A stretch of 64,000 nt of DNA from an uncultured Thalassolituus sp. (GTDB lineage: Bacteria > Pseudomonadota > Gammaproteobacteria > Pseudomonadales > Oceanobacteraceae): contig CAJXUK010000002.1 of the NCBI GenBank assembly GCA_913061435.1, positions 62,001-126,000 of the forward strand, read 5' to 3'. Made by a program: the position numbers and the translations under genes. Shown piece by piece: positions 1 through 64,000 of the stretch. The first letter of the stretch is position 1. Each line of letters begins with the position of its first letter. Under the pieces are notes generated by a model that was not told the DNA's origin, did not search any database, and saw only the letters and a program-made list of their open reading frames with translations.

Positions 1-633
1 TTACGAGGATTGCCTGCGCACTTGCAGCAGTTAGATATGGAGAGTAATGGTAAATCGATTGGCATTGATGGCCGCAAGGTGGATTATCATACCGGCCCTA
101 TCATTTGGGGCGGTGTCGGCTCAAATGGCCAACACGCTTATCATCAATTATTGCACCAAGGCACACATTTTTCTCCAAGCGATTTCATCGTGCCCATGCG
201 CAGCCATAACCCGATTGATAATTTTCACGCCATGCTGGTTTCTAATGCACTGTCTCAAAGCCAAGCGTTATTAACCGGTAAAACCGAGCAACAAGCAATT
301 GATGAATGCTTAGCCGCTGGCATGAGCGAAGGTGAAGCCATGGTTTTAGCCGCGCAAAAAGTGATTCCAGGCAATCGACCCAGTAATACCTTGTTCTTTC
401 CCAAATCAACCCCCCATTCTATAGGTGCTTTAATTGCCCTATACGAGCACAAAGTCGCTGCTCAAGGCATGCTTTGGGGCGTAAACTCGTTTGACCAGTG
501 GGGCGTAGAATTGGGTAAACAAATGGGCGAAAACGTGTTGGCCGCGCTAGAAGGCGAAGCCAGCAGTGCTCAGTTTGATAACTCAACCAGTGGTTTAATT
601 CAGGCTTACAAAAATATGCAAGACCAGCTGTAA
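1..633 (+). CDS. pgi: Glucose-6-phosphate isomerase, C-terminal part (5' end outside window)
   Basis: Interconverts glucose-6-phosphate and fructose-6-phosphate in the cytoplasm. The frame is open from base 1, so the gene begins before the window; the first apparent start (TTG at 10) is internal. The 210 visible residues match the last two fifths of the usual roughly 550-residue enzyme. Visible motifs are MESNGK, the SNGQHA block that holds the catalytic histidine, and the family signature FDQWGVELGKQ near the end. It stops at 631-633. A 148-base gap follows before the thiolase. Nothing looks truncated at the 3' end. Confidence 0.95.
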   Translation, partial: LRGLPAHLQQLDMESNGKSIGIDGRKVDYHTGPIIWGGVGSNGQHAYHQLLHQGTHFSPSDFIVPMRSHNPIDNFHAMLVSNALSQSQALLTGKTEQQAIDECLAAGMSEGEAMVLAAQKVIPGNRPSNTLFFPKSTPHSIGALIALYEHKVAAQGMLWGVNSFDQWGVELGKQMGENVLAALEGEASSAQFDNSTSGLIQAYKNMQDQL

Positions 634-781
634 GACCTACTTCATCATTTAGCTCACAACTGTGTTTTCATAACGGATGCGGTTGTTTTTAGACTAACCG
701 ATTTTAACTAATTATCATGTCGTTAAATGTTAATGTTCATGATGTTATATTGAACTTATATCGTTCTACTTGGAGTATTTT

Positions 782-1957
782 ATGACCGACGTCGTTATCG
801 TCGCTGCAACCCGCACCGCTATTGGTTCTTTTGGTGGTTCATTATCTAGTCTACCCGCAACAGAGTTAGGTGCTATTGTTATTCGTTCTCTTATCGAGAA
901 AACCGGTATTTCGCCAGATGCTATTGATGAAGTATTAATGGGCCAAGTATTAACCGCAGGCTGCGGCCAAAACCCTGCTCGCCAAGCCGCCATTAAGGCA
1001 GGTATTCCTGCAACGGCGTCTGCCATGACCATTAACAAGGTCTGTGGTTCAGGTCTTAAAGCACTGCACTTAGCGGCACAAGCAATTAAAGCCGGCGATG
1101 CCGATGTGGTTATTGCCGGTGGCCAAGAATCCATGTCGAACTCGGCTCACGTTTTACCTAACTCTCGCAACGGCCAGCGCATGGGTAACTGGAATATGGT
1201 TGATACCATGATTACCGATGGCCTGTGGGACGCGTTTAACGATTACCACATGGGCATTACCGCTGAAAATATTGCCGAACAGTTTGAAATTCCGCGCTGC
1301 GATCAAGATGAATTCGCTGCACAATCACAAGCTAAAGCGTTAGCCGCCATTGAAGCGGGTAAGTTCAAAGATGAAATTACTCCAGTCACTATTCCTCAGC
1401 GCCGTGGCGACGATATTGTTTTTGATACCGACGAAGGCCCACGCGCTGTTACCGCAGAAAAACTGTCGGGTATGCGCGCGGCGTTTAAAAAAGACGGCAC
1501 GGTTACCGCGGGTAACGCGTCTTCTTTAAATGATGGGGCAGCTGCAGTCATGCTAGCCAGCCGTGAAAAAGCAGAAGCATTAGGTTTGCCGATTTTAGCG
1601 ACCATTTCAGGCTATGCCAGCGCCGGTGTGGATCCAACCATTATGGGCACAGGGCCAATTCCTGCGGTTAAAAAATGCTTAGCCAAAGCGGGTTGGGATA
1701 TAAATGATCTGGATTTGGTTGAAGCCAACGAAGCCTTTGCCGTTCAAGCAATATCGGTGAACCAAGGCCTTGAATGGGATGCCAACAAGGTCAACGTCAA
1801 CGGTGGCGCGATTGCGTTAGGCCATCCCATTGGCGCTTCTGGTTGTCGTGTATTGATTACCTTATTGCACGAAATGATTCGTCAAGATGCAAACAAGGGT
1901 CTTGCGACGTTATGCATCGGTGGTGGTATGGGTGTTGCGCTTTCTATTGAGCGTTAA
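782..1957 (+). CDS. phaA: Acetyl-CoA C-acetyltransferase (thiolase II)
   Basis: Condenses two acetyl-CoA to acetoacetyl-CoA, or the reverse, in short-chain fatty acid or polyhydroxybutyrate metabolism. The 391 residues fit the family length. The three thiolase catalytic residues are present: Cys88 in NKVCGSG, His348 in GHPIGASG and Cys378 in CIGGGMG. I start at ATG 782, with GGAG six bases upstream; a TTG at 770 is in frame but lies inside that ribosome site. No polymerase or reductase gene is adjacent, so the PHB role is not shown here, and atoB would be an equally good name. The family is certain; the exact pathway is not. Confidence 0.93.
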
Positions 1958-1965
1958 ATTCGACC

Positions 1966-1998
1966 ATCTGCACGGGGGTACTGAGCAGATACTTTTTC
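1966..1998 (+). terminator. Possible weak terminator after the thiolase gene
   Basis: A six-base inverted repeat (ATCTGC at 1966-1971, GCAGAT at 1985-1990) has a 13-base loop and is followed by ACTTTTTCT. The stem is short, so this is only suggestive. Confidence 0.4.
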
Positions 1999-2065
1999 TA
2001 CTCTTGCTCCCCTCTCCACTTCGTAATATTCTTGATTAAAACAACAATTACAAAGTGAGCCTGAT

Positions 2066-2389
2066 ATGTCCGATGAAAAGCGCTTTCAATCCTTTGCCGA
2101 GTTCTACCCTTTTTACCTCAGCGAACACAGCCACCCCATGTGTCGAACATTGCATTACATCGGAAGTTTTGGGGTATTAGCGATTATTGCTTATGCAATT
2201 ATTACAGCAAATTATATGGCGCTGTGGTTTACGCCACTCATGGGATACGGTTTTGCTTGGGTTGCGCACTTTTTTATTGAACACAATCGCCCCGCTACGT
2301 TTAAATACCCGCTTTACAGCTTTATGGGTGATTGGGTCATGCTAAAAGATTTTTTACTCGGCCGTTTACGCAACGAACAATTTAAATAA
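2066..2389 (+). CDS. DUF962 / Mpo1-like small membrane protein
   Basis: A 107-residue protein of the DUF962 family. Visible hallmarks are FYPFYLSEH near residue 15, RTLHYIG around residue 29, HFFIEHNRPATFKYPL around residues 70-86 and GDWVM near 90. Two hydrophobic segments lie between the histidine-bearing motifs. The yeast relative Mpo1 is an iron-dependent dioxygenase in alpha-oxidation of hydroxy fatty acids, and the conserved His/Glu residues suggest a metal site; the bacterial role is not established. It begins at ATG 2066 and ends 16 bases from the convergent MATE gene. Confidence 0.85.
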   Translation: MSDEKRFQSFAEFYPFYLSEHSHPMCRTLHYIGSFGVLAIIAYAIITANYMALWFTPLMGYGFAWVAHFFIEHNRPATFKYPLYSFMGDWVMLKDFLLGRLRNEQFK

Positions 2390-2405
2390 ACACTCCGTTA
2401 GAACA

Positions 2406-3770
2406 TCATACATCCAAAGGCGTGGAGTAGTTTCTTACTCCAAATGCCTGCTTAGTTTGAGCCTGCTTAATTAAACCCCATACGATAAAGCCCGCAATTA
2501 AATTGCCTAAAGACGCGCCAAGTAACAAGCCTTCAAAACCATACAACTGCCCCCCAAGCCAAGCCAGCGGCACATAAAATACACTCAAACGCACAAGGTT
2601 TAATAACATCGATACACTGGTTTTTTGCAGTGCGTTTAACGCCGAGTTGGCACACAACACAATGCCCATACCGGCGTAGCCTACGGGCATGATCATTAAA
2701 TAGTGACTTATTTTTTCGAGTACCGCGGGGTCTTGTGAAAATAGAGTAGCTAAATACGGCGACACTGCCCACAACACCAGCCATACCGCTACTTGCCATA
2801 CCAAAATAAAACGCACCGCCAGAGACAGCACCTGCCAAACCCGCGCATGCTGGTCGGCCGCAAAATTTTGGCCAACAAACACCGGCAAGGTAGAAGTTAA
2901 TGCCAAAATAGCCACAATCGCAAACGGCTCAATACGCGAACCCACCCCAAAGGCTGCCACTGCTTGCTCTCCCATTGGGGCAATCATCACCAATAAAAAA
3001 CCACTCGCCACAGGCACCATGACATTCGTGATCATCGCAGGAATGCCTAAGGTTAATAATCTTTTCCAGATTTTAAACAGCGCTTTTAATGTTAATTGCC
3101 CCCAATGCAATAAATCAATTTTAGCCAGTGAATACACCATCACTAATACAACAATCAACCAACATAAAGAGCTGGCTAAAGCAGCACCCGCAACTCCCAT
3201 GGCAGGAATGGGGCCCAAACCAAAAATTAAAATAGGGTCTAAAATAGCGTTTAATACGGCAGACCCCAGCATCATTAAACTGGGCAACTTGGTATTGCCA
3301 ACAGCGCGCATACTGCTGTTGATAACAATCATCAACATCATCACCACGGCTCCCGGCCACCAAAACTGCATGTACTGCCAAATGAGCGGCAGTAAATCTT
3401 GCTGCGCCCCCAATAGCAAAAATAACTCATCATTAAACCACCAGCCTAATAACACCATGACAACCGCAATAACCAAGGTGAATAACAAGGCAGCAACCAC
3501 ATAATGTTGAGCAAGTTTATGATCTTCTGCACCGGTAGCACGGGCAATTAAAGCCGACGAAGCAATACCTAGCCCAATCGCTAGATTCATCGCAATCATG
3601 GCGATTGGCATGGTAAAACTGACTGCGGCTAAACTCTGAGTCCCCAATAGCGATATAAAAAAAGTATCGACTAAGTTAAAAAAGAAAACAGCAACAATAC
3701 CAATCACCATCGGGATCGTTAACTTATAAAGCACCTGCCCCACAGGGCCCGACACAATTTCTTTTCTCAC
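2406..3770 (-). CDS. MATE family multidrug/cation antiporter
   Basis: An inner-membrane exporter of 454 residues, the normal MATE length, with about twelve hydrophobic segments in two halves. The N-terminal segment has the typical PMVIGIVAVFFFNLVDTFF pattern, and a Gln-Asn pair (VGQNF) lies near the start of the second half. Members expel cationic drugs or dyes using Na+ or H+ gradients; the substrate cannot be told from sequence. It is convergent with the DUF962 gene and has no regulator beside it. Confidence 0.9.
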   Translation of the reverse strand: MRKEIVSGPVGQVLYKLTIPMVIGIVAVFFFNLVDTFFISLLGTQSLAAVSFTMPIAMIAMNLAIGLGIASSALIARATGAEDHKLAQHYVVAALLFTLVIAVVMVLLGWWFNDELFLLLGAQQDLLPLIWQYMQFWWPGAVVMMLMIVINSSMRAVGNTKLPSLMMLGSAVLNAILDPILIFGLGPIPAMGVAGAALASSLCWLIVVLVMVYSLAKIDLLHWGQLTLKALFKIWKRLLTLGIPAMITNVMVPVASGFLLVMIAPMGEQAVAAFGVGSRIEPFAIVAILALTSTLPVFVGQNFAADQHARVWQVLSLAVRFILVWQVAVWLVLWAVSPYLATLFSQDPAVLEKISHYLMIMPVGYAGMGIVLCANSALNALQKTSVSMLLNLVRLSVFYVPLAWLGGQLYGFEGLLLGASLGNLIAGFIVWGLIKQAQTKQAFGVRNYSTPLDV

Positions 3771-4096
3771 AGGTTCACCACTGGTTATTTTTTAACAGGG
3801 GCTCATGGTAACAGAATGAAAAGCTTGGCAATGAAAATAGAAGCGTTTGAATTCATTGTTCCAATTTTGTGCTAAACAACAACTAAACATCTGACACCAA
3901 TCCCTGGTTTAACAGCCAGATCAATCCACTCTGATCAATCGAATCAAATTGCTTATTACAGATCGTTAAACGGTGTAAAAGATTTAGCCAGCGCTTTTAC
4001 AAAGTCGCAAAAATACTCTAAATTAACAGCGTATTTAATCCGCCCATCTCATCGATTATTAAAACAATTTTATTTAGCAATACGGTAGCGAATAAC
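3771..4096. other. Intergenic region between divergent MATE and DUF481 genes
   Basis: 326 bases without a credible open frame. It should carry promoters for both flanking genes. A weak sigma70-like pair (TTTACA at 3996-4001 and TCTAAA at 4017-4022, 15-base spacing) points toward the DUF481 gene. Two GATCAAT copies sit near 3920-3940. I see no strong terminator or RNA gene. Confidence 0.4.
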
Positions 4097-4882
4097 ATGA
4101 AAAAGCAATTACGAGTGTCTAGCATTTTGCCAACGACGTTTTTATCCACAGGTTTATTAAGCAGCCTACTGCTTTTACCCAGTATTTCTTCAGCAAATGA
4201 ACAAGAGCAAGCTGCCCAAGAAGCCTCACCATGGGCAGGTAGTGCTGAACTGGGCTTTATCCAAACATCGGGTAACAGTGATACTCAGAGCTTTAACGGT
4301 AAGTTCAACCTGGTTCACGAATTAGAACCAAACACGACTTCTTTAAAACTAGAAGCGCTAACCAGTGAAGAAGATGGCACCTCATCAAAAGAAAAGTATC
4401 TTGCAGAATTAAAATACGATTATGCAGTATCAGATCGCAGCTATGTTGCCTCTTTCTTAGGCTATGAAGACGACCGCTTTAACGGTTACGAATACCAAAG
4501 CACAATAGCCGTTGGTTATGGTTACAAAGCATGGAATGATAAAGAAAAAGGTAAATTAGAGTTAGAAGTTGGCCCAGGTTTCCGCCGCAATGTACTGGAG
4601 CAACGCAATGAAGATAACGAAAAAATTGAAGAAGAAGCAGTGGGTCGTGCCAGCTTAAACCTGTTGGTCAATATTGGTGAAGGCGCAAAATTCACCGAGG
4701 TTTTATCGGTTGAAGGTGGTGACTCTAAAATCGTATATAAGTCAGACATGGGTATTCAAAGCACCTTAGTAGGCGCATTAGCGATGAAGATTAATTACCA
4801 AGTTAAACACACTACCGATGTTCCAGAAGGTAAAAAGAACACGGATTCTTTAGTCGGTGTGACCCTTGTGTACAGTTTTTAA
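4097..4882 (+). CDS. DUF481 outer-membrane protein (YdiY-like)
   Basis: A 261-residue exported protein. Residues 1-34 form a signal peptide with a long hydrophobic core and a likely cut after SSA. The mature part begins with WAGSAELGFIQTSGNSDTQ, the typical DUF481 opening, and then alternates polar and hydrophobic residues as expected for beta strands. It ends in VYSF, an outer-membrane-barrel type C-terminal phenylalanine. The family is commonly called a salt-induced outer-membrane protein; its molecular role is unknown. The 2H phosphoesterase gene begins 11 bases downstream, so the two are probably cotranscribed. Confidence 0.88.
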   Translation: MKKQLRVSSILPTTFLSTGLLSSLLLLPSISSANEQEQAAQEASPWAGSAELGFIQTSGNSDTQSFNGKFNLVHELEPNTTSLKLEALTSEEDGTSSKEKYLAELKYDYAVSDRSYVASFLGYEDDRFNGYEYQSTIAVGYGYKAWNDKEKGKLELEVGPGFRRNVLEQRNEDNEKIEEEAVGRASLNLLVNIGEGAKFTEVLSVEGGDSKIVYKSDMGIQSTLVGALAMKINYQVKHTTDVPEGKKNTDSLVGVTLVYSF

Positions 4883-4893
4883 AATAGATAAGC

Positions 4894-5514
4894 ATGCCTG
4901 ATTCGTTTATTGATCATGACTTTACGCAGCCCACCGAGCTGCGTGATTTCGTTGAATGGCACCAAGGCATCAAGCATTATGGTTTTTGGGCAATCGAAGT
5001 CACCGACCCGCTTTGCTTAAAAACCATTGGTCTGTGTCAGCAACATCTTGCCGATCGACTGCACCCTCATTATTTGCGCCAACCCCACATCACCCTCAGC
5101 GCGTCTGGTTTAATCGATGAACAACACTTTAGCCAGGATTGTTTGCAACAACAAATTCATGCGTTAAAAACCCATAAGATCAAACCGTTTTCTTTGTATT
5201 TAACCGAAGCACATAGTTTTTCCAGTGCCCCGTATTTAGCCATTAAAGACCCCTCAGCATCGTTACAATCCATTCGAAAGTGTTTGCACGGTATCTGTGC
5301 TGGTGAAGAAGGCAGCGAATATGTTCCTCATGTTACCTTGGGGTTTTATAAACACGCTTACCCAACCCCCAAGATTTGCACTCAGTTGTCGACAGCTTCA
5401 ACACTGCATTGCAAAGAAAAACAATTTAAGGTCAACGAAATTATCTTTGCTCGTTATAATACCCGTGAGATTCAGGGCCGCTACCAAGTGCTGCATCGTA
5501 TCCCGCTGGTCTAA
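4894..5514 (+). CDS. 2H phosphoesterase (2'-5' RNA ligase-like)
   Basis: A 206-residue protein with the two HxT motifs of the 2H phosphoesterase superfamily: PHITLS with His65/Thr67 and PHVTLG with His145/Thr147. Known members hydrolyse or ligate 2',5' linkages or cyclic phosphates in RNA. The motif spacing of about 80 residues fits LigT/ThpR-like proteins, but overall similarity to E. coli ThpR is not obvious, so I give no symbol. The start at ATG 4894 lacks a strong ribosome site, which fits coupling to the gene 11 bases upstream. Confidence 0.8.
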   Translation: MPDSFIDHDFTQPTELRDFVEWHQGIKHYGFWAIEVTDPLCLKTIGLCQQHLADRLHPHYLRQPHITLSASGLIDEQHFSQDCLQQQIHALKTHKIKPFSLYLTEAHSFSSAPYLAIKDPSASLQSIRKCLHGICAGEEGSEYVPHVTLGFYKHAYPTPKICTQLSTASTLHCKEKQFKVNEIIFARYNTREIQGRYQVLHRIPLV

Positions 5515-5592
5515 CACTGTGTTTTAATTGCTCTGCACTAAACCCATATTAACAGCGACACTTTAAGCGACCACTTAGCGAGCTGCAAAATC

Positions 5593-6015
5593 ATGGCATT
5601 ACTTGGTTTATTTCTATCCGCATTAATTGCCGCTACGCTTTTGCCTATGGGCTCCGAAGTCATTCTGGTTGCCTTGTTAGAGCAAGGTCATGTTGCTTGG
5701 CTTTTATGGTTAATCGCTACAAGCGGTAACACCCTAGGTAGCATAATTAACTATGCCTTAGGCTATTGGGCACACGGTTACGTTGAGCAAAAATATCAGC
5801 ATTCACGGTCGTGGCAGCAAGGGTTGCGTCTGTATAACCGCTACGGTTTTTGGTCATTATTATTCGCTTGGTTGCCTATTATTGGCGATCCATTGACCCT
5901 AATTGCAGGTTTGGCACGTACTAACATTAAGCTATTTATTTTATTGGTCGCCATTGGCAAGGGAACACGCTATGCCGTGCTGATTATGTTAGCTCAAATG
6001 GCATTCAATTCGTGA
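5593..6015 (+). CDS. YqaA-type DedA-family membrane protein
   Basis: A 140-residue inner-membrane protein with about four hydrophobic segments. LPMGSEVILVAL near residue 18, SGNTLGSIINYALGYWAH near residues 44-62 and RYGFWSLLFAWLPIIGDPLTL near 92-112 are the usual VTT/DedA motifs of the short YqaA branch. DedA proteins are linked to lipid carrier transport and membrane homeostasis; the substrate of YqaA-type members is unknown. Its stop overlaps the start region of the Smr gene, so translation may be coupled. Confidence 0.88.
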   Translation: MALLGLFLSALIAATLLPMGSEVILVALLEQGHVAWLLWLIATSGNTLGSIINYALGYWAHGYVEQKYQHSRSWQQGLRLYNRYGFWSLLFAWLPIIGDPLTLIAGLARTNIKLFILLVAIGKGTRYAVLIMLAQMAFNS

Positions 6016-6026
6016 TGATGAGTATT

Positions 6027-6611
6027 ATGAAAAACGATGAAGATTTCTTTCTGCAGCAAATGCAGGGAGTACAAAAACTAAAGCAGGTAAAAAAAGTCGA
6101 TCTCAGCCAGCCACACCAAACAACCGAGGTGCACAAGCTGAGGCAGCAGGCGGCAACGCAAGAACAAATAAGCACCGACCCAAACCACCTGCAACATTAT
6201 GAAGTGCAGCGCGTTCAGCCTCACGACGTATTAGGTTTTAAATGCCACGGTATTCAAGACGGCGTCTATCGCAAGCTGCGTCAAGGCAAGTATCAAATCG
6301 ATGCACGCTTAGATTTGCACAAAATGACGATAGAAACGGCGCGTGACAAAGTATTCACTTTTATAAACGATTGTATGAAGTACGATCTACGTACCGTGTT
6401 AATCATGCCGGGCAAGGGTGACCGAAATAAAGAAGATCCTGCATTACTGAAAAGCTATTTGATTCATTGGTTGCCGCAAATCAACGAAGTAATGGCCTAC
6501 CATACCGCTCAACCTAAAGATGGCGGTGCGGGTGCTTTTTATGTGTTGTTAAAAAAGAGTGAACGTAAAAAAGAACAAGCACGCGAAAAGTTTTTTAAAG
6601 GGCGCGTTTAG
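6027..6611 (+). CDS. Smr-domain protein (SmrA/YdaL-like)
   Basis: Smr domains bind or nick DNA or RNA, often at branched or stalled structures. The domain occupies roughly residues 90-180, with LDLHKMT and the later MPGKGD stretch. The C-terminus is basic and lysine rich. Several in-frame starts exist (GTG 6012, ATG 6015, 6018 and 6027); I prefer 6027 because the resulting MKNDEDFF start resembles E. coli SmrA and a GATGAG site lies five bases before it. It overlaps or abuts yqaA. A strong terminator follows. Confidence 0.85.
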   Translation: MKNDEDFFLQQMQGVQKLKQVKKVDLSQPHQTTEVHKLRQQAATQEQISTDPNHLQHYEVQRVQPHDVLGFKCHGIQDGVYRKLRQGKYQIDARLDLHKMTIETARDKVFTFINDCMKYDLRTVLIMPGKGDRNKEDPALLKSYLIHWLPQINEVMAYHTAQPKDGGAGAFYVLLKKSERKKEQAREKFFKGRV

Positions 6612-6650
6612 GTCAGCCAATAAACCAAACAATTATCCAAAGTCGGTTTA

Positions 6651-6688
6651 AAAAGCACAGTGATTGTCATTAATCACTGTGCTTTTTT
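6651..6688. terminator. Bidirectional intrinsic terminator between smr and ilvA
   Basis: A perfect 15-bp stem (6651-6665 with 6672-6686) with a six-base loop. The plus strand has a run of six T, and an A tract at the left edge serves the minus strand. It sits between convergent genes. Confidence 0.95.
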
Positions 6689-6726
6689 GTAATAACCCAC
6701 AATTACCGCAGACCGGCAATGGCAGA

Positions 6727-8286
6727 TTAACGCAAAAACAACTTATAAGCTGGGTTATCAGATTCATTCCAATAGTTGTAACCCAATTCGGTTAAATAAC
6801 CTTCTAACTCTTTATGCTGGCGATTATCTTTTGGTACCTGCAAGCCCACCAAAACACGGCCATAGGCAGCACCGTGATTGCGGTAGTGAAAAAGTGAAAT
6901 ATTGAACTTTTTACCTAAGGTTTTAAGAAACTGCAGTAATGCACCAGGGCGTTCTGGAAATTCAAAACGATACACCAATTCATCGCTTACCGAATCCGGT
7001 GCATGGCCACCTACCATATGACGAATATGGTATTTAGATACTTCATCTTCGGTCAAATCCACAGCGGGATAATCTTTTGCTTTTAATTCTGCCAACAAGT
7101 GCTGACGTGCGTCTTTTTCAGCACCAACTTTAACACCTACGTATATTTGCGCAGATTTATCATCGCGATAACGGTAATTAAATTCAGTGATTGGGCGCTT
7201 GCCTAGTAAGCTACAAAATTGCTGAAAGCTACCAGCACGCTCTGGAATAGTAACGGCTAAAATCGCTTCGCGGCCTTCACCTATTTCGGCAACTTCGGCG
7301 ATATAACGCAAACGATCAAAGTTCATGTTGGCACCGCTTAAAATAGACACCAAATTAGCGCCTTCAATGCCCTCGCGTTCGACGTACTTTTTCATTCCGG
7401 CAACGCTAAGCGCCCCAGCAGGTTCACACACGGCTCGCGTATCATCAAACACATCTTTTACTGCAGCGCACAACTCATCTGGAGTACAGGTAATAACTTC
7501 GTCTACATAATGGCGCGCTAAGTCCCACGTATTTTTACCTACCTGTGCCACGGCTACACCATCGGCAAAGATGCCTACAAAAGGTAAGGTAACACGACGC
7601 CCTGCCGCCAAGGCAGCGTGTAAACTGGCAGATTCGGTAGATTCAACACCAATAACTTTAATATCGGGGCGTAAATATTTTACATACGCCGAAATACCCG
7701 CGATTATGCCGCCGCCACCTACCGGTACAAATATCGCATCGATAGGGTCGCTGAGCTGACGAAGAATCTCCATCCCAATAGTACCTTGCCCAGCAATCAC
7801 ATCTGGGTCGTCGTAAGGATGAATATAGGTAAGGCCTTTTTCTTCCACCAGCTTTTGTGAGTAGGTAAACGCTTCATCAAAGGTATCACCGTGCAATACC
7901 ACTTTTGCACCACGGGCTTTACACGATTTCACTTTAATTTCAGGGGTGGTGCGTGGCATCACAATGGTGGCTTTAATACCCAGTTCGGTCGCAGCTAGTG
8001 CCAAGCCTTGAGCATGATTACCAGCAGATGCAGCAACAACGCCTGCGGCTTTCTCTTCATCACTCAACTGCACCACTTTATTGTAAGCGCCTCTAATTTT
8101 AAAAGAGTACACTGGCTGTTTATCTTCACGCTTTACCCACACTTTATTACCCAAACGCTCCGACAAGAATGGGGCAACATGAAGGGGAGACTCAATCGCA
8201 ACATCGTACACATTAGACGTTAAAATTTTCTTAATGGTTTGCTCTAACAGCTTAGGGCTAGGAGTAGCTGATTTGGGAGACGTCAT
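6727..8286 (-). CDS. ilvA: Threonine ammonia-lyase, biosynthetic
   Basis: PLP enzyme that deaminates L-threonine to 2-oxobutanoate, the first step of isoleucine synthesis. From ATG 8286 it has 519 residues, near the 514 of E. coli IlvA. Lys63 in SFKIRGAYNK is the PLP lysine and VPVGGGGIIAG holds the phosphate. Two ACT-like regulatory domains follow from about residue 335 (EGREAILAVTIPERAG, then ELVYRFEFPERPG), as expected for isoleucine inhibition. A TTG at 8316 in the same frame would add ten unneeded residues. It is divergent from rpiA, a common arrangement in gammaproteobacteria. Confidence 0.95.
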   Translation of the reverse strand: MTSPKSATPSPKLLEQTIKKILTSNVYDVAIESPLHVAPFLSERLGNKVWVKREDKQPVYSFKIRGAYNKVVQLSDEEKAAGVVAASAGNHAQGLALAATELGIKATIVMPRTTPEIKVKSCKARGAKVVLHGDTFDEAFTYSQKLVEEKGLTYIHPYDDPDVIAGQGTIGMEILRQLSDPIDAIFVPVGGGGIIAGISAYVKYLRPDIKVIGVESTESASLHAALAAGRRVTLPFVGIFADGVAVAQVGKNTWDLARHYVDEVITCTPDELCAAVKDVFDDTRAVCEPAGALSVAGMKKYVEREGIEGANLVSILSGANMNFDRLRYIAEVAEIGEGREAILAVTIPERAGSFQQFCSLLGKRPITEFNYRYRDDKSAQIYVGVKVGAEKDARQHLLAELKAKDYPAVDLTEDEVSKYHIRHMVGGHAPDSVSDELVYRFEFPERPGALLQFLKTLGKKFNISLFHYRNHGAAYGRVLVGLQVPKDNRQHKELEGYLTELGYNYWNESDNPAYKLFLR

Positions 8287-8395
8287 AATCGATACTTTTT
8301 TAGTGTATGAAAACAAGCATTGTAGCGAATAAGGATTTATAATGCTTGTACGAGTGACTGAATTTTACCTTAAACGAATCCATTAGAGCCAAGCT

Positions 8396-9106
8396 ATGTC
8401 TTCATCTGTCCACCCTTTATCATCCGACCATTTAAAAGCAGCCGTTGGCAAGGCCGCAGCGGAGTATATTAAGCCTCACCTTGAATACAGTTCGATTATC
8501 GGTGTTGGCACAGGGTCTACAGCAAATTGTTTTATCGATGCCTTGGCAGAATTTAAGCACCTATTTGATGGGGCGGTAGCCAGTTCAGAAGCCACCGCTT
8601 TGCGTTTAAAAGAGCGCGGTATTCCGGTTTACGACTTAAACAGCGTGTTTGAATTAGAATTTTATGTAGACGGTGCCGACGAAATCAACCAACAGCTCGA
8701 AATGATCAAAGGCGGCGGTGGCGCCCTCACCCGCGAGAAAATCGTTGCCGCTGTTGCCAAAGAGTTTGTGTGCGTCGCCGACGAAAGCAAATTGGTCGAT
8801 GTGTTGGGCGCTTATCCGCTTCCGGTTGAAGTCATCCCGATGGCTCGCAGCCATGTCGCCAGAGAAATGGTTAAGCTTGGAGGCGACCCTGTTTTACGTG
8901 ATGGCGTGACCACCGATAACGGCAATATCATTTTAGATTTACATCACTTTCATATGGTGGCAGGTTCAAAGCTTGCACCGACAAACCTAGAAAACGCAAT
9001 CAATCAAGTCACCGGCGTAGTCACGAACGGTCTGTTTGCGAGCCGCCCTGCCGACACCTTACTTCTTGCGACCCAAGATGGGGTTAAAACGATTAAGGCG
9101 CGCTAA
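8396..9106 (+). CDS. rpiA: Ribose-5-phosphate isomerase A
   Basis: Interconverts ribose-5-phosphate and ribulose-5-phosphate in the pentose phosphate pathway. The 236 residues include GVGTGSTA at 36-43, VDGADEIN near 92 and [11 protein letters not shown] near 103, the phosphate-binding and catalytic blocks. It is about 17 residues longer than the E. coli enzyme, mostly at the N-terminus. The upstream gap to ilvA is 109 bases and must hold both promoters. Confidence 0.96.
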
Positions 9107-9172
9107 AAGAACAAGGTCAACTCATTGATGCCGTGTTATAAACATTGATGCGAAATCAAAAAGGGAGAAAAA

Positions 9173-12121
9173 ATGCGTTCTTGGTTAAAGGCATTGCTTA
9201 TCAGTGCTGTCATATTAGCGTCCTGCATTTTTTTTCTGCCCTCCTTAGCCAAGCAAGGCATTAACTCAGTTGCACCTTGGCTAATGACCCAAGCTAACTT
9301 ACAGCAAACTAAGTTTTACATAAGTACTTTTAATTGGCGCAAGCTTTCGATTGAACATATCCAGTTTCAACTGCAAGCAGATGATTCGGCCCACCCCTCA
9401 GAACACGCTACTTCTGTTAAAGTACAACATCTTGATATCCATTTTTCTGTATGGGATTTACTGGCCGGTCAGGTAGCGCAAATAGAAATTGACCAAGTAC
9501 AGCTTGAGCTCCCTAAAACTAACAATAATCCATCTAAAAGCGTTCACTCACAAAATCAGAAAACTCAACCCATCGCCCTTGTTGATGAGCCACAAGACAG
9601 CTCTTTAACCTTAGCCCGTTTAGATCAGCTCTTTCAGCAACTGCCGCTGCAACACTTTATTATTCGCGAGCTAGTGATTGCTCACCCACAGTTCAAAGTG
9701 TCGTCGCACCTTGATTTAAACCAAGAACAGTTCACCCTTAGTAGCTACATAACAAGCTCGCTTTTGTCTGCACAACTAAGTCACCAGCTCAGTCTTAACA
9801 AAGAAGGGGAACTCAGCAGTGCGGTTTGGCCATCATCAAAAGCGGCCAAGACTGGCAATCAGACCTCAATGCCTGCACCGATTTTTAACCTACAAGGACA
9901 ATGGACAACTAAAACCGACGACACCTTTAGCCTGAGTTTGCAACAAAGCGCCGATATTCAATCCTGGTTGAAGCTACTGAATCACTCAGACCAGCAGCAG
10001 GTATTAACAGCCAATTCAGCCATTCAGGCGTGGAATTTAGAGCTCACCCTGCCTAAATTAATTGTTGATTCCGCTGCTTTACTCAGCCAAATTAATGCAC
10101 ACGGTATGATGCAAATTCAGATATCCGATTTTAATATTTTCGACCCTGCAACCGACACGGCCACCCTCGAAAACGCCAACTTAGCGTTTAACGTGCTTAC
10201 TAATATCGACCAACAGCGCGCCCAGCAATGGTTATTAAGTCTCAACACATTGGATCTATCAGGGGAAGTTAATGCACTTGCCCCCATCGACTTTAATGTA
10301 CAGCAAACACTGACAGAGCCGCTGATCATGAGTTGCTCGGTTGATGTCGCGAATCTATCGACACAAGGATTTGACGCCTGCACTTGGCAAGGCACGTTAC
10401 ACCAATTGGTTCGTGCAGAAGACATTGAACACACATCAAAGCTATCGCTTGATGGCACCTATCAACAAAGCAACAGCCAACAAAGCAGCAGCCACCAAGC
10501 ATCGATCAATAGCCGCCAAATACTGACCTTAAACACACAACAACATAACCCACTGTGGCCCAAAGCCAATAACCAAACTCAGGGCGAAATCATCGTGCAC
10601 GCACAGCATGTGGATAACCGCTGGCATTGGCAATTAAACCTGCCTTTTGGTTTACAAAATATCAGCGAGTATCTCGATTCACTGATGATAGCAGACAAAA
10701 ATGCGCAATTATCCGCCGTGCATTGGCAATTACTTCCCGATTGGCAGCTATCGGGCATCAACGATGAAATTACCAACAGCAAACCTCTAACCTTGCAGAT
10801 TGATCAAGCCCATCTTGCCATTCAAAATAAATCCAGCCAGATCAGCCATATTGCCATTGAAAGCGCGCAAGCAAATTGCAATTTAGACTGGTTAAAACTG
10901 CAATATTCTCCTCAATTGCGCAGCCAACAAGCGTTATCGCAGTTACCATTAGAATGTAACTGGCAACTAAAAAATCAACAAGGTAACTGGCAGCAATGGC
11001 CAATCCCAGCCATTGCGCTTAACGGCAATATGACGCTCAGTTCACTAGACCTAAATAATGCAAGCCTCAGCGCGCGTGCTCAACTAACAGGACTGGCCAA
11101 TAATTTAGACTTAACCTTATTAGCGCAACACGATTTTAATCATCAAGATCAACAGCCACCCCAGCAACAAGGCAGTGCGCAACTGTATTTAAATAACTTA
11201 AAATTGGACTGGCAAGCACTGGGCTTAGCCGAAATGGAAGCACTCACCGAAACTCGGCTATTAACCGGTTCACTGTCGGCTCAAGGCTGGTTTAAATGGC
11301 AACAATACCAGACAGATATTTTTGACGATAACAGCCTAGCTTGGCGCTGGCAGCCAGACATCATGCTCAGAGTTGATGATTTTGCTGGCATCTACCAAGA
11401 AATCACCACTTGGGAAGACATTGATATTCAGCTAGCTCTAAGACGTCCGTTTTATGAAGCGTTTCGCATCGATAGCCAGCTATCGGCGTTGAGTATTCAC
11501 CCGGGTATTGAGATCAACAACTTATTGGCGCGCAGCACAACAACCATAAGCAACGACTTGTCTTACGCTATAGTGGTCGTCGAAGAAGTTCATACCGATG
11601 TGCTCGGAGGGAGAATCAATGTACCCTTAATTCGCTTTGATACCCGCCAAGATACCAATGCCTTTGGCATCGAAGTAGAAGGCATTGATGTCGCCCAACT
11701 GGCAGCCTTAGAAGCAGGTGCAGGTGTGAACGCCAGCGGCCAGTTAGATGGTGTGCTGCCAATAATCTTATCGCCAGCAGGGCCCCAAGTGCCGGTAGGC
11801 AGTCTTTACGCCCGAGCACCCGGCGGAGTTGTACAATATCGTGGTCAAACCGCCGATAGTTTAAAAAGCAGTGACCCAAGTGTGAACCTTGCCATGCAAG
11901 TTTTAGATGATTTCCGTTACGATACTCTGCAAACTGATGTAACGTATCAACCTACAGGTGAATTAAACTTAGGGCTGAAATTTCAAGGATACAACCCAAC
12001 GTTTTTTGATGGCCAAGCCACGCACTTCAACCTGAACCTAGAATACAACTTACTCGATTTACTGGCGAGTTTGCGGATCAGTAACGACATTGTGCACAAC
12101 CTTGAAAAGAAGTATCAATAA
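9173..12121 (+). CDS. ydbH: AsmA-like inter-membrane bridge protein YdbH
   Basis: A 982-residue envelope protein. Residues 5-27 form a single N-terminal membrane anchor; the rest is long, polar, Gln/Asn-rich and beta-strand-like, as in AsmA/TamB repeats. The conserved C-terminal part (about residues 720-960, with LNLEYNLLDLLASLR near the end) matches the YdbH family. In E. coli YdbH is one of three partly redundant AsmA-like proteins (with TamB and YhdP) that move phospholipid to the outer membrane. The identification is strengthened by ynbE and ydbL directly downstream in the E. coli order. GGGAG lies just before the start. Confidence 0.9.
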   Translation: MRSWLKALLISAVILASCIFFLPSLAKQGINSVAPWLMTQANLQQTKFYISTFNWRKLSIEHIQFQLQADDSAHPSEHATSVKVQHLDIHFSVWDLLAGQVAQIEIDQVQLELPKTNNNPSKSVHSQNQKTQPIALVDEPQDSSLTLARLDQLFQQLPLQHFIIRELVIAHPQFKVSSHLDLNQEQFTLSSYITSSLLSAQLSHQLSLNKEGELSSAVWPSSKAAKTGNQTSMPAPIFNLQGQWTTKTDDTFSLSLQQSADIQSWLKLLNHSDQQQVLTANSAIQAWNLELTLPKLIVDSAALLSQINAHGMMQIQISDFNIFDPATDTATLENANLAFNVLTNIDQQRAQQWLLSLNTLDLSGEVNALAPIDFNVQQTLTEPLIMSCSVDVANLSTQGFDACTWQGTLHQLVRAEDIEHTSKLSLDGTYQQSNSQQSSSHQASINSRQILTLNTQQHNPLWPKANNQTQGEIIVHAQHVDNRWHWQLNLPFGLQNISEYLDSLMIADKNAQLSAVHWQLLPDWQLSGINDEITNSKPLTLQIDQAHLAIQNKSSQISHIAIESAQANCNLDWLKLQYSPQLRSQQALSQLPLECNWQLKNQQGNWQQWPIPAIALNGNMTLSSLDLNNASLSARAQLTGLANNLDLTLLAQHDFNHQDQQPPQQQGSAQLYLNNLKLDWQALGLAEMEALTETRLLTGSLSAQGWFKWQQYQTDIFDDNSLAWRWQPDIMLRVDDFAGIYQEITTWEDIDIQLALRRPFYEAFRIDSQLSALSIHPGIEINNLLARSTTTISNDLSYAIVVVEEVHTDVLGGRINVPLIRFDTRQDTNAFGIEVEGIDVAQLAALEAGAGVNASGQLDGVLPIILSPAGPQVPVGSLYARAPGGVVQYRGQTADSLKSSDPSVNLAMQVLDDFRYDTLQTDVTYQPTGELNLGLKFQGYNPTFFDGQATHFNLNLEYNLLDLLASLRISNDIVHNLEKKYQ

Positions 12122-12150
12122 CGCCAACGTTATAAAGCAACATAGGATAA

Positions 12151-12330
12151 ATGATGAAAATACGTTTTTTAATACCTTTGATATTACTCATCAGCGGCTG
12201 CACAGTTAAGGTTGCAGCCCCCGATAAACCCATTACGATTAACCTAAACGTTAAAATTGAACACGAAGTACGTGTTAAAGTTGAACAAGAACTCGAAGAC
12301 CTGTTCAGCGAAGACAGTAACTTATTCTAA
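12151..12330 (+). CDS. ynbE: YnbE family outer-membrane lipoprotein
   Basis: A tiny gene of 59 codons from ATG 12151 (58 from ATG 12154). A short hydrophobic signal ends in the lipobox LISGC with Cys17, so it is a lipoprotein. The mature part has KPITINLNVKIEHEV, nearly the same as E. coli YnbE. In E. coli YnbE sits in the outer membrane and caps or extends the YdbH bridge. It lies 29 bases after ydbH and 20 before ydbL, with AGGA ahead of the start. Confidence 0.93.
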   Translation: MMKIRFLIPLILLISGCTVKVAAPDKPITINLNVKIEHEVRVKVEQELEDLFSEDSNLF

Positions 12331-12350
12331 TAACAATAAAGGATGCCAAC

Positions 12351-12677
12351 ATGACACTGAAATCCATTTTACTCGCCACTGCACTATTAATTGCAAGCCC
12401 GTTTTCCCTAGCCCTCACCCTAGACGAAGCGCGTAACCAAGGCTTGCTAGGTGAAAACGCTAGAGGCTATGTTGAACTTACCCCACGTGGTAAAGAAGAG
12501 GCGAAAGCTCTGATGGCAGAAATTAACAGTCAGCGCAAAGCCAAGTACATTGAAATTGCAGCTAAGCAAAAGACCGATTTAGCCGCGATTGAAAAAATTG
12601 CCGGTGAAAAAATCATAGAAAAGTTAGACTCAGGTAAATTCTACCAAGACACTAATGGAAAGTGGCACAAAAAATAG
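12351..12677 (+). CDS. ydbL: YdbL family periplasmic protein (DUF1318)
   Basis: A 108-residue exported protein. Residues 1-22 form a signal peptide ending near SLA. The mature part opens with LTLDEARNQGLLGE and has GYVELTPRGK, the DUF1318 pattern, then a Lys-rich helix and a GKWHKK tail. In E. coli YdbL acts with YdbH and YnbE, apparently controlling their assembly. AAGGATG precedes the start. It is the third gene of the five-gene run. Confidence 0.92.
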   Translation: MTLKSILLATALLIASPFSLALTLDEARNQGLLGENARGYVELTPRGKEEAKALMAEINSQRKAKYIEIAAKQKTDLAAIEKIAGEKIIEKLDSGKFYQDTNGKWHKK

Positions 12678-12686
12678 GGGAAGATT

Positions 12687-13283
12687 ATGGACATTTCAAC
12701 CATTGTAATTCTGGTCGTAATTGCGGCTTTAATTATTTACATCATTAGCATTTATAACACGCTTGTTACACTTAAAAACCGTTATGAAAATGGTTTTTCA
12801 CAAATAGAAGTGCAACTAAAGCGCCGCTACGATCTGATTCCTAATCTAGTGGAAACAGCGAAAGCGTATTTAAAGCACGAAGCCGACACATTAACCGCCG
12901 TCGTAGAAGCGCGCAACGAAGCCATGGCAGGTTTAAAAGCCGTGGCAAGTAACCCTTCTAGTGCAGCAGCAATGAGTAAATTAGCTGGCGCAGAAGGTGC
13001 TTTAGCCGGTGCAATGAGTCGTTTTAATGTCACGGTAGAAGCCTATCCAGAGCTTAAAGCGAATACCAACATGATGCAGTTGACCGAAGAACTGACCAGC
13101 ACTGAAAACAAAGTGGCTTTTGCTCGCCAAGCATTTAACGACGCAGTCACCGCTTACAATATTTATCGCCAGTCGTTCCCGCCCGTGTTTTTTGCTAGCA
13201 AGTTTGGCCATCCAACCGATGCCACCTTACTCGAATTTGAAGACAGCGTGCAAATTCAAACGGCACCCACGGTTAGCTTTTAA
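12687..13283 (+). CDS. LemA family membrane protein
   Basis: A 198-residue protein. Residues 5-25 form one N-terminal membrane helix; a helical domain follows with the LemA signature IEVQLKRRYDLIPNLVET at about 42-59 and YPELKANTNM near 120. LemA proteins are small envelope proteins of unknown biochemical role, often encoded beside M48/HtpX-type proteases or TPM-domain proteins. It starts nine bases after ydbL behind GGGGAAG and ends three bases before the protease gene, which places it in the same operon. Confidence 0.92.
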   Translation: MDISTIVILVVIAALIIYIISIYNTLVTLKNRYENGFSQIEVQLKRRYDLIPNLVETAKAYLKHEADTLTAVVEARNEAMAGLKAVASNPSSAAAMSKLAGAEGALAGAMSRFNVTVEAYPELKANTNMMQLTEELTSTENKVAFARQAFNDAVTAYNIYRQSFPPVFFASKFGHPTDATLLEFEDSVQIQTAPTVSF

Positions 13284-13286
13284 ACC

Positions 13287-15266
13287 ATGGATTTTTTTGG
13301 CCATCAGGATCAAGCCCGAAAGCGCACAAAGCAACTTGTGCTGCTGTTTGGGCTGGCGTTATTAACTCTCATTTTTTTAACCAACCTCATGGTCGCTGCG
13401 TTTTTGTGGGGCAACCCAGACGTTTTCCCCAGTGCCGCTCACAACATTCGCAATCCTTCTTTACTGGATATTTTTCATTACATGTCTTGGCAGGCGTGGG
13501 GGATTATTTCGGCCGTTGTCTGCAGTTTTGTCGGCTTAGCCTACTTGTATAAATCAATCAAACTCAGTGGGGGTGGCGCATCAATCGCACTATCTTTAGG
13601 TGGCCGTTTACTGCACCCCGACACAGAAGACTTTTACGAACGTCGTTTATTAAATATTGTTGAAGAAATGGCTATTGCCTCGGGCATGCCAGTGCCACAA
13701 GTCTATTTAATGGACGAAGAAATTGGCATTAATGCTTTTGCTGCGGGCTTTCAACCATCCGACGCCGTGATTGGTGTAACAAAAGGCTGCCTAACCAAGT
13801 TATCGCGGTTGCAGCTGCAAGGGGTTATTGGCCACGAGTTTAGCCACATTCTTAACGGCGATATGCGCATGAACATGCGTTTAATTGCTATTTTATTTGG
13901 TATTTTATGCATTGGTTTGTTGGGCCGATTTATTTTGCAAGCCGGGGCGCGTCATAGCGTTTATAGTCGTGGTCGATCTCAAGGTTCTATTTTTACCTCA
14001 TCTTCGTCTAGCAAAAAGGAAGGCGGTGTCCCGCTATTTTTAATCGGTTTAGGCTTTATGATACTCGGCTATAGCGGTGTCTTTTTTGGCAAGTTGATTC
14101 AATCGGCAGTTAGCCGCCAGCGGGAATATCTAGCCGACGCCAGTGCCGTACAATTTACTCGCAACCCAGAAGCCATCGCGCAAGCGTTAAAAGTAATAGG
14201 CTATGGTGGTGTCGGCTCAGCCATTGGCCATAGTCGTCGCGAAGAATTTAGCCATGCTTTTTTTAGTAACGCGATCAGCTCTCATTTTAGTTTAAGTGCG
14301 GGTTTTTTATCGACCCACCCCAAACTTGAACAGCGCATAAAGCGCATTGATCAGCGCTGGAATGGAGACTGGATTCAACCACAAACACTCAAGCAAGCCT
14401 ACGAAGAATCTCCAGAGCTAGTAAAGAAAAATAAAATCAGACCAGAAGAATTACTGACAGGTGTGGCAGCGGCAATGACCGCGGCGATTGATTTTCATCC
14501 TAAAACGAGCACAACAGAAACCAACACCCCAGTTTTGGATCAAACCGCCTTAGATCAAGCCGCTCATGATCCGTTTACTGCTCGAGCACTGTGTTACAGC
14601 CTCATTTTGGCACCCGATACGTCCTTAGTCCACGAACAGCAATTAGACCTGATTAACCAGTTGTGCGGTGCAGAAATCTTACAACAGACACAGCGCTTAT
14701 CTGCGCAGGTAGCAACACTGCCAGATGATCAGCGTTTGGCATTGGTTGAAAAATCAGTGCCCGCACTTAAATTACTCACCCCAGAAAAATACACCGAGTT
14801 CAAACAGCTACTCATTAAATTAGTACAAGCCGATGGCAAAATCGATTTGTTTGAATGGTGCTTGTACCGCATGCTACTGCAATATTTAAACCCCACATTT
14901 GGCAAGGCTAAGGCCATCAAAGCTAAGCACGGCAACCCCAATAAAATACAACCGCAAATAGAAACCGTTTTATCGTTCGTCGCTAATCATGGCAACAATT
15001 CTCTTGAAGGCGCCAGTGAAAGCTTTAATGTCGCGACCCAAGCAGCGGGCTTTGAAGGACTGTCTTTGCAACCGAGAACTGAATCATTTAAACAATTTAA
15101 TATTGCTTTAGGCGTAGTTACAGAAGCATACCCACACGTAAAAGGTCGTGTTATGAAAGCTTTAGCAGCCTGCGTGATGGTAGATGGCGTAGAAGCGGCC
15201 GAGAAAAATCTCGTGCAAACCATTGCTGCTATCTTGGAATGCCCAACACCCGATCTTTTTGCCTAG
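13287..15266 (+). CDS. M48 family membrane metalloprotease with long C-terminal extension
   Basis: A 659-residue protein. Membrane helices are near 17-41 and 72-92, and two more lie after the active site (about 199-218 and 248-266). HEFSH at 183-187 is the zinc and catalytic motif; REYLADASA (about 275-283) gives the third ligand, as in HtpX. The C-terminal 300 residues are not protease sequence; they are mostly helical and contain DGKIDLFEW and a second stretch with VMVDGVEAAEKN, resembling a TerB/DnaJ-like acidic fold, though I cannot confirm that. It is the last gene of the ydbH run. Confidence 0.9.
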   Translation: MDFFGHQDQARKRTKQLVLLFGLALLTLIFLTNLMVAAFLWGNPDVFPSAAHNIRNPSLLDIFHYMSWQAWGIISAVVCSFVGLAYLYKSIKLSGGGASIALSLGGRLLHPDTEDFYERRLLNIVEEMAIASGMPVPQVYLMDEEIGINAFAAGFQPSDAVIGVTKGCLTKLSRLQLQGVIGHEFSHILNGDMRMNMRLIAILFGILCIGLLGRFILQAGARHSVYSRGRSQGSIFTSSSSSKKEGGVPLFLIGLGFMILGYSGVFFGKLIQSAVSRQREYLADASAVQFTRNPEAIAQALKVIGYGGVGSAIGHSRREEFSHAFFSNAISSHFSLSAGFLSTHPKLEQRIKRIDQRWNGDWIQPQTLKQAYEESPELVKKNKIRPEELLTGVAAAMTAAIDFHPKTSTTETNTPVLDQTALDQAAHDPFTARALCYSLILAPDTSLVHEQQLDLINQLCGAEILQQTQRLSAQVATLPDDQRLALVEKSVPALKLLTPEKYTEFKQLLIKLVQADGKIDLFEWCLYRMLLQYLNPTFGKAKAIKAKHGNPNKIQPQIETVLSFVANHGNNSLEGASESFNVATQAAGFEGLSLQPRTESFKQFNIALGVVTEAYPHVKGRVMKALAACVMVDGVEAAEKNLVQTIAAILECPTPDLFA

Positions 15267-15347
15267 CCTTTTAATTGCCAGCCCTGATAGAATGCAGGCA
15301 ACTTAATACTTCCCTTTTAATCAACCGGATCATAACGGATTAATTTT

Positions 15348-15743
15348 ATGAAACAGTACCTTACCTTCGGCTTTCTGCTTGCAGGCTTCGCTAACATCTT
15401 AGGTGTTTTAGGCTTTTCTTTAGGTTTTCAAAACGAATTATTAAACAGCTATTACCCAGCCGTATTCAGCAACTTTGGTTTAGGCATGATCATTGTCTGG
15501 GGTATGGCTTATATTGCGGTATCGACCGAACACCCGCGCGCGTCTCGCTTAATCTTTGTATTCTTCCTTGAAAAAATGGTCTACGTTGGCACCGCAGTCT
15601 ATTTTTGGTTTGTAATGAAACCAGATTTCATGATGATGTGGGAAGAGTCTGTTTTAACGACCTTGTTCTTTATTATTTACGGCATTAACGACTTAGTATT
15701 TGGCTTAATGTTTTTCTACGCCTGGTTACAATACAGAAAATAA
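15348..15743 (+). CDS. Small polytopic membrane protein, unknown
   Basis: 131 residues with four hydrophobic segments (about 5-25, 44-62, 70-88 and 100-126). I do not recognise a family. Features are GFANILGVLGFSLGF near the N-terminus and GINDLVFGLMFFYAW near the C-terminus. It sits between the M48 gene and a terminator, 81 bases after the protease, so it may be read through from that operon or have its own promoter. Confidence 0.75.
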   Translation: MKQYLTFGFLLAGFANILGVLGFSLGFQNELLNSYYPAVFSNFGLGMIIVWGMAYIAVSTEHPRASRLIFVFFLEKMVYVGTAVYFWFVMKPDFMMMWEESVLTTLFFIIYGINDLVFGLMFFYAWLQYRK

Positions 15744-15768
15744 GTCTGTGAACTTTTAATAAACAGAC

Positions 15769-15811
15769 AAAAAAATACCCGCATGGTGAAAACCTTGCGG
15801 GTATTTTTTTA
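15769..15811. terminator. Bidirectional terminator between convergent genes
   Basis: A 13-14 bp stem (about 15769-15782 with 15797-15810) built on TACCCGC/GCGGGTA, with A and T tracts on the two sides. It serves the membrane-protein gene on plus and the thiamine operon on minus. Confidence 0.93.
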
Positions 15812-15828
15812 TTTTCATGAAACGTGTC

Positions 15829-16647
15829 TTAGCTCTGCGCGCGATACCAAAGTGAAGCAAGGTACTCCATTTGAACATTAGCTCGCCGCCAAGCAATTTG
15901 GTTTTTCACGCCATACAAGGTGATTATAGTTTCTTCAAGAGCCAAAAGTTTGTCTTCACTAGCGCTGGATTTTTCTTTTATTCCTTGCCACAAGCCGGCC
16001 AAATCCCACAATGGATGTGCTAAACCAGCATACTCCCAATCAAGCAATTGCAACCCTGTATCTGTGTATAACCAATTAGCTAAAACAGCATCCATATGAC
16101 AAATACAAAACTCACCTGCTGGCGGTTCGCGCATAGCGACCTGCATTAATGGCTTCATTTTTAACATGTCGTCTTGAGGATTATTAGCGGCCAATATTTG
16201 CCAATAGGATTCAGCGATATCGCTAATATTTATTTTAGGTAATTCAATATTTATTGGTTGCTGATGAAGGTTTTTGAGCTGTTCAACCATGTAAGACAAC
16301 ACGCTAACGGGCAAGTCTGCTGCATCGGAAATCGATTCACTGAGTACTTCACCTGCAATATAATCTCTAATTAAATAGCTGTGATCATCGCTAATATAGC
16401 GTATTGGGCTAGTAATATTGGCTTTCGCCATTAGCTGATGAATTGCCAGTTCACGCTCACGATCGATCCCCAGGGCAAGAGTATTGGCGGCATTAACACG
16501 CAGAATATAATCACCACTGTCTAACGTTAAATGATAACTAATATTGGTTAAGCCACCATTTAATAGAGCAACCTGTGAAGTTTCTATTGGCTTTTGGGAT
16601 ATTCCCCATAAAGGCCAATCCTCTAAAATTTCTGCCAGATTGCTCAT
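15829..16647 (-). CDS. Choline/thiamine kinase-like phosphotransferase (APH fold)
   Basis: A 272-residue kinase of the aminoglycoside/choline phosphotransferase fold. Visible motifs are LNGGLTNISYHL near residue 28, an ILRVNA lysine-position strand, the catalytic loop HMDAVLANW (an HxDxxxxN variant) near 180, and LLDWEYAGLAHPLWDLA near 195. As the last gene of a TPP-riboswitch operon, its likely substrate is thiamine or a thiamine precursor, making it the salvage kinase after import. That is inference from context; choline kinase is the main alternative. An 82-base gap with a small hairpin separates it from pnuT. Confidence 0.8.
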   Translation of the reverse strand: MSNLAEILEDWPLWGISQKPIETSQVALLNGGLTNISYHLTLDSGDYILRVNAANTLALGIDRERELAIHQLMAKANITSPIRYISDDHSYLIRDYIAGEVLSESISDAADLPVSVLSYMVEQLKNLHQQPINIELPKINISDIAESYWQILAANNPQDDMLKMKPLMQVAMREPPAGEFCICHMDAVLANWLYTDTGLQLLDWEYAGLAHPLWDLAGLWQGIKEKSSASEDKLLALEETIITLYGVKNQIAWRRANVQMEYLASLWYRAQS

Positions 16648-16694
16648 GCGTTAATCGCTACTTCCTAAAATTAATCATCGTTTCACAAAATTTA

Positions 16695-16711
16695 TCAGCT
16701 TGCTAAGCTGA
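16695..16711 (-). other. Intercistronic hairpin between pnuT and the kinase gene
   Basis: A perfect 7-bp stem (16695-16701 with 16705-16711) with a three-base loop, in the 82-base gap. On the minus strand it is followed by TAAATTTTG, a poor T tract, so partial termination or mRNA processing is more likely than full termination. Confidence 0.45.
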
Positions 16712-16714
16712 AGC

Positions 16715-16744
16715 TTATTGTTGTTGCTATTATTGTTGTTGCTG
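16715..16744 (-). repeat. 15-bp tandem duplication across the pnuT stop codon
   Basis: Two copies of a 15-base CAA-rich unit (16715-16729 and 16730-16744, one mismatch) span the stop codon of the permease gene, so the last codons and the stop are repeated downstream. Confidence 0.85.
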
Positions 16745-17368
16745 ATGTTGATACTCTTTTTTCCACATAAACCAACCAATCACAATCATCACAATATAAA
16801 CAACCATTTGCAGCGCGACTAAATACAGTTCGCGATCTATAAATAAATAAATAGCAACAGTATCTATAACTAGCCAGTAAAGCCAATTTTCTAATATTTT
16901 TTGTGCAACCATATAAGTTGTCACCACGGCACCCCAGGTGGTGAATGAATCCAAATAAGGTAAGGCAGCATCAGTGTTTTGCTCTAAACCATAACCGCTT
17001 AATAAACTGAGTAAAATCACCCCGCTAATCACCAGAATATGGCGTTGATAAGACCAGCGCTGAATGGGTTTGTGATTATCATGTCCCATAGGGTCGCCGT
17101 TTGAACTGGCAAGGGCGTTAGTTTTCCACACCCACCAGCCATAAACCGCCATTAATAGATAATACACGTTCAGCGCAGACTCCATTAGCAGGTTTACATC
17201 CCAAAATAACCAACTAAAAATAGCCGTACTACCAAAAGCCGCATACCAGCCAAGAATATTTTGGCGCATTATCAAGACGAGATAAGCAAAGCCAAGAATA
17301 ACACCCACCAGCTCCCACAGACTCATTGCTTGAAAAGCTGAAATCACGCCTTGATAAAATGCATCCAT
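16730..17368 (-). CDS. pnuT: PnuC-family transporter, probable thiamine permease PnuT
   Basis: A 212-residue inner-membrane protein with about seven hydrophobic segments. WELVGVILGFAYLVLIMRQN near the N-terminus, YGWWVWK near residue 75 and TWGAVVTTYMVAQKILENWLYW around 145-166 are characteristic of the PnuC family. PnuC members carry nicotinamide riboside, riboflavin or thiamine by facilitated diffusion and trap the substrate by phosphorylation. The upstream TPP riboswitch and neighbours make thiamine the likely substrate. It starts three bases after the thiamine-binding gene and ends in a run of Gln. Confidence 0.88.
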   Translation of the reverse strand: MDAFYQGVISAFQAMSLWELVGVILGFAYLVLIMRQNILGWYAAFGSTAIFSWLFWDVNLLMESALNVYYLLMAVYGWWVWKTNALASSNGDPMGHDNHKPIQRWSYQRHILVISGVILLSLLSGYGLEQNTDAALPYLDSFTTWGAVVTTYMVAQKILENWLYWLVIDTVAIYLFIDRELYLVALQMVVYIVMIVIGWFMWKKEYQHQQQQ

Positions 17369-17371
17369 AAA

Positions 17372-17641
17372 TTAATCGCCGTGGGGGTTAAGTGCAGGGT
17401 CTAAATTTTTACCGATGAACTTACACACAAAAATGGCTTTGCCAAATTGCTCATAAGAGCGGCGCATTTCATCTTTAAGCGTATCCATAACCAAATCGTA
17501 ATCACCAAAAATTTGTGTGCTCATGGTATTGCCCACCACACTCAAACCCTTGGTTGCTTGCAAGCGTTCAATAAAACTTTTAATTGCCGGAATGTAATCT
17601 TCGGTTAGCGGATACTTGCTGATTTCTACTGATAGTTCCAT
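17372..17641 (-). CDS. Thiamine-binding protein, MTH1187/YkoF family (DUF77)
   Basis: An 89-residue cytoplasmic protein of the MTH1187/YkoF-like fold. The opening MELSVEISKYPLTEDYIPAIKSFI, the central TQIFGDYDLVM and the following amphipathic helix are typical. Relatives bind thiamine or hydroxymethylpyrimidine in a ferredoxin-like fold. I start at ATG 17641, because AAGGTGAT just upstream is a good ribosome site and overlaps the alternative GTG at 17650. It follows the TonB gene by 73 bases, which include a hairpin, and pnuT follows three bases later. Confidence 0.85.
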   Translation of the reverse strand: MELSVEISKYPLTEDYIPAIKSFIERLQATKGLSVVGNTMSTQIFGDYDLVMDTLKDEMRRSYEQFGKAIFVCKFIGKNLDPALNPHGD

Positions 17642-17673
17642 ATTTATCACCTTGATATTTTTTTACCGTATAA

Positions 17674-17700
17674 GACGGTTGCACCTTTTCAGCAACCGTC
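17674..17700 (-). other. Intercistronic hairpin between the TonB receptor and downstream genes
   Basis: A perfect 9-bp stem (17674-17682 with 17692-17700). On the minus strand only TTATAC follows, so it is a weak terminator at best; it may lower expression of the downstream genes or protect the receptor mRNA end. Confidence 0.5.
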
Positions 17701-17714
17701 ATCATTTTTAAGGA

Positions 17715-19823
17715 TTAAAAACTATAACGCCCTTCTATACCCACTAAGCGAGGCTCGCCTAGCTGCTCTTGTTTTTCGTCTGCGTATTCTAGGCGTGGGT
17801 CTATTCCAAAATAGAACCCCTTAACCGTATAATCTCGATTTGTTAAATTACGACCATAAATAGAAAGACTATAGTTAGCTCGAGTGTAAGCTAAACGAGC
17901 ATGAAGCAATGCATAAGCTGCAGATTGCTCATCGTGACTATCAGAATAATAAAACTTATCTTTCGCTTCTGCTTCTAATTGAACACTCAGTTCCGGAGTT
18001 AATGAATAACTCACAGCAGACGCTAAAGAATACTCAGGGGCGTGGGCTTGGTCACGGCCGTTTTTGTTAAAAACACCGTCATCATTCTCATAGGTATAAT
18101 CTACAAACTCTGTGACTAGATAACCGGCGCTTAACGCCCAATTTAATTTACGATTAATATCCCAGTCAGCTTCAATTTCTAAGCCGTAGTTTTTACCTTC
18201 AGCCGCATTAGCTAAATAATCTTGAAATCTGGGTGTACCATTTTCTAAATAGCTATAAGAACTTTTAACTTGCTGATTTTTACGTTGAATATAAAAAGCA
18301 GACAGTCGTGTTGTGAGATGGTCATTTAATAAAGAAGACTTTAACCCTAACTCTAACGTGTTATTAAATTCAGTATCGTATTCTCTTTTATCTTGAGAAA
18401 TGTCGGGGTTGGTATTAATACCACCTGCTTTATAACCTCGAGCCAACGACACATAAGCAAGATGATTAATATCAAACATCGATTCTAAAGTTACTTTACC
18501 ACCAAGTAGTGTCTCATCAGTTTCGCCGCTTACTTGATTGTTATCATCATAATCACTTACCCAGTTTTCAATACGTAAACCGGTAATTAAACGGAGTGAC
18601 GGCGATAAATCGCTATTAATTTCACCGTAAGCCGCGCTTGAATGTGTTTTTAAAGTGCTTTCAAATCTTTGCGTTATGAATTCATAATTGCGCTTTAAAT
18701 CTTCATCACGCTGCATAAAATAGAGGCCAACTACCCAGTCACTACTGCCAGAAAATATGCGCCCCTGGCTGCCCGATAATAATCTTATATCAGCAGATGC
18801 TCTTTCATTATCTCTAAAGTATTGATCATAAGCCTTATATTCCCAGACAGGTGCAATTCCAGGATAACTCCAGTCATCGTCATAACTGTATTCTGACTGT
18901 GTCCAGCTACCTGTAAGCTGAGTTTCTAACTGAATAGCGTTTGACAGTTTTGAGTTAAGCGATAACGAAAAGGCATCGGTATCTTGAGCGTCAGTGCCAG
19001 GCTCATCAGTATAGGTTTTTCGATTTTTTTCTAAACTAAAAGCATCGTAGCCATTATCAATATCGGCGTAAACATAAGTTAAATTAAGATCGGTATGCTC
19101 AGACAACTGCGCTGATAATTTACCACGCACAACTACTTCATCAATGTTATTGGTATTATTTTTATCGAGGTATTCATTTTCCATATAGCCATCAGTTTTA
19201 AAACTATTAACTGCTATACGCCCCTGTACATTATCGATAATAGAACCAGATATAGCGGCGCTTTGACTATGGGTATTATAGTTTGCTAGCTTACCTGATA
19301 CGTAGCCTTCTGTTTCTTTAGTGGCATCATTACTTTTAATATTAATCAATCCGGCAAGTGCATTCGCACCAAAGCGTGTGCCTTGGGGGCCACGTAAAAC
19401 TTCAACTTGCTGAACATCAAATAAAGTCGCCGCACCGCCTAAACCCGTCATGTCGATGCCATCTATAATCAAACCCACAGATGGGTTTACAGGGTCGATA
19501 AACTGGCTGCGCTCACCAATACCGCGTATCTGAAAAAAACGTGCTCTTGATGCACCGCTGGCAAAGTTAACGTTAGGAGCAAAGCTTAATACCTGCTCTA
19601 AATGTTCAGCGGAACGTAATGCGATATTGTCAGCACCAATAACGGTTACCGCTTCTGGTAGTTCTTGCACATCAGTTTCACGAAAGTCTGCGCTTACGGT
19701 AACCACGTCAAGATTGACTGTTTTGGATTGGGAATCTGTTGCCGTGTCTGCATTAGCTGCACTGGCTAGTATCGAAGAACTGATAGCAGTGGCTATCGAT
19801 AAGGATAAAGAAAGTTTTTTCAT
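17715..19823 (-). CDS. TonB-dependent outer-membrane receptor, probable thiamine receptor
   Basis: A 702-residue outer-membrane receptor from ATG 19823. Residues 1-25 are a signal peptide (cut near ANA). A TonB-box-like NLDVVTVSAD follows, then a plug domain (about 50-160) with IRGIGER and VEVLRGPQGTRFG. The remainder is a 22-strand-type barrel ending in GRYSF. A 29-residue upstream extension of the frame lies between riboswitch and start and is unlikely to be translated; GAGG lies 11 bases before the chosen ATG. The TPP riboswitch directly upstream makes thiamine or a thiamine phosphate the likely ligand. Confidence 0.92.
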   Translation of the reverse strand: MKKLSLSLSIATAISSSILASAANADTATDSQSKTVNLDVVTVSADFRETDVQELPEAVTVIGADNIALRSAEHLEQVLSFAPNVNFASGASRARFFQIRGIGERSQFIDPVNPSVGLIIDGIDMTGLGGAATLFDVQQVEVLRGPQGTRFGANALAGLINIKSNDATKETEGYVSGKLANYNTHSQSAAISGSIIDNVQGRIAVNSFKTDGYMENEYLDKNNTNNIDEVVVRGKLSAQLSEHTDLNLTYVYADIDNGYDAFSLEKNRKTYTDEPGTDAQDTDAFSLSLNSKLSNAIQLETQLTGSWTQSEYSYDDDWSYPGIAPVWEYKAYDQYFRDNERASADIRLLSGSQGRIFSGSSDWVVGLYFMQRDEDLKRNYEFITQRFESTLKTHSSAAYGEINSDLSPSLRLITGLRIENWVSDYDDNNQVSGETDETLLGGKVTLESMFDINHLAYVSLARGYKAGGINTNPDISQDKREYDTEFNNTLELGLKSSLLNDHLTTRLSAFYIQRKNQQVKSSYSYLENGTPRFQDYLANAAEGKNYGLEIEADWDINRKLNWALSAGYLVTEFVDYTYENDDGVFNKNGRDQAHAPEYSLASAVSYSLTPELSVQLEAEAKDKFYYSDSHDEQSAAYALLHARLAYTRANYSLSIYGRNLTNRDYTVKGFYFGIDPRLEYADEKQEQLGEPRLVGIEGRYSF

Positions 19824-19826
19824 GTC

Positions 19827-19912
19827 TAGGTCTACCTCAATAAAAAAAGAGAAGACCCGGTCGAGCGTAGCAAGCGTGAAATATCGGTGGATACAATTAT
19901 CTTGTATCAACT
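19827..19912 (-). promoter_or_regulatory. Riboswitch expression platform (predicted)
   Basis: Two structures are visible between aptamer and start codon. A 7-bp hairpin GATACAA-GATAA-TTGTATC (19892-19910) lies directly after the aptamer. Nearer the gene, GGTCTTCTC can pair with GAGGTAGACC, which contains the GAGG ribosome site. No strong terminator stem precedes the T tract, so translational control by ribosome-site masking is the simpler reading. This is inference from pairing by eye. Confidence 0.5.
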
Positions 19913-19914
19913 GA

Positions 19915-20032
19915 AGTGCCCATTCCTACGCCGGTGTTAACCGGATCAGGTTCAAGGAGTTTGCAATGCATCTCAGGCTCTTTAAAAATCTGTGTTTAAC
20001 AAAGACTTTTAATTCACCACCCCCTGGGTTCC
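19915..20032 (-). promoter_or_regulatory. TPP riboswitch (THI element)
   Basis: Read on the minus strand, the conserved aptamer parts occur in order: closing stem CCCA (20025-20028), GGGGGTG, CTGAGATGC, GAACCTGATCCGGTTAAC, CACCGGCGTAGGAA and TGGG (19919-19922), which pairs with the first strand. The variable P3-type arm lies around 19980-20010. The element is 92 bases upstream of the TonB receptor start. It senses thiamine pyrophosphate and should repress the operon when TPP is plentiful. Confidence 0.96.
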
Positions 20033-20097
20033 AGCGCATGATAGTTCATTCGATACAAAATAAAAATAGCCAATGTAATTATTTAGTTATAACTTTT

Positions 20098-20229
20098 TTA
20101 TTTGGCTTCTGCGGCGGCACGATCTGCTTTTGAAATATAAGCAGGTTTACTTTCTTTGGGTGCAAGTTTGGCGTTCGCCTTTTTCATTTTCTTTGTTAAT
20201 ATTTGCTTAATCTTCTTTTTACGGTTCAT
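20098..20229 (-). CDS. DUF2986-like small basic protein
   Basis: A 43-residue, very lysine-rich protein that begins MNRKKKIKQIL and has KKANAKLAPK and KPAYISKADRA. This matches the small DUF2986 family, as I recall it, found in marine gammaproteobacteria; its function is unknown. The charge suggests nucleic-acid or ribosome binding, which is only a guess. It is a monocistronic gene upstream of the riboswitch. Confidence 0.75.
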   Translation of the reverse strand: MNRKKKIKQILTKKMKKANAKLAPKESKPAYISKADRAAAEAK

Positions 20230-20370
20230 GACACGACTTCGCTATTTTGATTAGATAGAATCTCTATGAGCGCGATTGTAAAGGTCAGATAATTAAAGGC
20301 AAGAAATTGCGCTTTCAACCTTCTGTAAGTCAGGCTGATAACTGTAAAATTACAAATATTAAGGCACATT

Positions 20371-21192
20371 ATGAAACGTATTAGCATATTAGGCAGTGGT
20401 TGGCTCGGATTCCCTTTAGCACTAGCATTTCATAAGCAGGGCTTTCAAGTTAAGGCTTCTTCACGCACAGATAAACGCCTATCCCCTGTAAAAAAAGCAG
20501 GTATTGAAACACATCTTTTAGATATCGAAGAGAGCCAAATTAGCACAGATTTTTTTCAGGCTGATATTCTGATCGTGAATATTACCTCAAAAAATGTGGA
20601 AGCTTTTCAGCGTTTAATTGCAGTGATTGAACAATCGACAATACAACACGTTGTCTTTATCAGCTCAACATCCGTTTATGCTAATTCTAAAAACCTACAC
20701 TCAGCGTCTGTTACCGAAGAAGATCATCAACAATTAATCAACTGCCCTTTATTAAAAATTGAGCGTTTATTTCAAGCAAGTTCTCAGTTTACAACAACGA
20801 TTATTCGTTTCGCCGGTTTAATCGGTTACCAACGCCATCCTGGGCGCTTCTTTTTGGCCACCACAGAGCATGACGAAGTCTATTGTAAAACTATTAAAAA
20901 CCCCGATGCTTGCGTTAATATGATTCATCGTGATGATTGCTTGGGGTTAATTGAAGCTGTCATTAAAAATAATGTTTGGGGTGAAGTTTTTAATGCTTGC
21001 GCCACATCACATCCAGCCCGTCGTGATTTTTACCAAGCCGCCATGAAGCACTTGGGTGATTTTGATCCGATCTTTTCTGGACAAACGGACTCGGTTGGCA
21101 AGGTTATTAGCAATGAGAAAATAAAAGAACAACTTAACTATTCTTTTATTTATGACGACTTATTAAATTTTAAATCAATGCCATTTAATTGA
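20371..21192 (+). CDS. NAD(P)-binding Rossmann epimerase-like protein (YeeZ type)
   Basis: A 273-residue short-chain dehydrogenase/epimerase-like protein. The N-terminal ISILGSGWLGFPLALA is a GxGxxG dinucleotide site. FISSTSVYA (about 95-103) replaces the usual catalytic TSxxxY block; a Ser/Tyr arrangement is present, but the YxxxK motif is not clear. MIHRDDCLGLIEAVI near 190 is typical of the extended family. It resembles YeeZ-like proteins, whose substrate is unknown. It is convergent with the DUF3806-like gene. Confidence 0.8.
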   Translation: MKRISILGSGWLGFPLALAFHKQGFQVKASSRTDKRLSPVKKAGIETHLLDIEESQISTDFFQADILIVNITSKNVEAFQRLIAVIEQSTIQHVVFISSTSVYANSKNLHSASVTEEDHQQLINCPLLKIERLFQASSQFTTTIIRFAGLIGYQRHPGRFFLATTEHDEVYCKTIKNPDACVNMIHRDDCLGLIEAVIKNNVWGEVFNACATSHPARRDFYQAAMKHLGDFDPIFSGQTDSVGKVISNEKIKEQLNYSFIYDDLLNFKSMPFN

Positions 21193-21196
21193 TTTT

Positions 21197-21613
21197 TTAA
21201 TTAATCTGGTCGTGTTGAGCGCGCTCATACATTGCAGCAATGGTTGGTATCTCGTCTTCTGCGCAGCCCTTGTCGCGCAGACGGCGAGAAACTGAGTCCA
21301 TAATATAACTGACTGTTTCTGCTCCTGGGTGGCAAATAGCCGGAATAGATCCATATTCATCGGTTATCCACACCCAACCACCACCAAACTCTGTGACACA
21401 CAATTCGCCCAACAAAAAACCTAAACCATCAAGTATTTCAGTTTCTGGATATTTTTGCGACTCTGTTGAATCTGTATTTTTCCATAAGTCGATGCAACGG
21501 CCAATGCCTGCATAAGTTTCTTCACAGCCATAATGATGCAAAATTTTACAGCCAACTTTTTTCCAGTGCTGTTTGTTATTTAGCATCCGCTCAGACAAAG
21601 GCTCAACCTTCAT
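21197..21613 (-). CDS. Hypothetical protein, DUF3806-like
   Basis: 138 residues, soluble. LGFLLGELCVTEFGGGWVWITDEYGSIPAI in the middle and a helical N- and C-terminus resemble DUF3806 proteins, whose function is unknown; I hold that assignment loosely. Its start overlaps the stop of the upstream 47-codon gene (TAATG), so the two are translationally coupled. Confidence 0.65.
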   Translation of the reverse strand: MKVEPLSERMLNNKQHWKKVGCKILHHYGCEETYAGIGRCIDLWKNTDSTESQKYPETEILDGLGFLLGELCVTEFGGGWVWITDEYGSIPAICHPGAETVSYIMDSVSRRLRDKGCAEDEIPTIAAMYERAQHDQIN

Positions 21614-21756
21614 TAAACGGCTCCGCTGGTGTAATAAACTGCCGCGCCAACACCCACAACTAATAACGCAGTCACTACCATAACCTTGATTACAATCTTT
21701 TTGATAAACTCTTCGGCTTCATTACCTTTAATGCCTGATTGTTTTAATTCTGTCAT
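21613..21756 (-). CDS. Small single-span membrane protein, unknown
   Basis: 47 residues: a charged N-terminus (MTELKQSGIKGNEAEEFIKK), one hydrophobic helix at about 21-41, and a short tail. It lies upstream of the DUF3806-like gene with a TAATG overlap. The overlap and sensible topology support it as a real gene. I see no family. Confidence 0.7.
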   Translation of the reverse strand: MTELKQSGIKGNEAEEFIKKIVIKVMVVTALLVVGVGAAVYYTSGAV

Positions 21757-21915
21757 AACAACACTCTTTGCTTGAACGATTAAACGGGTATTTCAATTCA
21801 TACTACCTGTTTTGCTAGTTCCCTTCGAGAAGATAGATCAAGTATTGGCAGAGTTGTACCTGTTATGACTCGTTGCATTTCCCTACACTGTGCAAAATTA
21901 TAAGAGTGTCTCACC

Positions 21916-24453
21916 ATGTTTGTTAAAAATACCCTATCTATCTTGGGCATTGGTTTATTAGTTAGCTCAATTTCTGGCTGTCAGCTTCTGGATTACTTAT
22001 ATCAAGATTCGATGGATGCCGAAGTCGGCACCCTAACATTTACAGAACTAAAAGAACCGGTAGAGGTTCGCCGTGATGAGTTTGGTATCCCTGCAATTAA
22101 AGCTAACAGTACTGAAGACCTGACCTTTGCCACGGGTTATGTCATGGCCAGCGACCGTTTAGCACAAATGTATTCTATGTCTTTGTTGGCCCAAGGTCGC
22201 TTATCAGAAATGGTAGGGCCCGTTGCTTTAGATATGGATAAATACATGCGTACTCTGGGTATTAATCAAATTGTTGATCAAAAATATGCAGCCATTGATG
22301 ACTCCGTTAAAGTGTTATTAGAAAGCTTTAGCCGCGGCGTCAATGCATACATAGAAACCCACCAAGGCAAGCTACCCTTCGATTTTGATCTTAACCAATA
22401 TAAGCCTGAGCCCTGGAAACCTGAAAACTCGATTTATTTATTTTCAATTTTAAATTTAGGCGTTGCATTTAACTCACACGAAGAAGTTGCCTACCTTAAT
22501 TTAGCCAAAGTCTTAGGCCATGAAAAAGCGGCTTGGCTAGTCCCTAGCTACCCAGATGAGCCACTGCCTTTTGACGAAGCAAAAAAGCTGGATGGGGTTG
22601 ATTTAAATGCCGTGCAAAACGAACTGCTCTATGTCGCCAGTATTCAAAATAAAATCATGGACACAACTTCTGCGTTAGGTATTGCCGCTTCTAACAATTG
22701 GGGCATACACAAAAGCAAAACAAAGAATAATGCCAGCATCATTGCCAACGATACTCATCTATTGTTATCACAGCCTTCTGTTTGGATGATGATGAGTGTT
22801 GATGCACCTGGCTATCATGCGTCAGGCATTGGTTTAGCAGGGCTACCTTCTGTGGTGGCTGGATATAACGGCCATATCGCATGGGGCGAAACCATGGTTA
22901 TGGCCGATGGCCAAGATATCTTTTTAGAACAATTAAAAGACATCGATGGCAAAAAACATTATTTGTTTAAAGGCGAGTGGCTGCCGACCGAAGAGCGTGT
23001 TGAAACTTTCAACATTCGTGGTGGCGATACCGATACAATTACCGTTCACAAAACCCATCATGGCCCTATTATTAACTCAGTGAGCACCAACGATCCTGCT
23101 CACACCATGATGATGATAAAAACAAAGCAAGAGTATGGCTTAGCATTAAGCTGGACTGCGACTCAGCCAGATAAAACCATTGCTGGTTTTTTAAATCTGG
23201 CACGCGCAACAACGATGGCAGAAGCAAAAGCGGCTGTCTCAGATGTTGGCTACATTCACCTCAACATGATTTATGGTGACAAAGATAATATCGCTTGGCA
23301 GGTAACCGGTAATTATCCACAGCGTAAAAAAGGCACTGGCTTCTTGCCCTCCCCTGGCTGGACGGGCGAATACGATTGGGATGGTTATGTAGGAGTAGAA
23401 AAATTCCCTTACGTAATTAACCCAGAGCAAGGTTTTATTGGCACAGGTAATGACCGCACGGTTGATACCTCTAAATATGATTTCACCCTCAGCAACTCAT
23501 GGTATTTCCCTGAGCGTGGCGAGCGTATTAAACAACTACTGTCAGCAACCGACCAACATACAGCGCAAACCAGTATCGACATGCAGGCCGATCAGCATGA
23601 TGTACTGGTAGTAAAAATTCAGCGTGTTTTTAAGCAATTAGAAAAACCCTTAGCGGCAGCTATTAACTCTCTTTCTAAAGACGAGCAAATAAAAGCCAAT
23701 ACAACATTAAAAACCTTATTGGAATTTAATGGCGATATGCTGGTAGATTCTCAACCGGGTGCAGTGATGGCGATGTTTGATCATCAACTAACCCGTGGTA
23801 TTTTTTATGATGAATTAGCAGAAGAGGAAGAAACTGATAACTTACTATGGAAATCTTTTATTAATATGAATGGCCGCAGTTACTCTGCTTATCAGGATCA
23901 TTTATTAGGCCGTGAAGACAGTCCATTTTGGGATGATGTGACCACAGAAGTAAAAGAAGATAAACCTTTTATCATTGCCAAGGCTCTGGCGAATACTCAA
24001 ACATACGGCAAACAAATTCTTGGTGCAGACACCAGCAAGTGGCAGCTAGGCCAACTACAAAGTTACACTTGGGAAAGCGGTGGTACTCAGATGAAACCCT
24101 TCTTGCCCTTTTATGAACAGTGGGGTGTTTCTGCATTATCTGGCTATTTAGATCGTGGCCCTTACCCAGCAGGTGGCAGCCGTAATACCTTGAACGTTAC
24201 CGGTTATGATGTGGGTAATGATTATGATGTGTGGAACGTACCAGCGATGCGCTTGGTAGTCGATTTTTCACTAGACGAGCCAATGTACTTAACCAACGCC
24301 GGTGGTCAGTCTGGTAATCCTGCTAGCCCTTATTATGACAAAGGCATTGAGACTTGGTTAAAAGCAGAAAACCGCATCATTCCGTTTAAGCGCGAGAATA
24401 TTAAAAAGCACTTTTCTAAAGTGTTGATGTTAGAACCAAAGAAAATACTTTAA
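21916..24453 (+). CDS. Penicillin acylase family N-terminal-nucleophile hydrolase, lipoprotein
   Basis: An 845-residue periplasmic amidase precursor. The signal ends in a lipobox SISGC with Cys22. VEVRRDEFGIPAIKA and GYVMASDRLAQM (about 50-87) are the alpha-chain hallmarks. Autoprocessing should occur at Ala258/Ser259, giving a beta chain that starts SNNWGI; WGETMV and FIGTGND are further family motifs. Relatives cleave beta-lactam side chains, N-acyl homoserine lactones or acylated peptides; the substrate is not predictable here. A strong terminator follows. Confidence 0.92.
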   Translation: MFVKNTLSILGIGLLVSSISGCQLLDYLYQDSMDAEVGTLTFTELKEPVEVRRDEFGIPAIKANSTEDLTFATGYVMASDRLAQMYSMSLLAQGRLSEMVGPVALDMDKYMRTLGINQIVDQKYAAIDDSVKVLLESFSRGVNAYIETHQGKLPFDFDLNQYKPEPWKPENSIYLFSILNLGVAFNSHEEVAYLNLAKVLGHEKAAWLVPSYPDEPLPFDEAKKLDGVDLNAVQNELLYVASIQNKIMDTTSALGIAASNNWGIHKSKTKNNASIIANDTHLLLSQPSVWMMMSVDAPGYHASGIGLAGLPSVVAGYNGHIAWGETMVMADGQDIFLEQLKDIDGKKHYLFKGEWLPTEERVETFNIRGGDTDTITVHKTHHGPIINSVSTNDPAHTMMMIKTKQEYGLALSWTATQPDKTIAGFLNLARATTMAEAKAAVSDVGYIHLNMIYGDKDNIAWQVTGNYPQRKKGTGFLPSPGWTGEYDWDGYVGVEKFPYVINPEQGFIGTGNDRTVDTSKYDFTLSNSWYFPERGERIKQLLSATDQHTAQTSIDMQADQHDVLVVKIQRVFKQLEKPLAAAINSLSKDEQIKANTTLKTLLEFNGDMLVDSQPGAVMAMFDHQLTRGIFYDELAEEEETDNLLWKSFINMNGRSYSAYQDHLLGREDSPFWDDVTTEVKEDKPFIIAKALANTQTYGKQILGADTSKWQLGQLQSYTWESGGTQMKPFLPFYEQWGVSALSGYLDRGPYPAGGSRNTLNVTGYDVGNDYDVWNVPAMRLVVDFSLDEPMYLTNAGGQSGNPASPYYDKGIETWLKAENRIIPFKRENIKKHFSKVLMLEPKKIL

Positions 24454-24488
24454 ACACTCGTTTAAGATAGGCCGCTTATGCAGGGCAT

Positions 24489-24525
24489 AAAAAACCCAGT
24501 TCAATTGCTTGAGCTGGGTTTTTTT
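24489..24525. terminator. Bidirectional terminator between acylase gene and purA
   Basis: An interrupted stem AAAAACCCAG-T-TCAA with TTGA-G-CTGGGTTTTT, four-base loop, and a seven-T run on the plus strand. It lies between convergent genes. Confidence 0.93.
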
Positions 24526-24559
24526 GTATCTCTAATATCTAAGATCTTTAAGACCCAAA

Positions 24560-25861
<1,302 letters not shown>

Positions 25862-25875
25862 TCACTGCGTTAAGA

Positions 25876-27054
25876 TTAATTGGATTCGATCAATTGCCAC
25901 TGATCGCTTTTAAATTCAATACGTGCATTGCTAGCAGGCATTTCACCGCTTAGCTGCACTTCAACTCGCTTACCGTTAGCACGTAGCTCGGCAATCAAGT
26001 CTAATAATTGTTGTTCTTGTGGCTGACCATAAGGCGCTGGCGCTTTCACAATATCAGCATGAGCCGTAGCAAAGCGACCTAATTGAGCCAGTACCTTTAA
26101 GTCTGCACTAAAACCTGTCGCCGGACGCGCACGTCCAAATACTGCACCGGTTTCGTTATAACGGCCACCTTGCGCAACGGCATCACCGTAACCGGGTACA
26201 TATGCTGCAAACACCAAGCCTGTGTGGTAGTTGTAGCCACGCAAATCGGTAAAGTCAAAGTACATAGGCACCTGGTAGCGAGTAGCAATCGTTTGGCACA
26301 CTTGTTTTAAGTGTTCAATGATAGCGCTGACTTCAGGGATCACTGTCGACAATTGCTGGTCTACTTGGTCCAGCACTTCAATACCGCCTTGTAAACGGAC
26401 AAAGGCTTTAAAAGCATGGTTCAATTTGGCATCTAATAAATACTGTTCTGCCCAAGCATCTAAATCGGTTGCGCACTTTACTTTCAACAGCGCAAATAAC
26501 TCTTCTTCAGCTTCACTGGACAGTTGAGCTTTTTCTGAAAAGGCTTTAAAAATACCGACATGGCCAAGATCAAGGTGTAAATTTTGCAATCCAGCTTGCT
26601 GTAATGCATTCAGCATTAGACTAATAATTTCAATATCTGCCGAGCTGCCTGCTTCGCCATATAGCTCAGCACCAATTTGGGTTGGCGTACGACCCGCAAG
26701 AATACTGGCGGCTTTGGCATGGAAAACAGTGCGGCAGTAGCACAAACGGCTAACGCCTTCTTGTGCCCAACTATGAGCATCGATGCGAGCCGTTTGTGGT
26801 GTGGTATCGGCGCTTAATCCCATTAAACGACCCGAAAGCTGATCGGTCACCTTGAACGTCTGCAAATCTAGGTCACGGGCGGTACCTGTTAACAGGGAAT
26901 CAAGATACTCAAGCGCTGGCGGTATAACAAAGTCATAACCCCAACGGTCAAAATCGTCCAACAAATGACGGCGTAGTTGCTCTACACCACGTGCTTGTGG
27001 TGGCAACACTTCTTCAATGCCATCTGGTAATAACCAGCGATCGGCAGTGCTCAT
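25876..27054 (-). CDS. hisZ: ATP phosphoribosyltransferase regulatory subunit
   Basis: A 392-residue class II aminoacyl-tRNA-synthetase-like protein that activates the short form of HisG in histidine synthesis. LPDGIEEVLPPQA at the N-terminus, LTGTARDLDLQTFKVTDQ and the Arg-containing QTARIDAHS follow the HisZ pattern. The second histidyl motif is GGRYNETGAVFG. I choose ATG 27054 with GGA upstream; ATG 27066 and the longer start at 27081 lack a ribosome site, and the extension falls in the terminator region. The presence of hisZ implies a short hisG elsewhere. Confidence 0.92.
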   Translation of the reverse strand: MSTADRWLLPDGIEEVLPPQARGVEQLRRHLLDDFDRWGYDFVIPPALEYLDSLLTGTARDLDLQTFKVTDQLSGRLMGLSADTTPQTARIDAHSWAQEGVSRLCYCRTVFHAKAASILAGRTPTQIGAELYGEAGSSADIEIISLMLNALQQAGLQNLHLDLGHVGIFKAFSEKAQLSSEAEEELFALLKVKCATDLDAWAEQYLLDAKLNHAFKAFVRLQGGIEVLDQVDQQLSTVIPEVSAIIEHLKQVCQTIATRYQVPMYFDFTDLRGYNYHTGLVFAAYVPGYGDAVAQGGRYNETGAVFGRARPATGFSADLKVLAQLGRFATAHADIVKAPAPYGQPQEQQLLDLIAELRANGKRVEVQLSGEMPASNARIEFKSDQWQLIESN

Positions 27055-27081
27055 AGAATTATCCATTAGACAGCTAGACAC

Positions 27082-27110
27082 AAAAAAACCGGATCAATGT
27101 CCGGTTTTTC
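27082..27110 (-). terminator. Intrinsic terminator between hflC and hisZ
   Basis: On the minus strand a 10-bp stem (AAAAACCGGA with TCCGGTTTTT) with a six-base loop is followed by a run of T. It lies 33 bases after the hflC stop, so hisZ-purA probably needs its own promoter or read-through. Confidence 0.9.
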
Positions 27111-27142
27111 TGATTGTATCAAAAGCAAACAACTTGTTGAAG

Positions 27143-28012
27143 TTATTTACCTTCTGCATCCTTCATATAGCGGAAGAAATCACTATCTGGTTTCAATAGT
27201 AATACATCTTGGCTTTGGAAGGTCTCTGTGTAGGCTTTTAGGCTACGGGTAAATGCGTAGAACTCGGCGTCTTTATTGTATGCCTTAGCATAAATATTAG
27301 CGGCAGTTGCATCCCCTTCACCTTTAATTTGTTCTGATTCACGATACGCATTAGCCAACGTCACTGTTTTATCGCGATCGGCTTCTGCACGAATACCTTC
27401 GGCTAACTCGTTACCTTGTGAACGAATTTCTTTTGCTTCACGATCTCGTTCAGCTCGCATACGACGGTAAACGTCGTTACTCAGCTCTTCTGGCAAGTCG
27501 ATGGCTTTAATACGCACGTCTAAAATTTCAACACCAAAATTTTCTTGGGTTTCTTTATTTAGGTCAGCTGTTAGTTTGATCATAAGTTGGTCTCGTTCGC
27601 CCGATACCACTTCGTGTAAACTGCGCACACCAAACTCATTACGCATGCCCTTGTTGGCTAAGTCAGCCAAGCGGTTACTGGCCTCAAAACGGTCGCCGTT
27701 TGTTGCCTTGTAGTAACTCAATACGTTTTTAATACGCCATTTAACAAACGCATCAACGATTACGTACTTTTTACCTTCGGTCAAGAAACGCGATGGCTGA
27801 GCATCTAAGGTTAAAATACGTGCATCAAACTTTTTCACGTTTTGTAAAAATGGTGTTTTAAAGTGCAACCCTGGTGGAATGTCACTTTCAACAATCTGAC
27901 CAAACTGCAAGGTCAATGCCGATTCAGTTTCTTTTACGATATACAAACTTTGGCTACCAATAATGATGGCCAAACCTAATACGATTAAAAGTCCTAAGCC
28001 CTTACCATTCAT
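27143..28012 (-). CDS. hflC: Protease modulator HflC
   Basis: A 289-residue SPFH/band-7 membrane protein that forms a large periplasm-facing complex with HflK around FtsH and limits its proteolysis. There is one N-terminal membrane helix (about 5-23), then the SPFH domain with SALTLQFGQIV and YVIVDAFVKWRI, and a Glu/Arg-rich coiled coil (RMRAERDREAKEIRSQG). Its ATG overlaps the hflK stop by one base (TAATG). Confidence 0.96.
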   Translation of the reverse strand: MNGKGLGLLIVLGLAIIIGSQSLYIVKETESALTLQFGQIVESDIPPGLHFKTPFLQNVKKFDARILTLDAQPSRFLTEGKKYVIVDAFVKWRIKNVLSYYKATNGDRFEASNRLADLANKGMRNEFGVRSLHEVVSGERDQLMIKLTADLNKETQENFGVEILDVRIKAIDLPEELSNDVYRRMRAERDREAKEIRSQGNELAEGIRAEADRDKTVTLANAYRESEQIKGEGDATAANIYAKAYNKDAEFYAFTRSLKAYTETFQSQDVLLLKPDSDFFRYMKDAEGK

Positions 28013-29178
28013 TAGCGAGTCTCCTTACGACGATCGTTTTGACGAGAGCGAATTTCATTCAATACCTGATCTGTGATTGCTGAAACATTCACATCGGTAG
28101 AACCCGTACTGGTAGTTTTTGGCATATTTTTCATGATCTGATCTAACGGCAGATACATCATATTATTACCACCTTCAACATCCACTAACACCTTACTACT
28201 ATTGGCGTATACGTTACTGATGGCGTCGATATATAAACGCTCACGAGTAACTTCTGGTGCTTTTTTATATTCGGTATAAAGAGCCGAGAAACGATCTGCT
28301 TCACCCGTCGCTTTAGCAACAACCTGCTCACGATAAGCATTGGCTTCTTCTAACTGACGCTGAGCTTGACCACGTGCTTGTGGCACAATGCCGTTAGCAT
28401 AGGATTCTGCTTCACTGATTAAGCGGTCTTTATCTTGACGAGCAGCCTGCACATCATCAAACGCTGCTTTAACCTGAGACGGTGGACGCACATCTTTTAC
28501 GTTCACGTTGGTTAGCTGGATACCGGTTTGATAACGATCTAGGTAGCTTTGTAAGCGTAACTGAACCTCTACCGCCGTAGTTTCACGACCCGATGTTAAC
28601 AACGGATCCATCGCTGTAGAACCTACCTCATGACGCAATGCACTTTGTGCTGCATGCTGTAAGGTTAAGCGTGGATTTTCGATGCGTAATGCAAACGATA
28701 CCGGATCAACCACACGATATTGAACGTTTAATTCAATCTCAATGATGTTGTTATCTTCGGTGAGCATACGCTCTTCGATATTTTCGGTACGAACCGTGGT
28801 GGTTTCAATACGCGTTAACGTTTCTAATAACGGCCACTTAAATTGAAGGCCCGGGCCTTCAGTACGATCATATTTACCTAAGCGCTGAACCACACCGCGC
28901 TCTTTCTCATCCAGTGTATAAATGGAGTTGAAGCCTAAAAACAACAAACCAACAATAGCCAGCACACCAATGACACCACCGGCATTTTGACTGTTATTTT
29001 GACCACCGCCATTGCCGCTTGGCTTTCCACCAAACAAACCGTTCAGCTTAGCCATTAACTGCTTTAGCGCTTCATCAAGATCAGGAGGTCCCTGATTGCC
29101 ACCACCACGGTTGCCACCATTGTTGTTACCGCCATTACCCCAAGGATCTTTACCACCACCGGGTTCATTCCACGCCAT
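28012..29178 (-). CDS. hflK: Protease modulator HflK
   Basis: A 388-residue partner of HflC. The cytoplasmic N-terminus (1-70) is rich in Gly and Asn (GGNNNGGNRGGGNQG), as usual for HflK; a membrane helix follows at about 70-88, then an SPFH domain with LDEKERGVVQRLGKY and DNNIIEIELNVQYRV, and a C-terminal coiled coil. It follows hflX by 121 bases. Confidence 0.96.
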   Translation of the reverse strand: MAWNEPGGGKDPWGNGGNNNGGNRGGGNQGPPDLDEALKQLMAKLNGLFGGKPSGNGGGQNNSQNAGGVIGVLAIVGLLFLGFNSIYTLDEKERGVVQRLGKYDRTEGPGLQFKWPLLETLTRIETTTVRTENIEERMLTEDNNIIEIELNVQYRVVDPVSFALRIENPRLTLQHAAQSALRHEVGSTAMDPLLTSGRETTAVEVQLRLQSYLDRYQTGIQLTNVNVKDVRPPSQVKAAFDDVQAARQDKDRLISEAESYANGIVPQARGQAQRQLEEANAYREQVVAKATGEADRFSALYTEYKKAPEVTRERLYIDAISNVYANSSKVLVDVEGGNNMMYLPLDQIMKNMPKTTSTGSTDVNVSAITDQVLNEIRSRQNDRRKETR

Positions 29179-29270
29179 AAATCACTCCATTATCTCTGGA
29201 TTGCATAACATTTAAATCATTTGCGACAAATAATAGAAGATTGGATATCAAATTCATATCACATTCACTG

Positions 29271-29303
29271 CTTTTACTTATCTTTGCTTTTACTTTTACT
29301 TAT
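29271..29303 (-). repeat. Duplicated segment at the hflX stop codon
   Basis: An 11-base segment that contains the hflX stop (29293-29303) is repeated exactly at 29271-29281, 22 bases downstream, within a stretch of AGTAAAAG-like repeats. Confidence 0.75.
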
Positions 29304-30625
29304 TTTTGCCAGTCTTCTAGCTCGACCGCGATAAAACGATCGGCCCTAGTGCCTGTTTTGGCTAATATCTTTTTAAAGTCATCTAGTTGCATTCGTAACT
29401 GCAGCAGATTATCACCATTATCGCTGAATGATTCAGAAACTACTGCCGCTTGCTCATAAAGCAAGGCCCGTAATTTTGAATCTGCAGGTGTTAGCTGAAT
29501 GGTTTGCTGAAACAACTCCTCTGCTACCAATTCTGAAATAGCTTGTGTTAAACAGTCAAAGCCTTCTCGTGCATGCGCAGACAACCAAACGGCGACAGGC
29601 TTACCGTGTTCATCACGGTCTATACGGGGCTGAGCATGCTCTAGTAAGTCAATTTTGTTGTATACCCTAAGCTGGGGTACTTGATCAGCCTCAATTTCAT
29701 CCAACACATGCTGAACTTGTTCAATGTTATGATCACGCTCATCACTGGCACTATCGATCACATGCAGTAACAAATCGGCTTCGGTGGTTTCTTGCAAGGT
29801 AGCACGAAACGCTTCAACCAATTTATGCGGTAGGTGTCGAATAAAACCAACGGTGTCAGCCAGAACTACCTCGCCCACATCCATTATCTTTAAGCGGCGC
29901 AAGGTTGGGTCCAGCGTGGCAAATAACTGATCAGCCGCATACACGGTGGCATTGGTCAGTGCATTAAACAACGTGGACTTACCTGCGTTGGTGTAACCCA
30001 CCAAGGCAATGGTCGGAATAGACGATCGACTGCGCGCACGACGCCCTTGATCTCGCTGGGCGCGAACTTTTTCTAAACGCTTGCGAATCATGGTTTCACG
30101 GGCAGCAACTAATCGTCTGTCAGTTTCTAACTGAGACTCACCGGCACCACGAGAACCAATACCACCCTGTTGGCGCTCTAAGTGCGTCCAACCACGAATA
30201 AGCCGGGTTGTTTGGTGCTGCAACTGAGCCAGCTCAACTTGTAGTTTACCTTCGTGTGTGCGTGCGCGTAGAGCAAAAATATCAAGAATCAAACCGGTAC
30301 GATCAAGTACTCGACATTCTAATGCCGCCTCTAAGTTTCGCTCTTGGCTAGGGGATAAAGCATGATTAAACAGCACAATATCTGCTTCATGAGCCTCAGC
30401 CATAGCTTTGATTTCTTCTACCTTACCCTTACCAACAAAGGTTTTAGGATCGGGTGATTTACGGGCACCGGTAACGAATTCGACGGGAACCCCGCCAGCG
30501 GATAATACCAACTCTTTAAATTCGTTAGGGTCCTCGCGGTTATCCCCTTCCGGAAAATCGATGTGTACGAGAATGGCGATATCGCCAGCTTTGTTGTTAC
30601 CAGCTTCGGGACGATCAAAGAACAA
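29300..30625 (-). CDS. hflX: Ribosome-splitting GTPase HflX
   Basis: A 441-residue GTPase that binds 50S subunits and splits stalled or heat-damaged ribosomes. Residues 1-180 form the HflX N-domain (FVGKGKVEEI, NHALSPSQERNLE, RTGLILDIFA, GGIGSRGAGESQLE); the G domain has GYTNAGKST, DTVGFIRHLP and NKID. The start is TTG at 30625, giving MFFDRPEAG like E. coli MFDRYDAG. AGG lies eight bases upstream and the next ATG is 70 codons in, so TTG is well supported. It is between hfq and hflK. Confidence 0.96.
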   Translation of the reverse strand: MFFDRPEAGNNKAGDIAILVHIDFPEGDNREDPNEFKELVLSAGGVPVEFVTGARKSPDPKTFVGKGKVEEIKAMAEAHEADIVLFNHALSPSQERNLEAALECRVLDRTGLILDIFALRARTHEGKLQVELAQLQHQTTRLIRGWTHLERQQGGIGSRGAGESQLETDRRLVAARETMIRKRLEKVRAQRDQGRRARSRSSIPTIALVGYTNAGKSTLFNALTNATVYAADQLFATLDPTLRRLKIMDVGEVVLADTVGFIRHLPHKLVEAFRATLQETTEADLLLHVIDSASDERDHNIEQVQHVLDEIEADQVPQLRVYNKIDLLEHAQPRIDRDEHGKPVAVWLSAHAREGFDCLTQAISELVAEELFQQTIQLTPADSKLRALLYEQAAVVSESFSDNGDNLLQLRMQLDDFKKILAKTGTRADRFIAVELEDWQK

Positions 30626-30708
30626 TAGAAATACCTAAATGGTTGAAAGAGCAGATGGAAAGCACGCTACCCATAAAAAGCTGGGCAGCTGATACCTTGA
30701 ACTAACTC

Positions 30709-30951
30709 TTATTCAGCGTCGTCTTCTCTGGTTTCTACAGGCAAGCGAACAGGACGGCTAGGAACTACCGTTGAAATCGCATGCTTATACACCATCTGAC
30801 TCACTGTATTTTTTAAAACAATAACGAACTGATCAAACGATTCAACCTGACCTTGCAGCTTGATTCCGTTAACCAAAAATATGGATACAGGAATGCGCTC
30901 TTTACGTAGTGCATTCAAGTAAGGGTCTTGTAGAGAGTGCCCTTTTGACAT
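30709..30951 (-). CDS. hfq: RNA chaperone Hfq
   Basis: An 80-residue Sm-like hexameric RNA-binding protein that pairs small RNAs with mRNAs. [20 protein letters not shown] and [15 protein letters not shown] (Sm1) and the Sm2 motif YKHAISTV are intact. The C-terminal tail is short and acidic, unlike the long tail of E. coli Hfq. AAGGAG lies just upstream of the ATG. It is separated from miaA by 272 bases holding a leader with palindromic elements. Confidence 0.98.
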
Positions 30952-30974
30952 GTTCTTCTCCTTCGAAGAATTTG

Positions 30975-31023
30975 CTGTCCAGTATGCGGACAGTCAGAAA
31001 AAATAATTAATACCCCGGGTATT
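30975..31023 (-). promoter_or_regulatory. hfq leader: hairpin and palindrome near a possible promoter
   Basis: A 6-bp stem CTGTCC/GGACAG (30975-30980 with 30988-30993) lies upstream of the ribosome site. A 15-base palindrome AATACCC-C-GGGTATT spans 31009-31023, directly after a TATAAA-like -10 on the minus strand. No good -35 is visible. This may be an operator or mRNA structure controlling hfq. Confidence 0.4.
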
Positions 31024-31223
31024 TATACGTAACTTTAACGAATTAAGATTGCGCATAAACAGTCTTATTTAAATACACTTTTGACGCTTGTTTAAACGCT
31101 AATTTTTTAAAATCAACGCTCCAACTGGTTAAAAAGCAACCAAAAAACCGTTTGAGGTTAAAAAACGCACAAAAAGTGAGAGCAAATGCCCTACTTTAAA
31201 GACTATGGTTTAAATATGGCGGT

Positions 31224-32174
31224 CTATCGCAGTATTTTCAAGGCACTTTGTAGAAGATTTGGATCTTCTGTATCCAACCAGTGCAAATCGGGCCAACTTC
31301 TAAGCCAAGTAATTTGTCTTTTCGCTAATTGTCGAGTAGCAATAATGCCACGCTCAATCATCTCATCGTAGCCGATTTCACCTTTAAGATACTGCCAAAC
31401 TTGGCGATACCCTACGCAGCGAATAGAGGGTAACTCTTCGTGAAGGTCGTCTCTAAGAAACAGTGTTTTGACTTCTTCGACAAAGCCCTGCTGCATCATA
31501 ATCTGGTAACGCTGAGCAATTCGCTCATGCAGGATTTTGCGCTCTTTTGGCATCACTGCAAAACTGATGACATCAAAAGGCAAAGGTTGCTCGTCTTGCT
31601 CTTGCCAAAATTGAGTTAACGTTTTACCACTGATTTCAAATACTTCTAATGCGCGCTGAATTCTTTGTGAATCCATTGGTTTTAAACGTTCGGCAGATAC
31701 TGGGTCTATTTCCGCTAATTTGGTGTGCATATAAGGCCAACCAAATTTTTCACCTTCGGCTAATAAACGCTGACGAACTTCTTCATTTGCATTGGGTAAT
31801 TTGGCAGCACCATCTCGCAAAAACTTAAAATACATCATGGTGCCACCGACCAATAACGGCACCTTACCTTTGGCGCTAATATCCGCCATCTCGCGCAGGG
31901 CATCTTCTCTAAATGTGGCCGCCGAATACGCTTCTGCAGGATCAATCAAATCAATCAAGCGATGAGGAGCGCGTGCTTGTAATTCAGCATCCGGTTTAGC
32001 GGTGCCAATATCCATGCCCTTATAAACCAGCGCAGAATCAACACTGATAATTTCACAATTATAATGCTCGACCAGTTCAATCGCTAACGCGGTTTTTCCC
32101 GATGCCGTTGGCCCCATAAGGAAAATAGCCTGCGGTAATGATGTTTCTGTTTTATTTACTTTTGGAGCAGGCAC
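31224..32174 (-). CDS. miaA: tRNA dimethylallyltransferase
   Basis: Adds dimethylallyl to A37 of tRNAs reading UNN codons. 316 residues; [11 protein letters not shown] is the P-loop, [16 protein letters not shown] and [11 protein letters not shown] follow, then [10 protein letters not shown], and [11 protein letters not shown] and [14 protein letters not shown] near the C-terminus. The start is GTG 32174, immediately after the mutL stop, with ACGAGG eight bases upstream; no other start fits. In the family order mutL-miaA-hfq. Confidence 0.97.
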
Positions 32175-34151
32175 TTAACGACCTCGTAAAAATAATTTAT
32201 CTAAGTCCGACATACTCATTTGAGTCCAAGTCGGGCGGCCGTGATTGCACTGACCACTGCGTTCAGTTTCTTCCATATCACGTAACAGGCCATTCATCTC
32301 AGGCACGGTCAGCTTGCGATTAGCGCGCACACTGCCATGACAGGCCATGGTGCCGAGTATTTCATTACGGTGAGCTTGAATACGATCTGAACTACCATGC
32401 TGCATTAAATCCGCCAACATATCCGTCACTAAGCGTTCAACTTCGGCTTGTTGTAAAATCACGGGGATTTGGCGAATCATAATGGATTCTGGTGCCGCTC
32501 GCTGCAATAACACACCAAAGCGAGCAAATTCATCGGCGAACTGCTCTGCGGCATCGGCTTCGCCTTCCGAGACACTTAACGTAATGGGCACTAATAACGG
32601 CTGACTTTGGACATTCTGATTATCCACCGCAATTTTCAAGCGTTCGTAAGTAATGCGTTCATGTGCTGCATGCATATCCACAACCACAAGCCCATGAGCA
32701 TTTTGCGATAAAATATAAATACCGTGTAGCTGAGCAATTGCAAAGCCCAATGGAGGTACATCGCTTGCGTCCGATTGATCCATTTTGACTTGAGTAATCT
32801 CGCCGGTATCTGGATCAATTCTTTCTTCGGTTATTGGCGTAGCAGAACTCACATTCAAAGGCTGCGATAATGCTTGATAGGCATTGAGGTGCTCTTGCAC
32901 ACCAGAAGAATTACTTGATGAGCCAGACATCGGTTGTCCCGATACAGGGTGCCGCCCCGGCAACAAACTCATCCGAGTTTGCTCACTGAACTCCCCCGCT
33001 TGGATTCCCGACACCTGTTGCTGGCTATTAGCCATTAACGCGGGGCTGGTTAATCCCGAAGAAGACTCACCGGATTGCAATACACCAGATCCCTGTAAGC
33101 TAGTAGGAGCAAGCTGGTCGTCAGGGCGAACATCTGCCAGCGCTTTATGCAAGGTACGAAATAGATAATCATGCACTAAGCGGCCATCGCGAAAACGTAC
33201 TTCATGTTTTGTCGGATGCACATTTACGTCGACTAATGACGGGTCAACTGTTAGGTACAGTACAAATGCAGGTTGACGGCCATGATAAAGAACATCGCGG
33301 TACGCTTGCTTAATCGCATGCGCAACCAAACGATCACGCACCACGCGGCCATTAACAAAAAAGTATTGCATATCGGCTTGGCTGCGGGAAAATGTTGGCA
33401 AGCCAACCCACCCTGTTAAGCCTAAGCCAGCGGCTTCAGAATCGACGTGCAAAGCCGCATCAATAAACTTAGTTCCAAGTAACGCCGCCACTCGTTTTTC
33501 TTTATCGATATTACGCAGCGCCGGACGCAATGAGTGAATCACTTTTTGATTATGGCGTAAGCTAAACGCTACATCATAACGGCTTAATGCTAAGCGCTTA
33601 AAATATTCATCAACGTGATTAAATTCGGTTTTTTCTGTGCGTAAAAATTTGCGCCTTGCCGGTGTATTAAAAAACAAATCGCGCACTTCTAAGGTGGTGC
33701 CTTGAGGGTGCGCAGCAGGTTTTACCGTGGCAGCCATCTCTCGGCCTTCCACTTCTACTTGCCAAGCCTGTCCACTTTCGGGGTTTTCAGACTCATTCTC
33801 GGACACTGCTGCAGACGTAAGAGTTAAGCGTGACACCGAACTAATAGATGCCAAGGCTTCGCCTCGAAAACCTAAGCTGTGAACCGCTTCTAGATCATCT
33901 AGGGTAGTAATTTTACTCGTCGCATGGCGACTCAGTGCCAACGGCAAGTCATCTTTAGGAATGCCATGACCATCATCACGAATACGTAATAATTTAATAC
34001 CACCTTGCTCAACGTCTATTTCAATACGTTGCGCACCCGCATCTAACGAGTTTTCTACCAGTTCCTTAATAATATTAGCAGGACGCTCTACGACTTCCCC
34101 AGCAGCTATTTGGTTGGCTAGGCGCGGGGATAATAAGTGTATTCTTTTCAT
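32175..34151 (-). CDS. mutL: DNA mismatch repair protein MutL
   Basis: 658 residues. The N-terminal GHKL ATPase has [18 protein letters not shown] and [13 protein letters not shown] long Ser/Gln-rich linker (about 340-450) precedes the C-terminal dimerisation domain. That domain carries [12 protein letters not shown] at 492-503, which fits the endonuclease motif DxHA(X)2E(X)4E, plus MACHGSVRA and CNHGRP, which complete the metal site. So this MutL should nick DNA itself, as in species without MutH. It overlaps nothing: miaA begins on the next base. Confidence 0.97.
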
Positions 34152-34162
34152 ATTAATTTAGC

Positions 34163-35530
34163 CTAGCTTGCCGGTAGCTTTAGGGTTTGCCCTACTTGAA
34201 TGCGATTGTTTTTAATGCCATTTAAACGTCGTATTTCACCAACGGATACATTAAAGCGCTTGGCAATGTGTGAGAGGGTATCTCCTCTTTTAATGGTGTA
34301 GCGCTGCTCAACCTTGCTTGCAGAGCCATTAAAACCACCGTTTTTTTGCCATGCAATAAAACTTCCTTCTGGGGGATGTTCTTCAAAATATTCAGTTAGA
34401 CCATTATAAATTTCTCGGGCCATTTTCTTTTGATAATAAGACGTCGCCAATTTTTTCGCTTCGCCTGGATTAGAGATAAAGCCTGTTTCGATCAATAAAG
34501 CAGGAATATCCGGTGCTTTTAACACCATAAAACCTGCTTCTTCTACTTGTTTTTTATGCAAGCGCGAGATTTTGCCCATCCGATCCAAGATCGATTTCCC
34601 TACGCTCAAGCTGGCGCCCCGTGTTGCAGTCATAGATAAATCAAGCAAGGTCATTACCAAGTTATCATCTTTATCACCCAAGCTAACGCCACCGACTAAG
34701 TCAGCTTCGTTTTCTTTTTCGGCCAGCCAGCGTGATTCTTCGCTGGATGCACCACGCTCGGATAATACAAAAACTGAGCTGCCATGAGCGCGGGAGTTTT
34801 TAAAGGCATCGGCATGGATAGAGATAAACAAATCAGCATTAGCATCACGCGCTTTTTTAGTACGCTCTCGCAGTGGAATATAATAATCACCAGTGCGAGT
34901 TAAATAAGGTGTGTAACCGGGCTTTTCTTTTAATAGGCGAGCCAATTCTTTACTAATTTTCAACACCACATCTTTTTCTTTGGTGCGACGATAGCCGACC
35001 GCTCCAGGATCTTCACCACCATGACCTGCATCGATCGCGACAATAATATCGCGCTTATTATACGAGACCTTATCGGCGACGGTATTAATGGTTTTAATCG
35101 GCTCTACCTGAGTGGCATTTTTTTCAAAAAGATCAATCGCCAAGCGGTGATGTGGATAAATTTTGTTAGGGGGCTGAATCGAGCTTTTAGGCTCTACGTC
35201 GGCGCGCAGCTGAAACACCATCCGTAAATCGTTGTTCTTTTGGCGGCCGGTGCGTAAGCCAGTGATTAAGGTGCTAGTTAGTGCCACGTCACTTATTTTG
35301 GGTTTAAAACGTGCATTCCCTGCAAGATCCACAACAATTCGGTAAGGACTGTCTAGGGTAAAAATCTTGTGTTCATGAGGCTTAGATAAATCAAATACTA
35401 AGCGCGTATGGGTAGGTGACTGCCAAACGCGCACACCATCGACATCGGCTATCACAAAATGCGCCGTCATAGATAAGGTAAGCATTAAACATATTGTTGT
35501 TATTATTTTAATTAATCTGTTTTTCATCAT
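34163..35530 (-). CDS. amiC: N-acetylmuramoyl-L-alanine amidase (AmiB/AmiC type) with LysM
   Basis: Exported cell-wall amidase that cleaves peptide stems from glycan during daughter-cell separation. From ATG 35530 it has 455 residues: signal peptide 1-28, an AMIN domain (about 30-130) for septal targeting, an Amidase_3 zinc domain (about 160-385) with IDAGHGGEDPGA, SIHADAF and IETGFISN, and a C-terminal LysM (about 408-453: YTIKRGDTLSHIAKRF). The start overlaps the tsaE stop; a longer start at 35563 would lie inside tsaE. amiB would be an equally fair name. Confidence 0.94.
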   Translation of the reverse strand: MMKNRLIKIITTICLMLTLSMTAHFVIADVDGVRVWQSPTHTRLVFDLSKPHEHKIFTLDSPYRIVVDLAGNARFKPKISDVALTSTLITGLRTGRQKNNDLRMVFQLRADVEPKSSIQPPNKIYPHHRLAIDLFEKNATQVEPIKTINTVADKVSYNKRDIIVAIDAGHGGEDPGAVGYRRTKEKDVVLKISKELARLLKEKPGYTPYLTRTGDYYIPLRERTKKARDANADLFISIHADAFKNSRAHGSSVFVLSERGASSEESRWLAEKENEADLVGGVSLGDKDDNLVMTLLDLSMTATRGASLSVGKSILDRMGKISRLHKKQVEEAGFMVLKAPDIPALLIETGFISNPGEAKKLATSYYQKKMAREIYNGLTEYFEEHPPEGSFIAWQKNGGFNGSASKVEQRYTIKRGDTLSHIAKRFNVSVGEIRRLNGIKNNRIQVGQTLKLPAS

Positions 35531-36015
35531 ACTTCTGTTATTGAGTCCAATTGCTTCGCCCAAGCTTGTCCTTTATTAGTGTGCGCTTGCCAGCTAAGAC
35601 GACGCCCTTGCTCTATATCTGCCAAATTCAACACTAAATCGGGGGTTGGCAAAAAGCCTATGCCTTTGTCGGCCCACTCTATCAAACACAAATGTGAGCC
35701 TTCTAAATAATCTCGTATCCCCATAAACTCTAATTCTTCTGGATCGCCAAGACGGTAAAGATCAAAGTGGCACACGGTAAGCTCTTGCTGTGTCGCCGTC
35801 ACAACATCGTATGTTTCAACCAGTGTATAAGTGGGGCTTTTAACAGGGCCAGCATGACCAAAGCCGCGCATTAAACCGCGACTAAAAGTGGTTTTACCTG
35901 CACCGAGGTCACCTTCCAAAAAGATCAAACCACCGTCAGTGGCCGCACTGGCTAATATTGTGGCGCAGCGCCCTGCAAATTCCAGTGTTTTTTCTTCACC
36001 CATTAAATCAATCAT
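35527..36015 (-). CDS. tsaE: tRNA threonylcarbamoyladenosine biosynthesis ATPase TsaE
   Basis: ATPase partner of TsaB/TsaD in t6A37 tRNA modification. 162 residues; LEGDLGAGKTTFSRG is the P-loop near residues 33-47, KSPTYTLVETY and the HFDLYRLGDPEELEFMG block follow, and LIEWADKG near 110. It overlaps nnrD upstream (ATGA) and the amidase downstream, so translation is coupled across three genes. Confidence 0.97.
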   Translation of the reverse strand: MIDLMGEEKTLEFAGRCATILASAATDGGLIFLEGDLGAGKTTFSRGLMRGFGHAGPVKSPTYTLVETYDVVTATQQELTVCHFDLYRLGDPEELEFMGIRDYLEGSHLCLIEWADKGIGFLPTPDLVLNLADIEQGRRLSWQAHTNKGQAWAKQLDSITEV

Positions 36016-36986
36016 ACTGTTCTACCTAACGATTTTGCTTGAATAGCTTGGCGAATGAAGGGTAACAAATCTGTTGCTAATAATCCTATTTCTCCTTCTG
36101 CACTGGCATCATCGCCAGCTTTGCTGTGCACACAGCACGCTAATTTTGCCGCCGCCAATGATGATAAGCCCTTCGCCATAAACTGGGCTAATACTGCTCC
36201 TGCCACTCCAGACAAAATATCCCCCATGCCGCCCACGGCCATGGCTGGGTTACCGTCAAGGCAGCGATAAAGCTCAATCTCACCTTGAGTATTTTTCCCT
36301 GCAATTATGCTGTTTTGGCCTTTTAAAATAACACTACAAGCGTATTTTTCGGCCAATGCTTTAGCCGCTGCCAAACGATCTGCTTGAACCTCAGCGGTTG
36401 TTATCGCTAATAAACGTGCGGCTTCTGCTGGATGCGGCGTAATAATCACATGGTGTGATAAAAAATCAACTGATTGCCCTGTTATGAGGGGTTTAGCAGC
36501 CAATAAGTTCAAACCATCTGCGTCTAAAACCATGCCATGACCAAAAGAAGAAGACTGTAATTGCTGCAAAACAGTTTGCACAAGCAGCTGGCCAAATGCC
36601 TGCTTACCCAATCCGGGCCCAAGCACCAACACTTTTTTTTGGTTTTGTGCTCCTGCGATATGCGGCAAAAGCTCTAAGCCAGAATTAATACCGAGCGCCA
36701 TAATTTCAGGACAACGACTAATATACGCCGCAATATGCTCGGGGCGTGTTGCGCAACTGACCAAGCCAGCGCCACTCACTAACGCTGCTTGCGAGGCCAT
36801 GAGTGCTGCACCGGCATAACCATGATCACCACCGATTACCTGCACATGACCGTGATGCCCTTTATGGCTACTTAAAGTGCGAGCAGGTAATAATTGATCA
36901 TTCTGCTTTAATAACTGCCAGCTAATATCAGTAACCTTTAGGTTGCTCTGGTTATGTGATGTTGTGTTTGTATGAGATAACGTCAT
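36012..36986 (-). CDS. nnrD: ADP/ATP-dependent NAD(P)HX dehydratase, single-domain
   Basis: Repairs hydrated NAD(P)H. 324 residues contain only the YjeF C-terminal dehydratase/kinase-like domain: GHVQVIGGDHGYAGAALMAS, GPGLGKQ, VLDADGLNLLA, ITPHPAEAARLL, LKGQNSIIAG and GNPAMAVGGMGDILSG. The N-terminal epimerase domain found in E. coli Nnr (about 515 residues) is missing. About 30 polar residues precede the domain and no epimerase remnant is visible upstream. A separate nnrE may exist elsewhere. Confidence 0.93.
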   Translation of the reverse strand: MTLSHTNTTSHNQSNLKVTDISWQLLKQNDQLLPARTLSSHKGHHGHVQVIGGDHGYAGAALMASQAALVSGAGLVSCATRPEHIAAYISRCPEIMALGINSGLELLPHIAGAQNQKKVLVLGPGLGKQAFGQLLVQTVLQQLQSSSFGHGMVLDADGLNLLAAKPLITGQSVDFLSHHVIITPHPAEAARLLAITTAEVQADRLAAAKALAEKYACSVILKGQNSIIAGKNTQGEIELYRCLDGNPAMAVGGMGDILSGVAGAVLAQFMAKGLSSLAAAKLACCVHSKAGDDASAEGEIGLLATDLLPFIRQAIQAKSLGRTV

Positions 36987-37083
36987 TCTATGCTGTATGC
37001 CTAAGCGTTTCTTTGGCAGAATTATACGTCCTTGGCGTTAAGATGGCGAAGGTATAAATTATTGCGGTAACTACGACATTCTC

Positions 37084-38151
37084 ATGACACATTCAGCGCT
37101 ATCAGAAAACGAACTCCAACAGCTTGCCGACAAGATTAAAGTCTGGGGGCGCGAACTTGGTTTTCAACAAATCGGCATTACCCACATTGAATTAGGTGAG
37201 CACGAACAGCGCTTAAAAGAATGGCTAGCCAAAGGCTATCACGGCAGTATGGAATACATGGCCGCTCACGATAATATGCGCAGCCGCCCAGCGGATCTTT
37301 TACCCGGCACGATTCGAGTAATCAGCGCCCGCATGGATTACTTACCTCCTAATGCGCGCATTAAAGAACAGCTGCAAGATAAATCCCTCGCCTATATTTC
37401 TCGTTACGCACTAGGGCGCGATTATCATAAAGTAATTCGCAAACGCCTAACACAATTAGGCAAGATGATTGAAGCAGAAGTCGGTCACGGTTATCGTGCC
37501 TTTGTTGATAGCGCTCCGGTTTTAGAGCGCGCCTTAGCTAGCAATGCAGGCTTAGGTTGGCTAGGTAAAAATACCATGCTGATCAATAAAAAAGCCGGTT
37601 CGTATTTCTTTCTCAGTGAATTATTAACCGACTTGCCACTGCCAATTGATGAGCCCGACGATAAAAATCACTGCGGTAGCTGCTCGGCCTGTATTGATAT
37701 TTGTCCAACCCAAGCGTTTGTTGGCAACCAAGTGCTCGATGCCCGCCGCTGTATTTCTTATTTAACCATTGAATTAAAAGGGCCGATTCCAATCGACTTA
37801 CGCAAAGGCATGGGCAATCGAATTTTTGGTTGTGATGATTGTCAGCTGTGTTGTCCATGGAATCGTTTTAGTAAAACCACCCAAGAAACTGACTTTACTC
37901 CACGCCACCCTTTAGACAAGGCTACCTTGTTGGATCTATTTGCTTGGGATGAACAGACCTTCTTAAAACATACCGAAGGCAATCCAATTCGCCGCACCGG
38001 TTATGAAAACTGGTTGCGCAATATTGCCGTAGCTTTGGGTAATGCGCCTTCGAGTATTGAAGTAACCGAAGCCCTTAAACAACGCTTGCCTGATGCAAGC
38101 GATTTAGTAAAAGAGCATATAGAATGGGCGCTAAAGCAGCACACATTGTAG
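37084..38151 (+). CDS. queG: Epoxyqueuosine reductase
   Basis: Last step of queuosine synthesis in tRNA: reduces epoxyqueuosine using cobalamin and two 4Fe-4S clusters. 355 residues; RYALGRDYHKVIRKRL and FVDSAPVLERALA mark the substrate region. CGSCSACIDICP and CDDCQLCCPWN, with a further Cys in RRCISY, supply the clusters. It is divergent from nnrD, as is usual in gammaproteobacteria, and ends one base before the convergent serB. Confidence 0.97.
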   Translation: MTHSALSENELQQLADKIKVWGRELGFQQIGITHIELGEHEQRLKEWLAKGYHGSMEYMAAHDNMRSRPADLLPGTIRVISARMDYLPPNARIKEQLQDKSLAYISRYALGRDYHKVIRKRLTQLGKMIEAEVGHGYRAFVDSAPVLERALASNAGLGWLGKNTMLINKKAGSYFFLSELLTDLPLPIDEPDDKNHCGSCSACIDICPTQAFVGNQVLDARRCISYLTIELKGPIPIDLRKGMGNRIFGCDDCQLCCPWNRFSKTTQETDFTPRHPLDKATLLDLFAWDEQTFLKHTEGNPIRRTGYENWLRNIAVALGNAPSSIEVTEALKQRLPDASDLVKEHIEWALKQHTL

Positions 38152-38152
38152 A

Positions 38153-39370
38153 TTAAACAATGTCGCGATCACGATAGCCCAACAGATACAACACGCCGTC
38201 TAGACCCAGTGTCGAGATCGATTGCTTAGCAGATTCTTCTACCAAAGGTTTCGCGCGAAAAGCAATACCCAAACCGGCAATACTCAACATAGGTAAATCG
38301 TTTGCACCATCACCCACAGCAATGGTTTGCTCTAAACGAATGCCTTCTTTTTCGGCAATCTCACGCAGTAGCTGCGCTTTACGATTACCATCAACCACTG
38401 TGCCGGTGACCTTGCCGGTCACAATGCCGTCTTCCATATCCAATTCATTGGCGAAAACGTAATCGATTCCTAATTTCTCTTTTAGGTAATTACCAAAATA
38501 GTTAAAGCCACCGGATAAAATCACCGTGGTATAACCCAACGAGTTTAAGTTACGAATCAAGCGCTCCGCACCTTCGGTAACCGGTAGGCGTTCTGCGATT
38601 TCTTGCAGCACATCGCCACTTAAACCTTTTAGCAGAGCGACACGCTCATGAAAGCTTTCGGTAAAGTCTAATTCACCACGCATGGCGCGTTCTGTAATTT
38701 CAGCAACCTGCTCGCCCACACCTGCAGCCGCCGCTAACTCATCAATCACTTCTGCTTCAATTAAGGTTGAATCCATATCAAAAGCGACTAAACGACGGTT
38801 ACGGCGATAAACGTTGTCTTCTTGCACTGCAATATCGACATTCAAATCTTTCGATACCGCTAAAAATTTTTCTCTTAATACCGCTTGATCAGCCAAACCA
38901 CGTACCGAAAACTCAATACAAGCACGATTAGGCACCGAGTTGTCGACATCTTTGGTTAAAGAAACGCGTCCGGTTAGGCGGGTAATGTTATCAATATTAA
39001 GGCCGTGTTCGGCAACAATGGCAGTAATGCAGGCAATGTGCTCGGCACTGATGGTACGAGCAAGTAAGGTAATGATATGACGATCTTTACCTTGTCCGGC
39101 AACCCAATGCTCATAACTATCACTATCAACGGGGGTAAAACTCACCGTTAAGCCAATCTCGTGAGCTTTAAATAACACATCTTTTAAAACGGGTGCAGAT
39201 TCGGCTGTAGAGGGAATCGCGGCAAGAATGCCCAGCGACAAACTATCATGAATTTCGGCTTGGCCAATATCCAAAATAGTCACCTTATATTGTGCCAAGA
39301 TAGCGGTAATACTTGCGGTTAAACCCGGTTTATCCGCCCCATTCACTCGAATCAATACTAACTCAGTCAC
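38153..39370 (-). CDS. serB: Phosphoserine phosphatase with N-terminal ACT domains
   Basis: HAD-family enzyme that removes phosphate from L-phosphoserine, the last step of serine synthesis. From GTG 39370 it has 405 residues: two ACT-like domains (about 3-80 and 97-180) precede the HAD domain with DMDST (198-202), ILSGGFNYF and GDGANDLPML. I prefer GTG 39370 because AAGG lies eight bases upstream and the N-terminus TELVLIRVNG fits relatives; a TTG at 39388 would add six residues. serA lies 6 kb away on the plus strand. Confidence 0.96.
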   Translation of the reverse strand: MTELVLIRVNGADKPGLTASITAILAQYKVTILDIGQAEIHDSLSLGILAAIPSTAESAPVLKDVLFKAHEIGLTVSFTPVDSDSYEHWVAGQGKDRHIITLLARTISAEHIACITAIVAEHGLNIDNITRLTGRVSLTKDVDNSVPNRACIEFSVRGLADQAVLREKFLAVSKDLNVDIAVQEDNVYRRNRRLVAFDMDSTLIEAEVIDELAAAAGVGEQVAEITERAMRGELDFTESFHERVALLKGLSGDVLQEIAERLPVTEGAERLIRNLNSLGYTTVILSGGFNYFGNYLKEKLGIDYVFANELDMEDGIVTGKVTGTVVDGNRKAQLLREIAEKEGIRLEQTIAVGDGANDLPMLSIAGLGIAFRAKPLVEESAKQSISTLGLDGVLYLLGYRDRDIV

Positions 39371-39422
39371 GAACCTGCCCTTAAACAAACTTGCTCTAAA
39401 ATAAGAAGATGACGACTAATGC

Positions 39423-39593
39423 TTACAGTTTTTCAACTTCAGCTTGCAAGTCAGCAGTCACAACACGAAGCTCTTCAATTAAATCAACGGTTTCGTGCAC
39501 AGACAAGGCACGCTTACAGTCACGGCTCATTAAATATAAGCCCTTAGCTAGCTTCTCAGTTTTTTCTTGTAATGCTTTTTTAGTATCGCTCAT
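39423..39593 (-). CDS. Small helical protein, unknown
   Basis: 56 residues from ATG 39593, charged and largely helical (heptad-like ELRVVTADLQAEVEKL at the end), with one Cys. It lies upstream of serB on the same strand with 52 bases between them. A plus-strand frame over the same bases is Ser/Thr-rich with no sensible fold. GGGAT lies some eight bases before the start. I do not recognise a family. Confidence 0.6.
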   Translation of the reverse strand: MSDTKKALQEKTEKLAKGLYLMSRDCKRALSVHETVDLIEELRVVTADLQAEVEKL

Positions 39594-39701
39594 CACTATA
39601 ATCCCACTATAGAATTGAAATTGGTTAATCTAGCAGTTGCCAGACGGCACGTATGATACCATCATCTACGTAGAAATGTTTGTTATCGAGTAGAGAAATC
39701 A

Positions 39702-41057
39702 ATGGGCCTTGCCATCATAAAACTATGTCAGCGTTATACTTCTAGCCAACAATGGGCAGGACTAATCGCCTTAGCCATTTTATTAACCGGTTTAACTTTT
39801 AGCTATTTAGTCACCGGTCAAATACGCCAGCAGTTAATCATTCAGCAGCAGCAGCTAGCAACCAACCTGGTTCACGATGCTAGCATCTTATTAAGAACCA
39901 ACCTGCGTAATAACGATCGCGTTAGTGCCAATGTCATTCTGCAAGATTGGGTAGACCAAGAGCTTATTTTATCAGCAACGCTATACGATGCTATGCAGCA
40001 ACCGATTGCCGAGCAGGGTCTGCTAGAACTGAGCGATTATGATGTATTTTGGCTCGATCAAAAAGTCACCGACGACAATCAATTAATAGGCCACTTACGC
40101 GTTGCGATCAACATGAGCAGTGCCTATGAAATAAGTCATCATAATGCGATCTTGATGATATTTTCTAGCCTCATGTTAAGCCTAGTGGTTGGCGGTTTAG
40201 CCTATCTATGGGGCGAACGGATTGCATTATCAAACAAGCAACAGTTATTAACCATTCAATCTTTGCACACAAACAACTTACCACCAGAAATCAGCCAAGC
40301 AGCCTATTCAAGCAATGATGACACATTAACAAAAGCTATTAATAAACTTGTTACAGATAAGCAGCAAAAAGCTGTGATTAAGAATTCACTTAATAACTTT
40401 ATCTCCAATCCACTGCAATCAAGCGCTTCGCACTTGAGCTATCAAAACAGTGCCTTGCTGTTTATTCAAATTGAAGGCTTCGCTGAACTACAGAAAAGCC
40501 TAACTGCAAAAGATTTAAGCGACACCTTAAATCACTATCATCAATTATTGTCACATGCGGCAAAATTGTATAACGGCAGTCTAGATCGCTATATAAATGA
40601 CAGCTTGATAATTGTTTTTAGTAACCCCAGCCAAGATACTAAAAACGCCAGTCATTGCTTGTATGCGGCGCAACTATTTTTAGGTCTTGTTGAACAATTA
40701 CAATCCAATGATAAAGACCTTCATACACTCGATTTTAAACTTGCAGCGCATTGGGGGCCGATACTTATGGCACCAAAAAGCATGCAGAAAAATCTCGCAT
40801 TCAATTTAATGGGTGATACGGTCCACTGGACTGCGCAATTAGCGCAAAAAAGTCAAAGCTTACAGTTATTAGTTAGCCAAGACCTGGTTGAACAGCTAAC
40901 CGATGCTTACACCCTAAGCTGGCAAGATGGCCTTAGCATTAACGACTTAAACGCAGAGGAACAACCCACTCGCTGGTTAGAGTCGCTACCAGACAATGCG
41001 GAGAAACTCATTGATCGCCAAGTTAAGCACATTTTGGCGATACAAAAACCGGCATAA
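39702..41057 (+). CDS. YtjB/AhpA-type membrane protein fused to a degenerate nucleotide-cyclase domain
   Basis: 451 residues. Two membrane helices (about 18-38 and 149-169) flank a periplasmic loop, as in the YtjB/SMP family whose gene is next to serB in many gammaproteobacteria. A class III nucleotidyl-cyclase-like domain fills about 245-430 (LLFIQIEGFAELQ, LDRYINDSLIIVF, AHWGPI). The first metal Asp of the usual FxDIxGFT motif is Gln256; the second Asp (Asp300) is kept. It is therefore probably a non-catalytic sensor or scaffold domain. Its partner is unknown. Confidence 0.8.
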   Translation: MGLAIIKLCQRYTSSQQWAGLIALAILLTGLTFSYLVTGQIRQQLIIQQQQLATNLVHDASILLRTNLRNNDRVSANVILQDWVDQELILSATLYDAMQQPIAEQGLLELSDYDVFWLDQKVTDDNQLIGHLRVAINMSSAYEISHHNAILMIFSSLMLSLVVGGLAYLWGERIALSNKQQLLTIQSLHTNNLPPEISQAAYSSNDDTLTKAINKLVTDKQQKAVIKNSLNNFISNPLQSSASHLSYQNSALLFIQIEGFAELQKSLTAKDLSDTLNHYHQLLSHAAKLYNGSLDRYINDSLIIVFSNPSQDTKNASHCLYAAQLFLGLVEQLQSNDKDLHTLDFKLAAHWGPILMAPKSMQKNLAFNLMGDTVHWTAQLAQKSQSLQLLVSQDLVEQLTDAYTLSWQDGLSINDLNAEEQPTRWLESLPDNAEKLIDRQVKHILAIQKPA

Positions 41058-41062
41058 AAAAA

Positions 41063-41734
41063 TTATTGAACATTAGTGTGAGTACTTAACAACACATTAC
41101 CTAAAAAGGATAATTCAGCCGTTAATTGCTCACCGGCGAATAGAGGGCCTACCCCCGCTGGTGTACCTGTAAGAATAACATCACCCGCTTGTAAGCTAAA
41201 ATGCGTACTCATGTGGGCGATCAAAGGCGCTATCGAAAATAACATTTCAGCGCTACTGCCCTGCTGCTGAACTGCACCATTTTTTTCTAAACGCAAGGTT
41301 AATGGCTGCTCACTAGTGATTTTTCCGGGTTCAATGGAAACAAAATCGGTTAACGGACAAGCACCATCAAAACTCTTAGCTCGCTCCCATGGATGGCCTT
41401 TTTCTTTTAATTCGTCTTGCACATCGCGTAACGTTAAATCAAGTGCTAAGCCAACACCCGCAATACTCTCTAAAACCTGTTGTTCGCTAGCATCAATCAA
41501 AGGCTTACCCACCAATATGGCTATCTCAAGCTCGTGATGCACACCGCCTTTACCAACAGGAATAACAAAAGAAGGCGCAAAAGGCACGGCACTCGATGCC
41601 GGCTTTATAAATAAAATCGGGCTACTAGGAATAGGATTATTCAACTCCTTGGCGTGGGCAGCATAATTACGCCCAACACAAACGACCTTGCCAAGAGCAT
41701 GGGGAAAAACTTTATGGTCTAGCGTAATCTGCAC
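41063..41734 (-). CDS. Fumarylacetoacetate hydrolase family protein (YcgM-like)
   Basis: 223 residues of the FAH fold: VVCVGRNYAAHAKEL, HHELEIAILVGK (metal His/Glu residues) and ILTGTPAGVGPL near the C-terminus. Members are acylpyruvate hydrolases or oxaloacetate tautomerase/decarboxylase-like enzymes; the length fits the short YcgM branch. AGGAGGAG lies just upstream of the ATG, an exceptionally strong ribosome site. A block of 10-bp repeats lies 17-79 bases upstream. Confidence 0.9.
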   Translation of the reverse strand: MQITLDHKVFPHALGKVVCVGRNYAAHAKELNNPIPSSPILFIKPASSAVPFAPSFVIPVGKGGVHHELEIAILVGKPLIDASEQQVLESIAGVGLALDLTLRDVQDELKEKGHPWERAKSFDGACPLTDFVSIEPGKITSEQPLTLRLEKNGAVQQQGSSAEMLFSIAPLIAHMSTHFSLQAGDVILTGTPAGVGPLFAGEQLTAELSFLGNVLLSTHTNVQ

Positions 41735-41750
41735 TATGATCTCCTCCTAA

Positions 41751-41813
41751 AAAATGACTCAAAATGACTTATTAAAGTGACTTAAAGTGGGTTAAAGTCA
41801 TTTAAAGTCACTA
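41751..41813. repeat. Six 10-bp AAAGTGACTT-like repeats
   Basis: Units at 41751, 41761, 41774, 41784, 41794 and 41804 share AAA(A/G)T followed by (G/C)ACT or close variants. Four are exactly 10 bases apart, and a 3-base insert follows the second. They lie between the divergent FAH and PAS-GGDEF genes, upstream of both. Confidence 0.8.
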
Positions 41814-41931
41814 CTAATACATTATAAAACAACTCACAAGACAACTGTAACAAGAAGTGACATAGCGCATGCAAAGCAATAAAGCCTAGTCTATACTTAT
41901 CCACAACCAACTAATTAGTAATTACTTAACT

Positions 41932-42861
41932 ATGTCAAATCAGCAAATGGAATCTCTGCTGTGGTGTGTGCAGCACAACGCTCAACCATCACTTTTAATT
42001 GACTTAGAAAACGAGCAGCTAATTGCAAACAATCAACACTGCGTTGACCTATTTGAATTAAACACAGACTCTGACGTAATTACCCAAATTAGTTCGAGCA
42101 CGCATTACAAGACCTTAATCACCGAAGCACAGCAACTTATTAGCAAAGGTTTAACTTACTTTAATTACGAAGTCTTTAACGACAACAAAATTATTGTCGT
42201 TATGGCAGAAGTGAGAGAACAATACCTAATTACCTACCTACAAGAGAAGCTCATCTATAGTATGCCAAGTAAAAACTTGGTTAATATTTTAGACAGCTTA
42301 GGGGCTCAAGTTTATTGCAAAGATGCTCACTATCGCTATATTTATGCCAATAAAAAAGTAGGCCAGCTGTTCGGTAAAAACCATAAGGAATTAATAGGCA
42401 CCACTGACGAAGATCATTTTAGCAACAATGATTTGCACACAATTCATCACGAAATTGACAGTATTACCTCTGGCCAAAAAAAGAAGATAGCTAAAGAAGA
42501 AACGTTTTTTGTTAATCACTTAAACGAAGCCAAAACTTTTTTATCTGTAAAAAAACCTCTCTACAGCAAGCATGATGACATTATTGGTTTGTTTGGAATT
42601 TCAACTGACATAAGTGCATATAAAGCGACCGAACAAAAGCTCAACACCATTTTAGATAATGTGCCGGTATATATTTACATTCGCGACCTGCAACACAAAT
42701 TTATTTATGCCAATAAAATGGCTTTGGAATTATTTAAGTGTTCACTAGAGCAATTAAAAGGCTACACGCCAATTGACCTACTAGGTGAAAAAAATGGCCA
42801 AGAATTCCAACGCTTAGATTTAGAATTATTTGCAAAAAAACAAACAATTCAAGGCATTTAA
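41932..42861 (+). CDS. 5' fragment: PAS-domain protein ending at the premature stop
   Basis: 309 residues as actually readable. It has no output domain of its own and ends within the second full PAS fold, so it is unlikely to be functional unless it acts as a free sensor. Confidence 0.6.
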   Translation: MSNQQMESLLWCVQHNAQPSLLIDLENEQLIANNQHCVDLFELNTDSDVITQISSSTHYKTLITEAQQLISKGLTYFNYEVFNDNKIIVVMAEVREQYLITYLQEKLIYSMPSKNLVNILDSLGAQVYCKDAHYRYIYANKKVGQLFGKNHKELIGTTDEDHFSNNDLHTIHHEIDSITSGQKKKIAKEETFFVNHLNEAKTFLSVKKPLYSKHDDIIGLFGISTDISAYKATEQKLNTILDNVPVYIYIRDLQHKFIYANKMALELFKCSLEQLKGYTPIDLLGEKNGQEFQRLDLELFAKKQTIQGI

Positions 42862-42951
42862 GAATTCTCAACCAATCAAGAAAGCTTTTTTTACTGGACA
42901 GTAAAAGCCCCTCTCTTTGACGATGAAGGCAACATAACCAGCATCATCGGT

Positions 42952-43650
42952 ATGTCTACTGACATAACCAAACAAGTCATGCTTGAAAAACAATTTGAAA
43001 AAGCGAACAAAGAATTAAAAAATAGAATTGAAGAAATCACCAAGCTACAAGCCACACTTTGGGAGCAAGCCACTCAAGATCCGTTAACACAACTGTTTAA
43101 TCGTCGTTATTTTAATGATATTTCTGAAAAAGAAATTTTAAAAAGCCAACGAAATAAACAACCACTGGCGTTACTTTTAATCGACGCTGATTACTTTAAA
43201 AAAGTAAACGACAATTTTGGTCATGACGTTGGTGACCAGGTTTTAATTAGGTTAGCAAAAATAATGTTAGATGAATGCAGACGCTCAGATTTGGTCTGCC
43301 GCTTTGGTGGAGAAGAATTTGTTATCCTTATGCCAGAAGTAAATCTTGCAACAGCAACAAAACGTGCAGAAAAGATTCGCCAGCGTTATCAAACAGAATT
43401 AAGTGAGTTTCTAAGCACACCCACCACTCTATCTGTGGGCATCGCTATGTGGGATACATTATTAAAAAATCTTGATGGTTTCACCAAGGCTGCTGACTTA
43501 GCTATGTACCAAGCAAAAGAAAATGGCCGCAATCAAGTCGTAGTATATAACGAAAAATTTAGTACCGAGTTGGCTGCAGAACTGAATAAAGAGCTAAATG
43601 AAGAACTAAATAAAGAACTGAATGAAGAAATTAACAAAGACAACTATTAA
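42952..43650 (+). CDS. 3' fragment: GGDEF domain protein
   Basis: 232 residues from ATG 42952 if reinitiated. It keeps the PAS-GGDEF linker coiled coil and the whole cyclase domain (DPLTQLFNRRYF, IDADYFKKVNDNFGH, RFGGEEF). No clear ribosome site precedes this ATG, so expression is doubtful. Confidence 0.55.
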   Translation: MSTDITKQVMLEKQFEKANKELKNRIEEITKLQATLWEQATQDPLTQLFNRRYFNDISEKEILKSQRNKQPLALLLIDADYFKKVNDNFGHDVGDQVLIRLAKIMLDECRRSDLVCRFGGEEFVILMPEVNLATATKRAEKIRQRYQTELSEFLSTPTTLSVGIAMWDTLLKNLDGFTKAADLAMYQAKENGRNQVVVYNEKFSTELAAELNKELNEELNKELNEEINKDNY

Positions 43651-43664
43651 CTATTAACTATTAA
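43579..43664 (+). repeat. Repeat tail of the GGDEF gene: five 12-bp units, then three 7-bp units over the stop
   Basis: Five 12-base units (43579-43638) encode ELNK/ELNE alternation. After two codons, three copies of CTATTAA (43644-43664) follow; the first contains the stop codon. Confidence 0.9.
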
Positions 43665-43697
43665 AAAAGTGGAGCAAGAAGCACTTGCCCCACTTTA
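43664..43697. terminator. Bidirectional terminator between the GGDEF gene and the FAD dehydrogenase gene
   Basis: Stem AAAGTGG-A-GCAAG with CTTGC-C-CCACTTT, five-base loop. The T tract is better on the minus strand (TTTTTTAAT), serving the dehydrogenase gene. Confidence 0.85.
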
Positions 43698-43703
43698 ATA
43701 ATA

Positions 43704-45122
43704 CTATTTCATATCAATTAACTTACCCGGATTCATAATATTATTCGGGTCAAAAGCCGCCTTAACAGCACGCATATAAGCAATCTCGGCCGCACTGCGA
43801 GTATATTCAAGATAAGGCTTTTTCGTCATACCCACACCGTGCTCGGCAGATACCGAACCTTGGTATTTTTCAACGATTTCAAATACCCAAGTCGATACCT
43901 TAGCGCATTGTTCAAAGAAAATTTCTTTAGCCAAATCATCAGGCTTCAAAATATTTAAGTGCAAGTTACCATCACCAATATGGCCAAACCAAATGATTTC
44001 AAAGGTTGGGTATTCACGGTTAACCACTTCTTCAATTTCACGTAAAAAAGGCGGTACTTTGGAAACAACCACAGAGATATCGTTTTTGTACGGCGTCCAC
44101 TCAGCGATCGTTTCAGAAATATCTTCGCGTAAACGCCATAAGTTTTGTGCTTGTGTTTCTGACTGGCTCATTACACCGTCTAACACCCAGCCTTCTTCCA
44201 TACACTTTTCAAACAGCTCCATAGCTTGTTCGATATGACCTTCAGTTTCAGCTTCAAATTCTAACAGTGCATAATACTCAGCTTCGGTTTCAAACGGTGC
44301 AGGCACATCACCACGAGCAACCACTTTACGCATGGCCTTATCAGAAAAGAACTCAAACGCAGTTAGGTCAATATTGGTTTGGAAGGTATTCAAAACGCTC
44401 ATAATGGCTTCAAATTCAGGCACACCCAAAACCAATACAGTTAAATTCTTAGCTGGGCGGGTTAAGCGCATGGTCGCTTCGGTAACAAAGCCGAGCGTAC
44501 CTTCGCCGCCAATAAACAGCTGGCGCATATCGTAGCCAGTATTGTTTTTAACGAGATCTTTATTTAGCTCTAAAATATCCCCTTTACCGGTTACAACGGT
44601 TAAACCCGCTACCCAATCACGGGTCATGCCATAGCGAATAACTTTAATGCCACCGGCGTTAGTACCAATGTTACCGCCAATTTGGCTAGAGCCTGCAGAG
44701 GCAAAATCCACGGGATAAAATAAACCCTTCTCTTCTGCAAATACTTGCAACTGTTCGGTGATCACACCAGCGCCGCAGCGCACAGTTTTATCCATGGCAT
44801 TAAAATTAGAAATACTATTCATATAATCAAAGGCAACCACCACTTCGCCATTAGCAGCAACTGCGCCAGCGCTTAACCCCGTTCGCCCGCCAGAAGGCAC
44901 CAAAGCTACTTGGTGTTCATTGGCAAAGTTAACAATCGCTTGAACTTGCTCAGTAGTCTTAGGGAAAACGATGGCCGATGGGTTTGGCGGATAGATTTTA
45001 GTCCAGTCCTTACCAAAGGTTTCTAATGAGTCTGGATCTGTTTTAACCTTATCGTCACCGACGATATTTTTTAGGTGATTTTCTAGATCTGCTTGGCTTA
45101 AAGAAGTCTGAGACTGTGTCAT
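43704..45122 (-). CDS. FAD-linked D-2-hydroxyacid dehydrogenase, probably D-2-hydroxyglutarate dehydrogenase
   Basis: 472 residues of the VAO/GlcD family. The FAD-binding domain has VPSGGRTGLSAGAV, IGGNIGTNAGGIKVIRYG and FIGGEGTLGFVTEA; the C-terminal part has WFGHIGDGNLHLNI and SAEHGVG, the substrate/metal His residues. It is divergent from serA. In Pseudomonas the same pair is functionally linked: SerA reduces 2-oxoglutarate to D-2-hydroxyglutarate and the flavoprotein oxidises it back. D-lactate dehydrogenase is the alternative. Confidence 0.88.
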   Translation of the reverse strand: MTQSQTSLSQADLENHLKNIVGDDKVKTDPDSLETFGKDWTKIYPPNPSAIVFPKTTEQVQAIVNFANEHQVALVPSGGRTGLSAGAVAANGEVVVAFDYMNSISNFNAMDKTVRCGAGVITEQLQVFAEEKGLFYPVDFASAGSSQIGGNIGTNAGGIKVIRYGMTRDWVAGLTVVTGKGDILELNKDLVKNNTGYDMRQLFIGGEGTLGFVTEATMRLTRPAKNLTVLVLGVPEFEAIMSVLNTFQTNIDLTAFEFFSDKAMRKVVARGDVPAPFETEAEYYALLEFEAETEGHIEQAMELFEKCMEEGWVLDGVMSQSETQAQNLWRLREDISETIAEWTPYKNDISVVVSKVPPFLREIEEVVNREYPTFEIIWFGHIGDGNLHLNILKPDDLAKEIFFEQCAKVSTWVFEIVEKYQGSVSAEHGVGMTKKPYLEYTRSAAEIAYMRAVKAAFDPNNIMNPGKLIDMK

Positions 45123-45427
45123 CTAAATATCCGCTTGCTATAAAGTTGTTCATGTTAATGCGTATACGTGTAATTTTACTGAATTTTCACGCTTTCTAGG
45201 AGTATTCGTATGTTTATTTCGCGAATATGCAAAAAATTCATGCCTAAAACACAAACTTTTCATCATTCATCCCCTTCAAAAGGGGACACTTTAATTGCCG
45301 CATATGTTAGCATACGCGCCTAATTTTTCAGAGCCTTTGATTAATTCTTGGTTGCGCTAAAAGCCAACCAAATAGTCAATGTTTCTAGCGGATTTTATAT
45401 TCCTACTATATAGGTATAGGTACCATC
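45123..45427. other. Intergenic region between divergent dehydrogenase and serA genes
   Basis: 305 bases, no open frame of note. Contains a CCCCTT-CAA-AAGGGG hairpin (about 45274-45288), a CGCATATG/CATACGCG near-palindrome around 45299-45318, and an inverted repeat TTGGTTG/CAACCAA at 45348-45371. TATATT and TATATAGG boxes near 45398-45415 could be -10 elements for serA. The real promoters are not certain. Confidence 0.5.
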
Positions 45428-46657
45428 ATGAGCCAAACTTCTCTTGATAAAAGCAAAATCAAGTTCCTACTTCTTGAAGGTGTTCATCAAAGCGCCTTAG
45501 ATACGTTGCATGCTGCTGGTTATACCAACATTGACTATCTAAAAACTGCCCTGCCTGAAGCGGAATTAAAGGAGCGTATTAAAGACGCTCACTTTGTTGG
45601 TATTCGTTCGCGCACTCAATTAACGGCTGACATTTTCGATGCGGCTGAGAAATTGATTGCCGTGGGCTGTTTCTGCATTGGTACCAATCAGGTTGACCTA
45701 AAAGCAGCCACAGAACGGGGTGTCTGTGTATTTAACGCACCTTATTCAAATACCCGCTCAGTTGCCGAATTGTCTATTGCGCAAGCGATTTTATTAATGC
45801 GCGGTGTGCCAGAGAAAAACGCTCAGTGCCATCGTGGCGAATGGGTGAAATCTGCGGTTAATTCTTATGAGATACGTGGTAAAAAATTAGGTATCGTCGG
45901 TTACGGCAGCATTGGTACTCAGTTGTCTGTTATGGCTGAGTCGATGGGCATGGAAGTTTTCTTCTACGACGTAGTAACCAAGCTTCCGCTAGGTAATGCA
46001 ACGCAAGTTGCTACCATGGAAGAACTACTAGGCATGGCCGACGTAGTCTCTCTGCATGTTCCAGAAACCGCTGCTACCAAGTGGATGATGGGCCCAGAAC
46101 AATTCGCACAAATGAAGCAAGGTTCTATTTTAATGAACGCTTCTCGCGGAACCGTTGTTGATATCGACGCCTTAGCCGATGCGATTCGCAGCAAAAAGTT
46201 ATTAGGCGCTGCCGTTGATGTGTTCCCTGTTGAGCCTCGCTCTAACGACGAAGAATTCATCACCCCACTGCGTGAATTTGATAATGTTATTCTTACCCCG
46301 CACGTCGGTGGCTCTACCATGGAAGCACAAGCGAACATCGGTTTAGAAGTTGCAGAAAAACTAGGTAAGTACAGTGATAACGGTACCACCATTTCTGCAG
46401 TTAACTTCCCAGAAGTCGCGTTACCAGCACACCCTGACCAGCACCGTATCCTGCACGTTCACCAGAACAAACCAGGTATTATGAATGCAATTAACTCGAT
46501 CCTTGCTGAAAACGACATTAATATCTGTGGCCAATACTTACAGACATTCGGTGAGATTGGTTATGTGGTTATTGATGTAGATGCCAAAGGCAGTGAAGTG
46601 GCTTTGGATAAAATACAGACTATCGACGGTACTATTAAAGCTCGTCGTTTATTCTAG
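45428..46657 (+). CDS. serA: D-3-phosphoglycerate dehydrogenase
   Basis: First step of serine synthesis; oxidises 3-phosphoglycerate with NAD+, and also reduces 2-oxoglutarate. 409 residues match E. coli SerA (410). GIRSRTQLT, GCFCIGTNQVDL, the NAD site LGIVGYGSIGTQL, NASRGTVVDI and the catalytic His in LTPHVGGST are present. A C-terminal ACT domain (about 338-409: HVHQNKPGIMNAINSIL) is the serine-inhibition site. A terminator follows. Confidence 0.97.
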   Translation: MSQTSLDKSKIKFLLLEGVHQSALDTLHAAGYTNIDYLKTALPEAELKERIKDAHFVGIRSRTQLTADIFDAAEKLIAVGCFCIGTNQVDLKAATERGVCVFNAPYSNTRSVAELSIAQAILLMRGVPEKNAQCHRGEWVKSAVNSYEIRGKKLGIVGYGSIGTQLSVMAESMGMEVFFYDVVTKLPLGNATQVATMEELLGMADVVSLHVPETAATKWMMGPEQFAQMKQGSILMNASRGTVVDIDALADAIRSKKLLGAAVDVFPVEPRSNDEEFITPLREFDNVILTPHVGGSTMEAQANIGLEVAEKLGKYSDNGTTISAVNFPEVALPAHPDQHRILHVHQNKPGIMNAINSILAENDINICGQYLQTFGEIGYVVIDVDAKGSEVALDKIQTIDGTIKARRLF

Positions 46658-46720
46658 CTGTTAAGTTATTATTGTTGCTTTAAACAGCAGCAATAATAGC
46701 AAAGATAAAAAACAGCCATT

Positions 46721-46760
46721 AAAAAGCCGCGTTGGAATCTTATTCTAATGCGGCTTTTTT
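46721..46760. terminator. Terminator after serA
   Basis: A 10-bp stem AAAAAGCCGC with GCGGCTTTTT, extended by a partly paired upper stem, followed by six T. The A tract makes it usable by the minus-strand lipoprotein gene too. Confidence 0.92.
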
Positions 46761-46788
46761 GGTTTATATTAACTGCTTAAAATATGTA

Positions 46789-47205
46789 CTACTTATTAGT
46801 CGAAACCATCCAAACATAATACTCATCGCGCTGAACATCGTAATAATTATCTTTAACGCGCGCTTTTACAGTTTTTTGTTTCACCTCTGAAATGACTTCT
46901 TTATTCATTCTAACCGACGAACGATCGTTAGCTACGCTCTGGTTTAGCACCGAAATACTGCTAACAGTAACACCTTGCTGAGCAGCTAAACGCTCTCTAG
47001 CTCTCTGAACAGCACATTCTTGCTGGTAATAATGACCTTTAATATGAAACCCACACGACGCCACAACACCCGTTTCTGCACCATATAACCAATTTGGCTG
47101 ACCATTATTCATGCCTTTTTGAGCACAACCTGATAAGCCCGCTGCCAACACAGTAGCGAGTAATAAACTTTTCTTAATCGAAAAAGGGGATTCGATTTGC
47201 GACAT
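46789..47205 (-). CDS. LPP20-like lipoprotein
   Basis: 138 residues from ATG 47205 with AAGGA seven bases upstream; a longer frame to 47256 is unlikely. The signal peptide ends in the lipobox LSGC. The mature part (PNWLYG, CAVQRARERLAAQ, then VKARVKDNYYDVQRDEYYVWMV) follows the LPP20 pattern of an A-R-x-L helix followed by strands. Function unknown. It is divergent from a second LPP20-type gene 144 bases away. Confidence 0.75.
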   Translation of the reverse strand: MSQIESPFSIKKSLLLATVLAAGLSGCAQKGMNNGQPNWLYGAETGVVASCGFHIKGHYYQQECAVQRARERLAAQQGVTVSSISVLNQSVANDRSSVRMNKEVISEVKQKTVKARVKDNYYDVQRDEYYVWMVSTNK

Positions 47206-47349
47206 ATATTCATCCTTAAATAACGGGTTGCCAATGTTAATAAACGATACTGACAAAGAGTGTAGTAATTTACAAAGCGCTAATATATGATAACTTTTTC
47301 TTAATTAGAAATTTATTTTTGTTCAATATCGCTCTTCAAGGAGAAGAAG

Positions 47350-47931
47350 ATGAAACTTCGTTCATTATTCGTTGCTGGTGCAGCAACATTTTTAGTTGCT
47401 TGTAGCGCTAACCAAACCATGCCACAGCCTGTTGCCAGCTGTGTGTTTGCTGATGGTTCTAACCAGCCTGCTCCTGAGTGGGTTTGTGGTGCTCCAGTAA
47501 ACGGCGTTGATCTTTCTGCTGTTGGTTATGCTGACAAGTCAGGCGCTGGCGCTAGCTTCATGAAGCAAATGGCCGCTACTGCAGCTCGCGTTGAACTGGC
47601 TCAGACTTTTTCAGTTCGCATGACCAACATGGTTAAGCAATTTACTGAAACAACTGGCGCTGGTGATAGCGAAACCGTTGATCAGGTTAACACCTCTGTT
47701 ACTAAGCAGATTACTGAAAAAACTCTAGTAGGTTCTCGTATTTTCCGTCAAATGCCAACCCCAGCCGGTGGCATGGTTGTACTTGTAGGTTTAAGCCCAG
47801 AAACAGTAACTCAACTAGCTGAAAATTCACTTAAAACTTCTATGAAGAACGATCGTGCTTTATGGCAGAAGTTTCAGGCAGGCAAAGCTCAAGATGAGCT
47901 AGCCGCTGAAATTGCAAACATGGGTAACTAA
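47350..47931 (+). CDS. LPP20 family lipoprotein
   Basis: 193 residues. Signal peptide with lipobox LVAC (Cys18). The mature protein has PEWVCG, AVGYADKSG, the helix MAATAARVELAQTF and the strand MVVLVGLSPETV, as in LPP20 proteins. GGAG lies just before the start. Four Cys residues beyond the lipid Cys could be paired. Base usage is regular, and the gene looks well expressed. Its terminator separates it from the transglutaminase-like gene. Confidence 0.82.
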   Translation: MKLRSLFVAGAATFLVACSANQTMPQPVASCVFADGSNQPAPEWVCGAPVNGVDLSAVGYADKSGAGASFMKQMAATAARVELAQTFSVRMTNMVKQFTETTGAGDSETVDQVNTSVTKQITEKTLVGSRIFRQMPTPAGGMVVLVGLSPETVTQLAENSLKTSMKNDRALWQKFQAGKAQDELAAEIANMGN

Positions 47932-47948
47932 TACCGCGCTTGCTACTC

Positions 47949-47977
47949 AAAAAACCGGCCTAGTGTCGGTTTTTTTT
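47949..47977 (+). terminator. Terminator after the LPP20 gene
   Basis: Stem AAAAAACCG with CGGTTTTTT around an 11-base loop, with an eight-T run. Confidence 0.9.
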
Positions 47978-48055
47978 GCTTTATATTTTGCTCTATTCTT
48001 TTCGTTAAAGTTAGATTGTATTTTCTTCTAGGTATAATTGTTAAAGGCTTAATCA

Positions 48056-49600
48056 ATGAACACTCCATTATTACGTCGCTTTGTTTTACTTCCTTCTATT
48101 ATTCGCAATGCGTTAATGGGAACAGCGATCACAAGTGCCATTTTTACCACAACCGTGAGTTATGCTGCTGATTCTGAATATGAACAGTGGTTAAAACAAA
48201 CTCAAACCGAATTCCAAAATTACTTAGATAAAAACGACAAAGAGTTTTTAGGCTTTTTGAATCAGAAATGGCAAGAAGTTGAAGTTGAAAAACCCGTTAA
48301 GCGCGACCCCGCACCAAAACCTGTTGAGATGCCTGTTGCTAAGCCGCAGCCAAAACCTTTACCAAAACCAATCGCTCAAAAGAAAATCGATAAGCCAGTA
48401 GAAATAGAAAAGCCCGTCGTTGTAAAACCTATTGTAATTGATAAGCCTATTGCAGCACCTACTCCAGTTAAGCCTCAGCCAAAAGTTAAAAAAGACTTTA
48501 ATTTACGTACCGCCAAGTTTGATTTTTTCGGTGAAGATATCAGCATCGAATATAACAAGAAATTTAAACAAAGTTTCCGCGGCAAAATTAACAACAAAAG
48601 CATTGCCAGTTTTTGGGAAAGCTTAGCCGGCCAGCCTCATCAAAACATCGTTGAGCAATTGGCAGAGACAGCGACTAAGCTGCAATTAAATGACTGGGGA
48701 ACCGCTTTATTATTTGATCAGTTTTCACGTGAACTGCAAGGCTCGAATCAATACAATCAAAGTAGCCGCCAGTTAACCTCTTGGTTTTTATTGGTAAAAT
48801 CTGGCTTTAATGCCCGCGTCGCGTATAACGACCAGGTTTTTTTATTGATTCCATCCAAGCAACCGTTATTCAGCACAACCTACTTTACTTTAGATAACCA
48901 ACGCTTTTACTCGGTTTCTCTAAATGAAAAACCTATGAAGCCAGGCAAGGTATTTACATACAGCGGCAAGCATTTAGATGGCCAAAGAAACTTAGACTTC
49001 TCCAAACCTAACAACTTTACCGCCAATAAAAATCAATTAACCCGCGATCTTTCATTCAGCTATAACGGCGAAAAATTTGATATTAATATCCGCTATCCAA
49101 AAGATATGGTGAACTTTTTTAGCACCTTCCCACAATTGGATTTAGAGAATTATTTCTCCGCAGGTATGCCCAGCGATACCGCTTACAGTTTGTTAACTCA
49201 GTTAAAACCTGTGGTTGAAGGTCAGTCTGAAACAGAAGCGGTAAACCGTTTACTGCGCTTTGTACAAACAGCATTTGAATACAAAACCGATGATGATCAG
49301 TTTCGCCAAGAAAACTACCTATTCCCACTAGAAACGCTTCATTATCCTTATTCTGATTGCGAAGACAGAGCTGCACTGTTTGCTTGGTTAACGGAATCAC
49401 TATTAGGCTTAGATGTTGTTATTGCTGACTTCCCGGGGCACATTGCCACTGCAGTTAAATTCAGCCAGCCTGTGCAAGGCGACAGCTGGAAAATGAACGG
49501 CAAACGCTACACCATCGCAGACCCAACTTACGTGAATGCGAATGCAGGTATGACGATGCCGCAATATCGTGGCAAAGCGCCTAAATTAGTTACCTTTTAG
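48056..49600 (+). CDS. Exported transglutaminase-like protein with Pro/Lys-rich spacer
   Basis: 514 residues. A signal peptide (about 1-38, ending SYAA) leads to a helical stretch, then a Pro/Lys/Val-rich spacer at about 80-155 (many KPxx and PKP repeats). The C-terminal half has a transglutaminase-type triad: Cys435 in YSDCEDRA, His462 in FPGHIA and Asp489 in IADPTY. Such domains act as cysteine proteases, peptidases or cross-linkers. I do not recognise a named family. The spacer could cross the periplasm. It has its own start 124 bases after the LPP20 gene. Confidence 0.8.
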   Translation: MNTPLLRRFVLLPSIIRNALMGTAITSAIFTTTVSYAADSEYEQWLKQTQTEFQNYLDKNDKEFLGFLNQKWQEVEVEKPVKRDPAPKPVEMPVAKPQPKPLPKPIAQKKIDKPVEIEKPVVVKPIVIDKPIAAPTPVKPQPKVKKDFNLRTAKFDFFGEDISIEYNKKFKQSFRGKINNKSIASFWESLAGQPHQNIVEQLAETATKLQLNDWGTALLFDQFSRELQGSNQYNQSSRQLTSWFLLVKSGFNARVAYNDQVFLLIPSKQPLFSTTYFTLDNQRFYSVSLNEKPMKPGKVFTYSGKHLDGQRNLDFSKPNNFTANKNQLTRDLSFSYNGEKFDINIRYPKDMVNFFSTFPQLDLENYFSAGMPSDTAYSLLTQLKPVVEGQSETEAVNRLLRFVQTAFEYKTDDDQFRQENYLFPLETLHYPYSDCEDRAALFAWLTESLLGLDVVIADFPGHIATAVKFSQPVQGDSWKMNGKRYTIADPTYVNANAGMTMPQYRGKAPKLVTF

Positions 49601-49696
49601 CCAGCACGAAAGACGGTTGCTTTTTAAGTAACCTTCTTTATCCTAAGCGACTTGTTTAATGCTCGGTTATCGAGTGATGTAAGAGAGAGCACTCCC

Positions 49697-50344
49697 ATGC
49701 CATTACAAGTCGCCATCGTTCCTGTAACACCTTTTCAGCAAAACTCTAGCATCATTATGTGCGAAGAAACCAAACAAGCCGCAGTGGTTGACCCAGGTGG
49801 TGAGGTTGAGCGTATTATTGCGCAAGCTGATGCCATGGGGGCAACGATTACCAAGATTTTATTAACCCACGCGCACTTAGATCACGTGGGCGGCACGATT
49901 GAACTCGCCAAATTAAAAGATATAAAAATAGAAGGCCCACACTTAGGCGATAAATTTTGGTTAGACATGCTACCGCAGCAATCACAAATGTTTGGTTTCC
50001 CGATGGCACAGAGTTTTTTACCCGACCGCTGGTTAAATGAAGGCGAGACAGTTACTGTCGGTAATGTCACGCTGGATGTGATCCATACACCGGGACATAC
50101 TCCAGGCCATGTGATTTTTCATAGTAAAGACGATCAGCTAGCGTTGGTTGGTGATGTGTTGTTTCAAGGCTCGATTGGCCGTACCGATTTTCCGCAAGGC
50201 AATCATGAAGAATTAGTTGCTTCGATTCGTAATAAATTATTTCCGCTTGGGGATGATATTACGTTTGTACCGGGGCATGGACCAAACTCTACTTTTGGCC
50301 AAGAAAGACGGACTAATCCGTTTGTCGCCGGTAAAGCTGGCTAA
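49697..50344 (+). CDS. gloC: Metallo-beta-lactamase-fold hydrolase, YcbL/GloC-like glyoxalase II
   Basis: 215 residues from ATG 49697, the exact length of E. coli YcbL/GloC. LTHAHLDHVGG, HTPGHTPGH, VGDVLFQGSIGR and PGHGPNSTFGQE supply the two-metal site and family motifs. Hydrolyses S-lactoylglutathione in methylglyoxal detoxification. A longer in-frame start at 49652 adds 15 residues with no homology. Confidence 0.93.
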   Translation: MPLQVAIVPVTPFQQNSSIIMCEETKQAAVVDPGGEVERIIAQADAMGATITKILLTHAHLDHVGGTIELAKLKDIKIEGPHLGDKFWLDMLPQQSQMFGFPMAQSFLPDRWLNEGETVTVGNVTLDVIHTPGHTPGHVIFHSKDDQLALVGDVLFQGSIGRTDFPQGNHEELVASIRNKLFPLGDDITFVPGHGPNSTFGQERRTNPFVAGKAG

Positions 50345-50358
50345 GCTGTTCAAAATTT

Positions 50359-50385
50359 AGCGCTAGATAACTTATATCTAGCGCT
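50359..50385. terminator. Hairpin between convergent gloC and a small gene
   Basis: A perfect 11-bp stem AGCGCTAGATA/TATCTAGCGCT (50359-50369 with 50375-50385). The T tract is poor on plus (TCTGG) and moderate on minus (AAATTTTG), so termination is likely but not classic. Confidence 0.65.
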
Positions 50386-50401
50386 TCTGGTCGATCTGGG
50401 T

Positions 50402-50433
50402 TTAGTTAAAAACCCGCCCTTAGTTAAAAACCC
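50402..50433 (-). repeat. 18-bp-period duplication at a stop codon
   Basis: A 14-base segment is found at 50402-50415 and 50420-50433. The second copy holds the last codons and stop of the small gene; the first lies just downstream of it. Confidence 0.85.
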
Positions 50434-50638
50434 AGAATTCTACATCATAATCCAATACATCTTCACCTAAGATATCTTCTAAAGGGAAGCGCTCTGTATG
50501 GGCAGTATTTTCAGTATATGCCGCTACGTTTACCACGATATCGCCGTTTTCATCTTCAAAGATGATGCTGGTATTTTTAACCGCTTTTTGGATTTTTTTG
50601 CGCACGTTGCTGGTAATCGCAATTTCTTTAATATTCAT
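50420..50638 (-). CDS. Small acidic protein, unknown
   Basis: 72 residues: KKIQKAVKNTSIIFEDENGDIVVNVAAYTENT then an acidic LEDILGEDVLDYDVEFWVF end. No signal or membrane segment. I do not recognise a family. It lies between gloC and rpmE, 114 bases from the rpmE stop side, with its own start region. Confidence 0.65.
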   Translation of the reverse strand: MNIKEIAITSNVRKKIQKAVKNTSIIFEDENGDIVVNVAAYTENTAHTERFPLEDILGEDVLDYDVEFWVFN

Positions 50639-50696
50639 ATTTTGTCACCCAGTAAGATTTAATAGAAGAGCTAGATAAATAGCCGAGAAGCAGAAT

Positions 50697-50731
50697 AAAA
50701 AAAACGCGCTGAGGATAATCCTGAGCGCGTT
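50697..50731 (-). terminator. rpmE terminator
   Basis: On the minus strand a stem AACGCGCT-C-AGGA with TCCT-C-AGCGCGTT (three-base loop) is followed by a T run of six or more, 22 bases after the rpmE stop. Confidence 0.95.
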
Positions 50732-50752
50732 CTTTTGGATTCAGTGCAAGAA

Positions 50753-50962
50753 TTACTTCTTGAAACCACCGAAACGCTTCTGGAATTTGTCAATACGACC
50801 GCCAGTATCAACAGTCTTTTGCTTACCAGTGTAGAACGGGTGGCAAGAAGAACATACGTCTAGGTGGATAGTACCTGTACGAGTTGATTTAGTTGTGAAC
50901 GTGTTACCGCAAGTACAAGTTGCTGCAAGTTCAGCGTATTCTGGGTGGATACCAGCTTTCAT
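50753..50962 (-). CDS. rpmE: 50S ribosomal protein L31, zinc-binding form
   Basis: 69 residues, KAGIHPEY at the N-terminus. Cys16, Cys18, Cys37 and Cys40 (CTCG and CSSCHPF) are kept, so this is the zinc-containing C+ form. [22 protein letters not shown] near the C-terminus is typical. Convergent to nothing; divergent from priA, as in many gammaproteobacteria. Confidence 0.98.
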
Positions 50963-51155
50963 AAGTCACCTATTTATAACAAAAGTGCCGCTTTCCTCAG
51001 CAGTGAGATTCTTACACTGAGGCACCGCACGAACATATTGACTTAATAGATACTCTGCTAAGTCAACGATTTGGATGGCGAATCATACCAGAGAGTCGGA
51101 TTCTAACAAGTACTTTCCATCGGTTTTTATCCACAAACCCTGTAAACTACCTAAC

Positions 51156-53453
51156 ATGACTGACACCTACTACTTGCGTATTGCTTTACCTGTGCCATTA
51201 CGCCGACTATTTGATTATTTGCCGCTGGCCAATACCGATGCATCTGATTACCAAATCGGTAGTCGTGTACGCGTGCCTTTTGGCCACCAGCAATTAATTG
51301 GCTTCGTGTTATCCATTGAAACATCGTCTGATGTGCCCGCAGATAAACTCAAGCCGATTAGCGAAAGTTTAGATAATCACGAGTTAGTAAGCCCCAACAT
51401 ACTTGAACTTTGCCGATGGCTAAGCCATTACTACCACTACCCACTGGGTGAAGTGCTTGATTTAGCAATCCCGGTATTATTACGCAAAGGCGGACAGATT
51501 AATGATATCGCCGAACCCCATTGGCGTTTATCGCAACCACCTTGTGCAAAAAAAGCATCAACTCAAGAAGCATCTGCTCAAGAAATGTCTCCGGTTACCG
51601 GCAAGAAGCAACTAGAGCTTTGGCAGTTGTTTCAGCAGCAACCTTATTGGCGTCATAAAGATTTAACCCAACAAGGTTTTATTAAATCTCAACTCGACCG
51701 CTTGGCCAGCCTTGGTTTAATAGAAGCGTATCAACAGCTTCCTATTCCTCACGCTGAAGGGTGGGTAAAAGAGGGCTCAGAAAGAGAGCGAGCACTCACT
51801 TTAAACAGAGAGCAAGCCAGTGCCGTTGATCAAGTGGCGCAGCAATTTGGCAAGTTTCATGTAGCGCTTTTAGATGGCGTTACCGGCAGCGGCAAAACCG
51901 AAGTGTATTTACAACTGATTGCCAAAGCTATTGAGCAAGGTAAACAAGCACTGGTACTGGTGCCAGAGATCGGCTTAACACCGCAAACTATTCGCCGCTT
52001 TCAAGCACGATTTGATGTGCCAGTGGTCATGATGCATTCCAGCCTCAACGACAAAGAACGCCTAATAGCTTGGCACCAATGCAACCAAGGCCAAGCAAAA
52101 ATCCTAATCGGCACCCGCTCAGCGATTTTTACTCCGCTGCCCGATTTAGGTTTGATTATTATCGATGAAGAACACGACGCATCGTTTAAACAACAAGACG
52201 GGTTACGCTATAGCGCACGTGACTTTGCCATTAAACGCGCCCACAAAGAATCGTTGCCGATTGTGCTTGGCTCTGCCACACCGGCCTTAGAAACCCTGCA
52301 CAATGCCTATAGTCGCCGCTACAGCCACCATAAGCTAACTGTGCGTGCAGGTAATGCCAAGCCACCACGAATGAAACTGCACAGCATCTTGCATCAACCA
52401 CTCGAATACGGTTTAGCCCTACCGGTTGTGGATAAAATTAAACAGCACTTAAATGCGGGCCAGCAGGTAATGATTTTTATTAACCGCCGCGGCTTTGCCC
52501 CCACCCTAGCCTGCCGCGATTGCGGTTGGATGGCCGAGTGTATTCGCTGCGATGCGCGCATGACCATGCACCAGTATCCGCCACACATGCATTGCCATCA
52601 CTGTGATAATCAAGCGGCTATTCCGCGCCTATGCCCTAACTGCAACAGCATGCAAATAGAACCTTTAGGCCAAGGTACTGAACGCATTGAAGAAAATTTG
52701 CACAAACTGTTTGCTGGTGCTGATATTAAACGAGTCGATCGCGATACCGTGCGCAGCAAAGACGCGTTTGATCATTTGTTTAATGAAATTCATAAAGGTG
52801 AACCGTGCATTTTAGTGGGTACACAAATGCTCGCCAAAGGTCATCATTTTCCTGATGTCACCATGGTGGTTATTTTAGATGCCGATTCCGGCTTGTTCAG
52901 TGCCGATTTTCGCGGCATGGAAAAAACGGCACAGCTAATTTTACAAGTTGCTGGACGCGCGGGCCGCGGTGACAAACTGGGAGAGGTATGGATACAAACC
53001 TTGTATGCCGATCATCCCCAGTTAAATATGTTATTAGAAGGGGGTTATCACGGCTTAGCCGCCAACTTGTTGCACGAACGTAAGCACATTCAATTGCCGC
53101 CCTACAGCTATATGGCGTTATTACGTACTGAGTGCAGCGACAAACAATTAGCCGAACAGGTACAGCATCAAGCCCGTGAATTTATACAAGGTTGGTTAAA
53201 TAATTATTGGCAAGGCAAGTTACTGGCCCCTAATGAAACCCAAGCCGATACCACGCCGGTTACGTTATTAGGGCCTTTTCCTGCACCGATGGAACGCCGC
53301 AATGGGCGCTTTCGCCAGCAATTACAAATCATGAGCCATGAGCGCAATTCATTACATAGGGTCTTAAATCCGTTAGTGCATTTTTTAGAAAATTTAAAAG
53401 GCATTCAAAAAGTGCGATGGAACTTAGATATTGACCCCATGGATATGAGCTAA
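51156..53453 (+). CDS. priA: Primosomal replication-restart helicase PriA
   Basis: A 765-residue 3'-5' helicase that reloads DnaB at stalled forks. From ATG 51156 the protein opens YYLRIALPVPLRRLFDYLP. Walker A is VTGSGKT, Walker B DEEHD, and two zinc clusters are seen in CRDCGWMAECIRC and CHHCDNQ/CPNCNS. GTQMLAKGHHFPDV and QVAGRAGRGD are later helicase motifs. A longer frame from 51075 is unsupported. It is somewhat longer than E. coli PriA (732) through a polar insert around residues 120-150. Confidence 0.96.
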   Translation: MTDTYYLRIALPVPLRRLFDYLPLANTDASDYQIGSRVRVPFGHQQLIGFVLSIETSSDVPADKLKPISESLDNHELVSPNILELCRWLSHYYHYPLGEVLDLAIPVLLRKGGQINDIAEPHWRLSQPPCAKKASTQEASAQEMSPVTGKKQLELWQLFQQQPYWRHKDLTQQGFIKSQLDRLASLGLIEAYQQLPIPHAEGWVKEGSERERALTLNREQASAVDQVAQQFGKFHVALLDGVTGSGKTEVYLQLIAKAIEQGKQALVLVPEIGLTPQTIRRFQARFDVPVVMMHSSLNDKERLIAWHQCNQGQAKILIGTRSAIFTPLPDLGLIIIDEEHDASFKQQDGLRYSARDFAIKRAHKESLPIVLGSATPALETLHNAYSRRYSHHKLTVRAGNAKPPRMKLHSILHQPLEYGLALPVVDKIKQHLNAGQQVMIFINRRGFAPTLACRDCGWMAECIRCDARMTMHQYPPHMHCHHCDNQAAIPRLCPNCNSMQIEPLGQGTERIEENLHKLFAGADIKRVDRDTVRSKDAFDHLFNEIHKGEPCILVGTQMLAKGHHFPDVTMVVILDADSGLFSADFRGMEKTAQLILQVAGRAGRGDKLGEVWIQTLYADHPQLNMLLEGGYHGLAANLLHERKHIQLPPYSYMALLRTECSDKQLAEQVQHQAREFIQGWLNNYWQGKLLAPNETQADTTPVTLLGPFPAPMERRNGRFRQQLQIMSHERNSLHRVLNPLVHFLENLKGIQKVRWNLDIDPMDMS

Positions 53454-53468
53454 TTTATTTGGCGCTCA

Positions 53469-53882
53469 TTATACCGACTTAAACTGAATAACATTCGACT
53501 CACGAGTTTTACCAGCCGCTTCCAGCTTACTTAAATAATCTTGCCAAAGCGTTTCTTGGTTATCGCACAAATGGCGTAAGTATTTCCAGTCGTATAAGCC
53601 AGAGTCATGACCATCGTCGAAAATAAACTTCAATGCATAATTACCAGAAGGCTCAATGTTTAACAGCGCCACGTTTTTCTTACCGTACTGCAAAACTTCA
53701 TTTCCAACACCGTGGCCACGAACTTCTGCAGAAGGAGAAAAAACCCGCAGCATTTCAAAACTTAACTGAAAAATCTCATCTGCCTGTGTGTTGCCTGTAA
53801 GATTTTGATAGCGCAACTCTAAACACTGACTTTGCTTACGCACTTTGATATCAGCAGGGATTAATGCATTAGAAGTAGACAT
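53469..53882 (-). CDS. DUF971 family protein
   Basis: 137 residues. Family markers are the opening PADIKVRKQSQCLELRYQ, SFEMLRVFSPSAEVRGHG, NIEPSGNYALKFIFDDGHDSGLYDW and YLRHLC. DUF971 proteins resemble the small N-terminal domain of gamma-butyrobetaine hydroxylase and are often near hslVU; the function is unclear, though Fe-S or metal handling has been proposed. A terminator lies between it and hslU. Confidence 0.92.
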   Translation of the reverse strand: MSTSNALIPADIKVRKQSQCLELRYQNLTGNTQADEIFQLSFEMLRVFSPSAEVRGHGVGNEVLQYGKKNVALLNIEPSGNYALKFIFDDGHDSGLYDWKYLRHLCDNQETLWQDYLSKLEAAGKTRESNVIQFKSV

Positions 53883-53921
53883 CGTATTAGCCTAAATTTT
53901 ATTAAAAAATTAAATACCCAT

Positions 53922-53953
53922 AAAAAAGCTGAGCAAATAGCTCAGCTTTTTTT
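53922..53953. terminator. Terminator after hslU (bidirectional)
   Basis: Stem AAAAAGCTGAGC with GCTCAGCTTTTT, five-base loop; strong T tracts on both strands. Confidence 0.93.
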
Positions 53954-54007
53954 GTATTTGTTACAAACACGTTAGCTTTTAAAAAGCGGAGTTTATAACT
54001 CATTTAC

Positions 54008-55357
54008 TTACAAAATAAACTGACTCAAATCTTCATCTTGAGCGATTTTACCCAAGTGCTCGTTTACATATTCAGCATCAATCACCACGGCTTCAGTAAG
54101 GTCTGCGGCTTCATACGATACTTTTTCAAGTAAACGTTCTAGCAAGGTATGTAAACGACGAGCACCAATGTTTTCAGTACTCTCGTTAACTTCGAAAGCG
54201 ACTTCAGCAAGACGCTTAACACCATCTTCCATAAACACTAGGTTAACGCCTTCTGTTTTTAGTAAAGCGACATACTGTTCAGTTAATGATGCTTTTGGCT
54301 CAGTTAAAATGCGCTGGAAATCATTTGGGGTTAACGCCTGCAGCTCTACGCGAATCGGTAAACGACCCTGTAGCTCAGGAATTAAATCCGAAGGTTTTGC
54401 CAAATGGAAAGCACCCGAAGCAATAAATAAAATATGATCGGTTTTGATCATGCCGTATTTAGTACTTACTGTGCAGCCTTCAATTAAAGGTAGTAAATCA
54501 CGCTGCACCCCTTCACGGGAGACATCGCCACCAGAACCACTTTCTTGGCGTTTACACACTTTATCAATCTCATCAATAAAGACGATACCGTTTTGCTCAA
54601 CTACATCGACTGCACGGGCTTTTAATTCTTCGACGTTCAGCATTTTTGCAGCTTCTTCATCTTTAATTTGTTTAAACGCATCTTTAATTTTTAATTTACG
54701 TTTAGACTTTTTATCGCCGCCCATATTAGAAAACATGTTTTGCAACTGACTGGTCATTTCTTCCATACCAGGAGGAGCCATGATTTCTACACCCACTTGG
54801 CTTTGCTGGGCTAAATCTATTTCAATTTCTTTATCGTCTAACTGGCCTTCGCGTAATTTTTTACGAAAGATTTGGCGCGTAGAAGAGTCTTCTCTTTTCA
54901 TCTCTTCTTCACTGCCCCAATTATTAGACTCGCTGGTGCGAGCTGGGGGTAATAGCACATCTAAAATGCGTTCTTCAGCGGCTTCGTATGCACGCTGATC
55001 AACTTTTTGCATTTCTTGTTCGCGTAGTAATTTAAAACCCGTTTCAACTAGGTCTCGAATAATAGACTCTACATCCTTACCGACATAACCTACTTCGGTA
55101 AATTTTGTTGCTTCGATTTTAATAAAAGGTGCGTTGGCAAGTTTTGCCAAACGGCGAGCAATTTCTGTTTTACCCACACCGGTTGGGCCAATCATTAAAA
55201 TATTTTTGGGTGTTACTTCTTCGCGCAGCTCTTCATTTAACTGCATACGACGCCAGCGATTACGCAGTGCAATGGCGACGGCACGCTTAGCTTCGCTTTG
55301 ACCAACAATGTGTCGGTCTAATTCGTGAACAATTTCTCTTGGGGTCATCTGGGTCAT
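54008..55357 (-). CDS. hslU: ATP-dependent protease ATPase subunit HslU
   Basis: 449-residue AAA+ unfoldase that feeds substrates into Hsl[21 protein letters not shown] at the start, Walker [24 protein letters not shown] pore loop, Walker B FIDEIDKV, and sensor [13 protein letters not shown] near the end. An intermediate domain (about 110-245) is rich in Lys and Glu. It overlaps hslV by four bases (ATGA), so the two are translationally coupled. Confidence 0.97.
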
Positions 55358-55923
55358 TTTTCTTCCCCTTTTGCAGCGGTAATTGCCTTGATCTCAGCAG
55401 GTGCTGTCATGGATTCAATAGTAAAATTTTGATTGGTAAATACGCAGATATCGCCGGCAATCGTAAGGCTTTTTTCTACGATATCGCGGGCAGGTAGATC
55501 GGTGTTATCAAGTAATGCACGGGCAGAAGCAAGCGCAAAATTGCCACCAGAGCCAACGCCTACAAGGTCGTCTTCTGGCTGCAGCACATCGCCATTGCCG
55601 GTAATAATGAGTGTGGCAGTGTGGTCAGCGACGGCCAAAATAGCTTCTAACTTACGCAAAGCACGATCTGAACGCCATTCTTTGGCAAGCTCTACAGCAG
55701 CGCGAGTTAACTGGCCTTGGTTTTTTTGCAGCTGCGCTTCTAGTTTTTCGAAAAGGGTAAAGGCATCGGCTGTTCCACCAGCAAATCCGGCAATCACTTC
55801 ACCGTTAAATAAACGACGTACTTTTTTGGCGTTGCCCTTCATCACGGTATTACCTAACGAGACTTGGCCATCGCCGCCAATTACCACTTCGTCGCCTCGG
55901 CGAACGGATACAATTGTTGTCAT
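55354..55923 (-). CDS. hslV: ATP-dependent protease peptidase subunit HslV
   Basis: 189-residue proteasome-like peptidase. The chain opens [22 protein letters not shown]; Thr2 becomes the catalytic N-terminal nucleophile after Met removal. GNAKKVRRL and [15 protein letters not shown] are typical. Hexamers stack with HslU to degrade misfolded proteins, usually under heat-shock control, though I see no clear sigma32 promoter by eye. Confidence 0.97.
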
Positions 55924-56010
55924 GCTTTTCTCCCCAATTTGGTCGATTGCTGTATTGAAAGGATGTTAGCAATCTTTACTCAATCTAATTGGGGGCTCGC
56001 GATTAGTATT

Positions 56011-56568
56011 TCAACCCTGAAATAAACCAACCCTTAGATCTTTTGCGCAAGCAATTTCAGTGTCACCCTGATAAATACTGCCCTGAGCAATCGCGAGTGT
56101 TGTTTGGCGGGCCACAATTCGACGAATATTCACCTTGTATTGAATCGCACCAGCATCGGGTTTCACTTCGCTTTTTAGACGCAAATCACCCACACCCAAA
56201 GCACGTACTTTGCCTGGGTACCCACTCCAACCCAAGTAAAATCCTAACGTTTGCCACATGCCCTCTAGCATTAAACTACCTGGCATCAGCGGATCGTTAA
56301 CAAAATGATGTTCAAAAAACCAGCAATCTGGGTTAATACTGTATTCAGCGATGATTTGGCCTTTTTTGAAAAGACCAGAATGAGGCTTTATTCCTACAAT
56401 ACGGTCCATCATTAATAATGGGCCTGTGGGTAATTGAGCTTCACTGCCTTGGAAAAAATCACCATATCCGCAGGCTTGCAATTCTTCACGGCTAAATTGG
56501 GTTTGATCGGTTAACGGTGAAGTATCTATTTTGGAAATTATATTACGCACAACAAAATCTCTAGGCAT
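56011..56568 (-). CDS. FabA-like 3-hydroxyacyl-ACP dehydratase with FabZ-type catalytic Glu
   Basis: 185 residues from ATG 56568 (a GTG at 56610 adds 14). The hot-dog fold follows FabA closely: LLMMDRI, INPDCWFFEHHFVNDPLMPGS, MWQTLGFYLGWSG, RALGVGDLRL and DLRVGLFQG. The catalytic His is His88, but the Asp of FabA is Glu102 (LMLEGMW), as in FabZ. The first 27 residues are extra relative to FabA. It could dehydrate without isomerising, or serve a special acyl carrier. No fabB lies beside it. Confidence 0.85.
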   Translation of the reverse strand: MPRDFVVRNIISKIDTSPLTDQTQFSREELQACGYGDFFQGSEAQLPTGPLLMMDRIVGIKPHSGLFKKGQIIAEYSINPDCWFFEHHFVNDPLMPGSLMLEGMWQTLGFYLGWSGYPGKVRALGVGDLRLKSEVKPDAGAIQYKVNIRRIVARQTTLAIAQGSIYQGDTEIACAKDLRVGLFQG

Positions 56569-56701
56569 CAAACAGTGGTTAGAATAAGCGTTATGGCTTA
56601 GAGAAGACACGACAAACAGCTATGACGATTTCGCCATAATCCTTAAAATCTTGTCGTGCGTTAAACAAGCTAGATTACAATGATTAGGCCTTTGTAAACG
56701 C

Positions 56702-57262
56702 CTAACCCGACTTTTTAATAGGCTTTTGAATAACCAAGGCTTTAATTCTGTGGCCTACCAAAATATCTTGAGCTTTATTCATTTTTGAGCGGTCGGTAAA
56801 TGGCCCCACCATAACCCTATAATAAGGCTTACCATTAACATCGACTTTCTCGATTGTGCTCGAAAGATTTTCTAAAATAAGTTTAACTTTTAAGCTATCT
56901 GCTTGTTCTAGTGTACGAAAAGAAGCCGCTTGTAAATTGTAGCTATATTTCGCCTCGTCGGTTTTGGGCGTAGATTGATAGTGTGAATCTTCAGCCTTGG
57001 GAACTGGCACATCACTGTTTTCGAGTAATTTATAAAAGTCGTAATCTTGCTTAGATACTTGTTTCTCAATTTGCTTACGGGTCTCTTCTTTTGCTCGCTT
57101 GACCCCGCTTTCAAGTACTTTTTTTGCATCACCCTTTACAGCTGCTAGCTCGTCACCCGATGGCACGGTTTTCAAAAAGTATAAAAACGAGACAAAGCCT
57201 ATCGCTAATAAAGGGGTGAGTATCCACACTATTTTGGGAATACGACTGCTACTTTCCGACAT
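56702..57262 (-). CDS. SPOR-domain membrane protein (FtsN-like)
   Basis: 186 residues: short cytoplasmic tail, one membrane helix (about 10-31), a charged helical region and a C-terminal SPOR domain (about 107-183: YNLQAASFRTLEQADSLK, YYRVMVGPFTDRSK) that binds denuded septal glycan. Position near priA and hslVU is where the ftsN-like gene lies in many gammaproteobacteria. The helical linker is Lys/Glu-rich. Size is smaller than E. coli FtsN (319). Confidence 0.85.
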   Translation of the reverse strand: MSESSSRIPKIVWILTPLLAIGFVSFLYFLKTVPSGDELAAVKGDAKKVLESGVKRAKEETRKQIEKQVSKQDYDFYKLLENSDVPVPKAEDSHYQSTPKTDEAKYSYNLQAASFRTLEQADSLKVKLILENLSSTIEKVDVNGKPYYRVMVGPFTDRSKMNKAQDILVGHRIKALVIQKPIKKSG

Positions 57263-57385
57263 GTAAAACCTTTTACTGGATATTGATTAATCATGATAAA
57301 ATTTAGGCTTCTAAGATAGCGTAATTTTATCAAGATGCTAGCCTGATTATGAATTATCATAATGTTTTTATAACGGACACCTCTG

Positions 57386-57862
57386 ATGACCTCTACCGTA
57401 AAGCCCAACCTTCGCAACCCCATTCACCTACTTGCTTTTGGCTTGGGTTCGGGCTGTGCTCCTAAAGCCCCAGGTACGTTCGGAACCTTAGCCGCTATTC
57501 CCTTTTGGTGGTTATTGTTACAAGACGTGCCCTTGATACCGTATATTTGTGTGTTGATCGCGGGCTTCGCCTTTGGCGTTTACTTGTGCGAGCAAACTTC
57601 TAAAGACTTGGGTGTGCACGACCACGGCGGCATTGTTTGGGATGAATGGATTGGTTTGTGGATAACTTACCTAGCCCTGCCCGCCGGCATTGAATGGGTG
57701 GTGATTGGTTTTATTCTTTTCCGCTTCTTCGACATTCTAAAACCCTGGCCTATAAAATGGTTAGACCAAAAGGTACATGGCGGTTTCGGCATCATGATCG
57801 ACGATGTATTAGCCGGGATATTTGCATTGGCTTGTGTGCAGTTGTTGGCATTTTATTTCTAA
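57386..57862 (+). CDS. pgpA: Phosphatidylglycerophosphatase A
   Basis: 158-residue membrane phosphatase that makes phosphatidylglycerol. LAFGLGSGCAPKAPGTFGTLAAIP, VHDHGGIVWDEWIGLW, FRFFDILKPWPIKWLD and GIMIDDVLAG are the family motifs, with the acidic metal-binding residues kept. Four hydrophobic segments. It is convergent with the zinc protease gene, 11 bases apart. Confidence 0.96.
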   Translation: MTSTVKPNLRNPIHLLAFGLGSGCAPKAPGTFGTLAAIPFWWLLLQDVPLIPYICVLIAGFAFGVYLCEQTSKDLGVHDHGGIVWDEWIGLWITYLALPAGIEWVVIGFILFRFFDILKPWPIKWLDQKVHGGFGIMIDDVLAGIFALACVQLLAFYF

Positions 57863-57873
57863 TTTTTACCCAG

Positions 57874-58551
57874 TTAATGTCGCAAATAGCGCAGCCAGCG
57901 CCATACATTTAATAAGCTGGCTAAAGACCCTGCAACATACGTCAGTGCTGCGGCGAGTAATATTTTGTTAGCGTTTTTCATATCTTGTTCATTAAGGTAT
58001 TCGCCTTTCTGCAAAATAGGTAAGGCTTTGCCAAAACTGGCATCCCACTCTACTGGCAAGGTAATTAAATGCACCAGTGTGCTACCTATAATAGACAGCA
58101 CCGCAATGGCTAAAGTCACGCGACTGGCTGCTGGATTGATTACGGCTAGGAGCGGGCTCAACCAAAAAGCAATGGGAGTAATGCGCTGGGCAACATTGGC
58201 AAACTTTGCTGCATGAATGCGCGCATTAAAGGTTTTTTCGTTATTGTGATCTTGTATCGCATGGCCTACTTCGTGAGCCGCGACAACGATAGCGGTTAGC
58301 GAACGCCCTTCTAATTTATCCTGTGTAAGCCGCACCATTTTATCCATGGGGTCATAATGATCACCGCTGTCGGTAGCTTCTACTTTTACACCTTCTAGGC
58401 CATGAACTTTTATTAGGTGCTGAGCCAGCTCACCACCGGTTCCTGGAAAGTCGTCACGTTCGTTACTGTAACGCTTTAATACACGCCCAACCCACCATTG
58501 CGGTAAAAAGAAGATGGCCAAGGCACCGATAAAAATCAAAATCCAGATCAT
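57874..58551 (-). CDS. Membrane zinc metallopeptidase, YugP family
   Basis: 225 residues from ATG 58551 (a longer frame reaches 58608). N-terminal helix, then a soluble part with HYDPMDKMVRL, the HEVGH zinc motif (HExxH) and two or three C-terminal membrane segments. YugP-type proteases have no known substrate. It is divergent from ribA. Confidence 0.9.
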   Translation of the reverse strand: MIWILIFIGALAIFFLPQWWVGRVLKRYSNERDDFPGTGGELAQHLIKVHGLEGVKVEATDSGDHYDPMDKMVRLTQDKLEGRSLTAIVVAAHEVGHAIQDHNNEKTFNARIHAAKFANVAQRITPIAFWLSPLLAVINPAASRVTLAIAVLSIIGSTLVHLITLPVEWDASFGKALPILQKGEYLNEQDMKNANKILLAAALTYVAGSLASLLNVWRWLRYLRH

Positions 58552-58774
58552 GCTAAACCGCCCAGTAAGTCTATAAATGCAATAGAAATAAAGAAGAAAC
58601 GCCATCATATCAAGGTTAAATTAACAATGCTGCGCCTTATGATTCGTCAGCATCAATTAATCTTGTTAAAATGTGAGCCGATTTTAAACGGTTTACGTAA
58701 TCTTAAAATTAACCAATCGCTATCTTTTTTATAGTGTTGAATTTACATTTGTTCCAGTACCTGAGGTTCCCCTT

Positions 58775-59419
58775 TTGAGCATTAACTATATTGCCTCCTC
58801 TAAATTACCGACACCGTTTGGTGAATTCACTATGCATGGCTTCGAAGATACAGCAACTGGAAAGGAGCATGTGGCTTTATCAATGGGGGATATCGATTCG
58901 GGTGAACCTGTTTTAGCCCGCGCCCATTCTGAATGTTTAACCGGTGATGCGCTGTTTAGTATGCGCTGTGACTGTGGTTATCAGCTAGAAACAGCACTGA
59001 GCTCGGTGGCTAAAGCGGGTCGTGGTGTTGTTTTGTATCTGCGCCAAGAAGGTCGTGGTATTGGCTTATTGAACAAGATCAAGGCTTACAACCTACAAGA
59101 TCAAGGGGCCGATACCGTTGAAGCCAATGAACAGTTAGGTTTTGGTGCCGATATGCGTGTTTACGATATGTGTCAGCCAATGCTGGAACACTTAGGCGTT
59201 AAAACCATTCGTTTAATGACCAACAATCCTCGTAAAGTGAAAGCATTGTCAGAAGCTGGGGTTAATGTGCTAGAGCGAGTGTCAATTGAAGTGGGCCGCA
59301 ACCCACATAATGATGGTTACTTAAATATTAAAGCAAGTAAGCTAGGTCATTACCTAAAAGAAAAAGCTAATCAAAATACTGCGCCACAGCAAGTAACTCA
59401 CCAAGACGATAACGCGTAA
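58775..59419 (+). CDS. ribA: GTP cyclohydrolase II
   Basis: 214-residue zinc enzyme that opens GTP for riboflavin synthesis. [20 protein letters not shown] holds the three zinc Cys residues; [13 protein letters not shown] and LMTNNPRKV follow. The start is TTG 58775: GAGG lies eight bases upstream, and the N-terminus matches E. coli RibA, while the next ATG would cut into the conserved part. It stands alone, convergent with dxs. Confidence 0.96.
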
Positions 59420-59447
59420 CACGTTATCGTTGTCGCATGTGGTTAAC

Positions 59448-61364
59448 TCATGACAATGAGCTTAACCCTTGCACCTTGGCAATAATCGCTGCTTTATCAA
59501 TCCCTACATCATTAAACTGCTCACTTGGTGAGGCATGTTCAATGTAGCGGTCTGGGATACCCATTAGCTGACAAGGAATAGTTAACCCTTGTTGCGCTAA
59601 ATATTCGACTACCGCAGAGCCTGCACCACCCATAATCGCGTTTTCTTCTATACAAATTAGCTGATCATGTGTCTTGGTCAGTTCGGTAATTAAGGCTTCG
59701 TCTAAGGGTTTCACAAAACGCATATCAGCAACACTGATATCAATGCCTTGCTGAGACAGTGCTTGTGCAGCTTCTAATGCCGAATTCACGCTCGAACCAA
59801 AGGCTAAAACAGCAATCGCTTTATTATTAACATCTGCAGTCACTGCTCGCTGGCGACGCATAATGCCTTTACCTAAAGGCAGCAAACTCATCTTTTTATT
59901 TGTTTCAATGCCGATACCAGCACCACGAGGGTAGCGCACTGCTACTGGGCCAGAAAATTGATAGCCTGTGTATAACATCTGGCGACATTCATCTTCGTTA
60001 GAAGGTGCCATAATGACCATGTTAGGGATAGGACGTAAATAACTATAATCGTAAGCACCATGATGCGTTGGCCCATCTTCGCCCACCAGCCCAGCACGGT
60101 CGATAGCAAATAAAACATCCAAATTTTGCAAAGCTACATCGTGAATTAATTGGTCGTAGCCACGCTGTAAAAAAGTAGAGTATATGGCAACAACGGGCTT
60201 AGCACCTTCGCAGGCCATGCCAGCTGCTAGTGTTACCGCGTGCTGCTCGGCAATGGCAACATCAAAATAACGTTCAGCAAAACGCTCAGAAAAACGAATC
60301 ATATCGGAGCCTTCACGCATGGCTGGGGTAATTCCCATCAGCCGCTGGTCAACTTCGGCCATGTCGCACAACCACTCACCAAACACGTTGGAATACGTCG
60401 GCTTAGCGATTGCAGTACTGGTTACAGTAACTGGCTGGTGTTGTTTTTTTAGTGCGTGATATTTAATTTGTTCGACTTCGGCAGGAGCAAAGCCTTTGCC
60501 CTTTTTGGTAACGACATGCAATAACTTGGGCCCTGGCAGTTTTTTCAAATTTTCCAGAGTATGCACAAGTTCTTCAGTGTCGTGGCCATCAATGGGGCCG
60601 TAATAATTAAAACCTAGCTCTTCAAAAAAGATACCCGGCGCAACCATGGCTTTCATGTGCTCTTCAGTTTTGCGCATGAATTCCCAAGCGGTTGCACTTT
60701 TTTGCAAAATCTTTTTACTGCCTTCGCGCAGCGATGTATAGGTGGGGCTAGACCACAAGCGGGTGAAATACTTATTTAATGCACCAACGTTATCTGAAAT
60801 CGCCATGTCGTTATCATTTAAAACCACTAACATGTCGGCTTTTTCATGACCCGCATGGTTAAGGGCTTCAAACGCCATGCCGGCTGTCATAGCGCCATCG
60901 CCAATAATGGCCACCGCTTGATTGTCTTTACCCATTGCGCGCATGCCTAAGCTCATGCCCATGGCCGCACTGATTGAGGTACTTGAATGGCCTACGCCAA
61001 AGGTATCGTATTCGCTTTCGCTGCGCAGTGGAAAAGCGGCAGGGCCTTCTTTGCTGCGAATTTTGGTCATTTGTTCGCGACGACCAGTAATGATTTTGTG
61101 TGGATAAGCCTGATGACCCACATCCCATACGAGCTTGTCGTTTGGAGTATCAAATACATAATGCAATGCCGTGGTCAGTTCAACCACCCCCAAACCTGCA
61201 CCAAAGTGACCGCCAGATTGACCCACGCTGTAAATTAAAAAATTACGCAATTCGTAGTTAAACTGTTCTAATTGATCCAAATCTAACAGGCGCAAGTCAG
61301 CTGTCTCGGTCACAGAGTCCAATAACGGCGTTGAAGGTCTTTCTTTGGGTATCTCAGTAAACAT
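59448..61364 (-). CDS. dxs: 1-deoxy-D-xylulose-5-phosphate synthase
   Basis: Thiamine-PP enzyme of 638 residues that begins the MEP isoprenoid pathway. [20 protein letters not shown], the TPP motif [16 protein letters not shown]...[15 protein letters not shown] and [18 protein letters not shown] are present. I use ATG 61364; a GTG at 61373 is three codons longer. It lies 131 bases after ispA. Being TPP-dependent, it connects loosely to the thiamine operon. Confidence 0.97.
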
Positions 61365-61495
61365 GCACGTCACGATTTTTAGCTGGCATTTGTAAGGTCG
61401 CTATTCTACCCGCCCAGCTGCGCAAGTAGAACCAATAATGTCTTTAGTAATTAATTAATTGTTCTAGATAGGCAGTTTTTCAGCGACACGAGATT

Positions 61496-62389
61496 TTAAT
61501 GATCGCGTGTAACAATGTATTGTGCGAGCTGAGCCAATGCCAAGGTATCGCCTTGAATATTTTCTAGAGCCGTTAACGCCTGTTGGCACAACTGTTGTGC
61601 TTTGGATTTTGCACCCTCCAACCCTAATAAGGCTGGATAAGTCGGTTTATTTAATGCCACGTCTGCGCCTTGCTGCTTACCGAGTGTGGCTGTATCACTT
61701 TCGATATCCAAAATATCGTCATGAACTTGAAAAGCCAAACCAATGGCATTGGCATAAATAACCAACTGCTCTAATGTTGCTTCATCTGGGTGTCCACAAT
61801 GAGCCCCCATTAAAACACTGATACGAATTAACGCACCGGTTTTATGATTGTGCATGTTCTCTAAGTGTGCCAAATCTACGGTTTTATCCACAGAAGCTAG
61901 ATCAATCGCTTGCCCTGCCACCATACCCGATGCACCGGCACCTTTTGACAACAAAGAAATCAGCTGCAAACGCTGAGCAAGAGTAAACTCAGCAGACATA
62001 TCGGCCAGTATTTCAAACGCCCCTGTTAGCAAAGCATCGCCCGCTAATATAGCGGTTGCTTCGTTAAACTTAATATGACACGTTGGCTGTCCGCGACGCA
62101 GATCATCATCATCCATTGCGGGTAAGTCATCGTGCACCAAGGAATAACTATGCACCATTTCTACCGCCGCCATCGCAATATCAACTCTGGCATCATCGAT
62201 CGATAAAGCCTTCGCAGTCGCCTGTACCAAAAAAGGGCGCACTCGTTTACCGCCATTAAACAAGCTGTAAACCATGGCTTGCGATAAGTATTTATCACTT
62301 ATTTTCAAATGTTTTAAAGCATTGTCGAGTGCAGTCTCACAACGTTGCTGGCTAGCTTCTAGCTGCTGATTAAAAGAAGTACTTGGCAT
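61496..62389 (-). CDS. ispA: Farnesyl diphosphate synthase
   Basis: 297-residue polyprenyl synthase that builds farnesyl diphosphate for quinones and undecaprenol. GGKRVRPFLV, the first Asp-rich motif DDLPAMDDDDLRRG, TGALIR and the second Asp-rich motif FQVHDDILD are intact. It begins five bases after xseB, the standard xseB-ispA-dxs order. Confidence 0.97.
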   Translation of the reverse strand: MPSTSFNQQLEASQQRCETALDNALKHLKISDKYLSQAMVYSLFNGGKRVRPFLVQATAKALSIDDARVDIAMAAVEMVHSYSLVHDDLPAMDDDDLRRGQPTCHIKFNEATAILAGDALLTGAFEILADMSAEFTLAQRLQLISLLSKGAGASGMVAGQAIDLASVDKTVDLAHLENMHNHKTGALIRISVLMGAHCGHPDEATLEQLVIYANAIGLAFQVHDDILDIESDTATLGKQQGADVALNKPTYPALLGLEGAKSKAQQLCQQALTALENIQGDTLALAQLAQYIVTRDH

Positions 62390-62394
62390 GAGCG

Positions 62395-62640
62395 TTACTC
62401 AGAATCTTCCGTTGAAGTGCTTAAAAAAGGCTGAGCTTCAGTTTGGCCGTTCTTCTGCAATAACAACTGCACCTTCTGCTCGGCTTTAGCCAAAGCATTT
62501 TGGCAATCACGTGTGTATTTAATACCCTGCTCGAATGCCTTTAATGAATCTTCAAGACTCATTTCTCCTGACTCCATACGTTCAACAAGGGTTTCTAGCT
62601 CTGCTAAAGATTGTTCAAAATGAAAGGTTGCTTTCGCCAC
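62395..62640 (-). CDS. xseB: Exodeoxyribonuclease VII small subunit
   Basis: 81 residues. [33 protein letters not shown] is the typical two-helix XseB core. Partner of XseA, which is not in the window. First gene of the xseB-ispA-dxs operon. Confidence 0.96.
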
Positions 62641-62881
62641 GGTACACCTATAGTTAATGTAATAATTACTGTAAGAGTTTTTGTATGGGTTGTTGTATGA
62701 ATTTTTGTATTAAGCCATCACTCGTCGCGCCACACTAACCGAGCACTTGATTCTAATCAAGTATTGAAAACTTGCTCCTGTTATAACCAAAATTGCAGCA
62801 TAATAAAAATTTTTGTCTACAATTGAGTTATGATTAGCCCTACAGGTTAATTTCATATGGATAGCTAAATAAGGAGCGGCA

Positions 62882-63637
62882 GTGGATTTAGCATCTCTGG
62901 TAGGAATTTTAGGTGCCTTTGCCTTAGTGGTTATGGCAATGGTACTCGGCGGCGACATTATGATGTTCGTCAACGTACCCTCATTACTGATCGTGGTCGG
63001 CGGTAGTTTAATGGTGGTACTCATGAAATTTGAACTGGGCACATTCTTTGGCTCGTTCAAAATCATGGCAAAAGCCTTTATGTTTAAGGTAAGCAAGCCA
63101 GAAGAAATCATTGAAGAAGCAGTAGAACTAGCGGGATTAGCACGTAAAGGGGGTCTGCTCTCCCTAGAAGGCAAAGAAGTCAGTAATGATTTTTTAGCCA
63201 AAGGAATTCAGCTTTTAGTTGATGGCCATGATCCCGAAGTCGTTAAAGCGCTGCTCGGCAAAGATATGCGTTTGACTCAAGAGCGTCATAAATATGGAGC
63301 TACTTTTTTTACTCATATGGGCGACGTTGGCCCCGCCATGGGAATGATCGGTACTTTAATTGGCTTGGTTACCATGCTAGCTAACATGGACGACCCAAAA
63401 TCCATTGGACCTGCGATGGCGGTGGCTCTTTTAACAACTCTTTACGGTGCCATGATGGCGACTATGATCATGATTCCTATTGCCGACAAGCTCACCTTAC
63501 GGGCTCAGCAAGAGGGTTTAATTCAGGCAATGATCATGGATGCACTTATTGCCATTCAAGGCGGACAAAACCCACGCGTTATTGAATCGATGCTGCAAAA
63601 TTACGTGAAAGAAAAACAGCGTGTAGTGGCGGAGTAA
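62882..63637 (+). CDS. pomA: Flagellar motor stator protein PomA/MotA
   Basis: 251-residue inner-membrane stator subunit with four helices. The N-terminus DLASLVGILGAFALVVMAMVLGG and the MGDVGPAMGMIGTLIGLV segment near 155-175 follow PomA, the sodium-type branch; a gene pair beside xseB-ispA-dxs is also the Vibrio pom arrangement. The start is GTG 62882 behind AAGGAG. Sodium use is likely but inferred. Confidence 0.93.
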   Translation: MDLASLVGILGAFALVVMAMVLGGDIMMFVNVPSLLIVVGGSLMVVLMKFELGTFFGSFKIMAKAFMFKVSKPEEIIEEAVELAGLARKGGLLSLEGKEVSNDFLAKGIQLLVDGHDPEVVKALLGKDMRLTQERHKYGATFFTHMGDVGPAMGMIGTLIGLVTMLANMDDPKSIGPAMAVALLTTLYGAMMATMIMIPIADKLTLRAQQEGLIQAMIMDALIAIQGGQNPRVIESMLQNYVKEKQRVVAE

Positions 63638-63643
63638 TCAATA

Positions 63644-64000
63644 ATGGCTGAAGAGGAAGAAGAAGTCTGTGAATGCCCCGCCGGCATACCTGCATGGGTA
63701 ATGACCTTTGCCGATCTCATGTCTCTGCTTATGTGCTTTTTTGTGCTGCTATTATCTTTTGCAGAAATAGACGCAATGAAGTTTAAACGCTTGGCAGGTG
63801 AGTTACGTCAAGCGTTTGGTGTGCAAACAGAGGTAAGAGCAGACGATCCACCAAAAGGCACCAGTGTTATTGCACGCCATTTTAGCCCAGCAACCCCAGA
63901 ACCCACACCCATTAACGAGGTTAGGCAAAAAACCAACGACATCTCGCAAAGCAGCTTAGAGGTTCTTTGCCAAGATGAAATCACCCAGCAAGAAGAACGC
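63644..64000 (+). CDS. pomB: Flagellar motor stator protein PomB/MotB, 5' part (runs off window)
   Basis: 119 codons are visible from ATG 63644, with GGAG nine bases upstream and six bases after the pomA stop. An acidic/Cys N-terminus (EEEEEVCECPAG) leads into the single membrane helix WVMTFADLMSLLMCFFVLLLSF, whose Asp is the ion-binding residue. The plug and linker follow; the OmpA-like peptidoglycan domain lies beyond the window. Confidence 0.93.
   Translation, partial: MAEEEEEVCECPAGIPAWVMTFADLMSLLMCFFVLLLSFAEIDAMKFKRLAGELRQAFGVQTEVRADDPPKGTSVIARHFSPATPEPTPINEVRQKTNDISQSSLEVLCQDEITQQEER

Follow-up and report, generated by a model that had tools for sequence, protein, structure and literature searches.

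A TPP riboswitch-led operon for probable thiamine uptake and trapping in an uncultured Thalassolituus

The window, a stretch of 64,000 nucleotides from an uncultured Thalassolituus species, carries on its minus strand a TPP aptamer followed in order by genes for a TonB receptor, an 89-aa YkoF-like protein, a PnuC-family permease and an APH-fold kinase. We read this locus as a TPP-repressed operon for thiamine uptake and trapping, probably the host's main or only supply of vitamin B1, and give this reading a probability of about 0.83.

The aptamer and the genes it precedes

A cmscan search with the TPP riboswitch model RF00059 matched the full model length at 19906..20034 on the minus strand (59.4 bits against a cut-off of 54.3, E 4e-9). 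This was the sole Rfam match above cut-off in the window and the sole TPP match in the host genome. The covariance-model search thus confirmed the aptamer that the sequence-only reading had placed upstream of the operon. Family models and fold also backed the four protein families it had named (TonB receptor, YkoF/MTH1187 fold, PnuC and APH fold), and its proposal that the operon would import and salvage thiamine under the control of TPP is supported by the aptamer, the host gene content and the conserved gene order.

The first gene (17715..19823, minus strand) encodes a TonB-dependent outer-membrane receptor of 702 aa with a Plug domain (PF07715, 3.8e-16). Its start was taken as the ATG at 19823; a longer reading frame from the TTG at 19910 would start within the aptamer match. 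The receptor reached the cut-off of no specific NCBIfam receptor model, and its context suggests thiamine as the cargo. The permease gene (16730..17368, minus strand; PF04973, 5.8e-48) probably encodes PnuT, a thiamine-carrying member of the PnuC family, as judged from context. The protein passed the PnuC equivalog model TIGR01528, which is named for nicotinamide riboside (65 bits against a cut-off of 42.45), and its family profile matched the PnuC structure 4qtn (E 2.5e-16). That nicotinamide riboside transporter belongs to the same family, but here the riboswitch and the neighbouring genes point to thiamine.

The last gene (15829..16647, minus strand) encodes an APH-fold kinase of 272 aa (PF01636, 1.3e-18), probably a thiamine kinase; as for the permease, the context argues for thiamine specificity. 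Residues H184, D186 and D203 were present in 55/55 aligned sequences and N191 in 54/55, and these conserved residues, together with the family model, place the protein among the APH/choline kinase-like proteins. Its best NCBIfam match was TIGR02721 (thiK), at 92.8 bits, which is well short of the equivalog cut-off (299.45). The protein also matched a model for a guanitoxin kinase, at 82.5 bits, and Choline_kinase, just above the cut-off (30.7 against 29). Within the host genome it was the best ThiK-type match (92.7 bits; next best, 23.5). E. coli ThiK (YcfN) is likewise of the APH type and is not known to lie in an operon of this kind.

Co-transcription of the kinase gene is not certain, because the 82-nt spacer between the PnuC and kinase genes contains a small perfect stem-loop (16695..16711, minus strand; 7-pair stem) that appeared terminator-like in a permissive scan, which found 5 such sites in the region against 3.7 expected. 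The sequence of this stem-loop occurs once in the window. A terminator-like inverted repeat with a T run was seen by eye 3' of the kinase gene (15771..15807, minus strand); it obtained no scan score because its loop exceeds the permitted length.

The leader and its expression platform

On the operon strand, the terminator scan found no terminator-like attenuator between the aptamer and the receptor gene. Folding of the window and comparison of leaders revealed a hairpin (19828..19858, minus strand) in which the receptor gene's ribosome-binding site is base-paired. The window fold and duplex gave -15.2 kcal/mol, and the hairpin was also present in further folds. Among 57 leaders (the window and 56 loci), the CCGG of the hairpin was kept in 53/53, the other four (L052, L116, L063 and L037) being excluded from the motif and switch-helix counts for a doubtful start codon; the start-codon rule favours an upstream purine-rich stretch and may bias towards clean Shine-Dalgarno (SD) windows. 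Leader folding was carried out on 51 distinct segments, with covariation on 35/51 and a weak consensus energy (-1.27 kcal/mol). The post-aptamer leader alone was of unremarkable stability, with a z of -1.23 and 28 of 200 shuffles equally good. The SD-hiding hairpin is well supported: across leaders, the motif, the pairing of the SD and covariation all speak for it.

The 5' side of the hairpin (ACCGGGUCU region) has an alternative partner in the aptamer strand GAUCCGGU. This switch helix, CCGGGUC-GAUCCGG, is moderately supported, and was clearly better than shuffles in only 21/53 leaders. At high TPP the aptamer would fold and the hairpin would shut the receptor gene's ribosome-binding site; at low TPP the CCGGGUC arm would join the aptamer strand GAUCCGG and free that site. 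The proposed switch would act on translation initiation, as do the E. coli tbpA riboswitches, described as translational in the available text of PMC11487190, but the evidence for the hairpin with its CCGGGUCU arm comes from the present leader analysis. A CUACGC element that pairs with the aptamer was found in 8/57 leaders against 1.15 expected, seven from relatives in the host family and one from the window, and is kept only as a local feature.

Host thiamine genes and the proposed route

The host genome gave no match to ThiC, ThiG or thiamine pyrophosphokinase and only a 19.4-bit, unconvincing fragment match to ThiE, and it contained ThiL (293.9 bits). TPP should therefore derive from thiamine that is imported and then phosphorylated by a thiamine kinase and ThiL; for the first of these enzymes, which the route would require, the operon kinase is the strongest candidate. 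Because the de novo pathway is absent, the operon is probably the host's B1 supply, although, with the genome 94% complete, another B1 gene may have escaped detection. Thiamine genes are reportedly the subject of a comparative study by Rodionov from 2002.

In 5/6 relatives, thiC-thiG-thiDE occupy a shared site that is cleanly empty in the host, where about 150 nt separate the second thioesterase-like gene from HtpG in the interior of a 297,769-base contig; the families at this site were verified in one relative and the host. The sixth relative (L146) contained thi genes without the thioesterase-like and HtpG flanks. An assembly gap was rejected as the cause of the missing thi genes, the site being closed in mid-contig and the genome having no second TPP aptamer. 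A more distant neighbour on the thioesterase side sits on another host contig, and the outer synteny is broken. Among genomes with the operon, 29/55 gave no thiC match, against 66/238 of the others, relatedness being ignored.

In the proposed route, the TonB-powered receptor would carry thiamine over the outer membrane, and the PnuC-type permease would allow its passage through the inner membrane by facilitated diffusion, as suggested by its family. The kinase would then yield thiamine phosphate, which would be unable to leak back, a step demanded by the gene content, and ThiL, encoded elsewhere in the genome, would produce TPP.

A related system is described in the available text of PMC5613172, according to which the OMthi-PnuT-tnr3 thiamine uptake genes of Bacteroidetes are controlled by a TPP riboswitch and OMthi and PnuT of Bacteroides thetaiotaomicron were shown genetically to matter for growth at low thiamine. 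It has in common with the window operon a TPP riboswitch, a TonB-dependent transporter, a PnuT permease (probable here) and intracellular phosphorylation. The third Bacteroidetes gene is tnr3, whereas the window has an APH-type kinase, ThiL being encoded elsewhere in the genome, and the receptor and permease genes flank one for a YkoF-like protein; the text of PMC5613172 nowhere mentions YkoF.

Gene order and the role of the YkoF-like protein

The order riboswitch-receptor-YkoF-PnuC-kinase was found, using profiles and riboswitch, in 54/89 YkoF-bearing loci from the host's taxonomic order, which excludes a chance grouping of the five elements. A named-genome search that omitted the riboswitch criterion found the gene order in 54/80 kept loci, in a sample overlapping the first. 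R1 was built from 18 sequences, all among its own later matches, and 29 short loci without a match in the Rfam scan come from stretches that stop 1.5 kb from YkoF, before the riboswitch. A cytosolic binding protein beside a PnuC permease had been considered unusual, a view that these overlapping counts do not support, since the order is common in marine Gammaproteobacteria. No description of the five-part arrangement was met in the literature searched, which left out most subscription journals.

The second gene (17372..17641, minus strand) encodes a single-domain protein of the YkoF/MTH1187 type, assigned to the thiamine-binding fold by PF07615, AlphaFold2 and Foldseek. It matched PF07615 (Ykof; 1.5e-6, 29.1 bits against a cut-off of 21), gave no PF01910 match at 1e-3, and was modelled with a pLDDT of 92.3. 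The nearest solved folds were TM0486, SP2199 and MJ1052, which made up Foldseek rows 1-13 together with a B. cereus DUF77 protein and yeast YBL001c; MTH1187 came 15th and YkoF 17th. VIA Z values ranged from 13.3 to 10.2 for the single-domain members and were 8.0 for YkoF, with a designed protein between them at 9.1. The family profile found YkoF at 9.1e-12 and MJ1052 at 1.9e-6. PF07615 and PF01910 each matched 41/69 family members, and Y10, P11 and G46 were invariant over the 69 sequences. The MTH1187/TM0486/MJ1052 family (Thiamine_BP, DUF77) shares the single domain and the fold with the window protein, but the latter matches PF07615 and not PF01910. YkoF of B. subtilis goes with the YkoEDC transporter. 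Family, fold and thiamine context are common to that protein (PDB 1s99; 1sbr with thiamin) and the window protein, but B. subtilis YkoF matches the profile twice in tandem, whereas the window protein is one 89-aa domain, without the two repeats, and stands with a PnuC permease.

Best local matches in nine relatives within the host family showed identities of 66-81% for YkoF, 48-63% for the receptor, 48-61% for PnuC and 29-40% for the kinase. Within the family the YkoF-like protein thus ranked first in conservation among the four, but this failed over 54 four-gene loci plus the window, which had mean pairwise identities of 43.9 (YkoF), 46.4 (receptor), 48.3 (PnuC) and 27.9 (kinase), and the idea was dropped. 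These 54 loci were chosen by BLAST and differ from the 54 of the order survey, defined by profiles and riboswitch. One PnuC row in the set was only 12.5% identical to the window's PnuC.

The YkoF-like protein most likely binds cytoplasmic thiamine and either acts as a buffer for it or delivers it to the kinase, which is the least certain step of the proposed mechanism. As the kinase's hand-over partner, it would take thiamine leaving the permease and present it to the kinase. This tentative possibility is favoured by four loci (L059, L060, L071 and L076) in which YkoF adjoins the kinase without PnuC; in three of these genomes a receptor and a same-strand PnuC gene lie at a riboswitch elsewhere (L126-L128). 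However, the PnuC genes of L126 and L128 may escape riboswitch control because an opposite-strand reading frame intervenes between receptor and PnuC. Against hand-over, two loci (L087 and L123) contain YkoF and PnuC without a recognised kinase, one such genome grouping riboswitch, receptor and kinase elsewhere (L129), and L141 has receptor, PnuC and kinase at a riboswitch in a genome without a YkoF match. One fixed partner of YkoF in split operons was rejected, since four loci keep the kinase and two keep PnuC.

It is equally conceivable, though again doubtful, that the protein is a passive cytosolic buffer or sink, lowering free thiamine and drawing more through the permease. The fold of a thiamine-binding family is consistent with this, as is the grouping of YkoF, PnuC and kinase without a recognised receptor in 19/22 Pseudoalteromonas loci, but a phosphorylating kinase already supplies the pull, 21/89 YkoF genes lie away from receptor, PnuC and kinase, and in some loci with riboswitch, receptor and PnuC no YkoF gene adjoins. 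A slightly less probable role is that of a sensor of thiamine or a precursor that tunes another protein and is unrelated to transport, as might be suggested by the genes standing apart and by YkoF beside a ThiD-ThiE fusion (L094) or ThiF (L112). Against this, among the 24 loci in which YkoF shares 59% identity or more with the window protein, 22 show the complete five-part order; L054 and L056 also carry all four genes, the former in a different order and the latter cut by its contig end.

Because the trio occurs in Pseudoalteromonas mostly without a recognised receptor, we also propose, tentatively, that YkoF-like protein, permease and kinase form one unit, a cassette joined by receptors and riboswitches, in which the small protein would pass thiamine from the non-energised channel to the kinase and so enable facilitated diffusion even at the very low concentrations of thiamine in sea water.

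The cargo is improbably another TPP-related compound, such as HMP or phosphorylated thiamine: no model fixes the receptor's specificity, and the title of Devedjiev 2004 terms YkoF a thiamin/HMP-binding protein, but conversion of HMP to thiamine phosphate by the known route would not be possible in a host that lacks ThiG, a convincing ThiE and the relatives' thiDE-bearing operon. An accidental grouping of a nicotinamide riboside importer with a choline kinase, for which the TIGR01528 and Choline_kinase matches could be cited, is highly improbable given the order kept under a TPP riboswitch in 54/89 loci.

The operon is an ordinary, common system with a useful detail, the SD-hiding hairpin. The receptor gene omr1 has already been counted in field surveys, with unclear specificity in the available text of PMC12442306, and the conserved gene order would help to assign receptors of this kind. 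Since the majority of bacterioplankton reportedly cannot make B1 (available text of PMC10881298), a B1 uptake route matters for aquatic ecology. The permease, kinase and binding protein of this operon can be tested in a defined setting, and the de novo operon is cleanly gone from the host.

A probable thiamine uptake operon and loss of thiamine synthesis

A TPP aptamer preceding four thiamine uptake genes had been proposed in the sequence-only reading, and the RF00059 model bore it out with a full-length match at window positions 20034-19906 on the minus strand (59.4 bits against a cut-off of 54.3). The genes downstream, on the same strand, encode the families claimed: a TonB receptor (17715-19823), an 89-aa YkoF-like protein (17372-17641), a PnuC permease (16730-17368), and a kinase (15829-16647). 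The 89-aa protein matches PF07615 (Ykof), and its family profile found Bacillus subtilis YkoF (9.1e-12); the permease profile found PnuC 4qtn (2.5e-16). Outside the operon lie a penicillin amidase family protein (PF01804; 21916-24453) and, at 12687-15266, a LemA-like ORF, named by eye, after which comes an M48 peptidase (PF01435) whose C-terminal part is long.

The aptamer was the only TPP riboswitch match in the host genome. Searches of this genome found neither ThiC nor ThiG, returned no thiamine pyrophosphokinase, and gave a single ThiE-type match, a 19.4-bit fragment inside a 300-aa frame; ThiL is encoded. All nine sampled relatives from the host's family possess ThiC and two riboswitches apiece, and five of the six relatives fetched carry riboswitch-thiC-oxidoreductase-thiG-thiDE between two thioesterase-like genes and HtpG, with the gene families confirmed by Pfam in one relative (L147). 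At the host site (G000:C1, L154:11571-12156), two thioesterase-like genes are followed after ~150 nt by HtpG. Because the flanking genes have closed up inside a 297,769-base contig, the loss is real: a riboswitch-controlled thiamine biosynthesis operon was cleanly lost from the thioesterase-HtpG site, together with its riboswitch.

In the absence of ThiE-type activity and a pyrophosphokinase, one known route can still make TPP from thiamine, namely a thiamine kinase followed by ThiL. Among the host's proteins, none matches ThiK better than the operon kinase, though its score is well under the equivalog cut-off. Among the sampled genomes, a thiC match was missing from 29 of 55 with the operon versus 66 of 238 others (Fisher p = 7e-4, relatedness ignored), so the operon serves makers and non-makers of thiamine alike.

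The leader as a putative translational switch

A hairpin over the ribosome-binding site, between the aptamer and the receptor start, appeared both when the complete leader was folded and when its later part was folded separately, although that later part, taken alone, was not unusually stable (z = -1.23). Among the 53 leaders retained of 57, doubtful starts having been dropped, CCGG occurred in all 53 (14.1 predicted by shuffles) and CCGGGTCT in 34 (0.1 predicted). Mean pairing probability of bases -14 to -5 was 0.76 versus 0.48 in shuffles, exceeding the shuffle mean in 52 of the 53. When 35 of the 51 distinct leader segments were aligned, both bases had changed in three of the five consensus pairs; the consensus energy, -1.27 kcal/mol, was weak. 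The ribosome-binding-site hairpin is well supported.

The 5' arm of the hairpin can alternatively pair with the aptamer strand GAUCCGGU, at -15.2 kcal/mol in the window. Across the leaders this pairing averaged -11.1 versus -8.4 when shuffled and was clear in 21 of 53, and a control aptamer strand showed no gain (-11.5 versus -12.2), which gives the alternative helix moderate support. The predicted structures are consistent with a translational off-switch.

Distribution of the gene order

Relatives of the 89-aa protein are encoded in 90 of 293 genomes sampled from the order, host included. We fetched the loci of the 89 non-host genomes and typed them with four protein profiles and the riboswitch model. 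The order riboswitch-receptor-YkoF-PnuC-kinase was found in 54 loci, one with an additional PnuC piece, and three more contained all four genes on contigs ending before the riboswitch. The rest had PnuC preceding YkoF (one locus), YkoF-kinase (four), YkoF-PnuC (two), YkoF-PnuC-kinase (two), riboswitch-receptor-YkoF with or without PnuC (two), or YkoF by itself (21). In a rearranged uptake operon (L054:2261-4111), a DUF885 protein lies between the receptor and PnuC.

A second survey, of public genome records, covered the 80 loci that the search tool retained out of 250 relatives; it is not independent of the first, because the samples overlap, some contigs agreeing in length. The four genes stood in order in 54 of the 80 loci, YkoF-PnuC-kinase occurred without a recognised receptor in 20, YkoF was alone in four, and two were cut. 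Nineteen of these 20 trios are from Pseudoalteromonas (L197, L198, L200, L201, L211, L213, and 13 others), and the other (L157) begins at the end of its contig; the receptor is present in three additional Pseudoalteromonas loci. Of the 80 loci, 47 gave a match to the riboswitch model, none of them among the 22 from Pseudoalteromonas. Genera represented include Oleispira, Bermanella, Thalassolituus, Oceanobacter, Microbulbifer, and Zhongshania, and the closest protein, at 93% identity, is from an uncultured Oleispira.

A perfect 7-pair stem-loop (16695-16711) lies in the 82-nt PnuC-kinase spacer beside a CAACAA-rich stretch and appeared terminator-like on both strands in a permissive scan. Given this stem-loop, co-transcription of the kinase with the upstream genes is a prediction from the conserved gene order.

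The YkoF-like protein and its partners

The model of the 89-aa protein, built from 69 aligned sequences, had a pLDDT of 92.3. Foldseek rows 1-13 were TM0486, SP2199, MJ1052, a Bacillus cereus DUF77 protein, and yeast YBL001c, with MTH1187 15th and YkoF 17th. VIA Z scores were 13.3 to 10.2 for single-domain members and 8.0 for YkoF; since a designed protein (9.1) outscores YkoF, sequence is the better basis for the YkoF link.

Where the operon is split, the kinase remains the neighbour of YkoF in four loci. Three of these YkoF-kinase genomes have, elsewhere, a riboswitch followed by the receptor, with a same-strand PnuC gene (L126-L128), and the reverse split places YkoF with PnuC (L123) and groups riboswitch, receptor, and kinase (L129). 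Four sites (L130, L138, L141, L142) combine a riboswitch with receptor and PnuC and have no adjoining YkoF, with the kinase additionally present at L130 and L141; these riboswitch loci were taken from 20 hand-picked sites and hence give no rate. At L126, L128, and L138, an opposite-strand ORF of ~260-290 aa lies between the riboswitch-side receptor and the downstream PnuC. Other YkoF copies adjoin a ThiD-ThiE fusion and a ThiF gene. These neighbours and the YkoF-less receptor-PnuC sites indicate that the YkoF family accompanies thiamine metabolism and is dispensable in some receptor-PnuC sets. Retention of the YkoF-like protein in a host without ThiG or a convincing ThiE suggests that its ligand is thiamine itself rather than the pyrimidine precursor.

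Among described systems, the Bacteroides OMthi-PnuT-Tnr3 genes come closest (PMC5613172); there, both transporter genes changed little in transcript level with thiamine. The window operon differs from them in having an APH-type kinase and the YkoF-like protein. In field studies, ykoF is listed as binding B1/HMP, and omr1 as a putative component of a B1 transporter (PMC10881298); a Baltic survey reports that omr1 is transcribed in Cellvibrionales (PMC12442306). What makes the operon interesting is that synthesis was cleanly lost, that the candidate expression platform is conserved, and the question of what role the YkoF-like protein plays.
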